From: Acidobacteriota bacterium
Lineage (GTDB): Bacteria > Acidobacteriota > Blastocatellia > Chloracidobacteriales > Chloracidobacteriaceae
Direction of reading: 5' to 3'
NCBI GenBank assembly: GCA_016208495.1
Contig: JACQXX010000070.1
Coordinates: 62,001-126,000, forward strand
Length of the DNA: 64,000 nt
Shown: one piece after another, positions 1 through 64,000 of the stretch
How the letters are laid out: each line of letters opens with the position of its first letter
Position numbering within the stretch: position 1 is the first letter of the stretch
Position numbers and translations under genes: made by a program
The notes under the pieces: model-generated
Databases searched by the model: none
Told to the model about the DNA's origin: nothing
The model's input: the letters and a program-made list of their open reading frames with translations, nothing else

Positions 1-23
1 GGTGACAAGGTACTTCGCCACAT

Positions 24-1175
24 CTATTTTCGAAGTTTCAGCAATCGCTCCCCGGCCTGATGGAGCGTCTCGGTTTTTTTGGCAAACATAAAGCGGACTT
101 TGGTGCGGCCATCTTCGGGCGGAGCATAAAAACTGCTGCCTGGAACCACCGCCACGCCAATATCTTTGACCAGCCAGTTGGTGAATTCCAGATCGTGATT
201 CCATCCCAGGCCGGCAATGTCGGTCATCACATAGTAGGCGCCCTCCGGTGCCGAGAAGACAAACCCGGCCTGTTCCAGATAGCCAAGCAACACTTCGCGA
301 CGTTCGCGGTATTCGGCCAGCATTTTCTGATAGTAACTGTCTGGAAACGCCATTGCGATGGCCCCGGCCACTTGAAGTGGATGCGGAGCGCCAACCGTCA
401 GAAAATCATGCACTTTCCGAATGCCGTTGGTGACTTCACGCGGCGCGATGCAGTACCCGAGTCGCCAACCCGTCACACTGTAAGTTTTAGAGAGCCCGCT
501 GATGGTCACCGTTCGTTCGGCCATTCCTGGCAGGGTCGCAATGCTGATGTGCGGCTGATCGTTGTAGATGATGTGCTCATAAATTTCATCCGTCAGTGCA
601 TAGACATCGTGTTCCTGGCACAGTTCAGCAATCAGGGTCAGTTCTTCGCGGGTGAAAACACGTCCGGTTGGGTTGTTTGGCGTGTTGATGATGATAGCTT
701 TGGTTTTTGGCCCGAACGCCCGGCGGAGTTCGTCAGGGTCAAATTTCCAGTCCGGCGCATACATCGGCACCCACACCGGCTTGGCGCCTGAAAGTAACCC
801 ATCTGGACCGTAATTTTCATAAAATGGCTGAAAGGCAATCACTTCATCGCCGGGGTTCACCAGCGCCAGCATGGCAGCCATCATGGCCTCGGTGGCACCA
901 CAGCACACCGTGATGTTTTCATCCGGCAGGCAGTCAATCCCATTGAATTGTTTGGCTTTTTCCGCAATCGCTTTGCGCAGGACCGGAGCGCCCCAGGTAA
1001 TCGCATACTGGTTGAATCCTTCCTGGATGGCACGACAGGCCGCGTCTTTTAACTCCTGGGGTGCTTCGAAATCAGGCATGCCCTGGGCCAGATTGACCGC
1101 GCTGTAGAGATTGGCCTGACGGGTCATTTCGCGAATGACCGATTCGGTGAAAAATTTGACTCGTTCAGCTAACAC
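24..1175 (-). CDS. PLP-dependent class I/II aminotransferase
   Basis: This 383-residue protein is a fold-type I aminotransferase that moves an amino group between an amino acid and a 2-oxo acid in the cytoplasm. The Schiff-base lysine is K230 in the motif SGLSKTYSVTGWRLGY, and the upstream NTPNNPTGR and TDEIYEH segments are the usual substrate and cofactor motifs. Length and motifs fit the subgroup that includes methionine, aspartate and kynurenine aminotransferases; the substrate cannot be read from sequence. Its ATG overlaps the 3' end of the upstream gene (stop at 1169) by 7 bp, so the two are probably co-transcribed and translationally coupled. The gene is complete, with its TAG stop at 24-26. 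Confidence 0.93.
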   Translation of the reverse strand: MLAERVKFFTESVIREMTRQANLYSAVNLAQGMPDFEAPQELKDAACRAIQEGFNQYAITWGAPVLRKAIAEKAKQFNGIDCLPDENITVCCGATEAMMAAMLALVNPGDEVIAFQPFYENYGPDGLLSGAKPVWVPMYAPDWKFDPDELRRAFGPKTKAIIINTPNNPTGRVFTREELTLIAELCQEHDVYALTDEIYEHIIYNDQPHISIATLPGMAERTVTISGLSKTYSVTGWRLGYCIAPREVTNGIRKVHDFLTVGAPHPLQVAGAIAMAFPDSYYQKMLAEYRERREVLLGYLEQAGFVFSAPEGAYYVMTDIAGLGWNHDLEFTNWLVKDIGVAVVPGSSFYAPPEDGRTKVRFMFAKKTETLHQAGERLLKLRK

Positions 1176-2434
1176 AAAAACTCCTTTTCCAAAGGGGAAG
1201 TCACCAGTTGATTCAAAACTTCGTGCAACTCGATATGGTAGGCATAGGTTTCTTTCAGATGTGTGACATAGGCATTCCAGCCAGGTTCATCCTTTGTCTG
1301 GGAAAGAAAAATGTTACGAATGGCTGACACGTGCTGCCAGGCTCGTTCCAGGTGTTGATCTTCACCAAGTTCAAGGTAATCAATGACCAGTTTCTGGTAA
1401 ATCACAATTGCTTCAACTGGGAACAGGTCTTTGATCTTTTCAGCAATCAGCATCTGGGCGCGTTCGGTGATATCCTGTCTGGCAAAGGCGATAACTTCAT
1501 CCCACTGTTGTTCATACAGCAGGATTTCAGCCAGGAGTTGAGCATTGCCCCGGGCCAGTTCGTGCAGGATTCGCCGCTGATCCGGCCAGTTTCCCAGTTG
1601 GGTAGCCAGTGTTTCGATTTGCTGGTACAGCTCAGGCGTAAACCGGCTATAGTGGGCGGTGGCCATCAAAATCCGGCAGAGATTGTGGCTATCAGCCTTC
1701 GCCGTATAGTGCTCTGCCAGTCGAAGCAACACCGGGCTGGTCTCGGGTGCTTCAACCTCAGCGGCAAACGCATAGTGGGCAATCTGGATCCGAACCGGCA
1801 ACTCAGTGACAAACCGTTCCAGGATTTCAACAGATCGCCGGGCATTTCCCTTTGACTGCCAGTAATCAGCCAGTTGGAGAAAGTTGGCTTCGGTTTCCAG
1901 ATGAGATTCGCGGATGTTGAGAAACTCGTCTTCTTCGCCGAGTTTCAAGTAATACTCAGCCATCCAGTCAAATGCACCTGGAAGGTTGCTTTCGACCAGT
2001 CGTTCAATCAGGTAGCGGTATTCGGCTTCGGTCGTGGCCAGTGTATCAATCCCAGCTTTCAGTTTTGACAGCACGGACCCAAATGCACACATGTCCCATT
2101 CACAGGCTTCCAGCAGGTGGTCCAGATATTGATCCTGAGACTCACTGGATCGGGCGTTTTGAACGGCCTGCACATACCCGGCAATCGCCCGCTCAAACTG
2201 AACCGTTCCCAGTGGAAATTCACGAAACTGGTCATTCCCGGTTTTGAGAAAGTGCCAGCAGGCTTCGATTTGTTCTTTGGGTGGTAATGCGGCAATTTGG
2301 ATTAAGAGAGACTCAAGTTCCGGATAGGTTTCCAGTTCGTCATATTCATAAGTCTCAAGGTCCGTTTCGTTTTCCAGCCGATCAAGCAGCCGCTGAAAAA
2401 TCCACGGGGTGGCTTTTTTTACATCTTTGAGCAT
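1169..2434 (-). CDS. Alpha-helical repeat protein of unknown function
   Basis: I do not recognise a named family for this 421-residue protein. It has no signal peptide and no membrane segment. It is acidic and appears almost entirely helical, with degenerate TPR/solenoid-like units such as the stretch with LADYWQSKGNARRSVEILE and the later region with WDEVIAFARQDITERAQML. The general look recalls the helical tails of SWIM-zinc-finger-associated proteins, but no zinc motif is present. It overlaps the downstream aminotransferase start by 7 bp, which suggests one operon. A scaffold or protein-interaction role is only an inference from the repeat-like helices. Confidence 0.75.
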   Translation of the reverse strand: MLKDVKKATPWIFQRLLDRLENETDLETYEYDELETYPELESLLIQIAALPPKEQIEACWHFLKTGNDQFREFPLGTVQFERAIAGYVQAVQNARSSESQDQYLDHLLEACEWDMCAFGSVLSKLKAGIDTLATTEAEYRYLIERLVESNLPGAFDWMAEYYLKLGEEDEFLNIRESHLETEANFLQLADYWQSKGNARRSVEILERFVTELPVRIQIAHYAFAAEVEAPETSPVLLRLAEHYTAKADSHNLCRILMATAHYSRFTPELYQQIETLATQLGNWPDQRRILHELARGNAQLLAEILLYEQQWDEVIAFARQDITERAQMLIAEKIKDLFPVEAIVIYQKLVIDYLELGEDQHLERAWQHVSAIRNIFLSQTKDEPGWNAYVTHLKETYAYHIELHEVLNQLVTSPLEKEFLC

Positions 2435-2470
2435 GGAATGTAGTACTTGGTGCTTGTCACAAATGAAATG

Positions 2471-3226
2471 CTAGCTTGACTTTGACTTGCTGATTTTTGA
2501 ATAGACCCTCTGGAGGTCTGCTTTGTGTTCCGGTGAGTCAAGACACCCGATGAAGGTCCGATTGATTTCGGCCAGGGCGGCTTTGGTGTCGAGATCAATC
2601 AATTCACGGGTGAGGCGCTTGGTTTCAAACAGCGCATACCGTGATCTTGAAGCCATCAACTCAGCCATTTTTAATGCTTTTGGAAGGACTTCGTCTTCTG
2701 GATGGACGTGGTTGACCAGCCCAATGCGATAGGCTTCTTCGGCTGAAATCGGAAGTCCAGTCAGCGAAAGCTCTTTGGCGCGAGCCAGCCCAATGGATTT
2801 ATAAAGCGGGTGAATGATCTGCGTTAGCCCAATATTGATTTCTGCCTGACCAAACTGAGCCGTTTCAGAGGCAATGCGCAGGTCGCAAAAGGCGGCCAGG
2901 TCAAATCCGCCAGCCAGGGCCGCACCGCGAACGGCGGCAATCACTGGTTGCGGTTGCTCCCAAATCTGAACAAAGAGTGATGAAACCGTCTCCAGATACG
3001 CCAGCTTTTCATCTGGGGTCCAGGTCAGCAGCAACGCCAGATCCAGCCCGGCACAGAAGTTTTTCCCGGCACCAGTCAGGACAATGGCATTTACCGCCTG
3101 ATCTGTTGCGGCCTCTTTCAAAACAACCAGAAGTGATTTGACCAGATCCGGATGGAGGGAATTGCTCTTCGCCGGATTATTCAGGGTGATGGTGAGGACT
3201 TTGCCTTGATGTTCGGTGAGGATCAT
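2471..3226 (-). CDS. Enoyl-CoA hydratase/isomerase (crotonase) family protein
   Basis: A 251-residue crotonase-fold protein. The oxyanion-hole regions are visible as NFCAGLDLALL and as AAVRGAALAGGFDLAAFCDLRIA, and the following FGQAEINIGL is the usual third core motif. Crotonases hydrate or isomerise enoyl-CoA esters, usually in fatty-acid or branched-chain amino-acid breakdown. The catalytic pair of Glu residues of classical hydratase is not clearly complete: the position after the second oxyanion motif reads FDLA where EL is common. It could therefore be an isomerase or another crotonase activity. Acyl-CoA carboxylase lies upstream on the same strand, separated by an inverted heptamer array. 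Start is the ATG at 3226; no clear Shine-Dalgarno sequence is seen. Confidence 0.88.
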   Translation of the reverse strand: MILTEHQGKVLTITLNNPAKSNSLHPDLVKSLLVVLKEAATDQAVNAIVLTGAGKNFCAGLDLALLLTWTPDEKLAYLETVSSLFVQIWEQPQPVIAAVRGAALAGGFDLAAFCDLRIASETAQFGQAEINIGLTQIIHPLYKSIGLARAKELSLTGLPISAEEAYRIGLVNHVHPEDEVLPKALKMAELMASRSRYALFETKRLTRELIDLDTKAALAEINRTFIGCLDSPEHKADLQRVYSKISKSKSS

Positions 3227-3242
3227 AGGAGTAATATCAGGT

Positions 3243-3420
3243 TGTAGTCAGTAGTCAGTAGTCAGTAGTCAGTAGTCGAGTGTTGGGGTTTAGGAGTTCA
3301 TGTCAAGTGTATTTTGTTCGATTTGAGTCATTTATGAACCATGCTCGTCAAGAAATTCACGGATTCAACGATCCAGGTTTTGTCTACTGACTACTGACTT
3401 ATCAACTACTGACTACTGAC
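3243..3420. repeat. Inverted AGTAGTC heptamer arrays around a unique core
   Basis: About five tandem copies of a 7-bp unit (AGTAGTC in one register) lie at 3244-3278. An inverted set (ACTACTG/ACTGACT) lies at 3384-3420 and abuts the stop codon of the neighbouring carboxylase gene. The core between them includes GAGTGTTGGGG and a GTCAAG-GTATTT segment that recurs in the similar element at 38650-38836, so these are two copies of one repeat family. Folded, the two arms would make a long hairpin at the 3' end of the carboxylase transcript. Confidence 0.85.
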
Positions 3421-4991
3421 TAAAGCGGAATATTCCCGTGTTTCTTCGGTGGGTTTGTCTGGCGTTTGTTTTCAAGCATTTTTAGCGCATTGATGATCTT
3501 GGGCCGGGTGTGGCGTGGTTCGATGACTTCATCAATGTAGCCCCGTTCCGCCGCAATGTATGGGTTGGCGAACTTATCGCGATATTCCGTAATGATTTCC
3601 GCTCGTTTGGCCTCTGGATTTTCAGCCAAGGCAATTTCTTTACGGTACAAAATATTGACCGCGCCTTCAGCACCCATCACGGCAATTTCAGCCGTTGGCC
3701 AGGCAAAGTTGACATCAGCCCGGATGTGTTTTGACGACATCACGTCATAGGCGCCGCCATAGGCTTTGCGGGTGATTACCGTGACCTTTGGAACTGTTGC
3801 TTCAGCAAAGGCATAGAGCAGTTTGGCACCGTGACGGATGATGCCACCATATTCCTGCTCAGTTCCCGGCATAAATCCTGGCACGTCAACTAGCGTGACC
3901 AGCGGGATGTTAAAGCAATCACAGAAGCGCACAAACCGGGCGGCTTTGACTGAGGCGTCAATATCTAAAACCCCGGCCAGCACATTGGGTTGATTGGCGA
4001 CAATCCCAACCGGCATACCATCAAAGCGGGCAAACCCGACGATGATGTTGCGGGCATAGTGTTCGTGAACTTCAAAGAAATGCCTGTCATCCACCAGATG
4101 TTTGATCACGTGGTGCATGTCATAGGGCTGATTGGGGTTTACGGGGACCAGCGTGTTGAGTTTGTCATCCCGGCGATCAGGTTTGTCGCTTGGAATCCGA
4201 CGTGGTGGCGATTCCAGATTATTGGATGGGATAAATGAAAGCAGTTCGCGGATGATTGCCAGACAGTCGGTTTCATCTTCGGCGGCAAAGTGCGCGACCC
4301 CGCTTTTCATATTGTGGGTCATGGCACCACCGAGTTCTTCTTTGGTGACCTCTTCATTGGTGACAGCTTTGATGACGTCCGGCCCGGTAATGAACATGTA
4401 ACTGGTTTTTTTGACCATCACGTTAAAATCCGTAATGGCCGGGCTATAGACCGCGCCCCCGGCACAGGGGCCGAGAATCGCTGAAATTTGCGGGACCACC
4501 CCGGAGGCCAGGGTGTTGCGCAGGAAAATTTCGGCATATCCGCCCAGACTGGCAACACCTTCCTGAATGCGAGCGCCGCCAGAGTCATTGAGACCAATGA
4601 CCGGGGCGCCAACTTTCATCGCCATATCCATGACTTTGCAAATTTTTTCGGCATTGGTTTCAGAAAGCGAACCGCCAAACACTGAGAAATCCTGGGCAAA
4701 AATCAGCACCACCCGTCCATCAACCCGCCCATAGCCCGCCACAACACCATCGCCCAGAAATTGCTGGTCTGCCATATCAAAATCAGTGCAGCGGTGTTTT
4801 TTAAAGCGATCAAATTCTTCAAAGGAACCTTCGTCTACAAACGCCAGGATGCGTTCACGGGCCGTCATTTTCCCAGCCGCATGAAGTTTTTCGACTCGCT
4901 CGGCACCGCCGCCAGCCAGCGCCTGTTTATCTTTATCACGGAGAAGATCAAGGTATTTATCAATATCTGCTGTTGGTTTCACAGATGACAT
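3420..4991 (-). CDS. Acyl-CoA carboxylase carboxyltransferase (beta) subunit, propionyl-CoA type
   Basis: This 523-residue protein is the carboxyltransferase subunit that moves CO2 from carboxybiotin to an acyl-CoA such as propionyl-CoA, giving methylmalonyl-CoA. Two crotonase-like halves are present. The N-half has [25 protein letters not shown] and [12 protein letters not shown]; the C-half has [22 protein letters not shown] and [11 protein letters not shown]. Both oxyanion-type glycine pairs, the hallmark of PccB/MmdA/AccD5-like enzymes, are intact. The length is typical. The biotin carboxylase and biotin carrier subunits are not in this window. Methylmalonyl-CoA decarboxylase alpha (MmdA) is the alternative name for closely related proteins; context does not separate them. 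Confidence 0.93.
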
Positions 4992-5066
4992 CGGGGAAAG
5001 TCCTCACTCAATTGGAGTTGGTCGGGGCAACACAGGAATGGAAGCAGGATGAAGAAAGCTTTTAGT

Positions 5067-5137
5067 GGTTAGTGGTTAGTGGTTAGTTCTTGGTTCTTGG
5101 AGGCTAGCGATTTCTAACCACTAACCACTAACCACTT
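5067..5137. repeat. Inverted GTGGTTA heptamer arrays
   Basis: About three copies of GTGGTTA lie at 5067-5088 and are followed by a short core, then by the inverted array TAACCAC at 5114-5137. The element lies between the msrB stop and the carboxylase start and is flanked by GAAGAA/TTCTTC runs. It is one member of a family found also near 6752, 17772, 29120 and 32220. Confidence 0.85.
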
Positions 5138-5158
5138 TCTTCATTCTTCATTCGGTCT

Positions 5159-5821
5159 TTACTTCTGACTCAATTGGCCACGGAGCACGTTTTCGTCATA
5201 GTCGCAAATCAACCGTTCTGGGTCACGAGCGAGCCGGGCTTCTTCATTGAGCCAGATTTTCAGGCGGCCATTTTCTGAAAGACACACAATCTGGTCGGCA
5301 TAGACATAGTTGCCGGTGAGTTGGCCATATTCCTGAAAAATAAACCAGGGGATCAGATGACGAATGTCTTTGAATTCGTGAAAGACCACTCCGTTTTCTG
5401 GCGGGCGGGGTGGTTTGGCTGGGATTTCTTTTTTCTCGAAGGTCAGTGCCACCGAGTTGATACAGTATCGCAGGTTTGTCGGTGCAGGGCCATCAGGGAA
5501 GACATGGCCCAGGTGGGCATCACATTGACTGCACAGGACTTCAGTGCGAGGCATCAGCCAGCTTTCATCCGCTTCATTACAGACATTGTCAGGCGAAACC
5601 GGCGACCAGAAACTGGGCCACCCGGTACCGGAATCAAACTTGGTTTCAGAACTAAACAACTCCTGACCACAACAGGCACACCGGTAAATTCCAGCTTCTT
5701 TGGTGTCATAATATTTGCCGGTGAACGGACGCTCGGTTCCTTTCTGACGACAAACGGCAAATTGTTCTGGTGTCAGGGTTTGTTTCCACTCAGTGTCACT
5801 TTTGACAACTTTTTCTTTCAT
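5159..5821 (-). CDS. msrB: Peptide-methionine (R)-S-oxide reductase MsrB with C-terminal extension
   Basis: MsrB repairs oxidised proteins by reducing the R epimer of methionine sulfoxide. The catalytic core covers about residues 1-140. Two CxxC zinc pairs are visible ([10 protein letters not shown] and [12 protein letters not shown]), with the conserved GTGWPSFW and the catalytic cysteine in RYCINSVAL. The reading frame extends upstream to a TTG at 5839, but the ATG at 5821 ([12 protein letters not shown]) is a better match to the family start. About 80 further residues follow the core (from [13 protein letters not shown] to the end). This extension is not part of ordinary MsrB (about 140 residues) and I do not recognise it. 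The protein has no signal peptide, so it should be cytoplasmic. Confidence 0.92.
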
Positions 5822-5937
5822 GATCTGTCTTTCAATCAATTGGAAAAATGTGAAATGTTTGGAGTCACGAACTTATACCATTTGGGAATGGAATTCTCGC
5901 GTTGGGAAATAGTCAAGTAATTTAATCAAATAGACTT

Positions 5938-5971
5938 AGTGGACTACTGACTACGGACTACTGACTACAAA
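5938..5971. repeat. Short ACTGACTAC repeat remnant
   Basis: Degenerate tandem ACTACTGACTAC units lie just downstream of the SDR stop. They match the arms of the AGTAGTC element at 3243-3420 but lack a partner arm here. Confidence 0.6.
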
Positions 5972-5977
5972 CTGGTA

Positions 5978-6745
5978 TTATTTGGCAATCAATCCACCAT
6001 CAACCACGAGTGTGGCACCAGTAATCCAACTGGCTTCAGATGAGGCCAAAAAGAGCGCTGCATAGGCCACATCATGCGGCGTCCCAAGCCGGCGCAGTGG
6101 ATAGCCAGCTTCATACTCACGACGACGTTGGACCGGGTCAGGTGCATCTTCAATCAGATGGCGATTCATATCCGTGGGGATAAATCCTGGGCAAATACAA
6201 TTGACTCGCACGCCTTGCGGACCATAGCGAACCGCCATTGATTTGCTCAGGCTCACCAGGCCACCTTTCGCAGCCGTATATGCCGCCGTGGTGCCGGCTC
6301 CGCCTTTGAGTCCGTGGATTGCAGCAATATTGACGATGGCGCCGTATTGGCGGTCAATCATGGGTGGCAGGGCGTGTTTCGCGCACAAAAACACACCTTT
6401 GAGATCAGTTTCAAGGACTTCATCCCAATCTTCCTCGGTGAGTTCGGTCACGGCCCCGCGCCGCATAATGCCCGCGTTGTTGATGAGTACATCAATCTGG
6501 TTGTAGTGCGCCAATGTTGCCTGAACGGCGCGTTTGACGTCTGATTCAAGTGAGATGTCTGCGCCAATGTGAATGGCTTCGCCGCCGATTTGCTGAATAA
6601 GGCGAACGATTTCTTCACCTTCTACCATTCGCCGTGAAGCAATCGCCAGTTTCGCACCGGCTTCACAAAACACTTCGGCGATGGCGCGTCCAATTCCAGT
6701 TGCCCCACCTGTGATGAGTACTACCTGTCCATCAAGTCGAAACAT
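5978..6745 (-). CDS. Short-chain dehydrogenase/reductase (SDR) family oxidoreductase
   Basis: A classical SDR of 255 residues. It has the TGGATGIG cofactor glycine motif near residue 12, NNAGIMRRG, the catalytic Tyr and Lys in YTAAKGG with an upstream Ser/Thr region, and a C-terminal TGATLVVDGG motif. Such enzymes use NAD(P)H to interconvert alcohols and ketones; relatives include glucose 1-dehydrogenase and gluconate 5-dehydrogenase. The substrate is not deducible. The gene stands between two repeat elements, and its nearest same-strand neighbour upstream is an aminotransferase about 150 bp away, so an operon link is uncertain. Confidence 0.92.
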   Translation of the reverse strand: MFRLDGQVVLITGGATGIGRAIAEVFCEAGAKLAIASRRMVEGEEIVRLIQQIGGEAIHIGADISLESDVKRAVQATLAHYNQIDVLINNAGIMRRGAVTELTEEDWDEVLETDLKGVFLCAKHALPPMIDRQYGAIVNIAAIHGLKGGAGTTAAYTAAKGGLVSLSKSMAVRYGPQGVRVNCICPGFIPTDMNRHLIEDAPDPVQRRREYEAGYPLRRLGTPHDVAYAALFLASSEASWITGATLVVDGGLIAK

Positions 6746-6751
6746 AAGAAG

Positions 6752-6892
6752 AATGAAGAATGAAGAATGTGGTTAGTGGTTAGAAATCAATAGCTTCCAA
6801 GAACCAAGAACTAAAAACCAAGAGCCAGGAACTAATCACTAATCACTAACCACTAATCACCAGGTTTCTTTATTCTCTGTTCTTCATTTTGT
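6752..6892. repeat. GAAGAAT and GTGGTTA heptamer element
   Basis: The segment starts with GAAGAAT repeats and two GTGGTTA units. An AGAAATCAATA-type core follows, then a run of CCAAGAAC-like degenerate repeats, then inverted TAATCAC/TAACCAC units at about 6833-6862. The core sequence is shared with the elements at 17772, 29120 and 32220. Confidence 0.75.
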
Positions 6893-6893
6893 T

Positions 6894-8132
6894 TCAGTCG
6901 CCCATAGCTGGTGCCAGTGAGGTCAATGCTGAAATGCCTTTGAGTAACGTCTCCATTCCAGCACGGATTTTTTCCGGAGATTCTTTAGAAAAAGCCAGTC
7001 GGAGCGTGTTTTTTCCCGAGCCATCAATACAGAACGGACGACCCGGAACATAGGCAACCCCCCGCTCAACCATGTGTGGGAGAAGGGCTTCGGCATCAAC
7101 GTGGAGCGCGGCTTCAACCCACACAAAGAGGCCGCCAGTGGGGCGTGTCCAGTGCATGTCCGGAGTTGCAAAGGCATCAAGGGATTCAAGCATGGCCCGA
7201 CAACGAGTTCCGTAAAATTCACGCAACTGAGGCAGGCGTGATTCGACCAGTCCTCGCTGGCAAACTTCGGCCACGATTGATTGGTCGAGGACGCCGCCAC
7301 ACAGGGCTGCTGTTTCCAGACACAATTCGAATTTGGCCGTCAGGGCAGCCGGCGCCACCATCCAGGCGACCCGCAGGCCAGGGGTGAGAACCTTGGAAAA
7401 GCTACCGAGATAGATCACACGGCCTTCGCGATCCCGGCTCTTGAGTGAAGCTGGTGGCGGAGCTTCGGCATCAAAATACAGCTCGCCGTACGGGTCATCT
7501 TCCACGATCAGAAAATTGTATTTCGACGCCAGTTCAATCAGTCCATCCCGTTTGGCATCAGACATCGTCACGCCCGAAGGGTTCTGGAAATTGGGAATCG
7601 AATAGACCAGTTTCACCGGTGTTCCCGCGGTCTTGAGCCGGGTGAGTTCGGCTTCAAAGGCCGCCAGATTGAGGCCGTCGGCTTCTTCACGTGAGCCAAA
7701 AATCTGCGCCTGGGCATTATTGAGTGCGGCCAGTCCGCCAATGTAGCTTGGAATGACCACCAGGGCCACATCGCCTGGATTGAGCAAAATTCTGGCGACC
7801 AGGTCCAGTCCTTGCTGGGCCCCAGCCGTAATGAGCACCTGTTCTGGCGCTGCATCAGCAACACCTTTACGGCGCAGGTACTCAACCAGATAGTTGATCA
7901 GGTCACGATTGCCACGAGTTGGTTGATACTGGAGGCTGGTTGTGCCACGGTCGCGGATCAGGTGGGCGGTAATGTCGCCAAGCTCTTCAAAGGGAAATGT
8001 TTCGGGGCTTGGGACGCCTCCCGCGAAACTGGTGATTCCTGGACGGTTGACAAGGTGAGCCAGTGCCCGGATGGCATTGGGTTTCATGCTGAGGGCTTCA
8101 GCCGACAAGAAAGAGTGGTAATCCAGAGTCAT
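6894..8132 (-). CDS. PLP-dependent aminotransferase, 2-aminoadipate/MocR-like type
   Basis: This 412-residue class I/II aminotransferase resembles the LysN/2-aminoadipate and MocR aminotransferase group but lacks a GntR DNA-binding domain. The segments SFAGGVPSPETFP, YQPTRGNRDL, ITAGAQQGLDL, PNFQNPSGVTM and EDDPYGELYFD are characteristic. The PLP lysine is in YLGSFSKVLTPGLRVAW. It probably transaminates 2-aminoadipate, branched-chain or aromatic amino acids. Its ATG lies 2 bp after the stop of pssA, so it ends a compact psd-pssA-aminotransferase operon on the minus strand. The metabolic reason for that pairing is unclear; serine-derived lipid synthesis and amino-acid metabolism may merely share a transcript. 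Confidence 0.92.
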   Translation of the reverse strand: MTLDYHSFLSAEALSMKPNAIRALAHLVNRPGITSFAGGVPSPETFPFEELGDITAHLIRDRGTTSLQYQPTRGNRDLINYLVEYLRRKGVADAAPEQVLITAGAQQGLDLVARILLNPGDVALVVIPSYIGGLAALNNAQAQIFGSREEADGLNLAAFEAELTRLKTAGTPVKLVYSIPNFQNPSGVTMSDAKRDGLIELASKYNFLIVEDDPYGELYFDAEAPPPASLKSRDREGRVIYLGSFSKVLTPGLRVAWMVAPAALTAKFELCLETAALCGGVLDQSIVAEVCQRGLVESRLPQLREFYGTRCRAMLESLDAFATPDMHWTRPTGGLFVWVEAALHVDAEALLPHMVERGVAYVPGRPFCIDGSGKNTLRLAFSKESPEKIRAGMETLLKGISALTSLAPAMGD

Positions 8133-8134
8133 CG

Positions 8135-9073
8135 TTAATTCGGTTGGTTGGGGTTCAGTTTTAAAAGAGGGTCTTCAGCCGCCATGCTGGATTTACGGCG
8201 AAACAGACTCAAGACTTTTCCAAGCGGACCCTGCACGGCATAGAGCGTTGCAATGATCAGGAGCGTCCATTCGGAATAGGAAGAAATTAAGAAGATGAGC
8301 ATGGCAATAGCGACAATCGTGAGGATTGGGCTTCGGCCAGGGCTCGGATTGTTGCTCTTCAGACTTTGGAACTTGAAGGTGCTGACCATCAGCAGGGAGA
8401 GGGTTGCAACCAGGGTTAGCAGGAGCACAGCATAGATATCACCTGACAGTGATAGCTTGAGGTTCATAACCGAGGTGTTGGTCAGCTTGTAGGGAATCGG
8501 CCAGGGAGCGAAGTGGATAATTGCGGCAATCAAACCTGCGGCAGCCGGAATGGGAAGCCCCACAAAGTACTTCTTCGTTGGAGCACCAGTCGGGTCAGGC
8601 GGCGGCGAGGGTTTGTGAGCCTGGACATTAAACCGGGCTAACCGGAGCGCGCCGCAAATCAGGTACATAAATGAGACGCCCCAGGCCAGTTTTTCAAAGC
8701 CGGGAAGCGCACCGCCAAATCCCCAGGTATAGGCCAGCACCGCTGGAGCAATCCCAAAGCTCAACACGTCAGCCAGACTGTCGAGTTCGACCCCAAAGTC
8801 GCTGGTGGCGTTCATCATCCGGGCAACACGTCCGTCCAGAAAATCACACAGCACAGCCCAGCCAATGCACATGGCCGCAATATTAAAATGATGGGCTGCC
8901 ATATCAATATTATGCAGGCCCATGTATTTGTAGCCTTTCAAGGCTTCAACCACCGAATAGAACCCGGCATAAATGTTGGTGATCGTAATCAGGCTCGGCA
9001 GAATGTAGACGCCTTTGCGCATCTGCTGGCGTGCCCGAATCACACGTTCGTTGCGGTCTTCGTCAGTGTTCAC
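8135..9073 (-). CDS. pssA: CDP-diacylglycerol--serine O-phosphatidyltransferase
   Basis: This membrane enzyme makes phosphatidylserine from CDP-diacylglycerol and serine, the first committed step to phosphatidylethanolamine. The CDP-alcohol phosphatidyltransferase signature D-x2-DG-x2-AR-x8-G-x3-D-x3-D is complete in the stretch beginning CDFLDGRVARMM and ending ELDSLADVLSFG. Several hydrophobic segments follow, typical of the type II (membrane) enzyme. The length of 312 residues is slightly long, with a charged C-terminal tail. The gene uses a GTG start at 9073 that overlaps the TGA stop of psd by 4 bp (GTGA), so the enzymes for two successive steps are translationally coupled. Confidence 0.95.
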   Translation of the reverse strand: MNTDEDRNERVIRARQQMRKGVYILPSLITITNIYAGFYSVVEALKGYKYMGLHNIDMAAHHFNIAAMCIGWAVLCDFLDGRVARMMNATSDFGVELDSLADVLSFGIAPAVLAYTWGFGGALPGFEKLAWGVSFMYLICGALRLARFNVQAHKPSPPPDPTGAPTKKYFVGLPIPAAAGLIAAIIHFAPWPIPYKLTNTSVMNLKLSLSGDIYAVLLLTLVATLSLLMVSTFKFQSLKSNNPSPGRSPILTIVAIAMLIFLISSYSEWTLLIIATLYAVQGPLGKVLSLFRRKSSMAAEDPLLKLNPNQPN

Positions 9074-9690
9074 TTTTGTTCAATCCTTCCAATGATGGTT
9101 GTGCCGCCATAGACACGCTCGCCAGGGTGGACGATGACCTGGACTTCAGCCGGGAGGATTAGGTCAGTTCGTGAACTGAACTTGATGAGACCTACGCGCT
9201 CACCAAGGCCAACCCGGTCGCCAGGTTGTTTGAAAAACACGCATCGCCGGGCAATAAACCCCGCAATTTGTTTCATGACGACGGTCATCCGGTCATTTTC
9301 AAGCGTGATTGTGTTTTGCTCGTTGACCAGGGACGCTTCATCGCTCATGGCGTTTACAAAGCGTCCTTTGGTGTGTTTGACCTCGCGAATCACCCCCGGA
9401 ATTGGTGACCGGTTGACGTGGACATTGAGCGGTGACATAAAAATGCTGATCAGGGTGGGTGAATTGGGATTGTCGGGCTCGACCTTGATGACCCGCGTGA
9501 TTTTTCCATCCGCCGGCGCCACAACGGTATTGGTGTCAGTCGGAATTGTGCGTTCCGGATCACGAAAAAAGTGCATCATGAACAGCGTCAAGACCAGGCA
9601 TATGCCCGCCAGAATCCACCACTGCAGAACCGCAAACACAATGGTGGGAATCAAAAAGAAAAGAACAAATGGGTAACCTTCCTTAGCCAT
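9070..9690 (-). CDS. psd: Phosphatidylserine decarboxylase, short archaetidylserine-decarboxylase type
   Basis: This 206-residue enzyme converts phosphatidylserine to phosphatidylethanolamine using a pyruvoyl group formed by self-cleavage. Two N-terminal membrane segments are followed by FFRDPERTIP, APADGKI and MSPLNVHVNR, all conserved in the family. The self-processing site normally reads GS (as in RFGSRVD); here it reads KFSSRTDLILP, so the residue before the pyruvoyl-forming serine is Ser rather than Gly. The codons TTC AGT TCA CGA confirm this on the DNA. The gene overlaps pssA by 4 bp. It otherwise appears complete, and I expect it to be functional, but the cleavage site is worth testing. 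Confidence 0.93.
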   Translation of the reverse strand: MAKEGYPFVLFFLIPTIVFAVLQWWILAGICLVLTLFMMHFFRDPERTIPTDTNTVVAPADGKITRVIKVEPDNPNSPTLISIFMSPLNVHVNRSPIPGVIREVKHTKGRFVNAMSDEASLVNEQNTITLENDRMTVVMKQIAGFIARRCVFFKQPGDRVGLGERVGLIKFSSRTDLILPAEVQVIVHPGERVYGGTTIIGRIEQK

Positions 9691-10000
9691 AAATACAGAT
9701 GGCTTCTACCTTGTCAGTCGTCCCAGCCCAGAGGCCGAACAACTCTGACACTGTATGCCAGAATAAATCAAAATTCCTTGATTTTGTTGAAGATAAGATG
9801 GGGATAAAGCCGCTGAGTGGGCGACGTTCAGGCGGACACTATATCAGGGAACCGCCCATAGAAAAAGAGAGCGCCGGATAGAGACGCTCTCCTTTACAAC
9901 AATCGAGAAGTGAAACCAGTCAGATTTGGTGGAGAGACCCCACACTTCTTTCTGAAATGGCGTTGAAAACCAATTGAATATGTTACTTGCAAGAGGAGGT
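9691..10000. other. Intergenic region, psd upstream
   Basis: No gene is visible in these 310 bases. A 7-bp inverted repeat (AAATCAA / TTGATTT) with a 6-nt loop lies at 9765-9784, about 75 bp upstream of psd; it could be an operator or simply an AT-rich palindrome. The terminator of the DUF465 gene lies at 9861-9892. Confidence 0.5.
9861..9892 (-). terminator. Rho-independent terminator of the DUF465 gene
   Basis: Read on the minus strand, the stem GAGAGCG / CGCTCTC (9891-9885 with 9873-9867) is followed at once by TTTTTC. It lies about 110 bp past the stop of the DUF465 gene. Confidence 0.75.
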
Positions 10001-10240
10001 TCAGTGATTTGTGCGAGACTTGCTATAGGATTGCATAATCTCTTCCATGCGGTCTTTCAATCCAAGCTTTTTTTTCTTGAGAAAAGCGGCTTCGGTTTGT
10101 TCATCCTGGCTGGGGAAGGGGAGGGCGAGGAGTTCACTGATGCGGGTTTCACAACGTTTGTGTTCACGTGCCAGCTCGCGGTATTCAGAGTGGCTTGAGA
10201 GTAATTCAGCCTTGAGCGCTTCGACAGTTTCGGTGCTCAT
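10001..10240 (-). CDS. DUF465 (YdcH-like) small coiled-coil protein
   Basis: A 79-residue protein with the DUF465 pattern: an initial HSEYRELAREHKRCE helix, then a short loop, then LKKKKLGLKDRMEEIM at the end (here FLKKKKLGLKD). Members are small helical hairpins of unknown function. The open frame reaches 10261, but the ATG at 10240 (MSTETVEAL) has GGAGGAAAAACCTTT directly upstream, a strong Shine-Dalgarno sequence, so I chose it. It appears monocistronic and ends in the terminator at 9861-9892. Confidence 0.85.
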   Translation of the reverse strand: MSTETVEALKAELLSSHSEYRELAREHKRCETRISELLALPFPSQDEQTEAAFLKKKKLGLKDRMEEIMQSYSKSRTNH

Positions 10241-10592
10241 AAAGGTTTTTCCTCCTTGCATTTAGAAAGATTTGGTGAGTCCCAACGGAAGAGGAACTGT
10301 TACCCCGTTGGAGTGTTTCCACTGTATTACACAAATGTTAAGAAAGCAACTGTCGCGAATCTGGAGCAAGGTAGCGAAGTAGTGAAGTAGTGAAGTAGCG
10401 AGATAGCGAGATAGCGAACCAAAGCGAGTAGTGAGATAGCGAGATAGCGAGTAGTCAATCTATTGCTCTGTGAGTTCACTTTTTCACTGTGAATATTCTT
10501 CAGTCACCAGGGTAAAATCTGGGACCACCTTAACTGAAAAGGATTTTTCTGACTACTCGCTACTCGCTATGGGTTGCTGCTTCACCCACATC
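10241..10592. repeat. Intergenic element with GCGAGATA/GTAGTGAA arrays
   Basis: No gene is seen. Degenerate tandem units AGTAGTGA, GCGAGATA and GCGAGTA cover about 10370-10456. A core of about 100 bp follows, then the inverted arm TACTCGCTACTCGCTA at about 10557-10570. It is the first of three elements of this type (others at 30223 and 41556). Confidence 0.8.
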
Positions 10593-11855
10593 TCAATTCA
10601 ACCCGTACCCATAACTCATCACGGTTGAATGCGCATTATAGAGCTGGTCGGCGTACTTGCTAAACTCACGACTTTGGGTAAAGCCAGTCGGAAGTACTGT
10701 TCGCAGGTAATTCAAATAGGCATCGGCGTCCAGTGGTTTTCCATTCTGGGTAATGGTTGTGCCTTGCAGGTCAACTGGCTTGAAAATAACTTCTTCCGGG
10801 CCACGTTTGCGGAAGAAATTCCGGGCGGGCAGAAAGACCAGTTGTTCCGGCTTAATTCCTCGAACGGTTGATCCGGTGGAGGTGGCTTCATCAGCCAGTT
10901 TAATGGCTTCGTCAGCCGCAATGCCAGGTGAGAGTACCTGCAGAATTGCCACGTTGGTGTTGTCAATGATTCCTTTGACTTCGCGGATGTATTCACTCTG
11001 TGCCTGGCCGTTGGTGCGATCTTTAAATCCAAAGGTAACTGAGGTTTCACCACCGTGCTCGTTGCCAAACATTTCAAGGCCGCGCGGATACCACTGATTG
11101 ATGACTTGCTGGATGTCGGTGATGCTGTATTCGCCTTCACCTCGGGTGGCGTTGATGGCAATTTCTTTCAGGAACTTGCGACCAGTTCCCAGATGGAAGC
11201 CTTCTTCGCTAAACATCGGTCCCATTGATCGGGCAACCGGGCCATAGCTAAAGACTTTCTGCATATCAAGTTGATATTTGCCAACCAGATCAATCACGGC
11301 AGTAAACATCACGTTGTCGAGAAACCGGTTGAATTCAATATTGAAGGCATCCAGGACGTGCGAGCCAAGTTCCATTGAAAGCAATTGCTCGATGGTTTCT
11401 TCGGCCACGTCGCCGTGACCAGGTTTTTTCCAGCTCTGGTCGTGTTCGAGCACCCAAAACATCTGATAGGCGTGACGCAGCTCTTCGGCCTGGACGCGTA
11501 ACATGGCGAATTTGGCTTCATCCGAAATGGCGTTTTCCAGTGTCATTCGATGTTGTTGGATTGAGCCTAACTCGGTGCTGCACTGGGCCTTGATGATATC
11601 GCGGGCGCTGTAAAACATATTGCCGACCATATCGCCCGCATGCTCAAAGCGTTTCTGGCCAGCGAACTTTCCAAATTCAATTGTGTCTGATTTGAGGTTG
11701 CCGACCTTGGCGACCAGTTGAAATGGCGTTTGCCCAGGGAAGTATTTATCCCAGTACTTCATCAGGATTTCCATTTCGGGAAAATTCTTCTTTTGCCAGT
11801 CAACTAGGGCATCGTGGTAGCGGGTGCGTAGCGTGGTGGTGCTATAAGCGGCCAT
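10593..11855 (-). CDS. Di-iron ferritin-like oxygenase of the PaaA/PaaC/BoxB type
   Basis: This 420-residue protein looks like the di-iron subunit of the phenylacetic-acid catabolic (PaaA/PaaC) and benzoyl-CoA epoxidase (BoxB) group. Two putative iron-ligand helices are visible: AEELRHAYQMF (ExxH) and FSEEGFHLGTG (EExxH). The protein is helical with no signal peptide. The other genes of those pathways (paaB, paaD, paaE, boxA, boxC) are absent nearby, so the substrate is unknown. The ATG at 11855 (MAAYSTTT) is preceded by AAGAGGAG at a good distance; the frame continues upstream to 11876 without support. The gene appears to stand alone. Confidence 0.6.
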   Translation of the reverse strand: MAAYSTTTLRTRYHDALVDWQKKNFPEMEILMKYWDKYFPGQTPFQLVAKVGNLKSDTIEFGKFAGQKRFEHAGDMVGNMFYSARDIIKAQCSTELGSIQQHRMTLENAISDEAKFAMLRVQAEELRHAYQMFWVLEHDQSWKKPGHGDVAEETIEQLLSMELGSHVLDAFNIEFNRFLDNVMFTAVIDLVGKYQLDMQKVFSYGPVARSMGPMFSEEGFHLGTGRKFLKEIAINATRGEGEYSITDIQQVINQWYPRGLEMFGNEHGGETSVTFGFKDRTNGQAQSEYIREVKGIIDNTNVAILQVLSPGIAADEAIKLADEATSTGSTVRGIKPEQLVFLPARNFFRKRGPEEVIFKPVDLQGTTITQNGKPLDADAYLNYLRTVLPTGFTQSREFSKYADQLYNAHSTVMSYGYGLN

Positions 11856-12081
11856 GAACGTGAACTCCTCTTGCAATGTGAAACAAAATAAATGGTTAAA
11901 ATTTCGTGAGAATCTGAGGCTGGTGTGAATGTGATAATTTTATCGAACGCTTGTTCGAAAAAGCAAGCCATGTCAGAGTGACCAGACGAACCTGTCGAGC
12001 AAAAAAATGGCCTCCAGTTGTTCTGGAGGCCAGTAGAAAGCATTTGAAAAGAGTAAGTTGCGGAAAATATTCGTGCTCAAC
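11856..12081. other. Intergenic region between di-iron gene and VIT/VWA gene
   Basis: It contains TTATCGAACGCTTGTTCGAA, with an inverted GAACG/CGTTC-like core at about 11939-11958. This is a possible operator or promoter element for the di-iron gene. The terminator at 12001-12032 follows. Confidence 0.4.
12001..12032 (-). terminator. Rho-independent terminator of the VIT/VWA gene
   Basis: On the minus strand, a perfect 10-bp stem (TGGCCTCCAG / CTGGAGGCCA) with a 5-nt loop is followed by seven T residues. It lies 50 bp past the stop codon at 12082. Confidence 0.92.
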
Positions 12082-14397
12082 TCAATCCGTAACGCGATAG
12101 ATTTTTCCTTCGAAAAAGACCGTAACACGTGTTCCAAGGGCAAAGTAGTCGGCCAGTTCCGGTTTTTGCTTGAGCAAGGCAAAGTACTCATCGCTGCCAA
12201 ACTTCAACTCAACGGTTGGGATCTTGTCATCCGCCTTGACATCCGCATCAACCCAAACCTGATCAACCAGATAGAACCGTTTATTTTTAATCGTTCGCAC
12301 GGTATCGGATTGAATATTTTCAGCCTTGTCCGCATCGCGGAGTTTGGCGACGTCCTTGCTTTCACGAACCGCTTCAGCACCGGAAACCGCCTGAGACTTC
12401 GGTGCGCTGGCAAATGGATCATTTGGTTCCTGGCCCGCCTTTTTCTTTCCGGCACCAGCTTCATTATTTGATTGGCGAACAATGGCCTGGTCTGCAAAAG
12501 GATCCTTCCGTGGTGCTTGATACCCAGGTTTGGTGGCTGCATTTTGGCGACCACCGCCGATCATCGGGGCTGGCGGCGGCGGTTGATTGGTTTCAGTGGC
12601 AAGATATGACGTGTACGGCGTCACAATGCCATGGCGGGTGCCAAGTGCCACGATTTCGTCAACCAGTTCTTTGTTTTCGCCGTTGAGTCGGATTTGATCC
12701 ATCAAGGCGCCAACCCGACGAGTGGCCCAAAGCTTGGGAAGAAAGTCATTGGCTGGAACAGTTCGAGCAAAGAGGTTGCCTTCATACGCAAAGCTTTGCT
12801 CTTTATTTTGAACCATTCCTGAGAGCCGAATTGTGACCCGCTGATCATCGTTGTTTCGGTAGCGCCCAACCAGCGTGAATTGTCCACCTCGGAACAGGTC
12901 GGTTAGTGCCTTCGGATAGACATAGTCAACCTGCACGCCGCCAAAATCGAGCTTCACATCCGACAACACCGGATAGTTGATCCGGCCAAAGAAATTCGAG
13001 ACTTTCACTTCAAGGTCTTCATTGGGTTCGATGTAGTCACTCACCGCCCGATTTTGCTCGGCGATTTTGTCAAGCAATTGAGTATTGACGTCATAGCCAA
13101 CGCCAAAGGTGAAAATTCGGGCCTGGGTCTGATTGGCGGCGGTGACATTTTTGATGATTGTCGCCGTGTCGGTCGTTCCGACTGTTGGGAGACCATCGGT
13201 CACAAACACCACCATCCGTGGACGGGCTGCACTCTCGGAAAACAATTTCAAACCAGCCAGCAGGGAATCATTGATATTGGTGCCACCTTCAGCCCGGAAG
13301 TCATCTACATATTGGACGGCGCGTTTGATGGTGTCGGGTGAAGCTTCAACCAGGCCATGTTCAAACAGATGTTCTTCGCCTGAAAAGCGGATCACATTGA
13401 ACCGGTCCACTGGTGAAAGTGACTGTAAGCCAAACTTGAGCGCATTTTTGGCTTTCTCGATTTTCTCGCCGCTCATTGACCCCGACGTGTCAAAGATAAA
13501 CACGATGTCTTTGGCCAATCGGTCGCGCTCGGAAATGGCCACTTTTGGGGCGATGAGGAGCAGAAAGTAGCCATCTTTGCCTGGTTCGCGATGTGTGACG
13601 AGGCTCACACCAAAGTCTTTTTCACTCAGGCCATAATAGAGTTGAAAGTCGTCAAGTCCTTTTTGTCCAGAGACTTCAAAGCTCAGGCGGGCTTTCTTTT
13701 CGCCGTCACGTTTGGTGTCAATCGAATGACTCGGGGAGTAAATCGTCTTGATAGCGGTTGGGGAATCAATTTCCACCTGACCCACGACGCTTTGGGGCGG
13801 TTCGCCCTGGGCGCGCTGGCCGCTTCCGAGCGGGTAGCGATACCGGACAATGCCGTTTTCGCCCGTCAGCACCTGGGAATAGGCCAGTTCGATTTTTTTC
13901 TCACTATTGCCGGGAATTGGAAACACGCTCGCTTGAAAGAGGTCTTTTCCGGAATATTCGAGCAACCCAGGATCCCGCATGGTGCGCACGATGCTATCGT
14001 AAATCTGGCGGGCTTTGGCGCGTTCCACCACTTCGCCGACCAGTCGCCGATTGCCTTCCCAGATGGCAAACTCAGACAGGGAAGCACTTTCCGGGATCGG
14101 GAAGCAGTAGGTCCCTTCCAGCGTATAGGGCGTCTCATTTAAAAAAATTTGTTCAATGTGTGTTCGGGCGACCTGATTTTTGATGGTGGTCGTGATGCGG
14201 ATGCTTTTAATTTTTAAAGTTCGTGGAATTGGAACCGGGCGCGGGACAGGTGGGCGTGGGCGGTTCGGCTCTTGGGGAATCAAAATTCCCTGTGCCTGAG
14301 CGGTGAGGGAGGTGAGTCCAACCACAACCAGAAGCAAAAACACATGGAAGAAAATTCCTCCAGGTTGCCAGCAGCGACGAAACCCCTGAGTCATCAT
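12082..14397 (-). CDS. Secreted VIT and von Willebrand factor A domain protein
   Basis: A protein of 771 residues if translation starts at the ATG at 14397, which has GGAGAAC upstream; the longer frame to 14490 has no such support. A hydrophobic segment (FFHVFLLLVVVGLTSLTAQAQG) acts as a signal peptide. A VIT domain follows (TTTIKNQVARTHIEQIFLN to about residue 165). The VWA domain then starts at KDIVFIFDTSGSMSGEKI, with an intact DxSxS metal-ion-dependent adhesion motif and later TDGLPTVG. The C-terminal third is rich in Lys, Pro and Asp with no recognised fold. VIT-VWA proteins resemble inter-alpha-trypsin-inhibitor heavy chains and probably bind protein ligands outside the cytoplasm. Partners are unknown. 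Confidence 0.9.
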   Translation of the reverse strand: MMTQGFRRCWQPGGIFFHVFLLLVVVGLTSLTAQAQGILIPQEPNRPRPPVPRPVPIPRTLKIKSIRITTTIKNQVARTHIEQIFLNETPYTLEGTYCFPIPESASLSEFAIWEGNRRLVGEVVERAKARQIYDSIVRTMRDPGLLEYSGKDLFQASVFPIPGNSEKKIELAYSQVLTGENGIVRYRYPLGSGQRAQGEPPQSVVGQVEIDSPTAIKTIYSPSHSIDTKRDGEKKARLSFEVSGQKGLDDFQLYYGLSEKDFGVSLVTHREPGKDGYFLLLIAPKVAISERDRLAKDIVFIFDTSGSMSGEKIEKAKNALKFGLQSLSPVDRFNVIRFSGEEHLFEHGLVEASPDTIKRAVQYVDDFRAEGGTNINDSLLAGLKLFSESAARPRMVVFVTDGLPTVGTTDTATIIKNVTAANQTQARIFTFGVGYDVNTQLLDKIAEQNRAVSDYIEPNEDLEVKVSNFFGRINYPVLSDVKLDFGGVQVDYVYPKALTDLFRGGQFTLVGRYRNNDDQRVTIRLSGMVQNKEQSFAYEGNLFARTVPANDFLPKLWATRRVGALMDQIRLNGENKELVDEIVALGTRHGIVTPYTSYLATETNQPPPPAPMIGGGRQNAATKPGYQAPRKDPFADQAIVRQSNNEAGAGKKKAGQEPNDPFASAPKSQAVSGAEAVRESKDVAKLRDADKAENIQSDTVRTIKNKRFYLVDQVWVDADVKADDKIPTVELKFGSDEYFALLKQKPELADYFALGTRVTVFFEGKIYRVTD

Positions 14398-14799
14398 AAA
14401 AATTGTTCTCCGGTGCAAAAAATGAAATTCTGTTTGATTGAGAATTGTTGAATCTGTGGTCGCTTGAGCCCGCATCAAGGTTCCGGTCAAAGTTCTGAAA
14501 AACCCTCGATTCCAGGATACTTTTTCCGTTACGGCGACTGAACCCTGAACCCTGAACCCTGAGATGACTGGCTTCTAACTTTCCTACTCTGAACTGTATA
14601 AACTCTCCGGCATAAACCAAAATATGAACTCTTTTTCATTGACCTGAAGAATTGCTCTCTGCTAGCATTGCGCATCATCACCAACGGTTCTATTCAGAAG
14701 CCGTCACGCTTTCCAGACCAGGATTCATATCGTGTTCATCAAATTTGACCAGGGGGGATCACTTTTTGTTACTCGCGTAAACGGAGCAAAAGTTTACCT
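14398..14799. other. Divergent intergenic region with a TGAACCC array
   Basis: This 400-bp gap separates the divergent VIT/VWA and RDD genes and must contain both promoters; I could not assign clear -35/-10 boxes. Three tandem TGAACCC heptamers lie at 14539-14559. No ORF with coding character is visible. Confidence 0.5.
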
Positions 14800-16032
14800 A
14801 TGATTTGTCCTCAGTGCGGATACCTGCAATCAGACGACCGGATTCCCTGTCGTCGGTGCGGACAAGCGGTCCATTCTACGTCACAGCGTTCATCAGTTGG
14901 AAGTGTTTTAGATTTTCCCGGCAATACTCGGGGAGGAGTATTCAAAATGTCATCCCAGCGCCCTCCGATGGAGGTTCATAGTGCTCCCAATGTCCCGGCG
15001 TGGCGAGCCGAATTGAGCGCTCGCGTGCGACAGATTAAAGCCCGGCGTTCGATGGAAGCCGAACTTGAAGCCGCGATTCAGGAGCAGCAAAAATTGGCCG
15101 CTCTGGTCGCTCAGCCCAATGTGATTACGGTGACGGCGGAACCGGTCGCGATTGCGCCGGTACCAGAGCCTCCCCCACCTGTGGTCGAAGTGCTGAAATT
15201 TGAAGAGATTCACACCGATGAAAAATCTGAAAACCCGATTGTGAAAGCCATGCTGGACCGGGTACGCCGGGCATCTGAACACAGTCGTTCGATTGACGCG
15301 CCAACCCCACCGAAGCCTCGGTCAACTGGGATTCATCGGATGGCGACCACCCAGCCGATTTTGACCACGGCCACGGCGCCAGCGACGTTGCTCTCACCTG
15401 TTTCGGAACCCGCGATGCCCGATGTTTCCCTACACGCGGTTCCATCGCCATCAGTTGTGGCTGAACCTGTCCAATCTCCAGTCAGCCAGCTAAGTGAAGG
15501 ACAATCCCTCTCCGCATTTGTTGGCTCAGAATCCTTTATGGGTGTGCCGGAAACGGATGAGTTTGCCTTTTCAGAACTGGATGCAGAGCTGGATGCTGTC
15601 TTTACTGCCTCCGGCGAGGTTGTTCGCCCTGAAATTGTGGAGCGCTTGCGTGCCGGCGCCATTGATGTGGCTACGATACTGATTTCGAATGTGCCGCTAT
15701 GGATTGCGGTTCAGGCAGTTGGGGCGGAATTTACTGACGCTCGGGTTGCCGTGCTCCTGACCGTAGCTGGTATTTTGATTGCGGGCGTGTACCTGTTTGG
15801 AACGATGGCGGTTGCTGGCCAAACCTTTGGCATGCAATTTGGCGGGTTATGTGTGGTTTGCACCCAAACGCGGCAGATTCCAACCTTAAAACAGGCATTT
15901 TTACGGGCAATTGGTTATGTTGCCTCCTTTTTTACATTGATGATTGGATTTGTTTGGGCTATTTTTGACCCCAATCAACGCGGGCTTCACGAGCACCTCT
16001 CTGGAACACAGCTCATCCGCGTCGGAAAATGA
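14800..16032 (+). CDS. Zinc-ribbon RDD-family membrane protein
   Basis: This 410-residue protein has three parts. The N-terminus carries a zinc ribbon with two CxxC pairs (MICPQCGYLQ and PCRRCGQ). About residues 45-280 are low-complexity, rich in Pro, Ala, Val and Glu, with a short helical KARRSMEAELEAAIQEQQKL segment. The C-terminal 130 residues form an RDD domain with three hydrophobic segments, ending in DPNQRGLHEHLSGTQLIRV, which matches the RDD C-terminal motif. RDD proteins are membrane proteins of mostly unknown role, some tied to ion transport. A GGAG lies about 13 bp before the ATG. Confidence 0.82.
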   Translation: MICPQCGYLQSDDRIPCRRCGQAVHSTSQRSSVGSVLDFPGNTRGGVFKMSSQRPPMEVHSAPNVPAWRAELSARVRQIKARRSMEAELEAAIQEQQKLAALVAQPNVITVTAEPVAIAPVPEPPPPVVEVLKFEEIHTDEKSENPIVKAMLDRVRRASEHSRSIDAPTPPKPRSTGIHRMATTQPILTTATAPATLLSPVSEPAMPDVSLHAVPSPSVVAEPVQSPVSQLSEGQSLSAFVGSESFMGVPETDEFAFSELDAELDAVFTASGEVVRPEIVERLRAGAIDVATILISNVPLWIAVQAVGAEFTDARVAVLLTVAGILIAGVYLFGTMAVAGQTFGMQFGGLCVVCTQTRQIPTLKQAFLRAIGYVASFFTLMIGFVWAIFDPNQRGLHEHLSGTQLIRVGK

Positions 16033-16096
16033 AGAATGAAGAATGAAGAAACTCTTCAGCTTAATTCTTAATTCTTAATTCTTAATTCTTAATTCT
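16033..16096. repeat. GAAGAAT and AATTCTT heptamer arrays
   Basis: Right after the RDD stop there are two GAAGAAT units, a short gap, and about five copies of AATTCTT ending 7 bp before the tRNA gene. The two arrays are partly complementary and could pair at the 3' end of the RDD mRNA. Confidence 0.8.
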
Positions 16097-16102
16097 AATC
16101 CT

Positions 16103-16432
16103 GCCGGGGTGGTGGAATAGGTAGACACAACGGACTTAAGTCAGTCAATTGAGCACGTTGGATGGAAACACCAGCGTGAATGGAGCCAAATTCGGTGAAC
16201 CCTTTCAGGTCAAGCTGATGGCAACGCCGAGCTAAAGCGATTGCAGGTCGGTTGCAATCGCAAAGTGTAGAGACGAGACGGCTCCCTCCTGTGCGCAAAT
16301 TCAAGCTGTATTGTGTATGGAGAAGGCATCGTCCAGACCACAAACTGAATGACTTCAGGCAGTGAAAACTGCAGTGGTAAGAAAATCCGTTGCTGCTTAC
16401 GCGGCGTGCGGGTTCGAGTCCCGCCCTCGGCA
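16103..16432 (+). tRNA. trnL: tRNA-Leu(UAA), interrupted by a group I intron
   Basis: Exon 1 is 16103-16137 and exon 2 is 16382-16432. The acceptor stem pairs GCCGGGG with CCTCGGC (one G-U), and the discriminator base is A at 16432. The T arm is GCGGG-TTCGAGT-CCCGC. The long variable arm GCTGC-TTAC-GCGGC marks a class II tRNA. The anticodon stem ACGGA/TCCGT closes the loop C-T-T-A-A-A-A once the intron is removed, so the anticodon is TAA (leucine). CCA is not encoded. The GNAT gene starts 93 bp downstream. Confidence 0.95.
16138..16381 (+). ncRNA. Group I intron in tRNA-Leu(UAA), inserted between anticodon positions 34 and 35
   Basis: This 244-nt intron starts with AAG after the exon's final T and ends in G, as group I introns do. 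Pairings that I could check by eye are listed. P2 is CACGTTGG with CCAGCGTG. P3 is GGAGCC at 16182-16187 with GGCTCC at 16280-16285. P7 is GACGA at 16272-16276 with TCGTC at 16329-16333. P8 is CTCC at 16286-16289 with GGAG at 16319-16322. A P9-type hairpin GCAGT-GAAA-ACTGC with a GNRA loop lies at 16359-16372. A 9-bp hairpin GCGATTGCA/TGCAATCGC lies at 16237-16261. The core reads GTGTAGAGACGAGACGG where the cyanobacterial intron reads a close variant. Insertion site and size match the tRNA-Leu(UAA) intron of cyanobacteria and plastids. No homing endonuclease is encoded. Confidence 0.93.
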
Positions 16433-16524
16433 TCCTTCACCAATTCAACATTCTCCTGCCTTACCTCCAGGAAGCCCCGCCTGGGACTTCGCGAGGATCG
16501 TGCGGGCAAGTTATTTCATTTCCA

Positions 16525-17079
16525 ATGGTTCAACCTTCCTCTTATATCATCCGTCGGGCAACGCTGGCGGATGCACCTGCTCTGGCAGACGTCGCCGCCA
16601 AAACTTTCCACGACACCTTTGCTGAATTTAATTCCAAAGAAGATATGGATGCCTATATGGCAACGGCCTTTAGCGTCAATCAGCTTGCGGCTGAACTGGC
16701 CGACCCCGATGCCACATTTTTTGTGGCTGATACGGGGGAGACACTGGCTGGATATGCCAAAGTCAGTGCTGGCGAAGCCCCGCCTTGTGTAACCGGCCCT
16801 AAACCCTTTGAACTGGTCCGGCTTTATGTCCGCCAGGAATGGTTTGGAAAAGGTGTCGCTCAAGCATTGATGCAAACCTATGTTGATGAAGCCAAAGCTG
16901 GTGGCTATCAAACGCTGTGGCTTGGCGTCTGGGAAGAAAACCACCGGGCAAAAGCTTTTTACCGCAAATGGGGGTTTGAAGACGTTGGGGAAAAAGTCTT
17001 TATGTTGGGAGAGGACGTGCAAACCGACCGTGTCTGGATGCGTCAGTTAGGGGGAATGAAGTCAGTCCCACCTGCGTGA
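16525..17079 (+). CDS. GNAT family N-acetyltransferase
   Basis: A 184-residue GCN5-type acetyltransferase. The fold is clear: an N-terminal YIIRRATLADAPALADVA strand-helix, a central LVRLYVRQEWFGKGVAQALM acetyl-CoA binding loop (R/Q-x2-G-x-G/A, here WFGKGVA), and a late WLGVWEENHRAKAFYRKWGF segment. The substrate is unknown. The open frame runs back to 16390 inside the tRNA, so the ATG at 16525 is the realistic start. The last codons and the TGA stop (17077-17079) lie inside a copy of the dispersed CCACC..GGTGG palindrome (17068-17087), so the tail SVPPA is repeat-derived. Confidence 0.9.
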   Translation: MVQPSSYIIRRATLADAPALADVAAKTFHDTFAEFNSKEDMDAYMATAFSVNQLAAELADPDATFFVADTGETLAGYAKVSAGEAPPCVTGPKPFELVRLYVRQEWFGKGVAQALMQTYVDEAKAGGYQTLWLGVWEENHRAKAFYRKWGFEDVGEKVFMLGEDVQTDRVWMRQLGGMKSVPPA

Positions 17080-17087
17080 GCGGGTGG
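17068..17087. repeat. Dispersed REP-like palindrome overlapping the GNAT stop
   Basis: This is one copy of the palindrome CCACCTGC-GTGA-GCGGGTGG, preceded by GTCAGT. It provides the GNAT stop codon. Further copies lie near 46008, 46347, 46399, 60164 and 60198. Confidence 0.8.
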
Positions 17088-17165
17088 GGTGCAGTGTGGG
17101 ATTCAATTCCTGGCAAATTCTTATCTTATTGAATCATAATAGTTTTTAACTCAAGGGGAGCACTT

Positions 17166-17771
17166 ATGGCTAATTTAGTACTGATTCGTCACGGTGAATC
17201 GCAGTGGAATTTGGAAAATCGCTTTACGGGCTGGGTGGATGTGCCGCTGTCACCAAAAGGGGAAGCGGAAGCCCTCGCGGCGGGCGAAAAAATCAAAGGC
17301 ATGCACTTTGACTACCTGTTTACTTCGGTGCTCAAGCGGGCGATTGATACCGCGACCATTGCCACCGGAGTTTCTGGCCACCAGGATTTGCCCGTCAAAC
17401 GGGATCAAGCGCTCAATGAACGCCATTACGGTGACTTACAGGGGCTCAATAAAGCGGAAACGGCTGAAAAATTTGGAGATGCCCAGGTGAAAATCTGGCG
17501 TCGAAGTTATGATGTCCAGCCTCCAAATGGCGAAAGCCTGGCTGATACCGCCGCTCGGGTACTGCCTTACTACGAAGCTGAAATCTTCCCGCTCTTAAAG
17601 CAGGGCAAGGATGTTTTGATTGTCGCACACGGCAACAGTCTGCGCTCACTGGTGATGCACCTGGATCAATTGACCCGAGAGCAGGTGATTGAACTCAATA
17701 TCCCAACTGGTGCGCCTTTGCTCTATGAACTCAACGAAGATGGAAACGTGCTTTCGTCGCGCTACCTTTAA
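17166..17771 (+). CDS. gpmA: 2,3-bisphosphoglycerate-dependent phosphoglycerate mutase
   Basis: This glycolytic enzyme interconverts 3- and 2-phosphoglycerate through a phosphohistidine. The phosphorylated His is in [18 protein letters not shown], the catalytic Glu in [13 protein letters not shown], and the second His in [15 protein letters not shown]. At 201 residues it is shorter than the E. coli enzyme (about 250) but matches the compact form found in several phyla. The ATG is preceded by AAGGGGAGCACTT, a strong ribosome binding site. The gene is convergent with guaB across a heptamer hairpin element. An 8-bp inverted repeat GATTCAAT/ATTGAATC lies upstream at 17100-17135. Confidence 0.95.
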
Positions 17772-17935
17772 GAAGATGAAGAAAGTGGTTAGTGGTTAGT
17801 GGTTAGTGGTTAGTGGTTAGTGGTTAGTGGTTAGTGGTTAGTTTCGAAGACCCGGAACCCGATGGCTGGTTTTTCTTCGAAAGTATTGATTTCTAACCAC
17901 TAACCACTAACCACTAACCACTTTCTTCATTCCCG
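17772..17935. repeat. Inverted GTGGTTA arrays (8 copies versus 4) between convergent genes
   Basis: Eight exact GTGGTTA copies at 17785-17840 face four exact TAACCAC copies at 17894-17921. The core contains TTCTTCGAAAGTATTGATTTC, whose complement recurs in the elements at 29120 and 32220. GAAGAA and TTCTTC runs bound the element. It lies between gpmA and guaB, where a bidirectional terminator hairpin would be expected. Confidence 0.92.
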
Positions 17936-17937
17936 TC

Positions 17938-19947
<2,010 letters not shown>

Positions 19948-22806
19948 ATGACCCGATCTCTGTTCTTTTTCTTCCTGACCCTTGGTTTGATGGTGTGTGT
20001 TGGGGGAATATCCCTTCGTCCTACCCAGGCCCGTTACACGGTGACGCCTGATTCGCATGCATCACAGATATCCCAGGTTTCTGAAGATGGACTCTGGCAA
20101 GCGGTTGAAGAATCATCACTGAATCGCTCTCAAGCTGAGCGCCAGATTATCCCATCAGCGTATCGAGTGGTGTTGCTCAATCAGGCAAGACTCACCAATG
20201 TGCTCAAGCAAGCTCCGATGGAGTTTTCACGAGCGGCTCAAACCACCTCAACCGTGATGACCCTTCCGATGCCGGATGGAACTTTCTCCCGGTTTCGGAT
20301 TGAAGAATCACCGGTGATGGAGCCCAAACTAGCTGCTCAGTTTCCAGAGATCAAAACCTATTGCGGGCAGGGAATTGACGATCCGACGGCGATTGTCCGG
20401 TTTGATCGAACGCCAGCCGGGTTTCATGCCATGGTGCTTTCAACCGAAGACACCGTCTACGTTGATCCTTATCAAAAAGGCGATACTGAAACCTGTATCA
20501 GTTATTTCAAACGGGACTACCAGAAAGATACCGAAGCCTTGCGCTGCCTGGTACCGTCAGACGAGTTCAGCCATTTGCCTGACGGAGAACTGAGTTCAAG
20601 CAGCCAACGAGCGCCGTTTGGGACAACATTGCGAACCTATCGGCTGGCGCTGGCCGCAACCGGCGAATACACGGCTTTCCATGGTGGCACGGTGGCTGGG
20701 GCGCTGGCGGCCATTACCACCAGCGTCAATCGGGTGAATGCGATTTATGGGCGCGAACTGGCCATCCGCATGGTGCTGATTGCCCAGGAAAGCTCGATTA
20801 TCTACACCAGTTCCGGAAGTGACCCATACACCAATGATGACGGCGGACAGATGCTTGGCCAAAATCAGTCCAATCTGGATCAGGTGATTGGCTCGGCCAA
20901 TTATGACATCGGGCATGTGTTTAGCACCGGTGGTGGAGGCATTGCCTCCCGTGGTGGAATCTGTAACAGCAATGCCAAGGCTCGTGGGGTAACAGGTTTG
21001 CCCGCCCCGGTGGGAGACAGCTTTGACGTGGATTTTGTGGCGCATGAGATGGGCCATCAGTTTGGGGCAAACCACCCATTTAATGGGACAACCGGAAATT
21101 GTGGTGGTGGAAATCGGGCGCCAGGTTCCGCCTATGAACCCGGTAGCGGGTCAACCATTATGGCGTATGCCGGAATTTGCGGCGGCGAAAATATCCAGCG
21201 CAACAGTGATGATTATTTTCACGGTCATAGCATGGATGAAATCATCAGTTTTATTACTGGCAATGGGAATGGATGCGCCACCCCCAGCGCCACCAACAAT
21301 CAACCTCCAGCAGTTGAAGCCGGGGCAAGTTTTACTATTCCACGAAGCACTCCGTTTATCCTGACAGCTTCTGGGAATGATCCAGATGGCGATGCACTAA
21401 CCTATTGTTGGGAACAGTTTGACCTTGGTACGCAAGGACCACCAAATACCGACGATGGCAGTCGCCCAATTTTTCGCTCATTCAAGCCGACGACCAGTCC
21501 ATCACGAACCTTCCCCCAACTGTCAGACATTTTGAATAACCGGGCGACCTTCGGCGAATCTTTGCCGACAACGAGCCGGACCCTGAATTTTCGGGTGACT
21601 GTCCGTGATAACCGCGCCACCGGAGGCGGTACAAACTTTGATTCAACCAGGGTTACGGTGAGCAGTCAAAGCGGGCCATTTCTGGTCAGAGAGCCAAACA
21701 CCGCAGTTCAATGGGTGGTTGGCTCAACACAAAATGTCGTGTGGGATGTGGCCAGTACCGCACAATCACCCGTGAACTGTGCCAGTGTTCGGATCCTGCT
21801 TTCGACCGATGGTGGACAATCGTTTCCGATCACCCTGGCGGCTGAAACTCCAAATGACGGCACCGAAGCCATTACCGTGCCCAATAATTTGACCAATACC
21901 GCCCGGATTAAGGTTGAAGCCGTGGGAAATATTTTCTTTGATATTTCAAACGCCAATTTCCAAATCGCTCAGTCTGCCAGTAACACTCCGCCAACCATTA
22001 CGGCTGTTCCCGCGATTACCCAGGCGCAAGGCGGATCAGCAACCGGCGTTACCGTTGCCACCGTCACCGATAAAGAAACACCAGTTGGAAATTTGATTGT
22101 CCAGGCGATCCAGATTCCGGCGGGTCTGGTAATTTCGCAGATTGCCAACTCCAATGGGATGATCACCGCCACCCTGTCAACTGGGTGCCGGGCAACCACC
22201 GGCGCCAATAATTTCACATTGCAGGTAACTGATTCTGAAGGATTAAAAGCAACGGCCAGGTTAACGGTCAATGTCACCGCCAACACACCTCCAACCATTG
22301 GCGAGTATCAGGCGGCAACCGTGACCCAAAACAGTTCCGTGACGGTTTCCCCGTCAGCACCTCCCGCAGACGATGGTTCGGCAACCATCACGGCGATGGC
22401 TGAAGGATTCACTGGAACCTTTGCGGTTGATCCACAGACGGGTGTTGTGACGGTGAGCAACGCCGGACCAGTTGGCACCTTCACGGTGACTGTTCGCATT
22501 GCCGATACCTGCGGGGAAGCCGTGACCCGAATTTTCTCCTTGACTGTAAGTCCGGCAGTACAAATTACCAGTGCCAGCTATTCGAAAAAACTGCTTTCCA
22601 TCACTGGCACCGGGTTTGGCACCAGTCCAACAATCATCGTCAATGGCACCCCTTTACCGGCAAGCGTGATTCAACCCGGCGGCAGCGACACAAGCGTAAC
22701 GGCCAAAGGTGGGAAGAAAAAACTCAGTTTGCGCAAAGGTGAAAATACAATTCAGGTGATTGGGGTTGGCGGAGTGCAATCAAATATAGAGACGCTGACC
22801 TTATGA
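19948..22806 (+). CDS. Secreted reprolysin-like (M12B-type) zinc metalloprotease with Ig-like C-terminal domains
   Basis: The 952-residue protein starts with a signal peptide (LFFFFLTLGLMVCVGGISL). A propeptide-like region runs to about residue 225. The catalytic domain follows, with the extended zinc motif HEMGHQFGANH and the Met-turn SGSTIMAYAGIC, as in metzincins of the reprolysin group. Downstream lie a cadherin/PKD-like domain (PAVEAGASFTIPRSTPFIL), Ig-like repeats beginning PPTITAVPAI and PPTIGEYQAATV, and a final IPT/TIG-like domain (SYSKKLLSITGTGFGTSPTI). It probably digests extracellular protein. It is a stand-alone gene. Confidence 0.9.
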   Translation: MTRSLFFFFLTLGLMVCVGGISLRPTQARYTVTPDSHASQISQVSEDGLWQAVEESSLNRSQAERQIIPSAYRVVLLNQARLTNVLKQAPMEFSRAAQTTSTVMTLPMPDGTFSRFRIEESPVMEPKLAAQFPEIKTYCGQGIDDPTAIVRFDRTPAGFHAMVLSTEDTVYVDPYQKGDTETCISYFKRDYQKDTEALRCLVPSDEFSHLPDGELSSSSQRAPFGTTLRTYRLALAATGEYTAFHGGTVAGALAAITTSVNRVNAIYGRELAIRMVLIAQESSIIYTSSGSDPYTNDDGGQMLGQNQSNLDQVIGSANYDIGHVFSTGGGGIASRGGICNSNAKARGVTGLPAPVGDSFDVDFVAHEMGHQFGANHPFNGTTGNCGGGNRAPGSAYEPGSGSTIMAYAGICGGENIQRNSDDYFHGHSMDEIISFITGNGNGCATPSATNNQPPAVEAGASFTIPRSTPFILTASGNDPDGDALTYCWEQFDLGTQGPPNTDDGSRPIFRSFKPTTSPSRTFPQLSDILNNRATFGESLPTTSRTLNFRVTVRDNRATGGGTNFDSTRVTVSSQSGPFLVREPNTAVQWVVGSTQNVVWDVASTAQSPVNCASVRILLSTDGGQSFPITLAAETPNDGTEAITVPNNLTNTARIKVEAVGNIFFDISNANFQIAQSASNTPPTITAVPAITQAQGGSATGVTVATVTDKETPVGNLIVQAIQIPAGLVISQIANSNGMITATLSTGCRATTGANNFTLQVTDSEGLKATARLTVNVTANTPPTIGEYQAATVTQNSSVTVSPSAPPADDGSATITAMAEGFTGTFAVDPQTGVVTVSNAGPVGTFTVTVRIADTCGEAVTRIFSLTVSPAVQITSASYSKKLLSITGTGFGTSPTIIVNGTPLPASVIQPGGSDTSVTAKGGKKKLSLRKGENTIQVIGVGGVQSNIETLTL

Positions 22807-23024
22807 AGACGATTGAGAAAGCTATTTTCTTTCAATAATTTGCAGGGATTAACCATTGCCGGGTAATGGCCATGAAATGACAATCCTGATATACGGGGAA
22901 TTGGTACGGAGAAGACAAACGTAAAAAAGTTGTAAGATTGATGCGAACTTCATTCTCCTGAGTCACGTATCAGGCAACATCTTTTCACTCCTTCTTCAAA
23001 ATCCCGTTCGAAAGGTTATTCATT

Positions 23025-23195
23025 ATGTGGACATTGCTCGGTTGGTTAGCGATTGCTTTGTCAACAGTTGCCGTTTTTGACATTTTAGGCGGCAGCCGCA
23101 CCCTGGCGGAAAAAGTCATGTTAATTGTATTTGTGGTTGCCTTCCCGCTGGTTGGTTCGACACTGTATTTAACCATGCTCCGCGAAAAGAAATAG
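23025..23195 (+). CDS. Small two-helix membrane protein with PLDc_N-like pattern
   Basis: This 56-residue ORF starts at ATG 23025 and ends TAG. It reads MWTLLGWLAIALSTVAVFDI, then a short polar loop (GGSRTLAEK), then a second hydrophobic helix with the segment AFPLVGSTLYL. The second helix matches the PLDc_N pattern (lPllGxxlYl) found in small stand-alone membrane proteins and at the start of cardiolipin synthases. A strong terminator follows 55 bp later, which supports its being a real transcribed gene. No Shine-Dalgarno sequence is evident. The function is unknown. Confidence 0.7.
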   Translation: MWTLLGWLAIALSTVAVFDILGGSRTLAEKVMLIVFVVAFPLVGSTLYLTMLREKK

Positions 23196-23250
23196 CTCTT
23201 ATACCTTCTTCATCCGTTTTCATTGTACACACACTGCATCTGGTGATTTG

Positions 23251-23282
23251 GCCCGCTCAACTTTTGAGTGGGCATTTTTTTT
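23251..23282 (+). terminator. Rho-independent terminator after the small membrane protein gene
   Basis: The stem GCCCGCTCAA / TTGAGTGGGC (10 bp, one G-T) with a 3-nt loop is followed by A and eight T residues. Confidence 0.92.
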
Positions 23283-23453
23283 GCCCTGAATCTGTCTGAA
23301 TTGACGCACGTGCAAAAGCTTCCCACACTGGGTTTTGAGTGCTGAGTTTGATATAACCACCAACCAGGGATGTGCGTTCGCAACCCACAACCCGTTCCTT
23401 CCATCTCAGTTCGCACTCATCACAATTTTCCAAAACAGGAGACTGATCAACCC

Positions 23454-25292
23454 ATGCGAAAACCCGTTTTTTCCGCCCGGCGATTTGTCTGTCTTGTGCT
23501 GCTCGGGTTGCTGGTGATAACACCAGCATTTATCCAAAATATTGCAGTCAAAGCAGATAGCCGTCCAGGTGCTGAAGCTCAGGCGTTTATTGATGAATAT
23601 ACCGATACCTGGCTCAAGCTGTTATATAGCTATAACCTGGCCGAATGGGAGTCAAACACCCGAATCATCGAAGGTGATACAACCAATGCCAAAGCCACGA
23701 ACGCGGCACTTGAAAAACTCTCAGCCTTTTGTGGTAGCAAAGGCAATATTGAAAAAGCACAGGCGTTCCTCAAGCAAAAAGACCAGTTGACACCAGTTCA
23801 AAAACTGCAGTTGGAACGCATTCTCTATCTGGCGGCTGATACCCCTGAAATCGCCAAAGATGTCGTTTCAAAACGAATTGCCGCTCAAACCACCCAGGTT
23901 GAGAAACTATATGGCTTTGATTACAAAATTGACGGCAAGTCGGTGACCACAAACCAGATTGACGATATTTTGCGCACTTCGACCAGTCTGCCTGAACGCC
24001 GCAAAGCCTGGGAAGCCTCCAAAGAAGTTGGTAAAACACTCAAAGATGGACTGGTCAATTTGCGACAACTCCGCAACCAGTCAGTCAAACCGCTTGGCTA
24101 TAAATCATATTTTGACTATCAGGTATCTGAATATGGGATGACTTCGGCGGAAATGATGAAGCTGATGGATGAAATCAACCGTCAGCTTCGTCCGTTGTAT
24201 CGCGAACTCCACACTTATGCCCGCTATGAACTGGCGAAAAAGTACAATGCCCCCGTTCCTGACACGCTTCCGGCAGATTGGCTCCCAAACCGCTGGGGCC
24301 AGGACTGGAGTTCAATGGTCAATGTTGAAGGCATGGATGTTGATTCAGCCCTCAAAGACAAGTCTCCAGAATGGATTGTCAAACAGGCCGAGCAGTTTTA
24401 CATCAGTCTTGGCTGGCCGGCATTGCCACCCGTATTCTGGGAAAAATCGTCGCTCTACCCGCCTCCGCCCGATGCCAAATACAAAAAAAACAACCATGCC
24501 AGCGCCTGGCACCTGGATTACAAAAACGACCTGCGCTCGCTGATGAGTGTTGAGCCAAACGCTGAGTGGTATGAAACCACCCATCATGAGTTGGGTCATA
24601 TTTACTATTATGTCAGTTACACCAATCCAGATGTTCCGCCCTTGCTCCGCAGTGGTGCCAATCGGGCGTATCACGAAGCCATCGGCAGCATGATTGGGCT
24701 GGCGTCAATGCAAAAACCTTTCCTGGAAGGTCGCGGTCTGGCGCCAAAAGATGTCAAAGTGGATCAGACTCAGGCACTGCTCAAAGAAGCACTCAATTAT
24801 GTGGTGTTCATCCCGTTTTCCGCCGGAGTGATGCCCGGATTTGAATATGATGTGTATGAAAAAAACCTGCCCAAAAATAAACTGAACCAGCGCTGGTGGG
24901 AATTAGCCGCAAAGTATCAGGGAATTGCGCCACCATCGAAACGCGGCGAGGCATTCTGTGATGCCGCCACCAAGACCCACATCAATGACGATGCGGCCCA
25001 GTATTATGACTACGCCTTGTCCTACGTGCTCTTGATGCAGCTTCATGATCATATTGCCCGCAACATCCTGAAGCAGGATCCGCACGCAACAAACTACTAT
25101 GGCAGCAAAGAAGTCGGCGATTTTCTGCGCAAAATTATGACACCTGGTAGTTCACGTGACTGGCGCGTGGTTCTGCGCGAAGCCACTGGCGAAGACCTCA
25201 GTGCCAAAGCCATGCTGCGCTATTTTGAACCGTTGATGGAGTATTTAAAGAAAGAAAACCAGGGGCGGAAACACACGCTGCCAGAACTGTAA
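23454..25292 (+). CDS. Secreted M2-family peptidyl-dipeptidase (ACE-like)
   Basis: This 612-residue protein belongs to the angiotensin-converting-enzyme (M2) metallopeptidase family, which removes dipeptides from peptide C-termini. The signal peptide is RRFVCLVLLGLLVITPAFIQ. The zinc motif is HHELGH in ETTHHELGHIYYY, and the third ligand Glu is in YHEAIGSMIGLAS. Further conserved pieces are NHASAWHLDYKNDLR and FIPFSAGVMPGFEYDVY. Length agrees with single-domain bacterial ACE. The frame opens at 23370, but the ATG at 23454 has CAGGAGA upstream and starts the signal peptide directly. It is probably exported to the periplasm. Confidence 0.93.
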   Translation: MRKPVFSARRFVCLVLLGLLVITPAFIQNIAVKADSRPGAEAQAFIDEYTDTWLKLLYSYNLAEWESNTRIIEGDTTNAKATNAALEKLSAFCGSKGNIEKAQAFLKQKDQLTPVQKLQLERILYLAADTPEIAKDVVSKRIAAQTTQVEKLYGFDYKIDGKSVTTNQIDDILRTSTSLPERRKAWEASKEVGKTLKDGLVNLRQLRNQSVKPLGYKSYFDYQVSEYGMTSAEMMKLMDEINRQLRPLYRELHTYARYELAKKYNAPVPDTLPADWLPNRWGQDWSSMVNVEGMDVDSALKDKSPEWIVKQAEQFYISLGWPALPPVFWEKSSLYPPPPDAKYKKNNHASAWHLDYKNDLRSLMSVEPNAEWYETTHHELGHIYYYVSYTNPDVPPLLRSGANRAYHEAIGSMIGLASMQKPFLEGRGLAPKDVKVDQTQALLKEALNYVVFIPFSAGVMPGFEYDVYEKNLPKNKLNQRWWELAAKYQGIAPPSKRGEAFCDAATKTHINDDAAQYYDYALSYVLLMQLHDHIARNILKQDPHATNYYGSKEVGDFLRKIMTPGSSRDWRVVLREATGEDLSAKAMLRYFEPLMEYLKKENQGRKHTLPEL

Positions 25293-25295
25293 AAT

Positions 25296-25440
25296 GGGGC
25301 TGAAGAAACCGGGCTGAAGACATCGGGCTAAGGGCTTGGGGCTTACAAATCATTTGAATTCAATTAGTTTTTACCCTAAGCCCCAAGCCTTTAGCCCTGG
25401 TTTTTCAGCCCCAAGCCCTTAGCCCGATGTCTTCAGCCCT
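25296..25440. repeat. Inverted GGGCTGAAGA/GGGCTAAG repeat element
   Basis: The left arm (about 25300-25347) contains GGGCTGAAGACATCGGGCTA and GGGCTTGGGGCTTA. The right arm (25373-25439) is the complement in a longer form, with CCCTAAGCCCCAAGCC, CAGCCCCAAGCCCTTAGCCC and GATGTCTTCAGCCC. The gap between the convergent peptidase and kinase genes consists almost wholly of this element, so it may act as a bidirectional terminator. Confidence 0.85.
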
Positions 25441-27403
25441 ACCCAACCTGCCAGACTTTGATCATTGTATCGTAGCCGCCTGAAACCAGGAGATTGCTTT
25501 TTGGGGAAAAGCGTAGCGCAAAAATTGACCCGTCATGGGCTTCTTCAGAGGCAATGATTTCCTGATTTTCCAGGTTCCAGATTCGTAGCTCGCCATTCCA
25601 ATCGCCAGAAGCCATCCACAATCCATCGGCTGAAAAGGCAATCGCCCGCACTGCTTCATCGTGTCCCCAGAGGACTTTGCAGCCTTCGGGCAAATTGTCG
25701 AGGTCCCAGAGGCAAACCACCTGGTCACGTCCTGCCGAAGCCAGCAGATGCCCTTGTGGTGAGTAGGCAACTGCCGTCACCGCATGACCTGCCCGCAAGA
25801 GCGATTCCTGTTCAGTTTTGGTCACCATATCCCACAAGCGGACCGTGTCATCGGCGCTTCCCGAAGCCAGAAGATTTCCATCCGGTGAAAAGGCAACCGA
25901 TTCAACGGTTTTGGTATGGCCTTCAAGCGAGGTAATTTGCCGATAGCGGATGGTGTCCCACAGTTTGATTTCCGTATCACAGGCCGAAGCCAGCCAGCGA
26001 CCATCCGGTGCAAAGCTTAATGAACGCACCGAAGCTTTATGACCCAGGGCAATGATTTCGCGCTCGCCTTTCACCAGCCACAGGCGGACCGTTCCATCGG
26101 CTCCGGCTGAGGCAATGCGAGTGCCGTCCGGTGAAAAAATGGCGGAATTGACTGAATATTCGTGCCCACGCAGCACCGAACGCTCCTGGTTGGTGGTCAT
26201 ATCCCATAACCGGATCGTACCGTCTCCGCTCGCAGAGAGCAGGGAGGTGCCGTCAGGTGAAAAGTCCAGTGATTTGATCACGTGTTCGTGACCCTGAAGC
26301 GCTGACTTTTCCGAGAGTTTAATGACCTGGGCGACGTGGGATTTGCCAGTTGTAAACAATGGCGAAATAGATGGAATCGCCGTGTCTTCCGGTTCAAACC
26401 GGGTAAACTGGCCGGTAATCGGTTTGGATTTCGGCGGGGCAAAACTGGCGGATTTTTCAACCGTGACGGGTGGGTTCACGGCTTGTGACAGATCCGTGTA
26501 CAGCTCCATGGCTGATTGTTGACGGAGTTCACGATTTTTTGAAAGCGAGCGCATCACGACATTTTCAAGGGCTTCGCTGATGTCGCTTCGGAGCAATCGC
26601 AACCGGCGCGGCGGGTCAATTGCGTGCTGAATAATGACCGCTGAAGGGGTTGGTGCGTCAAACGGCACGCGTCCAGAGAGCATTTCATAAACCGTTACGC
26701 CCAGGCTGTAGACATCAGACCGGGCGTCGAGTTCTTCGCCCCGGCACTGTTCCGGTGACATATAGTGTGGCGTTCCCATCACCAGCCCCGGCTCGGTCAG
26801 ATTCAGGGAATGAATGCCGGATCGTTCTTTGAGTTTGGCAATTCCAAAATCAACCACTTTGACCTGTTCCAGGCCGCCTTCACTGGCTTCAACCACGATA
26901 TTGTCAGGCTTCAAATCACGGTGGATGACGCCGGCACAGTGTGCCGCATGAACCGCCTCGCACACTGGACGCATAATTTCCAGAACACGTTGCGGTGTCA
27001 ACTGACCTAAATCTTCGATCTCATCACGCAGTGACCGACCCCGGAGAAGTTCCATGGCCAGATACGCCTGACCGGTTGGCAATACGCCAAAGTCATACAC
27101 GCCGATGACATTTGGGTGGTTGAGTCGGGCAGCGGCGCGTGCTTCCTGGCGAAAGCGTTCGAGGGTTTCATTACTGGATACAAAATCAGGCAGCACGATT
27201 TTGAGGGCAATGGTCCGGTCCAGTTCAAGATGGGTTGCTTTAAAGACAGATCCCATCCCGCCTTGACCCAGGAGCATGTCAATTCGGTATTTGCCGTCAA
27301 CCGCGCGTGGACCCGGAAAGGCTTCGACTAAAAAAAGCCCATCCTGGGCACAACGCAGTTCAGTATCTTCATAACATCGCTTACAGATTGGGCAGTATCT
27401 CAT
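25439..27403 (-). CDS. Ser/Thr protein kinase with N-terminal Cys ribbon and seven WD40 repeats
   Basis: The 654-residue protein begins with a short Cys motif (YCPICKRCYEDTELRCAQDG), a form seen on many acidobacterial kinases. The kinase domain covers about residues 38-300: LLGQGGMGSVFKA glycine loop, IALKIV lysine, VIHRDLKPDNIVVE catalytic loop, VVDFGIAKL and MGTPHYMSPEQCRG. All catalytic residues are intact. After a Pro-rich linker, seven WD40 repeats starting near GHEHVIKSLDFSPDGTSLL make one full propeller. There is no membrane helix, so it should be a soluble signalling kinase. It is divergent from the TPR gene at 27625, which could be a partner. Confidence 0.95.
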   Translation of the reverse strand: MRYCPICKRCYEDTELRCAQDGLFLVEAFPGPRAVDGKYRIDMLLGQGGMGSVFKATHLELDRTIALKIVLPDFVSSNETLERFRQEARAAARLNHPNVIGVYDFGVLPTGQAYLAMELLRGRSLRDEIEDLGQLTPQRVLEIMRPVCEAVHAAHCAGVIHRDLKPDNIVVEASEGGLEQVKVVDFGIAKLKERSGIHSLNLTEPGLVMGTPHYMSPEQCRGEELDARSDVYSLGVTVYEMLSGRVPFDAPTPSAVIIQHAIDPPRRLRLLRSDISEALENVVMRSLSKNRELRQQSAMELYTDLSQAVNPPVTVEKSASFAPPKSKPITGQFTRFEPEDTAIPSISPLFTTGKSHVAQVIKLSEKSALQGHEHVIKSLDFSPDGTSLLSASGDGTIRLWDMTTNQERSVLRGHEYSVNSAIFSPDGTRIASAGADGTVRLWLVKGEREIIALGHKASVRSLSFAPDGRWLASACDTEIKLWDTIRYRQITSLEGHTKTVESVAFSPDGNLLASGSADDTVRLWDMVTKTEQESLLRAGHAVTAVAYSPQGHLLASAGRDQVVCLWDLDNLPEGCKVLWGHDEAVRAIAFSADGLWMASGDWNGELRIWNLENQEIIASEEAHDGSIFALRFSPKSNLLVSGGYDTMIKVWQVG

Positions 27404-27624
27404 GAGCGTGAAGGCTCTCGGCTAACCCTGTCAGGCCGGTGCGGCTGACACTGGCTTGCAGTGGGATTTTGGGAAATAGACTTCAGGATTGAAATTGAGA
27501 GGTGATCCGTTTCAGAATGCCCGCCTTGACGCCGCGAGCCCGGCCAGTGTAGCACATCTTTTTTTCCACTGAGTAGGTTTCGGCCTCAAATTGTTTTGGA
27601 TCATTTCTTTACCAGGAGCATCGA

Positions 27625-29115
27625 ATGTCAAATCTTCCACCCCAAAGCGCGCTGGCTGCAGCCATCGAGCAACTTCGGTCAGGTAACGGCGCCCAGGCAG
27701 AGGCGCTGATTGTGAATGCGACCGAAGCTATCTTCACCCAGTATGGACCTGAGAGCTCCAAATATGCCGCTGCCTTGTTTGACCTGGGAAGTTTTTTTGT
27801 GGCGATTGAAAGTTTTGAACGGGCAGTTGACACCATGCGTGAGGCCACCAAAGTTCCTTATCTGGGTGAATCCGGGCAACGTGACCATCTGACCTATGTG
27901 TTGAATCTGGGTGAGTTATTGATTCACGTTGAACAATTTGAAGAAGCCGAGACGGTTTTGAGAACCAACGTGACTGATCGTGAAGCTTTTTATGGCCGGC
28001 AGCACGCCGGGTATGCCTTTGCTCTGATTCCACTCGCCGAAGTTGTCTGGTTGACTGGTAATCAGGAGGAAGCCCAGGAACTCATTCTGCAAGCCGTTCA
28101 AATTCTCTGGGTTGAAGGCAATCCGCGAGTAGCTCAGGCGATTGCACTGCAAGCATTTATTCTGGCCAGCAACGGGTTTGATTCAGGATTTGAGCTGATT
28201 CGTGACGTTCCCCTTGAGTTGATTGAGGATATTTTGCAGCAAGTCTTTCGCCGTCAGGATGTGGCCGATCCTGGGCTGGTCTTGATGGTGCTCCAGGACG
28301 CCTTGCGATGGGTTGATTCGTTGCCTGAGGCGACACTTGAGTTTAAACAACAGGTGTTGGCGCAATTATCAACCATCGCCCGAACGACTGGGGAACATTC
28401 GGTTCGGCTTGGAGCGCTCAAGGCATTGCTGGAAGTCAGCCAGAAGGTAGGTGATTTTCGACAGGAAATTGATGTTGAAATGGCACTTGGGCTGGCACTC
28501 AGTGAACTAAATGAATCAGAAAAAGCCGATTATGCCTATCAGCGGGCTGGGGAACTGGCTCGTTCGTTGGGCGACCCTGGGTTGTATTCAGGGGTACTAC
28601 GCAACTATGGGTTGTTTCTGGCAGATCTGGAGCGCCGCGCCGAGGCTGAAGCGGTGCTCCGAAAATCAGTTGTGATTGCCCAGGCCGGACTTGATCAACT
28701 ACAGACCGGGCGTGCCCTGATTGCCCTGGGTATTTTCCTTCAACACGACCATAAACTGGCTGAGGCTCAAGAACTTCTGGAACAGGCCCTTGGGATTTTG
28801 CCCGTTGCTCATCCTGACACCCTCTATGCCCGAAGCCATCTGGATGCCATTCGAACGAACCAGAGCTGCGGGTGTGGCGATATGTCCGATGCGATTGCCG
28901 TAACCTTAAAAGCCCTGGTTGAACCCAATCTGCCGCCTGATTTGCTCGATGAAATTTCGCTGGGTGAAGATATGGACGTCCAGGTTCAGCTCAAACGCGA
29001 ACCGACTGAAGACGAGGTGGACCAGTTGAATCGGGTGATTGGCCATGCCGTTCGCGAACTTCGTGAACGCTTTCGTCGGCAGGGGTTTTCAGGTACTGAC
29101 CGCGGAACTGAATGA
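27625..29115 (+). CDS. TPR (kinesin-light-chain-like) repeat protein
   Basis: A 496-residue soluble protein made of degenerate TPR units, for example DLGSFFVAIESFERAVDTM, LGELLIHVEQFEEAETVL and LALSELNESEKADYAYQRA. These hairpins usually mediate protein contacts. The last 90 residues are different: they hold SCGCGD and an acidic, charged region ending RELRERFRRQG. The ATG is preceded by AGGAGCATCGA, an excellent ribosome binding site. The gene diverges from the WD40 kinase; shared regulation or interaction is possible but not shown. Confidence 0.88.
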   Translation: MSNLPPQSALAAAIEQLRSGNGAQAEALIVNATEAIFTQYGPESSKYAAALFDLGSFFVAIESFERAVDTMREATKVPYLGESGQRDHLTYVLNLGELLIHVEQFEEAETVLRTNVTDREAFYGRQHAGYAFALIPLAEVVWLTGNQEEAQELILQAVQILWVEGNPRVAQAIALQAFILASNGFDSGFELIRDVPLELIEDILQQVFRRQDVADPGLVLMVLQDALRWVDSLPEATLEFKQQVLAQLSTIARTTGEHSVRLGALKALLEVSQKVGDFRQEIDVEMALGLALSELNESEKADYAYQRAGELARSLGDPGLYSGVLRNYGLFLADLERRAEAEAVLRKSVVIAQAGLDQLQTGRALIALGIFLQHDHKLAEAQELLEQALGILPVAHPDTLYARSHLDAIRTNQSCGCGDMSDAIAVTLKALVEPNLPPDLLDEISLGEDMDVQVQLKREPTEDEVDQLNRVIGHAVRELRERFRRQGFSGTDRGTE

Positions 29116-29469
29116 AGAATGAGGTTAGTGGTTAGTGGTGCAAATGAAGGATTGAAGCAGTTTTGGTTCTTAACCTACGAAGTAGGTGACGGCTCGTAGC
29201 CCAGGGCGAGTCTTCGAGCCCTGGGAACCTGGTCATTCTTCACCTTTTCCCCGCCTGGCCAGCCGCCGCCGTAGGCGGCGGCTGGCCAGGCGGGGGTGAG
29301 TAGCCAACTTTTTCCCAGGGTTGCACCCTGGGCTACGAGCCTGCCACCCGCTTCGCGGGTTCAAATCCGCTCATTTTTTCAACTCTTAACTGGCATTAGT
29401 GGTTAGAAATCAATACTTTCGAAGAAGAACCAACCACTAACCACTAACCACTAACCACTTTCTTCATTC
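29116..29469. repeat. Composite palindromic element with a perfect 22-bp stem
   Basis: No gene is visible. GTGGTTA units lie at about 29124-29138 and their inverted partners at about 29428-29460. Nested inside are inverted copies of GGCTCGTAGCCCAGGG (about 29191) and CCCTGGGCTACGAGCC (about 29326). At the centre is a perfect 22-bp hairpin of GC-rich sequence: arms 29249-29270 and 29274-29295 (CCCCGCCTGGCCAGCCGCC...), with the 3-base loop GTA. The AGAAATCAATACTTTCGAAG core also appears. The nested structure suggests one element inserted in another. Confidence 0.85.
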
Positions 29470-30213
29470 TCAATTCTCTTCATTCCGGCGAAAACTCCGT
29501 TGTCGGAATGCTTCATAGAGCACAACACCTGCCGCCACCGAAACATTGAGGGATGAAATCTGACCTGCCAGGGGAATTGACACGATTAAGTCGCAATGTT
29601 CCCGAACCAGCCGCCGCATGCCTTTGCCTTCGCTTCCCAGAACAATCGCCGTCGGAGTTGTAAAATCCCATTCGGTGTATCGTTTAGATCCACCTTTTTC
29701 AACCCCGACCACCCAGATTCCACGTCCTTTGAGCCGTTCAATGAAATAAGACAGGTTCGTGACTCGTGCCACCGGCAGGTGTTCGGTTGCGCCGGCTGAT
29801 GCTTTGACCACCGTTTCAGTCAGACCCGCCGCGTGATGTTCCGTCACAAAAACACCTTGTGCTCCAGAACATTCAGCCGTTCGGACAATCGCCCCCAGAT
29901 TATGTGGGTCTTCAACCTGATCAAGCAAAACCAGGAGCGGAATACCTGTCACCGCTTCGAGCAGGTCATCCGGGTCGGCATAGTTCGCTGCTGCTACCAC
30001 GGCGATAACCCCCTGATGGTTGGCATTGGCCGCGAGCTGGTTCAGGCGTTCGCGGGGTTCTTCGACACAGGTAACTCCATTGCGACGCGCCAGTTGCCGG
30101 ATTTCTTCCAGTCGAGCCGGTTGCCCGCCACGGGCAAAAATGATGCGATGGATGTTGCGTTTACCAGCCCGCAACGCCTCTAAAACTGGGGAAACTCCAT
30201 AGATGTGGGACAT
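29470..30213 (-). CDS. rlmB: 23S rRNA (guanosine-2'-O)-methyltransferase RlmB, TrmH/SpoU family
   Basis: This 247-residue SPOUT methyltransferase uses S-adenosylmethionine to methylate a ribose, most likely at G2251 of 23S rRNA. The N-terminal substrate-binding domain (HIYGVSPVLEALRAGKRNI) and the knot motifs DPHNLGAIVRTAECSGA, VLGSEGKGMRRLV and SIPLAGQISSLNVSVAAGVVLYE are all present. RlmB and TrmH-like paralogues are hard to separate, but the length and the SLNVSVA motif fit RlmB. The start has no Shine-Dalgarno sequence. Confidence 0.92.
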   Translation of the reverse strand: MSHIYGVSPVLEALRAGKRNIHRIIFARGGQPARLEEIRQLARRNGVTCVEEPRERLNQLAANANHQGVIAVVAAANYADPDDLLEAVTGIPLLVLLDQVEDPHNLGAIVRTAECSGAQGVFVTEHHAAGLTETVVKASAGATEHLPVARVTNLSYFIERLKGRGIWVVGVEKGGSKRYTEWDFTTPTAIVLGSEGKGMRRLVREHCDLIVSIPLAGQISSLNVSVAAGVVLYEAFRQRSFRRNEEN

Positions 30214-30222
30214 AGATTTATA

Positions 30223-30473
30223 AAAGGAGCGAGTAGCGAGATAGCGAGTAGCGAGGAGTCAATCCAAAAGAGCGAGATAGCGAGATAGCGAGAAACGAGT
30301 AGTCAGAAAGACGGGATAACAAGTCACAAATTATATAACCTGTTCATAAGCAGCAAATTTTTGGGGTTGAAATCGAAAAAACATTCAAACAAAGAGTTGC
30401 TGAACTATCAGACTATAGAATTTGTCTTACTACTCGCTACTCGCTATCTCGCTACTCGCTATCTCGCTACTGG
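30223..30473. repeat. Inverted GCGAGATA/GCGAGTA arrays
   Basis: The left arm at 30223-30302 has GCGAGTA and GCGAGATA units. The right arm at about 30430-30472 has the complement (TACTCGC, TATCTCGC). The AT-rich core of about 120 bp separates them. The right arm abuts the stop codon of the DUF1684 lipoprotein gene. Confidence 0.85.
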
Positions 30474-31240
30474 TGAGCATATTTCTCACCGGCTTTGATG
30501 GCGACGGTTAAGACATTTTGTTGAGGAGGAATCGGGCAACTGTAGCTGGAATTATAAGCGCAGAAAGGACTAAATGCCCGATTAAAATCAAGGACATAGG
30601 TGCCAGTTTCATTTTCTTCAAGCTCCAGATAGCGGCCAGCACCATACGTTTCCACACCGGATGTCGCGTCTTTGAACGGCACAAAAAGCGTTCGCAAGGC
30701 CAGCGGCGAAGCGTTTTGCACACTTTTCAAGGCAAGCAGGGAACATTTCGTGCCGGATATTTCAAAGTGAAATGAGCCAACTACTGTGTAGAGGCGATCT
30801 TCACCATTCGTGGCTGGCATTTTCAGTGTTTCCCCTGACTTTGAAGGTGTGAGCTGGCACACAATTCGATAGTTCAGATCAACCGGAAAATAGGTCAAGC
30901 CTTTAAACGCCGCCCGTTCACTTTCAGGGATTGGCGATCCATCCAGGTTCTTCAATGAATAATCTTTTGCCTGTCGAAGTTCTTCGAGTGCCTTCTGAAT
31001 TGATTCAGGCGAGGCTTTCGGGTTGGTCAAGGGATCGGTTTCAGTCGGAGACCCAACTGGTGACGTCTGTTTTTGGGGAATTTTAGGAAGTTCTGAATCC
31101 GATACCTTCTGAGGCTGGTTAGTACACGAAGCAGTGAGGCCGACAGCCAGTGTAACCAGCATCAGAAACAACCGTGCCTTGAAAGTCAAATAGCAGCAAT
31201 GATTTAAACCTTTAAACACAAGGCAGGAAATCCTTTTCAT
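30467..31240 (-). CDS. DUF1684 family lipoprotein
   Basis: A 257-residue protein whose C-terminal part has the DUF1684 signature: LFVPFKDATSGVETYGAGRY followed by LDFNRAFSPFCAYNSSYSC and PIPPQQNVLTVAIKAGEKY. The N-terminus has a hydrophobic segment ending LTASC, a lipobox, so it is probably a lipoprotein exposed outside the inner membrane. The N-terminal 26 residues before MLVTLAVGL may or may not be translated; the ATG at 31240 lacks a clear ribosome binding site. The biochemical role of DUF1684 is not known to me. Confidence 0.85.
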   Translation of the reverse strand: MKRISCLVFKGLNHCCYLTFKARLFLMLVTLAVGLTASCTNQPQKVSDSELPKIPQKQTSPVGSPTETDPLTNPKASPESIQKALEELRQAKDYSLKNLDGSPIPESERAAFKGLTYFPVDLNYRIVCQLTPSKSGETLKMPATNGEDRLYTVVGSFHFEISGTKCSLLALKSVQNASPLALRTLFVPFKDATSGVETYGAGRYLELEENETGTYVLDFNRAFSPFCAYNSSYSCPIPPQQNVLTVAIKAGEKYAHQ

Positions 31241-31249
31241 TTGGTGAGG

Positions 31250-31400
31250 GCTTGTGGGTCGAGGGGTCGAGGGTTGAAGACCTCAGGCTGAAGGTGTCGG
31301 GTTGGAGAATTGGTTTTCTTTCATCCCTCATCCTTCATCCCTTTGGTTGCCCCCAGCCTGTCGTCTTCATCCCGAAAATCTTCATCCCGAGCCTCAGAGA
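31250..31400. repeat. Degenerate GGGTCGAGGG / CATCCCTCATCC element
   Basis: The spacer between the DUF1684 gene and the crotonase has short imperfect repeats (GTCGAGGGGTCGAGGG, CATCCCTCATCCTTCATCCC). They face each other as partly complementary arms and look like an eroded version of the neighbouring inverted arrays. Confidence 0.5.
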
Positions 31401-31401
31401 A

Positions 31402-32178
31402 CTACTTGCCCTTAAATTCCGGTTTCCGCTTTTCGAGGAACGCTTTGACGCCTTCTTCTTTGTCTTCACTGGCAAAACACAGGGCAAACAGGTCAACTTC
31501 GCGTTCAAGACCTTCGCGCAGATTGGCTTTGGCGGCTGATTTCACCGCTTCTTTCGCAAAGCGAAGGGCAACCGGGCTCTTGTCGGCAATCTTTTTGGCC
31601 AGTTCGAGGGTTTTGGCTTCAAGTTCAGCGTGTGGAAAGACGTGGTTGACAAGGCCAAGTTTGAGGGCTTCCTGAGCATCAACCATATCGCCAGTCAGAA
31701 TGAGTTCCATGGCTTTGCCTTCACCAATCAGCCGGGCCATGCGTTGTGTTCCTCCACCACCGGGAATGACACCCAGTTTAATTTCAGGCTGGCCGAGTTT
31801 GGCATTTTCGCTCGCGACACGGATGTCGCAGGCAAGTGCCAGTTCGCAGCCGCCACCCAGACAAAAGCCGTTGATCATGGCAATGACTGGTTTGGGGAAG
31901 TTTTCCATTGCGTCAAATGCCCGGCGGCGGGTCATCACTTCGCGTTGGGTGATGGCGGTCATTCCGGCAAATTCACTGATGTCGGCACCAGCAATAAAAG
32001 CTTTTTCGCCCACACCGGTCACAATCAGAACTCGAACTTCCGCATCATCATGCAGTTCTTCGAGCGCCTTCAAAATCTCATTCCGGGTTGGAATGTTGAG
32101 GGCGTTCAGCTTGTCAGGACGGTTAATTTTTAAGAAGGCAATCGCACCTTGCTTTTCAATTAAGAGATTTTCGTACAC
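31402..32178 (-). CDS. Enoyl-CoA hydratase (crotonase)
   Basis: A 258-residue classical crotonase that adds water to trans-2-enoyl-CoA. The oxyanion motif AFIAGADISEF, the second motif NGFCLGGGCELALACDIRVAS with its catalytic Glu, and LGVIPGGGGTQRMARLIG with the second Glu/Gly region are all standard. It probably works in beta-oxidation or butanoate metabolism together with the 3-hydroxyacyl-CoA dehydrogenase encoded about 300 bp upstream on the same strand. A heptamer repeat element separates the two, so co-transcription is uncertain. Confidence 0.94.
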   Translation of the reverse strand: MYENLLIEKQGAIAFLKINRPDKLNALNIPTRNEILKALEELHDDAEVRVLIVTGVGEKAFIAGADISEFAGMTAITQREVMTRRRAFDAMENFPKPVIAMINGFCLGGGCELALACDIRVASENAKLGQPEIKLGVIPGGGGTQRMARLIGEGKAMELILTGDMVDAQEALKLGLVNHVFPHAELEAKTLELAKKIADKSPVALRFAKEAVKSAAKANLREGLEREVDLFALCFASEDKEEGVKAFLEKRKPEFKGK

Positions 32179-32219
32179 GGGTTACACTCCAAATAAAGAA
32201 AAAGTTTTGGGATGAGGTG

Positions 32220-32477
32220 ATAGGGAATGAAGAAAGTGGTTAGTGGTTAGTGGTTAGTGGTTAGTGGTTAGTGGTTAAGTACCTTACCGAAAATTCCAAG
32301 ACATTTTGAACCACGAAACACACGAAATACACGAAAAGAATCAAACACTTACCAAATTCAATATCTCAGGAAACTTATGACAAAGTACTTAGTGGTTAGT
32401 GGTTAGTGGTTAGAAATCAATACTTTCGAAGAAGAACCAAGAACTAACCACTAATCACTAACCACTAGATGATTTCT
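32220..32477. repeat. Inverted GTGGTTA heptamer element
   Basis: GAAGAAA is followed by about six GTGGTTA units (32236-32276). A unique stretch with CACGAAACACACGAAATACACGAAA comes next. Two or three more GTGGTTA units follow at 32392-32413, then the AGAAATCAATACTTTCGAAG core and the inverted arm TAACCACTAATCACTAACCAC at 32442-32467. Confidence 0.88.
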
Positions 32478-33338
32478 TCATTCTTCATTCCAGGAATAGA
32501 AACCCTGGCCAGATTTCTTTCCAAGTTTCCCTTCGGCCACCAGGTTGCGAAGGATTTGAGGTGGACGAAACGACTCGGAACCGAGTTTTTCAAAGAGGTA
32601 TTCTGCAATACTGAGCCGCACATCTAGCCCAACCATATCGGTCAGTTTGAGCGGACCAATCGGGTGGTTGTAGCCCAACTCCATTGCGCGATCAATGTCC
32701 TGTGCCGATGCCACGCCGGTTTCCATCATGCGCATTGCTTCCAGGCCAAGTGCCAGCCCAAGCCGGCTGGTGGCAAACCCCGGTGAGTCTTGAACGACAA
32801 TAGTTTCTTTGCCAAGTTGTTTGCCAAATTCAAGGGTCTGTTGGAGCACTGTCTCAGAAGTCTGTTTTCCACGAATGATTTCCAGCAGTTTCATGACCGG
32901 CACCGGGTTAAAAAAATGCAGGCCAATCACCCGTTCTGGTCGTGAAGTTGCCTCGGCAATCGCCGTGATACTCAGCGAAGAGGTATTGGTGGCCAGAATG
33001 GCTTGTGGGGCAAGATGTTGATCCAGTTCAGCAAACAGTTCCTGTTTTAAGGCCAGTTTTTCAGGCACTGCTTCAATAATACAGTCTGCCGGGTAGACCA
33101 GAGCCAGGTCAGAGGTGATGCGGAGCCGATCACAGGCCGCCGTTTTGGCTTCAGGTGTCAACCGACCTTTTTCGACCGCCTTTGCCAACCCAGAATGGAT
33201 CGCTGAACGTGCCTGCTCAAGAACCGCCCCTGACACATCGTGTAAGACAACGTCACAGCCACTTTGGACACACACCTGGGCAATTCCACGCCCCATGGTG
33301 CCAGCTCCTAAAACGCCGACTTTTCGAATGGAATTCAT
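32478..33338 (-). CDS. 3-hydroxyacyl-CoA (3-hydroxybutyryl-CoA) dehydrogenase
   Basis: A 286-residue NAD-dependent dehydrogenase of the short Hbd/PaaH type. The Rossmann motif is VGVLGAGTMGRGIAQV. The catalytic His is in ERVIGLHFFNPVPVMKLLEII, and the C-terminal domain has QDSPGFATSRLGLALGLEAM and MELGYNHPIGPLKLTDMVGLD. It oxidises 3-hydroxyacyl-CoA to 3-oxoacyl-CoA. The frame opens at a TTG (33347); the ATG at 33338 (MNSIRKV) is the likelier start. FabI lies 56 bp upstream on the same strand. Confidence 0.94.
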   Translation of the reverse strand: MNSIRKVGVLGAGTMGRGIAQVCVQSGCDVVLHDVSGAVLEQARSAIHSGLAKAVEKGRLTPEAKTAACDRLRITSDLALVYPADCIIEAVPEKLALKQELFAELDQHLAPQAILATNTSSLSITAIAEATSRPERVIGLHFFNPVPVMKLLEIIRGKQTSETVLQQTLEFGKQLGKETIVVQDSPGFATSRLGLALGLEAMRMMETGVASAQDIDRAMELGYNHPIGPLKLTDMVGLDVRLSIAEYLFEKLGSESFRPPQILRNLVAEGKLGKKSGQGFYSWNEE

Positions 33339-33393
33339 AAAGTTCAATTATTGAAAGAATTGTCTTTCCTCAAACTCAGACCGCTCAATAGTT

Positions 33394-34167
33394 TTAGAGC
33401 GGAGGCATGCCAACAATATGGAAGCCGCCATCCACATAAATGACTTCGCCCGTGATGCCACGGCCCATATGTGAAACCAGAAACAGCGCTGTGTCGGCCA
33501 CTTCGCTGACTTCGGTGTTGCGGCGCAGGGGGGCGGTTTCGCGGTGATACTGCAGCATCTTGGTAAAGCCACCGATGCCGCGCGCGGCCAGGGTGCTGAT
33601 TGGACCGGCGGAAATGGCATTGACTCGAATGTTGGAGGGGCCTAAATCCGTTGCCAGATAGCGTACACTGGCTTCGAGTGCTGCTTTGGCAACGCCCATC
33701 ACGTTGTAGTGGGGCATTGCCCGTTCAGCGCCAAGGTAGGAGAGGGTCAAAATGCTGCCACCCTTGTCCTTCATCAACGGAAACGCAGCCCGAGCCAGGG
33801 CGGTGAGGGAGTAGGCGCTGATATCGTGGGCGACTCGAAATCCATCCCGAGATGTCCCCAGGAAGGTGCCTTCCAGGTCTTCTTTTTGAGCGAACGCAAT
33901 GGCGTGAACCAGAAAATCGAGCGTGCCAAACTGTTCTTTGAGGGTTTCAAACAGGGTGGCGACGTCTGCATCGTTGGTCACGTCGCAGGGAAGCACGAGT
34001 GGATTCTCAAGTTTTGCCGCCAGTTCGCGGACGTTTTCTTCAAGTCGGTCACCCTGATAGGTGAGTGCCAGCCGGGCACCAGCCGTGGCTGTCGCCTGGG
34101 CAATTCCCCAGGCCAGACTTCGTTTGTTGGCAACGCCTAAAATTAATCCTTTTTTACCTGTGAGCAT
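33394..34167 (-). CDS. fabI: Enoyl-[acyl-carrier-protein] reductase (NADH)
   Basis: FabI carries out the last reduction in each fatty-acid elongation cycle. The 257-residue SDR-like protein starts GKKGLILGVANKRSLAWGIAQ, the hallmark FabI cofactor region. It has the Y-x6-K catalytic pair in HYNVMGVAKAALEAS, and IRVNAISAGPISTLAARGI. The pattern is distinct from FabL, FabV and FabK. It is followed on the same strand by the 3-hydroxyacyl-CoA dehydrogenase gene. The target of triclosan-type inhibitors in other bacteria belongs to this family. Confidence 0.96.
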   Translation of the reverse strand: MLTGKKGLILGVANKRSLAWGIAQATATAGARLALTYQGDRLEENVRELAAKLENPLVLPCDVTNDADVATLFETLKEQFGTLDFLVHAIAFAQKEDLEGTFLGTSRDGFRVAHDISAYSLTALARAAFPLMKDKGGSILTLSYLGAERAMPHYNVMGVAKAALEASVRYLATDLGPSNIRVNAISAGPISTLAARGIGGFTKMLQYHRETAPLRRNTEVSEVADTALFLVSHMGRGITGEVIYVDGGFHIVGMPPL

Positions 34168-34227
34168 GGGAGTTGGTACTTTCTAGGAATGAGGATGAGA
34201 ATGAAATGGAGCGCGAAAATATCAGTC

Positions 34228-34258
34228 TCCTGGCGCCAGCGTCAAGCCAGCGCCAGGA
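34228..34258. repeat. 9-bp inverted repeat upstream of fabI
   Basis: TCCTGGCGC and GCGCCAGGA are perfect complements with a 13-nt loop that itself contains CCAGCG/GCCAGC. It lies between the mglA terminator and fabI and could be an operator or part of a longer terminator. Confidence 0.55.
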
Positions 34259-34273
34259 AATCAATAAAACACA

Positions 34274-34320
34274 AAAAGGCGAACGGGGCAGGATCTGTTG
34301 AGTCTCCCCCTTCGCCTTTT
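34274..34320 (-). terminator. Rho-independent terminator of mglBA
   Basis: The stem AAAAGGCGAA / TTCGCCTTTT (10 bp) has an inner GGGG/CCCC extension. Read from mglA it is followed by TTTTTGTGTTTTATT. It lies 24 bp past the mglA stop. Confidence 0.9.
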
Positions 34321-34343
34321 GAATAAGACCTGCGTTCGGTGGT

Positions 34344-34934
34344 TTAGCCGCCGCCTTTTTTCAGTTCAACCAGTACCTGCTTGGCGACCGCTTTCAAGGT
34401 GTCAAACACCCCAACCCCTTTGAAGGCAACCCCTTCAAAGACGGGCTCGCCTTTGCGCATCAGCTCTTTTTTCAACTCTTCAATCGGCATGACGCCGGGA
34501 AGGTCGCGTTTGTTGAGCTGGAGGACATAGGGAATCTTCATCAAATCATAACCCTGGGCCTTGAGGTTGTTTTCAAGGTTCCACAGTGACTCAATGTTAG
34601 CGTCCATGCGTTCGTACTGGCTGTCGGCCACAAAAACCACACCATCTACACCCTTCAAAATGAGTTTGCGACTGGCATCGTAAAAAACCTGCCCAGGCAC
34701 AGTGTAGAGGTGAAAACGGGTTTTGAACCCGCGCACCGTCCCAAGTTCCAATGGAAGAAAGTCGAAAAACAGCGTACGGTCCGTCTCAGTCGCCAGGCTG
34801 ATCAGTTTCCCTTTGGCCTGGGGTGCCGTCGAGTCGTAAATGTACTGCAAATTGGTCGTCTTCCCGCCCAAACCCGGGCCGTAGTACACGATCTTACAGT
34901 TGATTTCTCGCGATGCGTAGTTAATGAATGTCAA
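34344..34934 (-). CDS. mglA: MglA-type small Ras-like GTPase
   Basis: The 196-residue protein is a bacterial MglA GTPase. The P-loop is YYGPGLGGKTTNLQYIY. The switch region reads DRTLFFDFLPLELG, the Walker-B/G3 region reads LYTVPGQVFYDASRK, and NKRD is the G4 base-specificity motif. MglA sets cell polarity and drives gliding or pilus reversals in Myxococcus, and is switched off by the roadblock protein MglB. Here mglB lies directly upstream on the same strand. No motility genes were seen nearby, so the process controlled is unknown. The terminator at 34274-34320 ends the transcript. Confidence 0.95.
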   Translation of the reverse strand: MTFINYASREINCKIVYYGPGLGGKTTNLQYIYDSTAPQAKGKLISLATETDRTLFFDFLPLELGTVRGFKTRFHLYTVPGQVFYDASRKLILKGVDGVVFVADSQYERMDANIESLWNLENNLKAQGYDLMKIPYVLQLNKRDLPGVMPIEELKKELMRKGEPVFEGVAFKGVGVFDTLKAVAKQVLVELKKGGG

Positions 34935-35021
34935 GGCTGCAACCCTTACGAGTAGTTAAGAGATGGTTAATCGTCACGGCGGGAACAACTGGCCCACCGA
35001 ATCCAACACAGGCATTGTTAC

Positions 35022-35519
35022 TCACTCACGAAAGAGGTTGTCAATATCCTCATCCGTAATTTCAGCAAACGGGGTTTCCAGTGAGTTGCCCTTTTCTTTT
35101 TCCTGCTCAACTTTGCGCACAATTAATTCAAACACCTCAGTGAGTTCGCTCGATGCCCGTCTGACACGCAACCGGACAAGTCCGAGACTGGATCGTTCAT
35201 CAAAGATGACGACCAGAATGACACGCTGAGCCACGATTGAGATGTGGATATTGTCGCGTTCGCCTTCATGAGAAAGGACTGGAAATTCTTTCTCTCCAAT
35301 GAGGCGGGCCAATCCGTCAGTTGCCGCGACGTTTCCTGCCGTCAATGAAGCCAAACTGGTCGTATCAATATCGCCAAGTTCCCCATGTGAAGCTATTTGT
35401 TGTCCATTCTTATCAACAAGAAATACCATCTTGGCGTTCGCATCTTCGCACAGTTTGGCGATGATGGTTTTGATTAGTTGGTATTCCTCGCCGTAGAGCA
35501 CCATCGCGGGGTTTGACAT
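35022..35519 (-). CDS. mglB: Roadblock/LC7 domain protein, MglB-like GTPase-activating protein
   Basis: A 165-residue roadblock/LC7 protein with helix-strand pattern: EEYQLIKTIIAKLCEDANAKMVFLVDKNGQ is followed by SLASLTAGNVAATDGLARLI and an acidic tail ending EDIDNLFRE. Roadblock dimers bind MglA and stimulate its GTP hydrolysis. Its position immediately before mglA (87 bp) supports the assignment. A candidate promoter lies about 140 bp upstream (35655-35684), divergent from that of secA. Confidence 0.9.
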   Translation of the reverse strand: MSNPAMVLYGEEYQLIKTIIAKLCEDANAKMVFLVDKNGQQIASHGELGDIDTTSLASLTAGNVAATDGLARLIGEKEFPVLSHEGERDNIHISIVAQRVILVVIFDERSSLGLVRLRVRRASSELTEVFELIVRKVEQEKEKGNSLETPFAEITDEDIDNLFRE

Positions 35520-35654
35520 CGCTATTTTGACCTCGAAGCTTTAAAAGGGACGAACAGGCTCACCGTACAGAAGGATTCCTGCAGGTTTTGGATGGAAAAT
35601 CTTTGCGGCTGTGTAGCCCTTTGTGATTATTGGAGTTATTATGAATCGGAGTCT

Positions 35655-35684
35655 CTTATAGCATAGCGGGGCAAACGCTTTCAA
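35655..35684 (-). promoter_or_regulatory. Candidate sigma70-type promoter for mglBA
   Basis: On the minus strand TTGAAA (35684-35679) is followed after 18 bp by TATAAG (35660-35655). The distance and match are good; not tested. Confidence 0.45.
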
Positions 35685-35699
35685 GGTCTTTCTCGCTCC

Positions 35700-35729
35700 T
35701 TGACGTGTCTTAGGAGCTTCTCCTACAAT
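35700..35729 (+). promoter_or_regulatory. Candidate sigma70-type promoter for secA
   Basis: TTGACG (35700-35705) is followed after 18 bp by TACAAT (35724-35729), about 190 bp before the secA ATG. The spacer holds a palindrome (AGGAGCTTCTCCT). Confidence 0.45.
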
Positions 35730-35919
35730 CCCTTTCATTCGTCATCATCAATTTGTTCACTTCCCACCAATGCGGTCTGGGACGAAGACCTCGCCGGGAT
35801 TTCCAGCGAGAATGAAACTAACCTGTGGAGATTTAAAGATTTAAAGAGGGTGTCGTGCAGGGCTCGCTCAGGCCGGCGAAAAACAGTCCCGGCGCGCTTG
35901 CGCGACATTTTGTTGTTTC

Positions 35920-38649
35920 ATGATCATTGATAAGCTTTTGACTCGAATTTTTGGCAGCGCAAACGAACGGTATCTGAAACGAATTCGTCCGCTTGTCACT
36001 GTAATCAACGACCTCGAACCTGACATCCAAAAACTCACGGATGACCAGCTCCGGGCGCAAACTGTGAAGTTTAAAGAACGTCTCGATGCGGGTGAATCGC
36101 TTGACGATCTGCTTCCAGAAGCCTTTGCCACCGTGCGCGAAGCCTCCCGCCGAACCACCACCATGCGGCATTTCGATGTCCAGATGATTGGTGGCATGGT
36201 GTTGCACCAGGGGCGGATTGCGGAAATGCGAACCGGTGAAGGAAAAACCCTGGTTGCCACACTTCCTTCCTACCTCAATGCCCTCACTGGGAAAGGCGTC
36301 CATGTCGTGACGGTGAACGATTACCTGGCTCGCCGTGACGCCGAATGGATGGGCCGAATCCATAAATTTCTGGGGCTCTCGGTCGGTGTCATCCAGAGCA
36401 ATATTGATGACTTCACCCGGCGCGAAGCCTATGGGGCTGACATCACCTATGGGACCAACAACGAATTCGGCTTCGATTACCTGCGCGATAACATGAAGTT
36501 CAGTATCGCCCAGTGCGTCCAGCGCGAATACAATTTCGCCATCGTGGACGAAGTGGACTCGATTCTGATTGATGAAGCCCGTACTCCGTTGATCATCGCC
36601 GGCGCCTCAGACGATTCGACTGAGAAGTACTATATCGCTAATGACATTATCCCGCGGCTGAATGGTGAAACCGATTTTCTGGTTGATGAAAAAACACATA
36701 CGGCCACACTGACGGAAGAGGGAATCGAACACGCCGAAAAATTGCTCGCCTGCGGCAACCTCTATGATCCGGCCAATCGTGAAATTCTGCATTGCGTCAA
36801 CCAGGCCCTGCGCGCGCATACCCTCTATAAAGTTGATAAAGATTACATCGTCAAAGATGGCGAAGTCGTGATTGTTGACGAACATACTGGACGCATGATG
36901 ACCGGTCGTCGCTGGTCAGATGGATTGCACCAGGCCGTTGAAGCCAAAGAAGGGGTGAAGATTGAAAAAGAAACCCAGACACTGGCCACCGTCACGCTGC
37001 AAAACTATTTCCGCATGTATGACAAACTTGCTGGAATGACAGGTACCGCCGAAACAGAAGCTCCTGAATTTGCAAAGATTTACAACCTTGACGTGACAAT
37101 TATTCCGACCAATCGGGCGATGGTCCGTGTGGATAATCCAGATCTGGTGTATCGCACGGAGGCCGAAAAATGGGATGCTGCGGTGGAAGAAATTAAGGAG
37201 TTGTATGCCAAGGGGCAGCCAGTTCTGGTTGGGACGGCATCGGTGGAAAATTCAGAGCATCTGTCAGCCCTGCTCAAAAAAGTCAACGTGCCCCACAATG
37301 TGCTCAACGCCAAATACCACGAACGCGAAGCCGAAATCGTGGCCCAGGCTGGCCGGAAGGGGATGGTCACGATTGCCACCAACATGGCCGGTCGTGGAAC
37401 AGACATTCTGCTGGGTGGAAATCCAGAATTCCTGGCCAAAGAAATTCTGAAACGTCAGGAAATCAATCCAGACGAAGCCACTCCAGAGCAACTTGAACCC
37501 GCACTCATTGAAGCTCAAGCCATTGTCGCCAAAGAACATGAGGAAGTTGTCAGCCTCGGCGGCCTCCACATTCTCGGCACCGAACGCCACGAATCACGTC
37601 GAATTGACAATCAGCTCCGTGGTCGTGCCGGGCGTCAGGGAGATCCTGGTTCGTCACGATTTTACCTCTCGCTCGAAGATGATCTGATGCGCATCTTCGG
37701 TGGCGAACGGGTCAAAAACCTGATGCTTCGCCTGGGAATGGAAGAAGGCGTGGCGATTGAAAGCAAGATGGTTTCCAAACAGGTCGAACGTGCCCAGAAA
37801 TCAGTTGAAGGTCATAACTTCTCAATCCGCAAGCACTTGCTTGAATATGACGACGTCATGAACAAGCAGCGTGAAACAATTTATGGTTTGCGGCGCGAGT
37901 TGATCTCAGAAGGGGTTGAAGACCGACGGGAATTTATCAATGTCGCGGAAGACTTGCTCACCGACATCGTTGAGGAATTTGCCAGTGAGGATGTCCATCC
38001 GGATGAATGGAATCTGGATGGTCTCAAGATCAAACTGCAAGATATTTATGGGTTTGACCTTGAAGCGCATGAGCTGGATTTTGATGCGCTTTCAGCCGCT
38101 GAACTGCGGGATGAAATCTGGAAATTACTGAAGGAAATGTATGCCGAGAAAGAAGCGGCGGTTGGTTCAGACCGCATGCGGGAACTTGAGCGCTACATTA
38201 TGCTCAATGTGGTTGATGCCCAGTGGAAAGACCATCTGGCCCAACTTGACCACCTGAAGGAAGGCATCAGCCTGCGCGCCTATGGTCAAAAAGATCCACT
38301 CGTGGAATATAAGAAAGAATCACGGGTGCTCTTTGACGAAATGATTGACCGGATTGATGAAGAATCAGTGCGGTTTATGTTCAATATGCGCATCGAAGTC
38401 GCCGAACAGGCGGCTGAAAACATTGAGGTTCCGGACGAAGAAGCACCGGCGCCAACGCCAGTTCCGATGCGGCGACCAGTCCGCCGACAACCACAAATGG
38501 TCTACACCAAAGCCAACGCTGGCGCCTCCCGAGCTGGGGAAACGGCGGAAGCCAAAGCCCAGCCAGTGGTTAAACTGCCGAAGGTTGGCCGTAACGAGCC
38601 CTGTCCGTGCGGCTCAGGCAAGAAATACAAGCAGTGTCATGGGGCTTAA
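35920..38649 (+). CDS. secA: Preprotein translocase motor ATPase SecA
   Basis: SecA is the ATP-driven motor that pushes unfolded proteins through SecYEG. The 909-residue protein has [17 protein letters not shown] (Walker A), a [19 protein letters not shown] motif (Walker B/DEAD), the [11 protein letters not shown] segment of the second helicase fold, [13 protein letters not shown] and [17 protein letters not shown]. The C-terminus has a Pro-rich linker and the zinc/SecB-binding motif [15 protein letters not shown]. All motifs are intact and the length is normal. The start ATG has no Shine-Dalgarno sequence. Heptamer repeats begin right after the stop. Confidence 0.98.
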
Positions 38650-38836
38650 GTCAGTAGTCAGTAGTCAGTAGTCAGTAGTCAGTAGTCAGTAGTCAGTAGT
38701 TGAGTGTTGGGAATTGAGAATTTTTGTCAAGGGTATTTCTTTCTATTTGTGCGGTTTATTGACAATTCCTGTGAGGGTAGCCACTTGGCTGAAAGGTTCT
38801 CGATTTGACTTACTGACTACTGACTACTGACTACTA
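38650..38836. repeat. Inverted AGTAGTC heptamer arrays between secA and homoserine dehydrogenase
   Basis: About seven AGTAGTC-register units follow the secA stop (38651-38700). A core with GAGTGTTGGG and GTCAAGGGTATTT comes next, and the inverted arm ACTGACTACTGACTACTGACTACT lies at about 38810-38834 in the 3' end of the convergent gene. It is the same element as at 3243-3420. Confidence 0.9.
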
Positions 38837-39850
38837 ACTTTGGCAAATCTCAATCAAATCTTCCAAAACAGCGGCGGCGGTTGGTGTCGGATCTTCCGAA
38901 TCAATCGCCGCTAAAATTTTGCCGTTGATATCAGTGTAGTAAATCACTCCCTGCCAGTCATTTCCCAATTGAACCAGCGGATGATCCTTTTTGAGCGAGG
39001 TTGGTTTGACCGAAAAGCGGTAATCTGAACCGGTGTGCTCGGCCAGAGCAATCAGTTTAATGACTTCACCTCGTTCCTGAGCGGCGCGAACCTCGTCCTG
39101 GGTCACACCACGAATGCCCACTACTTCCAGATCATCCAACGTGGTTGGTCGCCGCAAAACCGTGTTGGCGATGATGACCAGTTTATTGGCGGCATCCCAG
39201 CCATCCACGTCCAGCGTTGGGTCAGCTTCGGCAAAGCCGGCGTCTTGAGCCCGTTTCAACCCCTGGTCAAAGGTTTCGCCCTCGGACATACAGGTCAGAA
39301 TAAAATCCGTGGTTGAGTTGACGATGCCTTCAAATTTTTTAATTTGACAGGCACTTAGATCCCGCCGTCCCACATTCAGGGTTGGCAAACCACCCGTGAC
39401 CGTCGCACTAAAGAGCAGTCGGACCTGTTGCTGGTGGGCTTTTGTGACCAGTTCTTGAAAGGCCAGCACCAGCGGACCTTTGTTGGCGGTCACGACATGC
39501 AGTTTTCGTTCAAGGGCGATCCGAATCGCAGAAAGCCCTGTCCCGCCGGTCTGCAAATTGGTGGGTGACAGTTCAATCAACACGCTGGCTTCGGTTTGCC
39601 GAACCATATCGAGCGGGTCAATGAGTGCTTCATTCTGATCTTTGAGTCGCTGGCCAGCCAGTTTCATCTCAATCAACTGGCGCAGGTTGGCGCCATCCGG
39701 GTAATGCCTGGCCCCGCTGCTATCAGCCACGCTGACCACTGAAAGTTCAAGTCCAAACCGCGTTGACAGCAGTTCCTGTTTGCGTTCGAGCAACTCCAAA
39801 AAGCGTCGCCCAATATTTCCAAGTCCAATGAGTGCCAGTTTGACGTGCAT
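38834..39850 (-). CDS. Homoserine dehydrogenase
   Basis: A 338-residue NAD(P)-dependent enzyme that reduces aspartate semialdehyde to homoserine, on the route to threonine and methionine. It has the Rossmann start KLALIGLGNIGRRFLELL, the ELSPTNLQTGG segment, and the substrate region FEGIVNSTTDFILTCMSEGETFDQGLKRAQDAGFAEADPTLDVDGWDAANKL (the characteristic G-x-A-E-x-D-P-x-x-D-x-x-G-x-D-A motif). There is no ACT domain, so allosteric control by threonine is not expected from this protein. The ATG at 39850 has CGAGGAACGC upstream; the frame extends to 39910 without support. Confidence 0.93.
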   Translation of the reverse strand: MHVKLALIGLGNIGRRFLELLERKQELLSTRFGLELSVVSVADSSGARHYPDGANLRQLIEMKLAGQRLKDQNEALIDPLDMVRQTEASVLIELSPTNLQTGGTGLSAIRIALERKLHVVTANKGPLVLAFQELVTKAHQQQVRLLFSATVTGGLPTLNVGRRDLSACQIKKFEGIVNSTTDFILTCMSEGETFDQGLKRAQDAGFAEADPTLDVDGWDAANKLVIIANTVLRRPTTLDDLEVVGIRGVTQDEVRAAQERGEVIKLIALAEHTGSDYRFSVKPTSLKKDHPLVQLGNDWQGVIYYTDINGKILAAIDSEDPTPTAAAVLEDLIEICQS

Positions 39851-40206
39851 GCGTTCCTCGTGTGAATTCAAAAAAGTCTGGCTCCAGAGCGAGAGCCGTG
39901 GTGGTATCAAAATGCCGCCACACTATCCATGTCCAGATCGTCTGTGACAACCAAAAAGCTGAAAAGATGAATCTGATGTCAGTTTTTATTCTTCAAAAAA
40001 ATGAAATTAATTTCAATGATATCTCTGGATATTCAAGAAAAAAGATATTAAGAAAAGGTAAAAGAATTCAGAAATAATTGGAACTTTGATCGGGCTCAGT
40101 CAGTTTAACGCGACATCCACTCCCACAATCGTTTTTCAAATCCAGGTCACAACCAAGCTCTCTTGGAAACTGTAATAAAATCTAGGTTTCTGGAGGATAT
40201 TCCAAG
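39851..40206. other. Divergent intergenic region, AT-rich
   Basis: This 356-bp gap has a long AT-rich stretch (about 39960-40080). No clear gene or repeat is visible. The ribosome binding site of the TPR gene (CTGGAGGATATTCC) ends it. Confidence 0.5.
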
Positions 40207-41544
40207 ATGATGTACCACGGAAGACTCTCTCTTCTGGCGGGATTTGTGTGTCTTGCCTTGACTATAATGCCTGGGTTTGCTCAGGAAAATTCCTGGGAAA
40301 AATACCACCAAATCGGAAAAAAAGCATTTGAACAAAATCAGTTTGATGAAGCTGAAAAAGCGCTTCTGATTGCCGTGAAAGAAAGTGAACCTTTTCCGGC
40401 ACCTGATACCCGACTGGCCCAAAGCCTGACCTGTCTGGCCCAGTGTTATCAGGCCAGAGGGAAATTTCCAGAAGCGGAAATTGCATATGAACGAGCTTTG
40501 ACGTTGTGGAAAGAACGGCGTGGGGCGGGGCATTCAACAGTGGCAGCCGTGTCAAGCAATCTGGCCAGTTTGTACAGCACGCGCGGAAAATACAGTGAAG
40601 CTGAAAAAATGTACTCGCAGGCTCTGGCGGGTCTTGAATCCAGCGACAAGCCGGACATTGCCAATTTGGCCAACACCATGAACAATCTGGCCGAGCTCTA
40701 TCGCACCCAGAGCAAGTACACCCAGGCCGAGCCACTTTACAATCGAGCCATTCGACTCCTTGAAGAGAAATTTGGCCCGGAAGATCCAAAGGTTTCCACA
40801 CCACTCAACAATTTGGGCACCATGTATATTGAGATGAGTGAAACGCTCGAAGCCGAAAAGCACTGCAAACGGGCACTGGCGATTCGGGAAAAGGCATTTG
40901 GACCAGACCATCCGATGGTCGCCACCACGCTCAATAATCTGGCTGCCTGCTATAAAGTACGTGGAAAGACAACGTTGGCGGAAGAGTATTATAACCGTGC
41001 GCTGGTCACCTGGGAGAAAACAATTGGTCCGGAGCACCCCAATATCGCCGCGACACTCAATAATCTGGCGGTGTTATGCAATGCCCAGGCACGATTTAAA
41101 GATTCCGAAAACTATTCCAACCGGGCAATCAAACTGTGGACAAAGCTGGTTGGTGAAGATCATCCCAATACAGCAACGGCGATGGTCAACCTGGCCTTTG
41201 CCTATGCCTCACAGCGCAAGCTTGAAAAAGCCGAAGCCTTATACAAACGCGCACTCCAGATTCAGGAAAAAGCGTTTGGGCCTGATCATCCAAGTGTGGC
41301 CGCCAGTCTGGAAAAACTTGCCGAAGTGTATCAGCTTGAAGTGAGATATGAGGATGCGGAGAAAGCTGTTCGTCGGGCCATGACGATTTGGGAAAAGAAA
41401 TTTGGCCCGGAACATCCGAATCTGGCCAATGACTTGGAAATTTATTCCCGAATCCTGCGCCAGACCAACCGCAAGGAAAGTGCGGATGAATTTGCCTTGA
41501 AAGCTCAAATGCTCCGGTCACGACAGTCTGGCAGCATTGAGTGA
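40207..41544 (+). CDS. Exported TPR (kinesin-light-chain-type) repeat protein
   Basis: This 445-residue protein has a signal peptide (MMYHGRLSLLAGFVCLALTIMPGFAQ). It then has about eight regular 42-residue TPR units of the kinesin-light-chain kind, each with a pattern like GPDHPMVATTLNNLAACYKVRGK and a preceding AEKHCKRALAIREKAFG helix. The repeats are highly conserved within the protein. A GGAGG lies 10 bp before the ATG. The protein is probably periplasmic and an interaction scaffold; the partner is unknown. Confidence 0.92.
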   Translation: MMYHGRLSLLAGFVCLALTIMPGFAQENSWEKYHQIGKKAFEQNQFDEAEKALLIAVKESEPFPAPDTRLAQSLTCLAQCYQARGKFPEAEIAYERALTLWKERRGAGHSTVAAVSSNLASLYSTRGKYSEAEKMYSQALAGLESSDKPDIANLANTMNNLAELYRTQSKYTQAEPLYNRAIRLLEEKFGPEDPKVSTPLNNLGTMYIEMSETLEAEKHCKRALAIREKAFGPDHPMVATTLNNLAACYKVRGKTTLAEEYYNRALVTWEKTIGPEHPNIAATLNNLAVLCNAQARFKDSENYSNRAIKLWTKLVGEDHPNTATAMVNLAFAYASQRKLEKAEALYKRALQIQEKAFGPDHPSVAASLEKLAEVYQLEVRYEDAEKAVRRAMTIWEKKFGPEHPNLANDLEIYSRILRQTNRKESADEFALKAQMLRSRQSGSIE

Positions 41545-41790
41545 AGTCGCGAGAAGAAAAGCGAGTCGTGAGTAGCGAGTCGTGAGTAGTCAATCAAAAC
41601 GTGAGCAGAGAGTAGCCACGGTTCTTGCCTTTTGATTCCAGAGATTCAGAAATATCTTTTCGGATGACGAAAAATTCACTGGTTCAAAACACAGTTCAGG
41701 CTGTACGTGGATTGACTATCTCGCTACTCGCTACTCGCTACTCGCTACTCGCTTTTCTTCGCTACTCACGACTCGCTCTTTCGCTCTTTT
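41545..41790. repeat. Inverted GCGAGTA/GCGAGTC arrays
   Basis: The left arm GCGAGTCGTGAGTAGCGAGTCGTGAGTAG lies at 41556-41590. The right arm of TACTCGC units (about five copies, plus GACTCGC) lies at 41721-41785, just before the aceE stop. It lies between convergent genes and so may serve as a terminator hairpin. Confidence 0.85.
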
Positions 41791-44481
41791 CTAGTCGGCA
41801 CCGTGGCCGATGCCTTTTTCGTCTGTTTCAGTAATGCCGAGGTCATTTTTGGCCTGGGCCAGGACACTGGCGGGAATGCTGCCCTGACGAACCAGTTGAT
41901 ACAGTGCATACGCGGCGATTGATTCAGCATCAACTTCAAAGTGACGGCGCAGAACTTCGCGGGTATCGCTCATTCCAAAGCCGTCGGTTCCCAACACCGA
42001 AAATCCTTGTGGCACCCATGGGGCAATCATATCCGGCCAGGCTTTGACAAAGTCGCTGGCGGCGACGATTGGTCCAGAGGCTTTTTCAAGCAATTGGGTG
42101 ACGTAGGGCTTGCGTTTGGGTTCTTCGGGGTGATGCAGGTTCCACCGATCAACTTCGAGGGCCTCCATTCGCAATTGCTGATAACTTGTGGCTGACCAGA
42201 CATCAGCCGCAACATCATATTTTTCGGCCAGAATCTCCTGCGCTCGCAGGACCTGCATGATGATCGAACTGCTTCCAAGAAGTTGAACCCGATGTGTGCG
42301 TTCAACCGGGCTTGGGCGGAACAGATACAACCCTTTAATAATGCCTTCCTCAACCCCTTCGCGATCTGGCATGGCCGGCATGGCATAGTTTTCGTTGTGG
42401 ACGGTGATGTAATAGAAGACATCTTCCTGCGCTTCCATCATCCGTCGCAATCCCTCACGGACAATCACCGCGATCTCAAAGTGAAATCCAGGATCATAAG
42501 AAAGAATGTTTGGAATGACTGACGCCTGAATATGGCTGTGACCATCTTCGTGTTGCAAGCCTTCGCCGTTGAGTGTCGTCCGACCTGATGTTCCGCCGAT
42601 GAGAAAGCCGCGTCCACGGGCATCGGCAAACGCCCACGACTGGTCGCCGGTTCGCTGGAAACCAAACATTGAGTAGTACATATAAAACGGAATCAGGTTC
42701 TCGCCGTGGGTTGAGTAACAGGTCCCGGCAGCGGTAAACGAAGCCATTGAACCAGCTTCGGTGATCCCTTCTTCGAGAATCTGACCGTCTTTTAATTCGC
42801 GATAGCTGAAGAGCAGGTTGGAATCAACTGGATCATAAAGCTGTCCAAACGGCGCATAAATGCCGATTTTCTTGAACAAAAAGTCCATCCCAAAGGTGCG
42901 GGCTTCATCAGGAATAATGAGCACGACCCGTCTGCCGATTTCCGGATCATCAATCAATTTGCGCAGCAACCGCACAAAGGTCATGGTGGTGGAAACTTCC
43001 TGATCAACCTTTTGGAGAAACTCGGTGTATTCGATTTTCTTTGGCAGATTCAGCGGTTTGGATCTGACGACACGTTTGGGAACACACCCGCCAAGTTGTT
43101 GTCGGCGGTCAAGCAGGTACTGAACTTCCGGACTCTTCGGTCCCGGATGGTAGAACGGCGCGTCTTTCAATTTGGCGTCTGGAATCGGCAGATCAAGCAA
43201 GTCACGGAAAATCTGCAATTCCTTTTCATTCATCTTCTTAATCTGGTGGGTGGCATTTCGACCTTCAAGCCCTTCGCCCAGGGTCCAGCCCTTAATTGTC
43301 TTCGCCAAAATGACGGTTGGCCGACCTTTGTAATTCACCGCCGCCTGGTAGGCCGCATACAGTTTGTTGTAGTCGTGACCGCCACGGCGCAGTTTTTCAA
43401 GCTGATCGTCCGACAGGTGCTCGACCAGTTTGAGCAAGCGTTCGTCCATTCCGAACAGGTGGCGGCGGATATAGGCGCCGGACTCAACCGAAAGTTTCTG
43501 GAAGTCACCGTCCAACATTGCCTGGGCGCGCGACAGGAAGAGACCGTCTACATCCTTTGCCCAGATCGGATCCCAATCGCGCGACCAGATAACCTTGATA
43601 ACATTCCAGCCCGCGCCGCGGAAGATGGATTCAAATTCCTGAATGACCTTGCCATTGCCACGAACCGGCCCATCCAGGCGCTGCAGGTTACAGTTGACGA
43701 CAAAGATCAGGTTGTCGAGTTTTTCACGTCCGGCAACTGACAAGGCGCCGGTTGATTCGGGTTCATCCATTTCACCATCACCCAGGAACGCCCACACTTT
43801 GCTCTGGGAGGTATCTTTGAGTCCTCGGGCGTGCAGATAGCGATTGAACCGGGCTTGATAAATGGCAGTGAGTGGACCGATGCCCATCGAAACGGTTGGG
43901 AATTCCCAAAACTCAGGCATCAGGCGCGGGTGTGGATAAGAAGAAAGCCCGGTGCCGGGAATCGCTTCACGGCGGAAATGATCAAGCTGACTTTCCGACA
44001 AGCGGCCTTCAAGAAAAGCCCGCGCATAGATGCCGGGTGCCGCGTGTCCTTGATAGAACACCTGATCGCCGGATTGACCGTCATCTTTGCCACGGAAAAA
44101 GTGATTGAATCCCACTTCATACAGGCTGGCCGATGAAGCATAGGTCGAAAGATGTCCGCCAATCCCTGGATTGAGGTTGTTGGCGCGAACCACCATGGCG
44201 ACGGCATTCCACCGAATCATCCGGCGAATGCGCAACTCCATTTGTTCATCGCCGGGAAACGGCGGTTCCTGTTCCGGAGAAATGGTGTTGATATAGGGTG
44301 TTTGGACCGGAATCGGTCCGCCCAAATCCATCATTCGCGCCTTTTTCAAAAGCTTGCGCAGCAGAAACTGGGCACGTTCTTTACCCTGCGTCACGGTAAT
44401 CTGCTCAAGCGCGTCAAGCCATTCTTGCGTCTCTTGCGGATCACTATCGGGAAGCTGCCGCTTAAAATCATCAAGATACAT
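41791..44481 (-). CDS. aceE: Pyruvate dehydrogenase E1 component, homodimeric type
   Basis: AceE is the thiamine-diphosphate enzyme that decarboxylates pyruvate in the pyruvate dehydrogenase complex. The 896-residue protein fits the single-chain (alpha-type) E1, with GHLSTYASSASLYEVGFNHFFRG, the ThDP motif region FLGDGEMDEPESTGALSVAGREKLDNLIFVVNCN, and MASFTAAGTCYSTHGENLIPFYMYYSMFGFQR in the pyrimidine domain. The ATG at 44481 has GGAGAGACTCT before it. The E2 and E3 genes are not in this window. Confidence 0.97.
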   Translation of the reverse strand: MYLDDFKRQLPDSDPQETQEWLDALEQITVTQGKERAQFLLRKLLKKARMMDLGGPIPVQTPYINTISPEQEPPFPGDEQMELRIRRMIRWNAVAMVVRANNLNPGIGGHLSTYASSASLYEVGFNHFFRGKDDGQSGDQVFYQGHAAPGIYARAFLEGRLSESQLDHFRREAIPGTGLSSYPHPRLMPEFWEFPTVSMGIGPLTAIYQARFNRYLHARGLKDTSQSKVWAFLGDGEMDEPESTGALSVAGREKLDNLIFVVNCNLQRLDGPVRGNGKVIQEFESIFRGAGWNVIKVIWSRDWDPIWAKDVDGLFLSRAQAMLDGDFQKLSVESGAYIRRHLFGMDERLLKLVEHLSDDQLEKLRRGGHDYNKLYAAYQAAVNYKGRPTVILAKTIKGWTLGEGLEGRNATHQIKKMNEKELQIFRDLLDLPIPDAKLKDAPFYHPGPKSPEVQYLLDRRQQLGGCVPKRVVRSKPLNLPKKIEYTEFLQKVDQEVSTTMTFVRLLRKLIDDPEIGRRVVLIIPDEARTFGMDFLFKKIGIYAPFGQLYDPVDSNLLFSYRELKDGQILEEGITEAGSMASFTAAGTCYSTHGENLIPFYMYYSMFGFQRTGDQSWAFADARGRGFLIGGTSGRTTLNGEGLQHEDGHSHIQASVIPNILSYDPGFHFEIAVIVREGLRRMMEAQEDVFYYITVHNENYAMPAMPDREGVEEGIIKGLYLFRPSPVERTHRVQLLGSSSIIMQVLRAQEILAEKYDVAADVWSATSYQQLRMEALEVDRWNLHHPEEPKRKPYVTQLLEKASGPIVAASDFVKAWPDMIAPWVPQGFSVLGTDGFGMSDTREVLRRHFEVDAESIAAYALYQLVRQGSIPASVLAQAKNDLGITETDEKGIGHGAD

Positions 44482-44859
44482 AGAGTCTCTCCACTTGGAT
44501 TAGAGTTCAGACTCAGTTGCCGGACCTTCGGGGTGGGAACACGGGAGAAAAGGTATGAGAAAAAGCAGCTCACACGGCGAAGCCCCTGCAACTGATGACA
44601 TATGAGTGCGTGGCCTTTTGAATGAAGAATGTGCCTGGTGCCTGGTGCTTGGGAGCCAATATCTTCTAAGAAAAAATCAAGAACGAAGAACCAGGAACGA
44701 AGAACCAGAAACAAAGAACCAATAGGTTTCTTCATTCTTCATTCTTCATTCTGTATGAGGTGGGGGCACGGCTTGCCTGATAAAATTGGCGCCAACTTTA
44801 CCCTAGCCACGGCGTGAAAGTCCAATCACTGGAGTTTAGAAAAGTTGGAGGTATCTCAG
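44482..44859. other. Divergent intergenic region with TTCTTCATT repeats
   Basis: No gene was found. Tandem GTGCCTG units lie at 44630-44650, AAGAACCA-like degenerate repeats at 44670-44720, and TTCTTCATTCTTCATTC at 44728-44752. I looked for a HicA-like toxin ORF here and did not find one. Confidence 0.55.
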
Positions 44860-45072
44860 GTGAATAAATATGGAGTGATCATTTATTGGAGCAATGAAGA
44901 GGGCATCTATGTCGCTGAAGTTCCTGAGTTGCCTGGTTGTCTGGCTCATGAAAAGAGTCAGGCCGAAGCGCTGGTAAATGTTCAAGAAGCAGTTCAGCTC
45001 TGGATTGACACTGCCAATGAATTTGGCGATCCCATTCCAGAGCCGAAAGATGAGCAGTTGATTTTTGCCTGA
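44860..45072 (+). CDS. Solitary HicB-like antitoxin-type protein
   Basis: A 70-residue protein of the HicB/UPF0150 fold: YGVIIYWSNEEGIYVAEVPELPGCLAHEKSQAEAL, then NVQEAVQLWIDTANEFGDPIPEP. HicB usually neutralises the mRNase HicA encoded next to it, but no HicA ORF is adjacent on either side, so it is an orphan or has another role. I chose the GTG at 44860 because GGAGG lies 8 bp upstream; the frame is open back to a TTG at 44845 that overlaps that GGAGG. The C-terminal DNA-binding domain of longer HicB proteins is absent. Confidence 0.85.
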   Translation: MNKYGVIIYWSNEEGIYVAEVPELPGCLAHEKSQAEALVNVQEAVQLWIDTANEFGDPIPEPKDEQLIFA

Positions 45073-45090
45073 CCAGGTTCGGTTGAAAGC

Positions 45091-46002
45091 TTACGACTCG
45101 CTGACAATTGCCTGATAAGCGGCTTTTACTTTTGACAGATAGTATGGATCACCCCCGCCATTATATTTGGTGACAGCCACCCACCACGCTTTCCATCCAT
45201 TTAAGATCCATTCTCTGTGAGCTGGGCGAAACCATACGGTTTGCCCCTGCTGCAGGGTTGTGTTTTCAGATATTTTGCTGGTTTGGGTAATTTCTTCGAC
45301 CAGTGTTCGATTTCGTGCCGCAATTTTTGACAATGTATCCTTTTTTCGCACCGTATCTTGTCGAACCTCCTGACTATCAATAATCCTGGTATTTTCATAA
45401 ATCGCCGCATAGTGGAATACCAGTGCCACGCCGCCTCTGATGCACAATTCAGCATTCATTGGTTTTTTGAGCTCATTCCGCAATTCTGTTGAACTAATCA
45501 AGTGCGAATGCTCTGCTCCGTCACGGATGACGCTCAGGCCAGGATCACCTGAATTCCCAAATTGTATTGGCCGTGGTCCATAAAACGCCGGCGCCGGTTT
45601 CACTCCCGTATATCGTGATTGCCAGCTTGGCCCGCTACTTTCAACCCAGATCATGGCTTTGATGATTTTCCAATCCAACGGAATGAATGGCAACAGATCA
45701 TAATGTTTTGCCTGAAAGGTCTGGTTCATTTCAGCAACAATCTTTTGGATAATGCCGTCGTGTTTGTCCCATTCGGCTCTGATTTGCTGGTTGGAAGGCT
45801 TATCAGGTTTTTTGGGGAGATCGGCTCGTGTATTTCTTCCGACTGGGGACAGCGAAGCATTTTTTGATTCCTGAAATAAGTTGTTTGGGCTGGAATTCAA
45901 TCCGGTTGAATAGGCTGATTTAAATCCGCCGGGGCCACCACCACCATGTGGTGCGTTGGGAGCAATTTTGGGCTGTCGGGTACGAGTTCCTGAGTTGAGC
46001 AT
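45091..46002 (-). CDS. LysM protein with lysozyme-like region
   Basis: The 303-residue protein has a Gly/Ser-rich N-terminus without a signal peptide. A central lysozyme/transglycosylase-like region starts KIIKAMIWVESSG and continues with GPRPIQFGNSGDPGLSVIRDG. The Glu of WVESSG is a plausible catalytic acid. A LysM-type domain follows (RKKDTLSKIAARNRTLVEEI, ending LQQGQTVWFRP) and then a C-terminal helix rich in Trp and Tyr. Proteins of this form are seen among cell-wall hydrolases and as cargo of contractile or type VI systems. No such system is in this window. The assignment to a wall hydrolase is an inference from the two domains. Confidence 0.6.
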   Translation of the reverse strand: MLNSGTRTRQPKIAPNAPHGGGGPGGFKSAYSTGLNSSPNNLFQESKNASLSPVGRNTRADLPKKPDKPSNQQIRAEWDKHDGIIQKIVAEMNQTFQAKHYDLLPFIPLDWKIIKAMIWVESSGPSWQSRYTGVKPAPAFYGPRPIQFGNSGDPGLSVIRDGAEHSHLISSTELRNELKKPMNAELCIRGGVALVFHYAAIYENTRIIDSQEVRQDTVRKKDTLSKIAARNRTLVEEITQTSKISENTTLQQGQTVWFRPAHREWILNGWKAWWVAVTKYNGGGDPYYLSKVKAAYQAIVSES

Positions 46003-46550
46003 AAGTAGTCAGTACCACCTGCGTCAGCGGGTGGGTATTCAAAATATAAATTCAATTTCAATCAAATAGTTCAATAGCAAGCAATCCTCATTCCAAAGGT
46101 TTCGGCTTGCTATAACATTTCAGATACATATTTCCTGGGAGCGCTGGCATCCTGCCGGCACCAAGTAGTTGATTTTCGATCAGTTGCCGGCAGGATGCCA
46201 GCGTTCCCAGTCTGTTTTCTTTTTCTGCATTTGAGCACAGTCCCTGGTCGGACAAAGGAAGCTGCCGGTATCTCTGGAATGAGCGAAGTGTTGATCAGGC
46301 AATTGAATATGTCGTGCATGGGCAAGGAGAGAGTCTGTCAGACTGACCCACCCGCTCACGCAGGTGGTACTGACTTGACGTCATCCTCTCATTGACAACC
46401 CATCCGCTCACGCAGGTGGTACTGACAAAGCTCACTCGTTGATACAGGTAGTACTGACAAATCCAGCAGCGGTGTGCATAATGATTCATCCACGAAAAAT
46501 CTAGCTGGTTGCACCTTTTATCCGGTTCAGAAACAAGGAGACAGAGACGA
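46003..46550. repeat. Intergenic repeat cluster upstream of the kinase-FGE gene
   Basis: A 548-bp gap with no gene. It carries copies of the CCACC..GGTGG-TACTGAC palindrome at about 46008-46034 (complement strand), 46347-46374, 46399-46429 and a worn copy at 46437-46461. A 26-bp near-perfect inverted repeat has arms 46135-46160 and 46185-46210 (one mismatch; CTGGGAGCGCTGGCATCC...) with a 24-nt loop. AAGGAG at 46535-46540 serves the kinase gene. Confidence 0.85.
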
Positions 46551-48341
46551 ATGCTGCTCAACAATCGGTATGAGGTTCTTAAGGAATTAAGTCAGGGAGC
46601 GTTTGGCAAAACCTTTCTGGCGGAGGACCGCAACAGCCCATCACGGCGCAAATGCGTGGTGAAACAGCTCAGACCAGATGGGAAATGTGATTTTCAGTTG
46701 GCGCGGGAACGCTTTGAACGCGAAGCTGCCGTCCTGGAACACTTAGCCGAAGAAAGCCGCCAGATACCGAATTTGTATGCCTACGTGGTTGAAGGCGGGC
46801 AGTTTTACCTGGTTCAGGAGTTTGTAGACGGTCCAACATTGGCGCAACTGGTTGAACGGCAAGGTCGTCTCTCAGAACCGGTTGTCCGTGAGATCATCAT
46901 CAAGTTGCTGGACGTGGTTGAGTACATTCACAGCCAGAACATCATTCATCGGGACATCAAACCAGACAACATCATCCTGCGCACCAGAGACAATCTTCCA
47001 GTCCTGCTTGATTTTGGAACTGTCAAAGAAGTCACGCGGCTGGATTCGGTTGGGAATCCAACCGGCTCAATGATTGGAGGAACAAGCGGGTTTATGCCGC
47101 TGGAGCAAGCAGCGGGAAGACCAATGTTTGTCAGTGATATTTTTGCTCTTGGGGTAACTGCCATTGCGCTTTTGACCGGGAAAAACCCAGGCAAAATGAC
47201 TGATCCTCGAACTGGAAATTTAAATTGGGAAACTCATGCTGGAAATATCAGTCACGAACTGGTTGAAATCCTCAATCGAAGCACCAAACAACTCCCTCAG
47301 GATCGGTATTTGGGTGCTAAAGAAATGCAATGGGCGCTCAATAGCCTGATTGTGCCAGTTGTCCGACCTGTAACTGCTCATACCGTACCAGCCAAATCTT
47401 TGCCAGAACCGACTGCACCTGCGACTCCACTGGTATCGCTGACGACTAAGACACTTCCACCACCAGTTTTAACACCGATGGTGGCATCCAAACCAATGAA
47501 GGAGCCATCACCCTCAAAACCGGTTACAACTCATATTCTGCCAAAACCCATTGCTGCTGCACCTGTTAGTTCACCGTTATCACCGACAATTGCAATACCA
47601 CCTTTAACACCGAAGGTAGCGGTTGAGCCGATTAAGAAACCACCACGTCAAGAACTGGCAGCTCTACCTCAGTTGATTAAAAATAATTTAGGAATGGAAT
47701 TTGTGTTAATCCCAGCCGGAGAGTTTCAGATGGGAGCAAAACAATTTGCACCTGAAAAACCGGTACATAAAGTGAAAATCAGCCAGCCGTTTTACCTGGG
47801 AAAATATCAGGTGACACAAGCGCAGTGGCAAGCGGTGATGGGAAGCAACCCGTCATATTTCAAAGGAGAAAACCTGCCGGTTGAAACGGTGTCGTGGGAC
47901 GATTGCCAGGATTTCATAAAGAAGTTAAATGGGAAAGGAGAAGGAGCCTACCGGTTGCCAACAGAGGCGGAATGGGAATATGCGTGTCGAGCAGGCACAA
48001 CGGGGGACTTTGGAGGGACAGGAAAGATGAAAGAAATGGGTTGGTATTCTGAAAATGCGGGAGGAAAAACCCATCCAGTGGGGAAGAAGAAACCAAACGA
48101 GTTTGGGGTATACGACATGCACGGGAACGTGTGGGAATGGTGTGAGGATTGGTATGGATTGTACCCGAGTGGGAACGTAACGGATCCGAAAGGTCCTGAC
48201 AGAGGCTCGCGCCGGGTGAATCGGGGCGGCGGTTGGAGGGGCACCGCTGTTGGCTGCCGGTCAGCGGCTCGCGGCGTCATCCTGCCCGGCTACCGCGCCA
48301 GCTACCTGGGCTTCCGTCTCGTGAGGATAGCGGATCGGTAA
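46551..48341 (+). CDS. Ser/Thr protein kinase fused to a C-terminal FGE-sulfatase/C-type-lectin variable domain (copy 1)
   Basis: The 596-residue protein has an N-terminal Hanks kinase domain: glycine loop LSQGAFGKTF, Lys38 in CVVKQL, IIHRDIKPDN with His133-Asp135, and Asp154 of DFG. A Pro-rich linker (about residues 265-375) follows. The C-terminal FGE-sulfatase-type domain starts GMEFVLIPAGEFQMG and holds YQVTQAQWQAVMGSNPSYF, RLPTEAEWEYACRAGT and DMHGNVWEWCEDWYG. The last part (48213-48326) is VR-like: a fixed framework RGG-W, CRSA-R and LGFRLVR with clustered differences from the paralogue at 57369. There is no membrane helix. The ATG at 46551 has CAAGGAG upstream; the frame to 46509 lacks support. 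The RodA-PBP gene follows 194 bp downstream. Confidence 0.93.
   Translation: MLLNNRYEVLKELSQGAFGKTFLAEDRNSPSRRKCVVKQLRPDGKCDFQLARERFEREAAVLEHLAEESRQIPNLYAYVVEGGQFYLVQEFVDGPTLAQLVERQGRLSEPVVREIIIKLLDVVEYIHSQNIIHRDIKPDNIILRTRDNLPVLLDFGTVKEVTRLDSVGNPTGSMIGGTSGFMPLEQAAGRPMFVSDIFALGVTAIALLTGKNPGKMTDPRTGNLNWETHAGNISHELVEILNRSTKQLPQDRYLGAKEMQWALNSLIVPVVRPVTAHTVPAKSLPEPTAPATPLVSLTTKTLPPPVLTPMVASKPMKEPSPSKPVTTHILPKPIAAAPVSSPLSPTIAIPPLTPKVAVEPIKKPPRQELAALPQLIKNNLGMEFVLIPAGEFQMGAKQFAPEKPVHKVKISQPFYLGKYQVTQAQWQAVMGSNPSYFKGENLPVETVSWDDCQDFIKKLNGKGEGAYRLPTEAEWEYACRAGTTGDFGGTGKMKEMGWYSENAGGKTHPVGKKKPNEFGVYDMHGNVWEWCEDWYGLYPSGNVTDPKGPDRGSRRVNRGGGWRGTAVGCRSAARGVILPGYRASYLGFRLVRIADR
48213..48326 (+). other. 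Putative DGR variable region (VR), copy 1
   Basis: The 38 codons have the frame RV-x-RGG-x-W ... CRSA-x-R ... PG-x-R ... LGFRLVR. Against copy 2 (58908-59021) the length is identical. Fifteen codons encode different residues: codons 3, 7, 9, 10, 13, 14, 19, 21-24, 27 and 29-31. Most of these keep C or T in the third position, as expected where the template codon is AAC/AAT. Eight further synonymous third-base changes also occur, so the two copies do not come from one identical template without later drift. Confidence 0.7.
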
Positions 48342-48433
48342 CACTTTGCACTGTTACCCTTTTACGCTTTGCCTGAATTTGGAGCGCGGCGAGCGAGAAC
48401 GGAGCACGGAGCAGGGGCGAAGCGAAGCCGCCC
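48339..48433 (+). repeat. Conserved 3' flank shared by both kinase-FGE genes
   Basis: From the TAA on, about 95 bp match the flank of copy 2 (59031-59127) with few changes: TAAC-CTTTGCACT-TTACCC, TTTTACGCTTTGCCTG, GCGCGGCGAGCGAGAACG and GCGAAGCGAAGCCGCCC. Such a shared flank beyond a VR is where a DGR homing signal would lie. Recent duplication is the alternative. Confidence 0.8.
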
Positions 48434-48535
48434 GCGACAAAGCGAAGTGAGATCTGCCGCATTTTTCACATCCAGCCTGCCTTGTAGACTGGGAATCTGG
48501 CCCGAATCCTCTCAACCCTGAATCGGTAATCTCCT

Positions 48536-51500
48536 ATGGCCATTACTCGCAGCACCGCCGCAGACCGCACCCAAAGACAACTGAACCAGCATCCAGCCCC
48601 AGTTTTCATTCCCGTCAATCTTGTTCTTTCATTGATTGTTTCTCTCCTCTTTGGCTATGGAGCCTGGAAGGTCAAAGCTGTTCAGGAAGTGGAATACAAT
48701 TTCACTGATGTTTCGGCTACCCTCAAAGAACAGGAAAAGATCAAACCACAACGGCAGACTCCGGTGAACCTCAATGCGGTGACATCTTCCAAGGAAATCC
48801 TTCCGATTCTTGATTTTCTGGAAAGTGATAAAGACCGTGAATTTGCCGCCGGAATCATTTATGAATACACCCGGAACAACCGGCTGGCCAATGTCGGTCA
48901 GCTCGCAAAAGTTCGCTATCGGGAAAACGACCTGCCTCCAGACGCTCCGGAGTTTCGTCGCCGCTTTGATGAGGCGAAAAAGGCTGCCGATGAAGCCAAA
49001 CTCAAACGTGACGAAGCCGCAAAACAGCCGAAGCCGGTCAAATGGTACATTCGTCTTTTGGAAATCCTGGGTATTGTTTCGCCACGGGCTGAAGAAGTTG
49101 CGCCTCCAGAGCCAGAAGTTTCAGTTCGACTCTTATCTGACATTTCCCGGATCAAGGATGACGTCGTGGTCCGCGCTCCATGGCAATTTATCTCCGGCTA
49201 CTGGCAAATGATTGGTCTGTATCTGGTTAGTATGTATGTGACACAACTCTTTTGGTGGTGGAAAAAAGGCAACTCCGATGTCTGGTTGTTCCCGATTTTG
49301 CACACGCTGACCGGACTTGGGTTGCTGATGAGCGTCAGCTTGAAAGACCCACTCCGGGATCGAATGGAATTTGAAGGCTTTGCCCTGGGGATTGTGGCTG
49401 GGTGTATCGGAATCATAGCGGTTTCCTTCATTGACCTGGACAAATTTCGCCGATCAAAAACTGCTTCCTGGGGTTGGCTGGCTGTTGCCATAGGGTTGTC
49501 GGCAGCGCTGCTTTTGTTTGGACAAGGCCCGGAAGGAAGCCCGGATGTCAAAGTGAACCTGCTGGGATTCCAACCCGTCGAAGCCATCAAAATTGCCCTG
49601 GTGTTCTTTCTGGCCGGAATCTTCGGACGCAATTGGGAAAAACTCCGCGAATTGCAACACCGCACGTCCTTACTGCCCAGGGCATTGCGAGCGGTCAATA
49701 TTCCTCGAATCCAAGATTCACTCCCCGTGATGGCCGGAGTTGGGGTCGCCATGGTCTTTTTCTTCTTTCAAAAGGATTTAGGACCGGCACTGATTGTGTC
49801 ATGCACCTTTTTGACCCTGTATGCTGTCGCCCGTGGACGATCTGTTCTTTCGATATTCGGACTCGCGGTGATTGTGCTTGGATTTTGGGGAGGGTACAAA
49901 CTTGGCTCGCCTCCGACCGTGGTGGATCGGGTCAATATGATGCTCTCGCCGTTTGACAACTATGTGCGTGGCGGCGAACAGGTCGCCCATGCGCTCTGGG
50001 CTTTTTCCACGGGAGGATTGACCGGAAGTGGGGTGGGCTACGGTGACGCACGGGTGATCCCAGCCGGGTACACCGACTTGATTATTTCAGTGGTTGGTGA
50101 GCAGCTAGGATTTGCAGGTATTCTCATTGTTTATGGACTGTATGCGGTTTTGCTCTGGCGAGGTATCCGCATTGCCCTGACGGCGGCGGAAAAGTATGAC
50201 TTCTTTTTGGCGCTTGGGCTGACATTGCTCACTGCCTATCAAATCATTCTGATCTCAGGTGGTATTCTGGGTTTGATACCGCTTTCCGGGGTCGTGTCTC
50301 CGTTTTTGAGCCACGGGAAATCCTCGATGCTGGCCAATTGTGTCATCGTCGGATTGTTGTTGTTGATTTCGTCACGAACTGGAAAACCAGAAGACACCGA
50401 ACCTTTCCACCGACAAGCTGGTGTTGTGACATTGGTTCTGGGCATGGCATTGCTGGTTATTGTTGGGAAAGCCGCTTCTGTCCAGGTCATCAATGCGGAT
50501 GAAATCATGATCGCGGGAGCACTGGTTGTTCGGAGCGAACCCTACTCGGCGGATGAATTGGCTGACTACAAAGCTGAAGTTTACAAACACGAACTGGCCG
50601 CCGCCCGCAAAAAAGCCGGGTTGCCAGATACTTCCGCCACTGATGAAGACGATGCTGGTGACAAGAAAAATGAAGATTTTGAAGCCAAATTCAAAGATGA
50701 CTTTCTGCGAAAGTATGGATTTGGTTCGCGTGGTCGTCCCTATGCCAAACGCGACTATGTGTACAATCCACGCCTGACCAGCATTGCCCAGTTGGTGCCA
50801 CGGGGCGCGATTTATGACCGGAATGGGATTCCATTAGCAACCAGCAACTGGGAGGAAATCGAACGGAACCGAAAGAAATATCAAGAGTTAGGTGTTGCCG
50901 TAGACCATGTTTGCCAGCGAAGCGACCTGCGACATTATCCATTTGGTGATCTGCTGTTTCATTTGCTTGGAAACTGGCGAACCCGGACCAACTGGGCGGC
51001 TGCCAACACAGACTATATTGAAAAGGATTACAACGACCGGTTGCAGGGCTACAGCAGTTACCCCGAACGAATCCGTCGGTATGATTCGCGGATTGAAGCT
51101 CATGTTCCGATCACGCGCCAGGATTTTCACGACCTGATTGGTGTTTTACACCATCGCCACCAGCCTGACCATCCCGCGATGAAGGAGTTTTTAAACCGCA
51201 AGCGGGATGTGCGGATGTCAATTGATATTGGGTTGCAGCAAAAAGTCGCGGTAATTCTTCGGGAAGCCATTGCCAAAGACCAGAAGCTCAAGCGTGGTTC
51301 AGTGGTTGTGATGTCGCCGGAAACTGGTGAATTGCTGGCTTCGGTCGGGTATCCGTGGCCTGGTGAACTTAAGCCGATACAGACGCCAAAAAACGCCAGT
51401 GAGAAACGCCGTGAAGAGATTCGAGCGGAAAATCTGAAAAATCTGGGGGCGATGTTGATTGACCGGGCGCGATTTGGGACGTTCCCGCCGGGCTCGACCT

Positions 51501-52261
51501 TCAAGCTGGTGACGGCCATGGCCGCCATGCCCAATGATGAAAAGGCTGTTTTTCAATGTGTTCCTCTTGGAGATGGCCGGGTTGGGTTCAAAATTCCGGG
51601 CTGGGGAGATCCGACCCGTGATGATATCGGAGACAAGTCAGCCCACGGGTCGGTCAACCTGGAACGTGGAATGGTTGTGTCGTGCAATGCCTACTTTGCT
51701 CAACTCGGAGTTCGCATCGGAGCGCCACGGTTGTTTGACACGATGAGCAAATTCAACATCAGCGCCGGGAACCCAAATACGGCAGAGGAATTAGGCAAAA
51801 CCCTGCCACAATCAGCTTATGGGCAGGGAGAAATCACCGCTTCACCATTTCAAATGGCAAAAGTCGCATCCACCGTCGCCAACCATGGCAAGATGCCGTT
51901 TGGGAAATGGGTCATTGATGAAAGCAACCAGCGAACCGATGAGCCACGGGAAATTGTCCCGATGGCTTCGGCGCAACTGCTGGCACGGGCACTCCGCGGT
52001 GTTGTCACCGAAGGAACCGGAAAAGTTTTGGCAAACTCCTCAATCCTGATTGCTGGCAAGACGGGAACGGCGGAAGCTGGGCGCGGCAGAAAATCACATT
52101 CCTGGTTTGTCGGGTTTGCGCCTTTCGGCGAACCGCCAGCCCGTCAGATTGCTTTTAGCGTGTTGATCGAAAATAGCGGCTATGGCAGCAAATATGCCGC
52201 GCCAGTTGCCAAACAAGTCGTCGAAGTGGCTCGTGAGCGTCAGTACATTTCACAAGAATGA
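48536..52261 (+). CDS. SEDS (RodA/FtsW) glycosyltransferase fused to class B penicillin-binding protein
   Basis: One 1241-residue protein holds both enzymes of a cell-wall synthase pair. After an N-terminal membrane helix and an extracytoplasmic-looking charged region, the SEDS part spans about residues 225-620. It has many membrane segments and the conserved Asp (D514) in PAGYTDLIISVVGEQLGF; this Asp is required for glycan polymerisation in the family. A further membrane helix leads into the PBP2-type part, with RGAIYDRNGIPLATS. The transpeptidase motifs are intact: SxxK at Ser987 (PPGSTFKL), SxN at Ser1049 (VVSCNAYF) and KTG at Lys1175 (AGKTGTAEAG). RodA and PbpA are separate proteins in nearly all bacteria. 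The next kinase gene lies 39 bp downstream. Confidence 0.93.
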   Translation: MAITRSTAADRTQRQLNQHPAPVFIPVNLVLSLIVSLLFGYGAWKVKAVQEVEYNFTDVSATLKEQEKIKPQRQTPVNLNAVTSSKEILPILDFLESDKDREFAAGIIYEYTRNNRLANVGQLAKVRYRENDLPPDAPEFRRRFDEAKKAADEAKLKRDEAAKQPKPVKWYIRLLEILGIVSPRAEEVAPPEPEVSVRLLSDISRIKDDVVVRAPWQFISGYWQMIGLYLVSMYVTQLFWWWKKGNSDVWLFPILHTLTGLGLLMSVSLKDPLRDRMEFEGFALGIVAGCIGIIAVSFIDLDKFRRSKTASWGWLAVAIGLSAALLLFGQGPEGSPDVKVNLLGFQPVEAIKIALVFFLAGIFGRNWEKLRELQHRTSLLPRALRAVNIPRIQDSLPVMAGVGVAMVFFFFQKDLGPALIVSCTFLTLYAVARGRSVLSIFGLAVIVLGFWGGYKLGSPPTVVDRVNMMLSPFDNYVRGGEQVAHALWAFSTGGLTGSGVGYGDARVIPAGYTDLIISVVGEQLGFAGILIVYGLYAVLLWRGIRIALTAAEKYDFFLALGLTLLTAYQIILISGGILGLIPLSGVVSPFLSHGKSSMLANCVIVGLLLLISSRTGKPEDTEPFHRQAGVVTLVLGMALLVIVGKAASVQVINADEIMIAGALVVRSEPYSADELADYKAEVYKHELAAARKKAGLPDTSATDEDDAGDKKNEDFEAKFKDDFLRKYGFGSRGRPYAKRDYVYNPRLTSIAQLVPRGAIYDRNGIPLATSNWEEIERNRKKYQELGVAVDHVCQRSDLRHYPFGDLLFHLLGNWRTRTNWAAANTDYIEKDYNDRLQGYSSYPERIRRYDSRIEAHVPITRQDFHDLIGVLHHRHQPDHPAMKEFLNRKRDVRMSIDIGLQQKVAVILREAIAKDQKLKRGSVVVMSPETGELLASVGYPWPGELKPIQTPKNASEKRREEIRAENLKNLGAMLIDRARFGTFPPGSTFKLVTAMAAMPNDEKAVFQCVPLGDGRVGFKIPGWGDPTRDDIGDKSAHGSVNLERGMVVSCNAYFAQLGVRIGAPRLFDTMSKFNISAGNPNTAEELGKTLPQSAYGQGEITASPFQMAKVASTVANHGKMPFGKWVIDESNQRTDEPREIVPMASAQLLARALRGVVTEGTGKVLANSSILIAGKTGTAEAGRGRKSHSWFVGFAPFGEPPARQIAFSVLIENSGYGSKYAAPVAKQVVEVARERQYISQE

Positions 52262-52300
52262 TGGGCCAGGTCTAAAAAGAGGGATTGGAACAAAACTGGG

Positions 52301-53545
52301 ATGGTTACTATGCTCCTAAAAAATCGGTACAAAGTAATCAGTCGGCTTGGGGTCGGTGGGTTTGGGGAAACCTTTTTAGCTGAAGACACCGATTTACCTT
52401 CGCGGCGCCGGTGTGTGATCAAGCGATTGAAGCCTGTGGAGGGCATGCTTTTAGAAGAGGCGCAGCGGCTTTTTGCTCAGGAAGCACAAATCTTGGAAGA
52501 ATTGGGAAAAGGATCCCAGGGCCGGGTGCCGGAACTTTATGCGTATTTTAATGAAGGGGAGGATTTTTACCTGGCGATGGAATATGTTAACGGCATCGCT
52601 CTGGACAGAAAGGTAAGCCAAACTGGGCCTTTGGATGAATCGGAAGTCTGGGGGCGGATTTTGCGGGCATTATTGATGACATTGGAATATGTCCACGCCC
52701 GAAAAGTAATTCATCGAGATATTAAGCCAGCCAACATCATTATTCGGAATGACGGCACTCCGGTGTTGATTGACTATGGAATTGTGAAACGACAGTTGAC
52801 AACGCTGGCCGGCGGTCAGCAGGCATACGCCCAATCAAGAAGCACGACGGGAACCGAAGGCTACACACCAGATGAACAATGGAAAGGAAAAGCGATCTAT
52901 GCCAGCGATTTGTATGCGCTTGGGATGACCGCTATTTTCGCACTCACCGGTAAATCCCCAACCGAACTGCACGATCTTGAGACAGGAGAATTTGTGTGGC
53001 GTCGATACGCTCCACGGGTAAGCGCCCAACTGGCAGGTGTCTTAGATAAAGTGGTGAGGGAAAACTATCGAGAACGATATGCCACAGCTTCCGAAATGCG
53101 CTTAGCTTTGGACCAGGCTCGCCCGGAAGATGAGCGAACTGTCCAACGTCCCATAGTCGCCAATTCAGCGCTGTCACCACGTGTGAAAGATGCTCAAGCC
53201 ACCAATGAGGTAAAGACATTCCGAATTGCCAAACCTCCAGCACCGTTGTCAGGTTCACTTGAGTCACCCAAAAGCCAGCCCATCCAGCTCTTTGCCGCTT
53301 TTGATGAGGACATATCCAACGAATCAGGTGGAAGTTCGGTCCTGCGTCCAGTTTTTTTGATTGTATCCCTTTTGTTTGCTCTGTTAGGGAGCTGGCAATT
53401 TTTCGGGTTTCAACATACCAAAGAAGAAAATACACATTTTTGGGTTGCGATTGGATTGTTTTTGATTTCGTTTGGCTGTGCCTGGCTTTTTTTCTTTCTG
53501 AGTATCAGAAAGAAAGATTCAGAGAAACCAAACACTCTGGTTTAG
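52301..53545 (+). CDS. Membrane-anchored Ser/Thr protein kinase, PknA/PknB-like
   Basis: A 414-residue kinase. The glycine loop is LGVGGFGETFLAED, the lysine is in CVIKRL, and the catalytic loop is VIHRDIKPANIII. The metal-binding motif reads DYG in VLIDYGIVKRQ (D158) in place of DFG; this substitution is tolerated in some active kinases. After a linker from about residue 275, two hydrophobic segments end the protein (VFLIVSLLFALLGSWQFF and FWVAIGLFLISFGCAWLFFFL), so the kinase faces the cytoplasm with only a short outer loop. The start may be the ATG at 52301 or the one at 52310 (MLLKNRYKV), which aligns better with its paralogues. Confidence 0.93.
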   Translation: MVTMLLKNRYKVISRLGVGGFGETFLAEDTDLPSRRRCVIKRLKPVEGMLLEEAQRLFAQEAQILEELGKGSQGRVPELYAYFNEGEDFYLAMEYVNGIALDRKVSQTGPLDESEVWGRILRALLMTLEYVHARKVIHRDIKPANIIIRNDGTPVLIDYGIVKRQLTTLAGGQQAYAQSRSTTGTEGYTPDEQWKGKAIYASDLYALGMTAIFALTGKSPTELHDLETGEFVWRRYAPRVSAQLAGVLDKVVRENYRERYATASEMRLALDQARPEDERTVQRPIVANSALSPRVKDAQATNEVKTFRIAKPPAPLSGSLESPKSQPIQLFAAFDEDISNESGGSSVLRPVFLIVSLLFALLGSWQFFGFQHTKEENTHFWVAIGLFLISFGCAWLFFFLSIRKKDSEKPNTLV

Positions 53546-53547
53546 GA

Positions 53548-53673
53548 ATGGCATCCTCATATGACCAGGAAGCGAAAGAACTGGAAAAATTGGATTTCCC
53601 CGCAACCGGAACCCGGTATCTTGAACCCGAATTGGTATCACAAAACACGAAACCACCAGAATTCATTACGTGA
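53548..53673 (+). CDS. Possible 41-residue protein between kinase and FHA genes
   Basis: The ORF starts 2 bp after the kinase TAG and ends 6 bp before the FHA ATG, so it would fit a tightly packed operon. The sequence starts MASSYDQEAKELEKLDFP and is acidic, polar and lacking membrane segments. The TGA stop lies in the ribosome binding site of the FHA gene. It resembles no family I know. It could be only a chance ORF in a 134-bp spacer. Confidence 0.4.
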   Translation: MASSYDQEAKELEKLDFPATGTRYLEPELVSQNTKPPEFIT

Positions 53674-53679
53674 GGCATT

Positions 53680-54450
53680 ATGGGTATTTTTGATAAACTA
53701 TTTGGAGGCAGACACCGCCAGCCACTCGAAATCCTGGACGATATTTTATACGAAGTTGAGTCCTACATTCAGCCCATTGGCAATGGACACAAGATATTTC
53801 CCCATCCTGTGATTCAGGTTCAACTGGCGGCAGCGGATGATGCCCACTGGGCCGTTCTGCAAGCTGCCTTTATCCAGGAAAAGCGTCTGGAGACTTCGAT
53901 CAAGCAACGCTTGCAAAAATCAGGGTGTGACACCACCCAACTCCAGGTATTGGTCGCTCGGGCGGCACCAGATACGGCTGAGATTGGTCGGAACGGGTAT
54001 GTGATTGAGTTATCGGCAACCCCACAGGTGATAGCAAAAACCGGAAGACTTGGCCCCCAGGTTCCCCCCGCCAGACTTGAGGTAATGGATGGTACGGCTG
54101 GTGTCTCGGCTTCAGATATTACCAAATCTCCATTTTTCATTGGACGCACTCCCGAAGTCAAAGATACCGCTGGGCGGATTATTCGGAGAAACGATCTGGC
54201 GTTTGAAGATGATGGGACGCATATAAACAAAACAGTCAGTCGTGAGCATGCCCGGATTGTCTATGTATCAAGCGAAGATCACTTTCGGCTCTGTGATGAG
54301 GGAAGTAGTAAGAGAACCAGCATTTTCCGGAACAATCAAACCATCCAGGTGATTGCCAATGACCCACGGGGTGTGGCACTCCACAATGGGGACGAAATCT
54401 ACTTTGGACGGGCACGAGTCAAATTCAGTATCCTTGAAGAAACCGCATAG
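53680..54450 (+). CDS. FHA domain protein, FhaA-like
   Basis: A 256-residue cytoplasmic protein. The N-terminal 120 residues (MGIFDKLFGGRHRQPLEIL and on) look like the DUF3662 type of N-terminal domain found on FhaA. The C-terminal FHA domain starts SPFFIGRTPEVKD and has SREHARIVY. FHA domains bind phosphothreonine peptides, so it is a probable substrate reader for the kinases beside it. The loop usually NGT reads GSSKRTSIF here, so the phosphopeptide contact may be altered. GTGAGG before the ATG serves as the ribosome binding site. Confidence 0.85.
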   Translation: MGIFDKLFGGRHRQPLEILDDILYEVESYIQPIGNGHKIFPHPVIQVQLAAADDAHWAVLQAAFIQEKRLETSIKQRLQKSGCDTTQLQVLVARAAPDTAEIGRNGYVIELSATPQVIAKTGRLGPQVPPARLEVMDGTAGVSASDITKSPFFIGRTPEVKDTAGRIIRRNDLAFEDDGTHINKTVSREHARIVYVSSEDHFRLCDEGSSKRTSIFRNNQTIQVIANDPRGVALHNGDEIYFGRARVKFSILEETA

Positions 54451-54547
54451 CCCGCTGTTTATTTTGCCTGGTGGTTGCCTTGACGGTAAGTGTCTGTTGA
54501 AGAAAATGGTTGAAGGTTGTGATAGACAGAAAAAAAGGAGCTGACCA

Positions 54548-55483
54548 ATGCCCGAGCGAGCAACTGGACGTGATATCGTTTTTGAGATTCTGAAAAATAT
54601 GCGTGAGAGTGCCGAACCCCTCACCCGCGATGTTCTGGTCCCAGGGATTTATAACGTTTACCTTCATATTGAAGACCATACCCGGCTGGCCGCGATTCAA
54701 GGAGATATCGCCACCGATGCCAAACAGGCGTTGGAAAATGAAATCGACCGGTCAAACCAGTTGCAAACGCCAAAGCCGCTTGACCGATTGAAGGGGATGT
54801 TTCGAGGCGGGACTGACAAATTAGGGGAAACGCTCCCGTATCGCAAACCGGTCAGTGGCTGGCAAATCATTTTTCACATCGCCACCGAGGCCGAGTTTCT
54901 CCCAGGTGAAATCGAAATCCACTCACAGTTTGCCCACAATGTAAAAACCAATCGTGGTGGCCAGGAGACCGTCATGACTGAAATGCGCCAGGGAACAGGG
55001 ACTACCCGGACTGCTATGTCTCCGAAAAGCCGCCAACCGGTTGGTCCTGCGCTGGCTGAAGAACAAACTCATGTCCGAGATGGTGGCAGCGTCCCGTTTG
55101 CGCAATCTGGTGTCCGCCCATTTGCAGTTCTTCGATATGAGAGCAAAACTGGGCCGAAGGTGCTTTCAATTCGCAAAGACGATATTGTAATTGGTCGCGG
55201 CGGTCCGAATTGCTGGGTTGATTTCCGGATTATTGCCCCGTTTGAAGCGGATACCAAAATGGTATCGAGCGAGCATATCCGGCTGAGGCGTGACCCAACG
55301 ACAGGCAAGTTCTTTATCAAAGACACCAGTTCAAATGGAACGACCGTCAATGGACAACGAATCCCACCAAGTTTAGATAATGGAACCCCCCGACGGGATC
55401 GCAATGTCGAAGTTCCGCTTCCTGAGAGTTGCCGAATTGGGCTGGCGGATGTCGTTTTTCTGGAGTTTGAGGTGTGTCAATGA
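54548..55483 (+). CDS. FHA domain protein with N-terminal DUF3662-like region
   Basis: A 311-residue protein. The N-terminal region (about residues 1-140) is alpha/beta and resembles the N-terminal domain of the preceding gene's product. A disordered linker follows. The FHA domain starts about residue 205: KVLSIRKDDIVIGRGG, then SSEHIRLRRD and DTSSNGTTVNGQRI, the full canonical phosphothreonine-binding set. It overlaps the phosphatase ATG by 4 bp (ATGA), so translation is coupled. It probably recruits kinase substrates, as FhaA/FhaB do in mycobacteria. Confidence 0.88.
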   Translation: MPERATGRDIVFEILKNMRESAEPLTRDVLVPGIYNVYLHIEDHTRLAAIQGDIATDAKQALENEIDRSNQLQTPKPLDRLKGMFRGGTDKLGETLPYRKPVSGWQIIFHIATEAEFLPGEIEIHSQFAHNVKTNRGGQETVMTEMRQGTGTTRTAMSPKSRQPVGPALAEEQTHVRDGGSVPFAQSGVRPFAVLRYESKTGPKVLSIRKDDIVIGRGGPNCWVDFRIIAPFEADTKMVSSEHIRLRRDPTTGKFFIKDTSSNGTTVNGQRIPPSLDNGTPRRDRNVEVPLPESCRIGLADVVFLEFEVCQ

Positions 55484-57060
55484 CCCTAAGTCCCCCTGCG
55501 CTCAATTCAGGTATCCGTCCGGTTGCCTCCGCTGGGGCGACGGACCCCGGCTTGATTCGTGCCAACAACGAAGATCGATTTGGATCCACCCCTGATGCCG
55601 GGTACTTTTTTGTGGTTGATGGGGTTGGCGGCCAGGCTGCCGGAGAGATTGCCGCCCAGATTGCCGCTGATTCCCTTTCGGCTCGATTACACCGCCGGGT
55701 CGGTACGCCTGAACGACGAGTCCGCGAAGCGATCACGATTGCCAACAACAACATCTTTGCCCGTGCCAGTGAAAACCCGGAATGGTCAGGGATGGCCTGT
55801 GTGTTGACGGTTGCGGTACTGGAGCAAGAGCGGTTGACGATTGGGCAAGTCGGAGACACGCGGTTGTACCTGATCACGGCTGATGAGCAAACTCAAACCA
55901 CCACTATTCACAAAGTAACGCACGATCATTCGCCGGTGGGTGAACTTGAAGACGCCGGAGACCTCACTGAGCAGGATGCCATGCTCCATCCGGATCGGAA
56001 CCAGGTCAACCGGCAGGTCGGCATTGAGGACCATACTCCAGATGACGAGGCATTCATTGAAATCACGGAAATTGTGTTTCCTCCGTCAAGTGCGCTGGTT
56101 TTGTGTAGTGATGGGTTGAGTGATGTGGTGACCTCCGATCAAATTCGAAGTTGTGTCCAGGAATCGGCTGGAAACCCGCACGAAACAGCACTGGCTCTCA
56201 TTACCGCCGCCAATGCCGAAGGCGGCAAGGACAACATCACCGTCGTGGTGGTCGAAGGCGAAAGCTTTTCCAAAGCGGTGCGATCTCAGGTGATACCTCT
56301 AACTGAAGTGTTGCCGCTCTCACCACCGGTTCCGAAACGGCCTCGCCGGTTTTCCATTCCAGGCTGGTTGCTGTTTGTCTTTGGTGTTGTGGTTGGAATT
56401 GCACTTTCAACTGTTTTTTGGAAACGATTTCCAGTGGAGTTGCCGCCAAAGCCGATTTCCAAACCAGTTCCCGTGTCAAAGATTCTTCTGGTTGGTCCAG
56501 ATCGTCAATTTGCCACAATTTCAGAAGCACTCCTGGTTGCCCGCGCTGGCGATACGATTTCCGTTGCTCCAGGCGAATATCGTGAGCAAGTTAAACTCAA
56601 GAATGGAGTTACAGTCATTTCGGAAGAATTTGGAAAAGCAGTGATTCTCCCTACGACAACTCCCGGTGCGGCGGTGATTGCCGAACAGGTTTCCAATGCA
56701 CGCTTTGCGGGATTCAAAATCCTGGGCGAAGAAACAACCCCGCTGGCAGTCGGATTGTTTATCAACGGTGGGTCACTTGAGGTTGAAGATCTTGAAATTT
56801 CACAAACCAGGCAATCTGCGATTGAAATGACCGGCAATGTTTCTTCCGTATTGCGGGCGAATTATCTGCATGACAATGCCGGAAACGGGATTGTGGTGCG
56901 GGGTCCGGCGGCTGTACCACGCCTGATCGGCAACATTATTGTGACAGTTGGACGTGACACGCCAGCACGAAAGACCGGAATTGTGATTCTGGACGGTGCT
57001 GCTCCTCGTGACGAACGAAACCTCGTGACACCTGTACTCATTATGAAGGATGAGTTATGA
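55480..57060 (+). CDS. PP2C-type protein phosphatase with membrane helix and outer beta-helix-like domain
   Basis: This 526-residue protein starts at the ATG (55480) that overlaps the FHA stop, with GAGG 8 bp upstream. The PP2C domain (about residues 10-260) keeps all metal-binding motifs: GLIRANNEDRFG, FFVVDGVGGQAAGE, VLCSDGLSDVV and GGKDNITVV. One membrane helix follows (PGWLLFVFGVVVGIALSTVFW). The last 190 residues, from VGPDRQFATISEALLVARAGDTISV, look like a right-handed parallel beta-helix (pectin-lyase-like) and would lie outside the membrane. It should reverse the action of the kinases in the cluster. PstP of actinobacteria has a simple outer tail instead. Confidence 0.93.
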   Translation: MTLSPPALNSGIRPVASAGATDPGLIRANNEDRFGSTPDAGYFFVVDGVGGQAAGEIAAQIAADSLSARLHRRVGTPERRVREAITIANNNIFARASENPEWSGMACVLTVAVLEQERLTIGQVGDTRLYLITADEQTQTTTIHKVTHDHSPVGELEDAGDLTEQDAMLHPDRNQVNRQVGIEDHTPDDEAFIEITEIVFPPSSALVLCSDGLSDVVTSDQIRSCVQESAGNPHETALALITAANAEGGKDNITVVVVEGESFSKAVRSQVIPLTEVLPLSPPVPKRPRRFSIPGWLLFVFGVVVGIALSTVFWKRFPVELPPKPISKPVPVSKILLVGPDRQFATISEALLVARAGDTISVAPGEYREQVKLKNGVTVISEEFGKAVILPTTTPGAAVIAEQVSNARFAGFKILGEETTPLAVGLFINGGSLEVEDLEISQTRQSAIEMTGNVSSVLRANYLHDNAGNGIVVRGPAAVPRLIGNIIVTVGRDTPARKTGIVILDGAAPRDERNLVTPVLIMKDEL

Positions 57061-57368
57061 ATGAGCTATAGCTTTTCAGATAAATATTTCCTGAGTTTCT
57101 ATTTTTTGAAATCTCATAAACCATTGAAAAAATTGGATTTATTTTCCGTGTATTCCGTGTATTCCGTGGTTTCTTTATCTGAAATTCTATAACCACCTGA
57201 TTTCCAATCAAATGACTCCAGGTTGTTAATTAACCGATATGAAGTCACCTGAATCTCAGCCGGCGAAGTTGACGATAGAGAGGAGTCAAACGTTGCTATC
57301 AACTACTTGCGGACGCAGGTGGTGGTGATACACATCCTTGGTGTATCGAATTTCCTGGAGACGATGAC
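57061..57368. other. Intergenic region upstream of kinase-FGE copy 2
   Basis: This 308-bp gap contains no gene. Three tandem TATTCCGTG units lie at about 57147-57170, and one degenerate CAGGTGGTGGTGATAC repeat at about 57315. GGAGACGATGAC just before the ATG is the ribosome binding site. Confidence 0.5.
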
Positions 57369-59033
57369 ATGTTGCCAAAATTGCTGAGCAATCGGTATCT
57401 GTTGATTGAGAAATTGGGTTCAGGTGCTTTTGGGGAAACTTTTTTGGCGGAAGATACCCAGAGTCCATCACAGCGAAGGTGCGTTGTGAAGCGGTTGAAT
57501 CCAACGGGAGCGTGCGATTTTCAACTGGCCAAAGAACGGTTTGACCGGGAAGCTGTGGTACTGGAATCTCTTGGCGAAAAAAACCGACAGATTCCACGGT
57601 TGTATGCCCATATTGTGGAAAACAACGAGTTTTATCTGGTTCAAGAACTGATCGAAGGACCTACGCTAACGCAAAAGCTCGCGAGTCAAGGCCCCTTGTC
57701 CGAAGCGGCGGTGCGTGGAATTTTGGTGGGACTCCTGCCGGTATTGGAGTTTATCCACAGCCAGGACATCATCCATCGAGACATCAAGCCGGACAACATC
57801 ATTCTGCGAACGAAAGATACTCTTCCAGTATTGATAGACTTCGGCGTTGTCAAGGAAGTCACTCAGTTGGATGCATTTGGGAATCCAACCAGTTCAGTTC
57901 TGGCGGGAACCCCGGTGTTTATGCCGCTGGAGCAGGCGGCAGGACATCCGATGTATAGCAGCGATTTGTATGCCTTGGGAATGACCGCCATTCAGTTGCT
58001 AACTGGAAAAAGATTGAGCGAGATGCAAGATCGTCGGAAAGGAACCCTGAATTGGAGACCTCATGCCACAGGTATCAGCCTGGAATTGAGTGAAGTCTTA
58101 AATCGGGCGACGGAGAGGTATCCTCAAGACCGTTATGAAACCGCATCGGAAATGCTCACGGCACTGGATCAACCGCGGTTTCAATTAGATCAACGTCGAG
58201 TTGAACCGGTGGTGATTCCACCGCCACCGGTTATCGTGACTCCCAATCCAGAAAACCCGATTTTGGGTGGGATGAGAAAGTTATTCGAGGGATTTAGTCG
58301 AAAATCAGGACCGCCACCGCCGCCACCAAAACGAGTTGAACCGCAACCACGGGTTCAGCTTCCCAGTGAATTCAAGAACAGTCTGGGGATAGAATTTGTG
58401 TTGATTCCAGCCGGAGAATTCCAAATGGGATCAACCCAGTTTGGTGATGAAAAGCCAGTGCATAAAGTGAAGATCTGCCAGCCGTTTTACCTGGGAAAAT
58501 ATCAGGTGACACAAGCGCAGTGGCAAGCGGTGATGGGAAGCAATCCGTCATATTTTAAGGGAGAAGACCTGCCAGTGGAAAATGTGTCATGGGACAAGGT
58601 GCAAAGGTTTATCAAGGCGCTGAATGGGAGAGGGGATGGACCCTACCAGTTGCCGACAGAGGCGCAATGGGAATACGCGTGTCGAGCGGGGACGACAGGA
58701 GATTATGCGGGAAATTTGGATGAAATGTGTTGGTATGAGGGTAATTCAGAAAGTAAAACTCACCCAGTAGGTCAAAAGAAACCAAATGGATGGGGGCTGT
58801 ACGACATGCACGGGAACGTGTGGGAATGGTGTCAAGACTGGTATGACAACGGATACTCCGCGAAGAGCGCTGGGAGCGATCCGAAAGGTCCCAGTGATGG
58901 CTCGGCCCGGGTGTATCGGGGCGGCAGTTGGTTCTACACCGCCATCTACTGTCGGTCGGCGAATCGTGCCCGCAACACGCCGGGCACCCGCAACAACGAC
59001 CTGGGTTTCCGCCTTGTGAGGACGGCTCGGTAA
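57369..59033 (+). CDS. Ser/Thr protein kinase fused to a C-terminal FGE-sulfatase/C-type-lectin variable domain (copy 2)
   Basis: A 554-residue paralogue of the protein at 46551. The kinase part has GSGAFGETF, Lys41, IIHRDIKPDN (His136-Asp138) and DFG (Asp157). Here the Pro-rich linker is shorter, about residues 285-335. The FGE part matches copy 1 closely, with YQVTQAQWQAVMGSNPSYF identical and QLPTEAQWEYACRAGT similar; it ends in a VR-like segment RV-x-RGG-x-W, CRSA-x-R, LGFRLVR. No membrane helix is present. It is preceded by GGAGACGATGAC. An FGE-type lectin fold attached to a kinase points to a variable ligand-binding input to phosphorylation signalling. Confidence 0.93.
   Translation: MLPKLLSNRYLLIEKLGSGAFGETFLAEDTQSPSQRRCVVKRLNPTGACDFQLAKERFDREAVVLESLGEKNRQIPRLYAHIVENNEFYLVQELIEGPTLTQKLASQGPLSEAAVRGILVGLLPVLEFIHSQDIIHRDIKPDNIILRTKDTLPVLIDFGVVKEVTQLDAFGNPTSSVLAGTPVFMPLEQAAGHPMYSSDLYALGMTAIQLLTGKRLSEMQDRRKGTLNWRPHATGISLELSEVLNRATERYPQDRYETASEMLTALDQPRFQLDQRRVEPVVIPPPPVIVTPNPENPILGGMRKLFEGFSRKSGPPPPPPKRVEPQPRVQLPSEFKNSLGIEFVLIPAGEFQMGSTQFGDEKPVHKVKICQPFYLGKYQVTQAQWQAVMGSNPSYFKGEDLPVENVSWDKVQRFIKALNGRGDGPYQLPTEAQWEYACRAGTTGDYAGNLDEMCWYEGNSESKTHPVGQKKPNGWGLYDMHGNVWEWCQDWYDNGYSAKSAGSDPKGPSDGSARVYRGGSWFYTAIYCRSANRARNTPGTRNNDLGFRLVRTAR
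58908..59021 (+). other. Putative DGR variable region (VR), copy 2
   Basis: It has 38 codons of the same layout as copy 1. Most of the positions that differ from copy 1 are of the form NNC or NNT here (TAT, AGT, TTC, TAC, ATC, TAC, AAT, GCC, CGC, AAC, ACC, AAC, AAC, GAC), and AAC itself is retained at several. A framework such as RGGSW and CRSANR with AAC-like variable codons is known from DGR targets in cyanobacteria and other bacteria. No template repeat was found in the window. Confidence 0.72.
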
Positions 59034-59127
59034 CGCTTTGCACTTTTACCCTTTTACGCTTTGCCTGGGTTTGGGGCGCGGCGAGCGAGAACGAAGCCGA
59101 GGAGCAGGAGCGAAGCGAAGCCGCCCC
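59031..59127 (+). repeat. Conserved 3' flank of kinase-FGE copy 2
   Basis: This is the counterpart of 48339-48433. The end-pieces GGGGCGCGGC and GCCGCCCC are roughly complementary, so the segment may fold as a hairpin. Confidence 0.8.
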
Positions 59128-59315
59128 TACCGGAAGGAATGAAGGGTGAAAGATGGAGAACAGGAAACTGCCTACCCTCGATTTCAATGGTTTCCAGATT
59201 GAGTATCACCATGCTATATAAAAACACCCAATTCGAGATTTGGCAGTTCCCAACTTCATTTTTGGCCAGAATGTTATGTCGGACCTGGGCGTCCAGGTAA
59301 CAAAAGGAAAAATCC

Positions 59316-59891
59316 ATGTCGTCCCATCCCAAACATTTTTACACGCTGGAAGAATATTTTGCTTTAGAACGGGTGGGAAATTCCCGGTATGAATATTGGG
59401 ATGGCGATATTGTGTGCATGAGTGGCGGGAGCGAAGCCTACGGACGCATCACCGGCAATGTGCATGCGGAGTTACATGCTCAATTAAAAAAGAGTGCCTG
59501 TACCCCGTTCAACACTGAAATTCCAATCAAAACACCATTACTCCCACCATATCGTTACCCGGATGCCAGCGTGGCTTGTGGGACTCCGAACTTTGAAAAA
59601 ATCTTTGGAATTGATGTTTTGACCAATCCGGTACTGGTGGTTGAAGTTCTGTCGCCATATACGGAAGCCGTTGACCGAAAAGAAAAATTTGAAGCCTACA
59701 AAGCTATTGAAACGGTGCGGGAATATCTCTTGATTGCACAAAATGCGCCACTGATCACTCATTACGTCAAACAGGAAAATCACGAGTGGAAACGGTTTGA
59801 CACGGCAGACCTGACCGCCACTTTAACCTTGAAGGCAATTGGGGGCACTCTGGCGGTGAGTGATGTGTACGCAGGTGTCGAATTCAAATAA
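59316..59891 (+). CDS. Uma2-family (DUF820) restriction-endonuclease-fold protein
   Basis: A 191-residue protein of the PD-(D/E)xK superfamily. The start HFYTLEEYFALERVGNSRYEYWDGDIV is the family N-terminus. YRYPDASVACG supplies the Asp, and VLVVEVLSPYTEAVDRKEKFEAYKAI supplies the ExL motif and Lys. Uma2 proteins are very common in cyanobacteria and some other phyla, often in many copies; their role is not settled and nuclease activity is inferred. It is a single gene, not obviously part of the kinase cluster. Confidence 0.9.
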   Translation: MSSHPKHFYTLEEYFALERVGNSRYEYWDGDIVCMSGGSEAYGRITGNVHAELHAQLKKSACTPFNTEIPIKTPLLPPYRYPDASVACGTPNFEKIFGIDVLTNPVLVVEVLSPYTEAVDRKEKFEAYKAIETVREYLLIAQNAPLITHYVKQENHEWKRFDTADLTATLTLKAIGGTLAVSDVYAGVEFK

Positions 59892-60247
59892 GGGAGCGTT
59901 AAAAAACGAATCAGATAAATATTTCTGTTCAGAGTAACGCCTTCAGGCGTGAGACGTGCCGGGTGGGACGGAAGAAAAAACCTCTCGTCTAAAGACGATA
60001 CTCTGAACCTTTTTCTGAAGATCTATAGACTGTCCGGCTAAACTTGCTCCATCCTTCCAGGATGAGAACGAATGGGCTCAATACTGATCGAACCCAAACA
60101 AAAAACCTGCACGTGAAAAGGCTGACGCACCGGCGATTGGTATGTCGTCCCTGCGGGACTAAACCCACCCGCTGATGCAGGTGGTACTGACAAAGACCCC
60201 CCACCCGCTGACACAGGTGGTACTGACAAAACTCGATGCTCAGGTGT
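59892..60247. repeat. Intergenic repeats: TTCAGAGTA palindrome and two REP copies
   Basis: No gene is visible. GTTCAGAGTA at 59928-59937 and TACTCTGAAC at 60000-60009 are perfect 10-bp arms of an element that contains ACGCCTTCAGGCGT and CGTCTAAAGACG hairpins. Two copies of the CCCACCCGCTGA..CAGGTGG-TACTGACAAA repeat lie at 60164-60194 and 60198-60230, next to the stop of the large membrane-protein gene. Confidence 0.85.
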
Positions 60248-63200
60248 TTATCTCCAGCCTGATAGGGTTCGACGGCTGTTTTCGAATTGTTGCTGGAGAT
60301 TCGCCTGAAATTCCTCAAGTTCACGCCGTTTTCGACTGATGGCCCACCCTGAGCCAAACAACACCGCTCCAACAACCGCCAGATACACCGCGTAGTGAAT
60401 CTGTCCCCACGGCACGCTGTGCAGCGTTACCACTGTCAAATGAAAGATTGCCGTGGCCAATCCGAGCAAGACCGGCGCCCGAAGCTGCAACAGGATTCCA
60501 ACCACGATCATTCCTAGCGCCACCGTGTCAAGACCGATGTCAATCCACAGGGATGACTGTTGCGCTACAAACCGCAGATGCAGGGCATGCAGCAACATTG
60601 GACCGCACAAAAGCAGACTCCCTTGCCAGATGCAGAACAGATTGAGTTGTTCGTTTTCGTCGCTTCGACGCAGACCCAGATAGCCGACCAGTAACAGCGC
60701 GGCCCCAATCGGCAAGCTGAATACTTCGATGTCTCTGAACAACCCATAGCCCAAAAACAACCCCATCCGAACATAGAACAGCCCTCCCAGCAGGTAACTC
60801 GCCGGGGCATAGAATTTTCGCCAGGCTGTTCCACGGGTGATGATGCTGATCAATGTCGTTGCGAGCAATCCGAGCATCAACGCCACCAGCAAATATTGCT
60901 CATCGCGACGAATATCCGGTAGCCAGACCAGCGCCTGTCCCACCAGCCCCGCCAGCGAGACCAGACTGATGAAATGGCCGATGTGCTCAAGCGGGTTGGC
61001 CAAAACGTGGGATGTTTCACGGTTGCGGTTCAGACGTGGCAGGAGCTGAAGGCTCAGCACCAGCAACAGGAATCCAAGGAACAGGTAGGCGGCTGGGAAA
61101 TAGGCTGGCTTGATTCCTAAATAATTGAGCACCACCGCCCAGGTTGACGAAAGCGACACCCCCAACCCGATCTTGTGGTACCAGGTCGTTTGTGAACTCA
61201 ACACCCATCCGGCCCAGATAACGGTAATCAGCGTGAAAGTGAGTAACTCAGCTTCTTTGGCCGGGAATGATTCCACCACGGCCATTGGGAGAATGAAAAA
61301 GTTGACGACCAGCACCGGGAAGGCACACAGGTCATTGGTCAATCGGGCGGCTTTTGCCCACCGTTCGTCTTCCGTCCAGCTTTGAGAAGCAGCTACCCGC
61401 GCAAATCCATGCTGGACAAGCAGCCAGAGCGCAATCAATGGCATTTCCCATCGCTGATTTTTCAATGGCAAGTAATCAATCAACGCCGCATAGCCGAACG
61501 CAATCAGACCCATTCCGCCGATTAAATGCACGATGCCCAGGTGTCTCTGGCGAATCCAGTGCCCGCAAATCAACAGCAGGCCGGCGAGTTCTATCGTCAG
61601 AAGGACGCTTGGCCAGATCAGGTAAAATGGATGTGAGCGGTTTGGCCAGGTGTAAAACAGCATTTCCAGCCCTACTGCCAGGACCACATAACTGACTGCC
61701 CAGAGTGTTTGACCAATGATTCGCTGCCGAACGGCTTTGGTCTGATATTCAGGCAAACCGTTGGCGACCAGAACTTCCTGCTCTGTGGCTTTTCGGAATC
61801 GGTCAAGTGCAGCCCAGAGCAGTATATATCCTGCCGTTGCCCAAATGATGGTTTGTGGAAGGTAGCTCCAGCGATCAGGAAATTTGAGGAAAGAAACTGC
61901 GTGCCACCACGACCCAAGCAACGACATCCAGGCCGTCAGGCACAACCACCCAAGTTCCACTTCCGTTTTCACCATCCGCGAAGTCACCAGCGTCAGGGTC
62001 GCCAGTTCAACTCCGAGGCCAATCGCCGCCATTCGTGGTGAAAACAACATCGCATACCCGACCAGAACGGCTGACCCAAGCGCCACAAGCTGGGCGACCC
62101 AGGTCAGTTCGGTTACATAATGAACTGGTGAAAGTGGGTGAAGTTCTTTGTCTTCTTCGAGTTGTGGTTCACGATGAAAGCGAATGGCGCATCCGGCAAG
62201 GCCAAACCCGGCGAGCATCCACAAGGCAGTTCGCAGGTCATTTGAAAAGTGCAGCCGATTCTGAACACCAATCACAGCCGTGCAAAAACTTCCGGTCAGC
62301 GCCACGCCAATTCCCAACCCAATCCAGCTTTGAATCAATCGAGTTTGAGCCGTGATCACCCAGGCCGCAATCCAGGCCCCAATTGCCAGGAAGGCGATTG
62401 ACCCATAAAAGGGTTGATCCCACATCAGATGATCGGCAATCAACAGCGCTTTGAAGGCAAACAGACATTCCCAAACACAGAGTGAGCCTCGGAGCCATTC
62501 GGTTGCTGTTTCAAGCCGATCTTCCCAGGCTTCCAGGTCAGGTTCAATCAGCCAGCGTCCACAGCGCGGCACCACAAACAACCCGGTGGTTGGCAGTGCC
62601 AGCAACATCACGACCAGCCCAGGAATGGTGACGATGGTTGGCCAGGCCATCCGCAAAGCGGCCAGCCCTGAAAGGCTCATCAAAAACGCAGTGCTGGTGC
62701 CAAAGAGGATGCCAATGCGCAGAAATGCTTCAGATTGACTGGCCCAGCGTGTCCCAATCGCAAAAAAAGTGGTTAAGACCAGCGCCGTCAGCGCAAACCA
62801 GAGCGCATCAAGTGGTGTGCGGAACCAGCCTTGAACCAGACTGAAATCCTCGGTGAAAAAGGCATGCAAGATGGGGAAGAGTGGCGAAACTGTGGTCAGT
62901 ACGGCCAGAACCCAGGCGGCCTGATGGTTTGGCTCAGTCAGAATTCGCAGCCGTTGGTTTGACGAGAAAATGACTTCGGTTCGTGAAGCGAGCAGGAGCC
63001 CCAGGGCGCATAACGCGAAAGTGAGCAGCGTGATGACAAACGGAGCGTGAAACCAGATGAGTTCGTTGACGGCAACCGTGAGGAGTAACCCAGTCGAAAG
63101 ATAGCTCCAGGCAGAGTTTTGCCGGGTGTAGGCGGTCATTCCATAGAGCGCGGTGCCGACGAGCGTGACCCCAATCAAGGCTGGATGTGAAATCGTCCCA

Positions 63201-64000
63201 ACCAGATTGCCAGCCACCGCATTGAGTGCCGCCAGCACTTCGAACGGAAGCCAGCGGAACAATCCGGTATAGACAAACAATCCTGCCGCCAGGATCAGGT
63301 GACCTGAAATGAAAAACGGTTTTTGGACTTCACGAGCAAAATCTTGATCTGACTCAAGTTGGGGGAGTTTTTGTTCCAACACGAGCAGCCCGCCAGCAAA
63401 AAGAACCGTGACGGCGGCATAGACATCAGGCGGAGCGTGAACCACCGCGCCCAAAAATCCATACACACTGGCCAGCAAGGCTGGAATTGCCAGATACAGC
63501 ATCAGTGTTTCGCGGAGCACCATCGCCGTTGTCGCATACAGCACCGCGCACAGGAGTCCCACCATCCAGGCCCGGTTGCCACGGGCAATCAATCCAGAAT
63601 GCACCAGAAACCATGGATTGGCGGGTACTAAAAGCGACCCAAGCAGCAGCAAACCGCGTCCGGCGAGTTCTTCCTGGGTTCGGCGCAAGAGCCACACGCC
63701 CGCGCCAAACGTGGCCATCGTCAGGAGTGCCAGCAAGCCCGCCTGAACCACAGGTCGTTGTAATTGCAGGCTAATGACGTCGCGCAAGTAAATAATCGTC
63801 CCGATCACAAACATCATAGCGCCGCTATAGACCATCCAGCGGAGCATTTGCGGGTCAGACAGCCGTTCCAGCAAACTGACTTCGGGAACTGGTTCGGGTT
63901 GTGGAATTGGGCGAGGTGGAACTGGGTAGGCTGTCTTTGGTGGCTCAGCGGAGGTGCTTTTCGGAGGAGTTTCACTAAGTTTGGCTGCAAATTGCTCGGC
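60248..64000 (-). CDS. Very large polytopic membrane protein, 5' end outside window
   Basis: The frame is open to the window edge, so the gene is partial: at least 1250 codons lie in the window. The only possible start inside is a TTG at 63874 (LLERLSDP); the 42 codons before it form a Pro-rich linker (KTAYPVPPRPIPQPEPVPE) that should be part of the protein. Nearly the whole sequence from MLRWMVYSGAMMFVIGTII on is hydrophobic, with roughly 30 or more membrane segments and no recognisable catalytic motif. I do not recognise a named family with confidence. A cytoplasmic N-terminal domain presumably lies beyond the window. Confidence 0.8.
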   Translation of the reverse strand, partial: AEQFAAKLSETPPKSTSAEPPKTAYPVPPRPIPQPEPVPEVSLLERLSDPQMLRWMVYSGAMMFVIGTIIYLRDVISLQLQRPVVQAGLLALLTMATFGAGVWLLRRTQEELAGRGLLLLGSLLVPANPWFLVHSGLIARGNRAWMVGLLCAVLYATTAMVLRETLMLYLAIPALLASVYGFLGAVVHAPPDVYAAVTVLFAGGLLVLEQKLPQLESDQDFAREVQKPFFISGHLILAAGLFVYTGLFRWLPFEVLAALNAVAGNLVGTISHPALIGVTLVGTALYGMTAYTRQNSAWSYLSTGLLLTVAVNELIWFHAPFVITLLTFALCALGLLLASRTEVIFSSNQRLRILTEPNHQAAWVLAVLTTVSPLFPILHAFFTEDFSLVQGWFRTPLDALWFALTALVLTTFFAIGTRWASQSEAFLRIGILFGTSTAFLMSLSGLAALRMAWPTIVTIPGLVVMLLALPTTGLFVVPRCGRWLIEPDLEAWEDRLETATEWLRGSLCVWECLFAFKALLIADHLMWDQPFYGSIAFLAIGAWIAAWVITAQTRLIQSWIGLGIGVALTGSFCTAVIGVQNRLHFSNDLRTALWMLAGFGLAGCAIRFHREPQLEEDKELHPLSPVHYVTELTWVAQLVALGSAVLVGYAMLFSPRMAAIGLGVELATLTLVTSRMVKTEVELGWLCLTAWMSLLGSWWHAVSFLKFPDRWSYLPQTIIWATAGYILLWAALDRFRKATEQEVLVANGLPEYQTKAVRQRIIGQTLWAVSYVVLAVGLEMLFYTWPNRSHPFYLIWPSVLLTIELAGLLLICGHWIRQRHLGIVHLIGGMGLIAFGYAALIDYLPLKNQRWEMPLIALWLLVQHGFARVAASQSWTEDERWAKAARLTNDLCAFPVLVVNFFILPMAVVESFPAKEAELLTFTLITVIWAGWVLSSQTTWYHKIGLGVSLSSTWAVVLNYLGIKPAYFPAAYLFLGFLLLVLSLQLLPRLNRNRETSHVLANPLEHIGHFISLVSLAGLVGQALVWLPDIRRDEQYLLVALMLGLLATTLISIITRGTAWRKFYAPASYLLGGLFYVRMGLFLGYGLFRDIEVFSLPIGAALLLVGYLGLRRSDENEQLNLFCIWQGSLLLCGPMLLHALHLRFVAQQSSLWIDIGLDTVALGMIVVGILLQLRAPVLLGLATAIFHLTVVTLHSVPWGQIHYAVYLAVVGAVLFGSGWAISRKRRELEEFQANLQQQFENSRRTLSGWR

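Follow-up and report, generated by a model that had tools for sequence, protein, structure and literature searches.

A group I intron in the tRNA-Leu(UAA) gene of an acidobacterium and its relatives among bacterial tRNA introns

The tRNA-Leu(UAA) gene carried by a 64-kb stretch of DNA (64,000 nucleotides; the window) from a member of the class Blastocatellia, phylum Acidobacteriota, is interrupted by a genuine group I tRNA intron. There is little doubt in our minds that this is a ribozyme intron of a broad tRNA intron family, which would be kept by homing, horizontal transfer, and repeated loss. Introns of this kind are already known; the additions made here are the host phylum, a genome with three such ribozymes, presence and absence of the intron at the same locus, and a pool that crosses phyla.

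Results

Layout of the interrupted tRNA-Leu(UAA) gene

The gene lies at positions 16103-16432 of the window and is interrupted between U34 and A35 (anticodon loop CUU^AAAA), the site of the cyanobacterial/plastid trnL(UAA) intron. The 5' exon (16103..16137, plus strand) ends at U34 of the anticodon, and the 3' exon (16382..16432, plus strand) runs from A35 to the discriminator A, with CCA not encoded; both were placed by sequence and by ARAGORN on the joined exons. The intron between them (16138..16381, plus strand), supported by covariance model R2 and covariation, is 244 nt long and ends in a G at position 16381. When the exons were joined, ARAGORN called tRNA-Leu(taa). No call was obtained for the unspliced gene, and no tRNA was called by ARAGORN across the unmodified 64-kb window. 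The initial annotation had described a tRNA-Leu(UAA) that folds once 244 nt are removed, an insertion between anticodon positions 34 and 35, a terminal G, and a size like that of the cyanobacterial/plastid intron, and these points are all borne out. The splice sites are common to the aligned Leu introns, and the terminal G is also present in the Leu, Ser, and Arg introns that we listed. No convincing protein gene was found inside the intron (16138-16381); two antisense open reading frames (ORFs) that run across it (16095-16433 and 16210-16509, minus strand) were treated as chance.

Structure of the intron core

The default Rfam scan of the window missed the intron. A permissive scan of a 751-bp region with RF00028 gave a weak match (20.7 bits, E 0.0069) that falls short of the 50-bit gathering cut-off, which is a curation threshold and not a biological property; other group I introns, present in the genomes from which related loci come, score 60-77 bits with the same model. 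Taken alone, Rfam would lead to rejection of the intron. Model R2, built from 13 proteobacterial tRNA introns and zero acidobacterial sequences, matched the window at 16179-16381 with 147.8 bits (E 3.7e-40), and this was its single match in the 64-kb window up to E 10. The group I core, for which a covariance model had been named as the check, is thus not rejected by R2, weak as the RF00028 match is. The energy folding of the intron also beat that of shuffled sequences (z -3.07).

We aligned 19 Leu introns, including the window copy, and assigned the structure by hand with P7 as a pseudoknot. In this structure, 95.2% of cells were paired, and changes on both sides of a pair were seen in 22 pairs and 119 cells, compared with 15.9 and 39.9 in shuffles (0/500). 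When the structure was slid along the alignment, pairing dropped to 29-42%.

In the segment spanning the 5' splice site (16135..16153, plus strand), the U.G splice-site pair carried by P1 is invariant in 19/19 introns. All further helices lie on the plus strand. In P2 (16154-16161 with 16171-16178), five of the eight pairs change on both sides and 82% of cells are paired. P3 (GGAGCC 16182-16187 with GGCUCC 16280-16285) is 100% paired and mostly invariant, and one pair of P4 (16192-16197 with 16225-16230) covaries among C-G, G-C, and U-A. P5 (16201-16202 with 16220-16221), P6 (16231-16232 with 16265-16266), and P6a (16237-16244 with 16254-16261) were assigned from the 19-intron alignment. P7, the guanosine-binding helix (GACGA 16272-16276 with UCGUC 16329-16333), forms a pseudoknot with P3 and is compensatory across relatives, which have GACGA/UCGUC, GACUU/AAGUC, or GACUA/UAGUC. 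P8 (CUCC 16286-16289 with GGAG 16319-16322) is 98.7% paired, one of its pairs occurring as four pair types. Changes on both sides were also found in P9.0 (16337-16341 with 16374-16378), P9 (16345-16347 with 16356-16358), and P9.1 (16359-16363 with 16368-16372). The window intron therefore has the conserved catalytic core P3-P8 with the P3/P7 pseudoknot, and P1, P4, P5, P6, P9.0, and P9.1 join the P2, P3, P7, P8, and P9 pairings noted earlier. The intron is a candidate member of subgroup IC3, with which its small size, its short P5, and the way P9 and P9.1 are arranged would agree.

As far as can be told from sequence, the intron is very probably functional. In the pre-tRNA, the end of the 5' exon (CUU) would pair with the guide sequence to form P1, and an external guanosine held in P7 would attack after U34. 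The freed U34 would then attack after the terminal G (16381), so that U34 and A35 are ligated and the UAA anticodon is restored.

UUA decoding and two further split tRNAs in the host genome

The host genome (8.4 Mb, 99% complete) is a draft of 177 contigs. A search of its DNA with the spliced tRNA returned the two halves described here and weak matches elsewhere, with no intact copy. A tRNA scan, in which 150 of 555 first-look candidates were scored, gave 45 tRNA matches; among these, intact Leu genes with TAG, GAG, CAG, and CAA anticodons were present and TAA was absent. Because of the limited number of candidates scored in the scan, the search with the spliced tRNA is the stronger evidence. 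A second intact tRNA-Leu(UAA), which the initial annotation had named, together with a lack of splicing of the present gene, as a finding that would speak against it, was thus not found in this assembly; since the assembly is a draft in 177 contigs, such a copy may have been overlooked. UUA is used in the main ORFs of the window, accounting for 103 of 17,629 codons.

Two further tRNA genes of the host (G000) are split. The initiator tRNA-fMet gene (contig C107, about 30871-31900, minus strand; L001/L090), identified from its sequence by C1xA72 and the GGG/CCC anticodon stem, is interrupted between U33 and C34, and its intron contains an ORF of 214 aa that matches LAGLIDADG_2 with 40.6 bits (cut-off 25). 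In the tRNA-Arg(UCU) gene (contig C104, 2902-3160, minus strand; L183), a third group I intron follows U36. Exact pattern matching, a weaker test than the one applied to Leu(UAA), gave no intact anticodon arm of fMet or Arg(UCU) in the draft assembly, and those Met(CAT) and Arg genes that were found intact in the host are of other types. As intact copies of fMet and Arg(UCU) were not found, translation initiation and AGA decoding would also need a ribozyme. Judging from the genes alone, three essential tRNAs, Leu(UAA), fMet, and Arg(UCU), appear to be dependent on ribozymes in this organism.

Some other features of this DNA were recorded. The window contains many tandem repeats with 7-bp units, mostly intergenic and reminiscent of cyanobacterial heptamer repeats (3244-3277, 5062-5087, 6831-6860, 16060-16096, 17784-17842, 32235-32277, 38649-38700, and others). 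Their units include AGTGGTT (8.4 copies), AGTCAGT (7.4 copies), and CTTAATT, the last directly upstream of tRNA-Leu, and similar 7-bp units flank the split tRNA-Arg on C104. The host genome also has odd or low-scoring tRNA-like genes packed closely together, perhaps as part of a mobile element, at C68:10200-10650 (L078) and C110:23000-23650 (L081), with Trp, Asp-ATC, Ser, and Gly-ACC, and with Gln and Met.

Distribution of related introns and comparison at the same locus

Among 58 genomes (the host and 57 relatives), six carry an intron in tRNA-Leu(UAA): the host, Blastocatellia bacterium SSF51 (G001), Pyrinomonas methylaliphatogenes K22 (G027), Chloracidobacterium sp. UBA7656 (G033), Acidobacteria bacterium Go_SlAct_bin_180 (G047), and G037. 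SSF51 belongs to the same family as the host, and G027, G033, and G047 belong to its class. Intron-less Leu(UAA) genes were verified in 23 other genomes, eight of them from the host's family. Model R1 matched 24 of 396 acidobacterial genomes in any tRNA (E <= 1e-5, strict filters that lose weak matches), with host tRNAs that include Leu(UAA), fMet, Ile/Met(CAU), Arg(UCU), and Asn(GUU).

The core motif was also looked for across 84,980 species genomes, which gave 47 loci. ARAGORN called a split tRNA at 46 of these, and exon patterns agree with Ser(UGA) for the other (L140); the ARAGORN labels of some split genes (Phe, Leu-CAA, Pro) were a few bases off and were corrected from the exons. Leu(UAA) was the host tRNA in Acidobacteriota, in a single Abditibacterium, and in several Gammaproteobacteria; Ser(UGA) loci came mostly from Betaproteobacteria, and Arg(UCU) and Arg(CCU) loci from Proteobacteria. 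The closest relatives found for the window intron were Leu(UAA) introns of other Blastocatellia, with cores up to 82% identical, and that of the one Abditibacterium, followed by proteobacterial tRNA introns. Ser(UGA) group I introns occur in many Betaproteobacteria, including Pusillimonas, Achromobacter, Propionivibrio, and Giesbergeria (L096, L105-L108, L113, L115, L117, L119, L123, and others), and no report of them was found in the literature searched. In the IMG/VR viral contigs L203 and L208, a group I intron ~244 nt long interrupts a gene resembling tRNA-Gln(CUG), and L155 (IMGVR_UViG_3300048865_000014) has a split tRNA-Ser(UGA) near the contig end, perhaps at a prophage attachment flank; according to a 2014 review, the phage group I introns known by then were all in protein genes (PMC3984707).

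The gene upstream of the split tRNA (14800..16032, plus strand; RDD-like by inspection), located at the other loci by tblastn, also adjoins tRNA-Leu(UAA) in G001, with an intron, and in G002-G009, without one. Downstream, the genes for phosphoglycerate mutase (17166..17771, plus strand) and IMP dehydrogenase (17938-19404) are 83% and 86% identical to their counterparts at the G001 locus (L086) and confirm the synteny of the two regions. With loci of the same context present both with and without the intron, it is the intron that comes and goes, in a tRNA gene that stays in place. The host and G001, which are of one family but of different genera, have introns at the syntenic locus that are unlike in P5, P7, and P8; placement of these two introns as sisters was weakly rejected (AU p 0.042).

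Intron phylogeny and homing genes

In a tree of 73 introns, clustering was largely by host tRNA, with Ser(UGA) introns in one clade (100/98) and fMet introns in another (99/96). The window intron fell in a group of 11 rows (99/94), the others being the Abditibacterium intron and nine Leu introns of acidobacterial or unassigned origin. Deep branches were weakly supported, and individual gains and losses were indistinguishable. A single clade of all Leu introns was weakly rejected (AU p 0.032) and one of all acidobacterial Leu introns was borderline (p 0.058); given long branches in both of the trees concerned, neither result is pressed here.

Four Leu introns contain an HNH_3 ORF in P6, all above the Pfam cut-off: L114 (Pyrinomonadaceae), L135 (Acidobacteria), L099 (an unassigned bacterium), and L097 (Cellvibrionales). 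The HNH proteins of L114 and L097 are 58% identical between Acidobacteriota and Gammaproteobacteria, and this likeness across phyla therefore favors transfer between phyla over strict descent. For homing, a putative process here, the observations are that intron-less syntenic loci exist, that Leu introns of relatives hold HNH genes, and that the window copy itself is ORF-less. In G047 (C673, 4388-6103; L082), a split tRNA with a CAU anticodon is found on the opposite strand, a few hundred bases away from an interrupted Leu(UAA) gene that has an HNH ORF.

Discussion

The initial annotation had noted that the window does not look cyanobacterial, and the host is indeed a member of the Acidobacteriota. 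A 2014 review lists tRNA group I introns only for Cyanobacteria, plastids, and alpha- and betaproteobacteria (PMC4033280), and introns in tRNA-Ile2 are described from Acidovorax and Burkholderia (PMC8450103). For Acidobacteriota, no such introns in tRNA genes were found described in the literature searched, which took in a minority of subscription journals.

Among known systems, the IC3 intron of cyanobacterial/plastid trnL(UAA) is alike in its tRNA, its U34/A35 site, its similar size, and the existence of a short ORF-less copy, but the window intron has an acidobacterial host, and its P3, P7, and P8 differ from a provisional Anabaena sequence, a comparison that serves as a lead only. Putative introns in tRNA-Leu(UAA) and tRNA-Arg(UCU) of Beggiatoa and Thiomargarita (PMC4853749) likewise occur in non-cyanobacterial hosts and affect the same tRNA pair as in our host genome; those hosts are Gammaproteobacteria, however, the structure and type of the introns were left undetermined there, and the present genome adds a split initiator tRNA. 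Azoarcus tRNA-Ile(CAU) and Agrobacterium-type tRNA-Arg(CCU) are likewise interrupted in the anticodon loop, by small IC3-type introns, and proteobacterial Arg(CCU) and Ser(UGA) introns share the core motif of the window intron. The Azoarcus and Agrobacterium-type introns sit in other host tRNAs than the window intron, the Arg(CCU) introns being inserted after U36. The split fMet gene with its ORF resembles the cyanobacterial tRNA-fMet introns with endonuclease ORFs (Synechocystis, Gloeobacter). The host ORF is of the LAGLIDADG_2 type, whereas the enzyme of the Synechocystis fMet intron is of another nuclease type.

An independent ancient occurrence or a transfer had been proposed at the outset, with cyanobacteria as the point of reference. 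The site, the size, and the group I type stand, but the framing is not supported: the nearest relatives found are those of Blastocatellia and one Abditibacterium, then of Proteobacteria. The pool is instead non-cyanobacterial, occupies several tRNA genes, contains endonuclease genes, and shows presence and absence at syntenic loci. If the intron had recently been transferred from a cyanobacterium or from a plastid, alone or along with its tRNA gene, this would account for the tRNA and insertion site shared with the cyanobacterial/plastid trnL intron, whose distribution is patchy and has been put down to gain and loss (PMC4476775). Such a transfer is nonetheless highly improbable: apart from the identity of the closest relatives found, intron-less relatives have a syntenic locus, so that the tRNA gene is resident, and the window intron is ~54% identical to the provisional Anabaena intron, among the lowest values of the set, again as a lead only. 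Acidobacterial fMet introns are locally nearer to the provisional Anabaena sequence (76.5% over 98 bases), which is likewise to be read as a lead only. Searches of IMG/VR for cyanobacterial-like motifs either had no match or brought up phage introns of a different type, and no intron was found in two cyanobacterial plasmids scanned.

Strict vertical descent within Leu(UAA) from an ancestor of Acidobacteriota, Proteobacteria, and Cyanobacteria, with many losses, would fit the identical site in several phyla and the clustering of introns largely by host tRNA gene. It is hard to reconcile with six intron-bearing against 23 verified intron-less genes among the sampled relatives, with R1 matches in so few acidobacterial genomes (24/396), with an Abditibacterium intron inside the well-supported Blastocatellia group, with differing introns at the syntenic locus of two genera (sisterhood being weakly rejected), and with intron HNH genes 58% identical across phyla; we regard it as unlikely, if somewhat less so than a recent cyanobacterial transfer. 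The most implausible of these readings is that the interrupted gene is a pseudogene whose transcript never undergoes splicing, with UUA read by another tRNA. No other gene with a UAA anticodon was found in the draft assembly, yet UUA codons are used and ordinary wobble rules leave no other tRNA for them, and the core is conserved with compensatory changes, all core helices being intact in the window copy.

The reading that we prefer is a family of anticodon-loop tRNA introns that spans Acidobacteriota, Abditibacteriota, and Proteobacteria and would persist by site-specific homing (in some members through HNH or LAGLIDADG enzymes), horizontal transfer, and repeated loss, with the window copy as an ORF-less member. 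The lineage of the window intron has probably spread horizontally and been lost repeatedly. A wider proposal, to which we give somewhat less than even weight, is that one pool of tRNA introns circulates among Acidobacteriota, Abditibacteriota, and Proteobacteria by means of HNH and LAGLIDADG enzymes, that it gave rise to the trnL and fMet introns of cyanobacteria and plastids as one of its branches instead of springing from them, and that some Blastocatellia need three ribozymes at once, for initiation (fMet) and to decode UUA and AGA.

Default tRNA finders miss split genes, and genomes of this kind therefore seem to be without essential tRNAs. Within one family, the phylum shows presence, absence, and apparent replacement of the intron at one syntenic locus. 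The same intron is carried by a named isolate, Pyrinomonas methylaliphatogenes K22, which makes splicing open to experiment. The acidobacterial introns also provide material for asking whether the cyanobacterial/plastid trnL intron is ancient and vertically inherited or a branch of a mobile pool.

Follow-up and report, generated by a model that had tools for sequence, protein, structure and literature searches.

A single gene in the window (the whole 64,000-nucleotide stretch of DNA that was analysed) encodes a SEDS glycosyltransferase and a class B PBP in one chain of 1241 residues. The polymerase and the cross-linker of the cell wall are normally a two-protein team in bacteria, and we consider it probable that the fused protein is a dedicated, additional single-chain peptidoglycan synthase which originated from an actinobacterial-type locus and is gated by the kinases, PP2C phosphatase and FHA proteins encoded beside it.

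Architecture of the fused protein

ORF analysis of positions 48536–52261 (+ strand) gives a 1241-residue frame without an internal stop. The features of the gene are as follows.

48536..52261, + strand: SEDS–class B PBP fusion gene, an ATG-to-stop single frame of 1241 aa (PF01098 and PF00905)
48536..48553, + strand: codons 1–6, MAITRS, predicted cytosolic (family consensus M-A-V-T-R-S)
48596..48670, + strand: first TM helix, aa ~21–45 (hydropathy; model helix 25–53)
48671..49198, + strand: predicted extracytoplasmic helical N-terminal domain, aa ~46–221 (good-confidence model)
49286..50377, + strand: SEDS glycosyltransferase domain, aa 251–614 (PF01098; sequence match to solved RodA/FtsW structures)
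50075..50077, + strand: codon of the catalytic Asp D514 (invariant in 11 fusions; T. thermophilus RodA alignment)
50378..50416, + strand: short predicted cytosolic SEDS–PBP linker, aa 615–627 (alignment, hydropathy)
50417..50485, + strand: PBP TM anchor, aa ~628–650 (hydropathy peak 628–646; helix in the model)
50534..50758, + strand: charged insertion of ~70 residues, aa ~667–741 (alignment columns ~707–790; pLDDT 59–87)
50759..51295, + strand: short PBP pedestal, aa 742–920 (RGAIYDRNG motif; alignment and fold)
51296..52222, + strand: transpeptidase domain, aa 921–1229 (PF00905; structural alignment to P. aeruginosa PBP3)
51494..51496, + strand: codon of S987, the SxxK serine nucleophile (invariant, n = 11)
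51680..51688, + strand: codons of S1049-C1050-N1051, the SxN motif (invariant, n = 11)
52058..52066, + strand: codons of K1175-T1176-G1177, the KTG motif (invariant, n = 11)

The SEDS half is matched by FTSW_RODA_SPOVE (PF01098) over residues 251–614 with an E-value of 2e-47 (162 bits against a cut-off of 26.4). The catalytic Asp of the large extracellular loop, by which SEDS membership was judged, is present as D514, and the segment that contains it (ipagyTDliisvvgeqlgf) pairs with ipfrhTDfvfsvwaeewgf in the alignment with T. thermophilus RodA. The C-terminal half has the attributes of a class B PBP: an SxxK/SxN/KTG transpeptidase (PF00905, residues 921–1229, E-value of 7.7e-39), an N-terminal TM anchor and, at residues 756–764, the sequence RGAIYDRNG, which corresponds to the RGxIxDRxG pedestal motif. 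The Pfam PBP_dimer model is matched only as a sub-cutoff fragment (residues 754–770). The sequence-only reading had placed both protein types in one polypeptide with D514, S987, S1049 and K1175 in place; the frame, the Pfam matches and the structural model agree with this, and all four residues are invariant in 11 aligned fusions, as is K990 of SxxK.

Structure prediction, which had been proposed as a check, gave an AlphaFold2 model of residues 42–1241 (70 sequences) with a pLDDT of 90.4 and a pTM of 0.85, the PBP half of which fits class B PBPs. It aligns with P. aeruginosa PBP3 over 363 residues at 2.6 Å (VIA-align Z of 44.5), and class B PBPs match the modelled C-terminal half at Z of ~41–44, aligned from model residue ~710 on. 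In the PDB, M. tuberculosis PbpA is the top match by sequence. The topology read from hydropathy and the model suggests a cytosolic tail, a TM helix, the extracytoplasmic domain (46–221), a further TM segment, the SEDS domain, a cytosolic stretch (615–627) and a TM anchor, followed on the outside by the pedestal and the transpeptidase.

Two details of the protein are new, namely the small extracytoplasmic N-terminal domain and the conserved, predicted cytosolic M-A-V-T-R-S motif that precedes it. Within the N-terminal domain, L92 is invariant and R101, K207, V212 and R213 are nearly so in the family alignment; no Pfam match above cut-off was obtained for this domain, and Foldseek gave no confident PDB fold match with a query model that included membrane helices. 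Thr4 of the motif is shared by 50 of 53 aligned sequences and Ser6 by 45 of 54, and the tail that follows is mostly variable; the motif is missing from the fusions of Spirosoma and of genomes G216 and G465. As this conserved motif is encoded next to kinase, phosphatase and FHA genes, Thr4 is an obvious candidate phosphosite for the adjacent kinase and FHA proteins.

Distribution and gene neighbourhood

In a phylum sample (n = 396), ten further genomes hold a frame as long as the fusion or pieces of one; identity over the main segments is 43–47% in eight of the ten and about 33% in the other two (G216 and G465). Overlong frames of 834 and 992 aa at canonical SEDS genes in G465 were discarded as separate genes in GC-rich DNA. 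A single-sequence scan of genome contigs found no relatives, whereas scanning the genomes of named species from an alignment gave 235, the best 80 of which were examined. SEDS and transpeptidase lie in one open frame in 80 of these 80, so that the survey proposed in the sequence-only reading recovers the same fusion throughout, almost always in Acidobacteriota (Bryobacterales/Terriglobia, Acidobacteriaceae, gp6, Thermoanaerobaculia and others). Two MAG fusions, one from Opitutaceae and one from Rhodothermaceae, sit inside or beside acidobacterial sequences in the trees, a placement that may reflect transfer or mis-binning. The distribution is patchy, with the fusion in four of 25 genomes of one holder class, and it was not seen in the other 161 genomes searched of the window's own class, where it is thus dispensable. 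Proteins of this kind carry the NCBI name 'FtsW/RodA/SpoVE family cell cycle protein'.

Chance or assembly error falls far short of explaining a frame that stays open in every one of the 80 related loci. An artefact of assembly or frameshift is thereby excluded, and the earlier observation of an uninterrupted frame between the two parts holds both here and in the relatives. A chain that is cleaved, or a message that is internally reinitiated, would still yield a SEDS protein and a PBP working as an ordinary pair; a synthetic E. coli fusion does show a minor cleaved fraction (PMC6207328), and the window protein carries an unusual charged, lower-confidence insertion at residues 667–741. This insertion is, however, confined to the window protein among the 11 aligned fusions, and it is located past the PBP membrane helix, so that a cut there would free a soluble PBP. 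No Shine–Dalgarno-like sequence was found ahead of any start-type codon in codons 600–770 of the fusion gene, which speaks against an internal start giving a separate PBP, and the fusion is continuous in every related locus examined. We therefore regard separation into two working proteins as improbable. The 1:1 stoichiometry that the fusion was said to fix stands for the fused chain only.

The genes around the fusion in the window are all on the + strand, in the order kinase–FGE, fusion, kinase, FHA1, FHA2, PP2C, kinase–FGE.

46551..48341, + strand: upstream neighbour, Ser/Thr kinase–FGE-sulfatase fusion (Pkinase 5e-33, FGE-sulfatase 1e-47; HRDIKPDN, DFG)
52301..53545, + strand: next gene downstream, Ser/Thr kinase (Pkinase 9.5e-30; HRDIKPAN, DYG; two C-terminal hydrophobic segments)
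53680..54450, + strand: FHA protein 1, FHA1 of the conserved operon (Pfam FHA 3e-8)
54548..55483, + strand: FHA protein 2, FhaA-like (Pfam FHA 3e-10)
55474..57060, + strand: PP2C phosphatase, PstP-like (PP2C 8e-15, DUF1565 3e-8; TM 297–315)
57369..59033, + strand: second kinase–FGE-sulfatase fusion (Pfam)

Most relatives with enough flanking DNA have the order FHA2–PP2C–Ser/Thr kinase–fusion–FHA1, of which the window operon is a rearranged version with the same kinds of gene and extra kinases. The cultured species Occallatibacter savannae (L146) is one relative that carries this operon. The FHA1 protein of the window is 32–36% identical to the FHA1 proteins beside fusions elsewhere. The FhaA_N domain scores 19.1 bits in the window FHA2 (E-value of 0.0018), below the cut-off of 25, and 28.1 bits, above it, in the FHA2 counterpart of locus L066. 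The PP2C proteins of the window and of locus L063 have a β-helix C-terminal domain. The three kinases of the window, and those scanned from loci L063, L069 and L070, showed no PASTA domain.

Origin and relation to the resident synthases

The genome that carries the window also has the separate genes for which a search had been advised: mrdA-mrdB, downstream of an mreB-like gene and genes at the mreC/D position, and ftsI...ftsW, in the dcw cluster, are present and unfused, and there is an additional lone SEDS protein of 520 aa. Canonical SEDS genes are likewise present in each of the seven further genomes with the fusion that were checked.

Except for that of Rhodococcus, the fusions form one group in the SEDS tree (support of 95), beside the RodA of the actinobacterial cluster and away from the FtsW and RodA of E. 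coli and of the genome itself. These quick trees, in which some branches are long, reject a position of the window SEDS with canonical RodA/FtsW (p-AU of 2.4e-6) and disfavour a single clade that includes the Rhodococcus fusion (p-AU of 0.013). The transpeptidase tree speaks neither for nor against a grouping with PbpA (support of 0). Gene content, gene order and SEDS phylogeny tie the fusion to the actinobacterial fhaA-fhaB-pstP-rodA-pbpA-pknA-pknB locus. We propose that rodA and pbpA of a locus of the fhaA-fhaB-pstP-rodA-pbpA-pknAB type were joined, and that the fusion would then have spread within Acidobacteriota. A phage origin was rejected: the best phage matches listed are partial transpeptidase matches, and no viral fold match was found.

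These results bear on the idea that the fusion is the main elongation synthase, formed when the resident RodA–PBP2 pair merged into one gene. Its architecture is that of functional synthetic RodA–PBP2 fusions, and the RodA and PBP2 models do match it, albeit with scores far below the equivalog cut-offs (127.6 against 336.7 for RodA TIGR02210 and 165.2 against 455 for PBP2/MrdA TIGR03423, with 173.4 against 337.5 for FtsW TIGR02614). The separate mrdA-mrdB and ftsI...ftsW genes are retained, however, the SEDS-to-transpeptidase order of the fusion is the reverse of that of mrdA-mrdB, and canonical placement is rejected as above. Descent from the resident mrdA-mrdB pair is dismissed on these grounds, and the main-synthase role seems to us a shade less credible than cleavage. 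The sequence-only reading is thus supported as to the types of the two parts, SEDS and class B PBP, with the refinement that they do not derive from the resident RodA–PBP2 pair.

Proposed function and comparison with known systems

As a dedicated additional synthase, the fusion would polymerize lipid II through D514 of its RodA-like SEDS part; the chain would re-cross the membrane once to place the transpeptidase outside, where S987 would cross-link the new strand. The fusion would keep polymerase and cross-linker paired, with no exchange with the housekeeping FtsW/FtsI and RodA/PBP2. The neighbouring Ser/Thr kinases, PP2C and two FHA proteins probably gate the synthase, possibly by phosphorylation of Thr4. 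Both enzyme activities, substrate channelling and phospho-control through Thr4 are features that we infer. Tentatively, the protein could be a widespread third synthase of Acidobacteriota, undescribed before, which works alongside the divisome and Rod system with a Thr4-phosphorylation switch and the FHA proteins of the operon as readers; this is a possibility to be weighed rather than favoured. Least credible is the view that one or both activities are lost and that the protein serves mainly the kinase–phosphatase–FHA system, as its regulatory or sensory receptor: the signalling operon around the gene, the extra extracytoplasmic domain and the presence of housekeeping synthases would suit it, but the catalytic residues of both domains are all invariant, and a pure scaffold would have no use for them.

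The coupling of SEDS proteins to PBPs is an active question that has so far been studied through two-chain complexes or engineered fusions. The family described here would provide many natural single-chain synthases whose active sites are intact, packaged with a presumed kinase, phosphatase and phospho-readers, so that coupling and phospho-control become directly testable. It also offers a reason for the extra SEDS gene found beside ftsW and rodA in some Acidobacteriota.

A SEDS–PBP fusion as such is already known from Rhodococcus, and the acidobacterial family and its operon appear to be new; no description of either was found in the open-licence papers searched, which cover the literature incompletely. 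A natural SEDS–PBP fusion ORF is mentioned in the part of PMC10449877 that cites the Rhodococcus RHA1 genome. The 941-aa protein of Rhodococcus sp. WAY2 plasmid pRWAY03 (L161) is likewise SEDS then class B PBP in one ORF, but it lies outside any kinase/FHA/PP2C cluster and its SEDS part groups with RodA-type sequences. As one clade with the Rhodococcus fusion is disfavoured, the latter apparently arose independently. A plasmid of Spirosoma oryzicola (L160, Bacteroidota) has the order FHA–PP2C–kinase–kinase–fusion–FHA; its 1323-aa fusion is distant, on a long branch, without MAVTRS and with a weak CarboxypepD_reg match in the N-terminal part.

The RodA–PBP2 and FtsW–FtsI complexes (PDB entries 6pl5, 8tj3 and 8bh1) have the same two modules and the same predicted topology, but as two chains, and mrdA-mrdB encodes the PBP ahead of the SEDS protein. 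Synthetic RodA–PBP2 fusions in the same order as the natural one show activity in vivo as well as in vitro (PMC6207328; PMC10449877).

The closest parallel in gene kinds is the actinobacterial locus (the M. tuberculosis PknB operon; Tsukamurella, L162), which has linked FHA, PP2C, SEDS, class B PBP and Ser/Thr kinase genes, as does the window. This locus is conserved in Actinobacteria, where pstP shares a transcript with rodA and pbpA, phospho-control is described and the fhaA and fhaB products are phosphothreonine recognition proteins (PMC6554272). Tsukamurella has an unfused FHA–FHA–PP2C–RodA–PbpA–kinase–PASTA kinase arrangement, and Nocardia and Nonomuraea have PP2C–RodA–PbpA–kinase–kinase. 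The likeness extends to the PP2C–SEDS–PBP order, the grouping of the SEDS parts and, in the FHA2 of locus L066, an FhaA_N domain above cut-off. The acidobacterial version differs in that FHA1 comes after the fusion, the fusion has the extra N-terminal domain and the PASTA kinase of the actinobacterial locus has no counterpart among the acidobacterial kinases scanned. Above all, rodA and pbpA are two genes in the actinobacterial locus, with an overlap of 4 nt in Tsukamurella, Nocardia and Nonomuraea, whereas they are fused in the window, as in each of the 80 related loci.

Insertion and neighbouring genes of the fusion

In the SEDS-class B PBP fusion protein, a charged insertion of ~70 aa (window 50534-50758) separates the PBP membrane helix from the pedestal and, among 11 aligned fusions, is found in the window protein only. 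The genes around the fusion cluster include the following.

45091-46002 (-), divergent LysM protein adjoining the synthase cluster
46551-48341, Ser/Thr kinase-FGE-sulfatase fusion, on one side of the fusion cluster
55474-57060, PP2C phosphatase
57369-59033, second Ser/Thr kinase-FGE-sulfatase fusion, on the other side
60248-63874 (-), ORF of 1208 aa

The FGE-sulfatase (formylglycine-generating-enzyme-like) domain of the two bracketing kinases is absent from the operon kinases scanned in relatives. C-terminal to its membrane helix, the phosphatase has a right-handed β-helix/DUF1565 domain, as does its counterpart in one relative (L063 5150-6868); this protein is possibly an envelope-glycan sensor. 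The central part of the LysM protein (IKAMIWVESSG) resembles that of a muramidase or lytic transglycosylase. A Pfam search with the 1208-aa ORF returned no match.

Related genes elsewhere in the genome

L073 9511-11073 (G000:C10), lone SEDS protein, 520 aa
L072 13287-17002 (G000:C3), PP2C/kinase-like protein, FHA protein and kinase

No PBP gene adjoins the lone SEDS gene, which has a counterpart in a same-family genome (L079 7266-8828); similar frames of 530-590 aa occur across the window's class. Between the canonical mrdA-mrdB pair and the L072 genes, which are downstream of it, there is a distance of ~4.5 kb.

A fusion in Rhodococcus

The 941-aa SEDS-PBP fusion on a Rhodococcus sp. WAY2 plasmid (L161 6495-9320) sits outside any kinase cluster and apparently represents an independent fusion.

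Follow-up and report, generated by a model that had tools for sequence, protein, structure and literature searches.

The gene at positions 55480–57060 of the window (the whole stretch of Acidobacteriota DNA analysed here, 64 000 nucleotides) encodes a protein confirmed to consist of an intact PP2C phosphatase domain, one membrane helix and a right-handed beta-helix. The analyses below establish this architecture, the fold by profile and by model, the signature residues, and the conservation of both the fusion and its neighbours, among which are genes for cell-wall synthesis. We consider it probable that the protein is a PstP-like wall-operon phosphatase whose beta-helix binds an envelope glycan or periplasmic partner, so placing or tuning the enzyme at a fused FtsW/PBP protein. 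PstP-like phosphatases of wall operons are known; the beta-helix ectodomain is, in our judgement, the new part.

Gene and domain architecture

The fusion and its parts are as follows (methods in parentheses):
55480–57060, + strand: PP2C phosphatase–membrane helix–right-handed beta-helix fusion, 526 aa (open reading frame, Pfam, AlphaFold2, profile)
55522–56265, + strand: PP2C (PPM) catalytic domain, residues 15–262 (Pfam, signature residues, structure comparison)
56362–56427, + strand: single membrane helix, residues 295–316 (AlphaFold2, hydrophobicity, alignment)
56482–57057, + strand: right-handed beta-helix of the DUF1565/Beta_helix type, residues 335–526 (Pfam, profiles, AlphaFold2)

The 526-residue reading frame starts with the ATG at 55480 and its stop codon ends at 57060; an in-frame GTG lies ahead of this ATG, at 55474. 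The start codon shares the bases ATGA with the TGA of the upstream FHA gene, a 4-base overlap that suggests translational coupling. Pfam identified PP2C at residues 33–157 (E 7.8e-15, 55.7 bits against a cut-off of 20.3), PP2C_2 at residues 28–229 (E 1.6e-12) and DUF1565 at residues 344–511 (E 2.7e-8, 33.9 bits, above the cut-off of 20.3), while Beta_helix at 423–475 (E 7.9e-5) scored 22.8 bits, below its cut-off of 25.9. With the NCBIfam model for the Stp1/IreP equivalog (NF033484), the protein reached 185.4 bits and so falls outside that class, for which the cut-off is 230. Compared with its orthologues, the window protein has a six-residue insert in the PP2C domain and a C-terminus that is some 15–40 residues shorter, in the last part of the beta-helix; inspection of the other two frames by eye revealed no continuation of the beta-helix.

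The PP2C domain

All 13 aligned family members share residues R27, D32, D47, G48, D126, D149, D211, D251 and N252, which we take to be the PP2C signature. Both the fold and the catalytic-centre signature of a bacterial PP2C (PPM) phosphatase are present, and the domain is predicted to be active. Among solved structures, those of tPphA and Mycobacterium tuberculosis PstP lie nearest: VIA-align gave a Z-score of 32.5 (rmsd 1.8, 229 residues) with 2y09 of tPphA and 31.7 (rmsd 2.1, 235 aligned residues) with 1txo_B of PstP. By catalytic-domain sequence, the cyanobacterial tPphA is the closest protein of solved structure (2j82, E 2e-30), closer than PstP, and this counts against a PstP-like reading. 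The solved chains of the tPphA/Stp1 type, at 234–268 residues, comprise PP2C alone, whereas here a membrane helix and a beta-helix are added.

The beta-helix ectodomain

An AlphaFold2 model, built from an input alignment of eight sequences (the window protein and seven orthologues), had a mean pLDDT of 81.7 and showed a PP2C domain, one helix at residues 295–316 (ten-residue block means 60–79), then many short strands forming a beta-helix from approximately residue 335. Block means were 83–96 for residues 331–470 and only 62–78 for 471–526. A single-sequence model, with a mean pLDDT of 38.3, was not used. As a profile test, 14 beta-helix domains from other proteins (alignment A1 minus the window row) were compared with the window protein, which scored 65.3 bits. 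Of 1000 shuffled versions of the ectodomain, 838 were among the matches listed, and none scored higher than 8.5 bits. All 13 aligned family members scored at least 23.2 bits with this profile. The lowest scores came from three members of one genus (23–26 bits, E 3e-7 to 2e-6), whose match to the fold is weak and to that extent counts against our preferred reading. At E ≤ 0.01, the Pfam models Beta_helix and DUF1565 each matched nine of the 13 members and each missed four.

Profile A1 (15 rows, window included) matched the pectinesterase 1gq8 over positions 2–190 with an E value of 1.1e-13, and profile A3, made from four PP2C fusions, matched NosD 7o0y (E 2.9e-6). Since the profile scores lie far above those of the shuffles and these solved proteins are matched, a pectin-lyase-type right-handed beta-helix is a well-supported prediction for the ectodomain. 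Foldseek and VIA-align searches against the PDB speak for the PP2C part only, as every match listed was a PP2C protein; in a viral structure library, right-handed beta-helix and pectate-lyase proteins appeared from rank 19 (E 1.2e-5), in results that give no aligned range. An earlier note, made from the sequence alone, had described a complete PP2C domain, one membrane helix and about 190 residues with the look of a pectin-lyase fold, and each part of that description is borne out by these analyses. The ectodomain resembles DUF1565, NosD and pectinesterase proteins by profile and differs from them in serving here as the outer domain of a phosphatase.

From the membrane helix onwards, the residues invariant in 13 members are D358, Y367, N514 and seven glycines, of which two lie in the helix; all look structural. 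The only invariant acidic residue of the ectodomain is D358, which belongs to a GD pair early in the domain, and no catalytic or ligand-binding residue set was evident among the invariant ectodomain residues of the 13 members. Mean pairwise identity was 0.34 for the ectodomain against 0.56 for PP2C, with the ectodomain lower in 78 of 78 pairs; it evolves faster than the phosphatase domain, which we count against the preferred reading.

Membrane helix and topology

A hydrophobic helix candidate lies between PP2C and beta-helix in all 15 genomes found to carry the fusion, the weakest being that of G338 at 1.48 on the Kyte–Doolittle scale. The pair G302-xxx-G306 within the helix is invariant in 13/13 aligned members, and such a GxxxG pair suggests helix–helix packing. 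In 12 of 13 members, lysine and arginine are more numerous over the 20 residues preceding the helix than over the 20 that follow. Together with the logic of the domains, these charges make it likely that PP2C lies in the cytoplasm and the beta-helix in the periplasm; the window protein itself has a tie, four and four on either side, which counts against this topology. After the helix, cysteine is absent from the window protein and from 10 of the 13 members, and the other three have one each.

Distribution of the fusion

The fusion first appeared confined to the window: no full-length relative was among the matches listed for the 57 nearest other genomes. Phylum-wide searches found orthologues, and the idea of a singleton was rejected. 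Ten members with the beta-helix were used to build a profile of PP2C alone (A4), which was run on 396 Acidobacteriota genomes with up to seven candidates scored per genome. Nine genomes matched at E ≤ 1e-113 (the window's own, G000, with G275, G331, G338, G379, G393, G451, G471 and G487), and the next match was at 4e-61. The profile contains PP2C only, so a helix-less member should have appeared above this score gap; none did, and in all nine the beta-helix is in the same frame as PP2C. By its sequence, the PP2C profile delimits a clean subfamily. The survey of PP2C homologues proposed in the earlier note therefore finds the fusion conserved, in 9/9 genomes above the gap.

A beta-helix scan gave 30 loci, seven of them with a PP2C fusion. 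Four of these represent further genomes (G511–G514, for loci L142, L143, L144 and L148), in which the beta-helix is present by construction because the loci were found through it. The loci L145, L146 and L147 were taken as contigs of G331, G393 and G379, with which they share open reading frames, and were not counted twice. Among 47 genomes of the phylum to which G511, a Ca. Eisenbacteria MAG, belongs, three matched the PP2C profile at E ≤ 1e-70. Besides G511 itself these are G516 (1.7e-72) and G526 (4.6e-96), both of which also carry the beta-helix. In total, 15 genomes in two phyla have the fusion, all with the beta-helix. Within the family of G331, 3/15 genomes have a member. Several members are MAGs, and the host assigned to a single contig may therefore be wrong; G275 and G451 are each listed as one contig.

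The beta-helix has a wider distribution. Searched on its own, the C-terminal domain had matches in 41 of 162 genomes of the class, the window's own included, and among 30 loci fetched in this search it lay on kinase, TIR and other proteins, with PP2C only in the window. DUF1565 was found in 101/396 Acidobacteriota genomes and profile A3 in 137/396; the beta-helix domain is thus common and its fusion to PP2C is not. The possibility that DUF1565 proteins of the phylum are commonly PP2C fusions was rejected, as only L099 and the window's own L089 were such fusions among the 30 loci fetched; L099 led to the rest of the family. Two further candidates chosen by open reading frame length (G414 and G379:C593) had no PP2C in frame. 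Plasmid and phage records gave PP2C matches, none covering 80% of the query. Among the papers listed by searches of the open-licence PMC literature, some of which required several terms together, none reported a PP2C phosphatase with a beta-helix ectodomain or a pstP-type locus in Acidobacteria.

The wall-synthesis locus

The neighbours of the fusion gene are:
48536–52261, + strand: FtsW/RodA polymerase fused to a penicillin-binding transpeptidase, 1241 aa (domain search)
52301–53545, + strand: Ser/Thr kinase (HRD motif present, two membrane helices at the C-terminus) without an ectodomain
53680–54450, + strand: second FHA-domain protein
54548–55483, + strand: FHA-domain protein
57369–59033, + strand: Ser/Thr kinase fused to an FGE-sulfatase-like domain, 308 bases downstream of the PP2C gene

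The order in the window is therefore FtsW/PBP, kinase, FHA, FHA, PP2C, kinase–FGE, with the last gene a possible member of the operon unit. Two kinases with FGE-sulfatase-like domains, at 46509–48341 and 57369–59033, flank the wall operon.

The sister loci have the same parts in a different order. A homologue of the FHA gene at 54548–55483 lies next upstream of PP2C in all 13 sister loci with upstream sequence, and a Ser/Thr kinase, FtsW/PBP and the second FHA gene lie downstream in 12/12 testable loci, the second FHA following the FtsW/PBP gene in all 12. With the window counted, the FHA gene is next upstream in 14/14 testable loci, and FtsW/PBP and the second FHA are each present in 13/13. 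These counts leave out G331 upstream, where the contig starts too near the PP2C gene, and G393 and G526 downstream, where the contigs end too early. Matches to both the FtsW and the PBP half were obtained in G331 and G379. In the other sister loci the match is to the PBP half, preceded in a single open frame by at least nine hydrophobic segments, except in G516, where the identification was made by eye. Promoter scanning gave nine sites against 4.7 in shuffles (sd 2.4) and terminator scanning 13 against 6.5 (sd 2.3), neither of which singled out the PP2C gene.

Used as a query, the FtsW/PBP protein matched one of the 20 nearest genomes at E ≤ 1e-30, namely the window's own, and the wall locus is therefore an outlier among its relatives. 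The PP2C-domain tree is too weak to choose between transfer and loss as its origin: three of 20 inner branches are starred, the window protein (P0001) sits in an open fork, and of three outgroup rows with 14, 15 and 24% of columns filled, one landed inside the family. Gene transfer is not claimed from this tree, in which the window protein is unplaced and resolution is poor.

The mycobacterial pstP locus comprises rodA, pbpA, pknA/pknB, fhaA and fhaB (PMC6554272), and here too the phosphatase is linked to RodA/FtsW, PBP, FHA and Ser/Thr kinase genes. PstP is a membrane-bound protein with a cytoplasmic PP2C and a periplasmic domain, according to PMC12421883, a layout that the window protein would share given its predicted topology. 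The PstP periplasmic domain has two disulfides, whose loss destabilises the protein and slows growth; the domain is itself reported there to be non-essential, its function an open question. By contrast, the window ectodomain is a cysteine-free beta-helix. The locus differs further in that FtsW/RodA and PBP are one fused protein, in that the phosphatase subfamily comes from other phyla, and in its kinases: no PASTA domain was found at E ≤ 0.01 in any of the six kinases scanned (three in the window, two from sister operons and that of G516). It would appear that the wall-signalling locus also occurs, in a form without PASTA domains, outside Actinobacteria and Firmicutes.

Kinases and the shared outer module

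The earlier note had proposed that the phosphatase, rather than the kinases, could be the wall sensor of this cluster. Within the window this choice of enzyme fits. The membrane kinase at 52301–53545 has only a short loop between its two C-terminal helices, and the kinase–FGE proteins have no hydrophobic helix outside the kinase domain, the one hydrophobic stretch of 46509–48341 (residues 206–224) lying inside it. No window kinase has an ectodomain, which leaves the phosphatase as the sole signalling enzyme there to carry one. It does not hold as a general rule, because the sister-operon kinases of L104, L143, L148 and G516 have a membrane helix followed by approximately 260 residues that look helical by eye (no Pfam family was found in this region in the three scanned), and because the beta-helix itself sits on kinases in relatives.

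Kinases with a beta-helix after a hydrophobic helix occur in the window's own genome (contig C62), in G001 and in genomes of the same family (g4), where seven genomes have the beta-helix and the kinase was identified by Pfam in G004 and G008 and by eye in G007 and G003. Such Hanks-type kinases supply nine of the 14 rows of the profile with which the window protein scored 65.3 bits. They place the ectodomain likewise after a hydrophobic helix, with a kinase or kinase-like domain replacing the phosphatase, and differ in context: no FtsW/PBP or FHA homologue was found near the three checked (G000 contig C62, G001 and G004; 18–20 kb each). Its presence on membrane kinases in related genomes marks the beta-helix as a shuffled outer module, and its apparent movement between opposing enzymes argues, on these sequence comparisons, for a portable input or anchoring domain.

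Proposed function

In the reading we prefer, the PP2C domain would dephosphorylate the operon kinase or kinases, the FHA partners and wall-synthesis proteins, as its family and gene set suggest. The membrane helix, with its GxxxG pair, would hold the beta-helix domain, some 190 residues long, on the periplasmic side. There, at the wall-synthesis complex, the beta-helix most likely binds a glycan of the envelope or some periplasmic partner; binding would then place or tune the phosphatase where the FtsW/PBP fusion works. A fusion kept beside wall-building genes may thus help to match cell-wall growth to internal signalling. The subfamily offers, in a pstP-like gene set, a phosphatase whose outer domain has a recognisable fold and many glycan-acting relatives; with the same module present on kinases, the idea of a phosphatase as envelope receptor becomes directly testable.

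A possible but less probable alternative is that the beta-helix merely keeps the phosphatase in the wall-synthesis complex, binding the periplasmic part of FtsW/PBP, or itself in a dimer, without a small ligand. The co-occurrence of FtsW/PBP in every testable locus, the conserved GxxxG, an ectodomain conservation that appears structural, and the reported dispensability of the mycobacterial PstP periplasmic domain (PMC12421883) are all compatible with such a scaffold. It accounts poorly, however, for the beta-helix kinases of G000 contig C62, G001 and G004, which have no FtsW/PBP within the 18–20 kb examined around each.

We regard as rather unlikely the stronger proposal, first raised in the earlier note, of a true wall sensor, in which the beta-helix would bind fragments of peptidoglycan or glycan and thereby turn PP2C on or off, giving the phosphatase the input role that PASTA kinases have in Gram-positives. 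The status of the phosphatase as the sole signalling enzyme with an outer domain in the window operon would fit, as would the many polysaccharide-acting enzymes among the solved beta-helix proteins matched and the invariant GxxxG. Against it, the invariant ectodomain residues include no evident catalytic or binding set, and the sister kinases read also have outer regions. An extended version is slightly less likely still, and we offer it as speculation: in Acidobacteriota and Ca. Eisenbacteria, a wall-growth checkpoint would be read by the phosphatase, with the beta-helix on nascent or broken glycan switching FtsW–PBP dephosphorylation and the ectodomain traded with kinases. If true, this would reverse PASTA-kinase logic, and, the ectodomain being traded between kinases and phosphatases, either enzyme could be the receptor. 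That the ectodomain has an enzymatic activity of its own, on polysaccharide of the wall or cell surface and coupled to the phosphatase, is very improbable despite the match of A1 to pectinesterase 1gq8, as the aspartates presumed to be catalytic there are not kept in the aligned profile consensus, which sets the domain apart from pectinesterases, and D358 is the sole invariant acidic residue.

Other occurrences of the beta-helix

Right-handed beta-helices joined to membrane-helix domains are also described for the Toastrack of the envelope-stress (PSP/Lia) systems (PMC11237479), a likeness of layout in a different family; the term PP2C is absent from the main text of that paper. Several g4 genomes encode kinase-like proteins with a membrane helix and a beta-helix (L039 481–2244, also L041, L043 and L049). 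In the four sequences of this kind that were read, HG[RA] and RGYG stand in place of HRD and DFG, and these proteins are possible pseudokinases on that basis. In G493 (L240 8881–12521), a beta-helix kinase lies beside a PP2C protein that has a membrane helix and an LEA_2 ectodomain. A TIR domain is fused to the beta-helix at L053 973–2634; no hydrophobic helix was found in the same protein at L184, which suggests that the beta-helix module may also be used in the cytoplasm.
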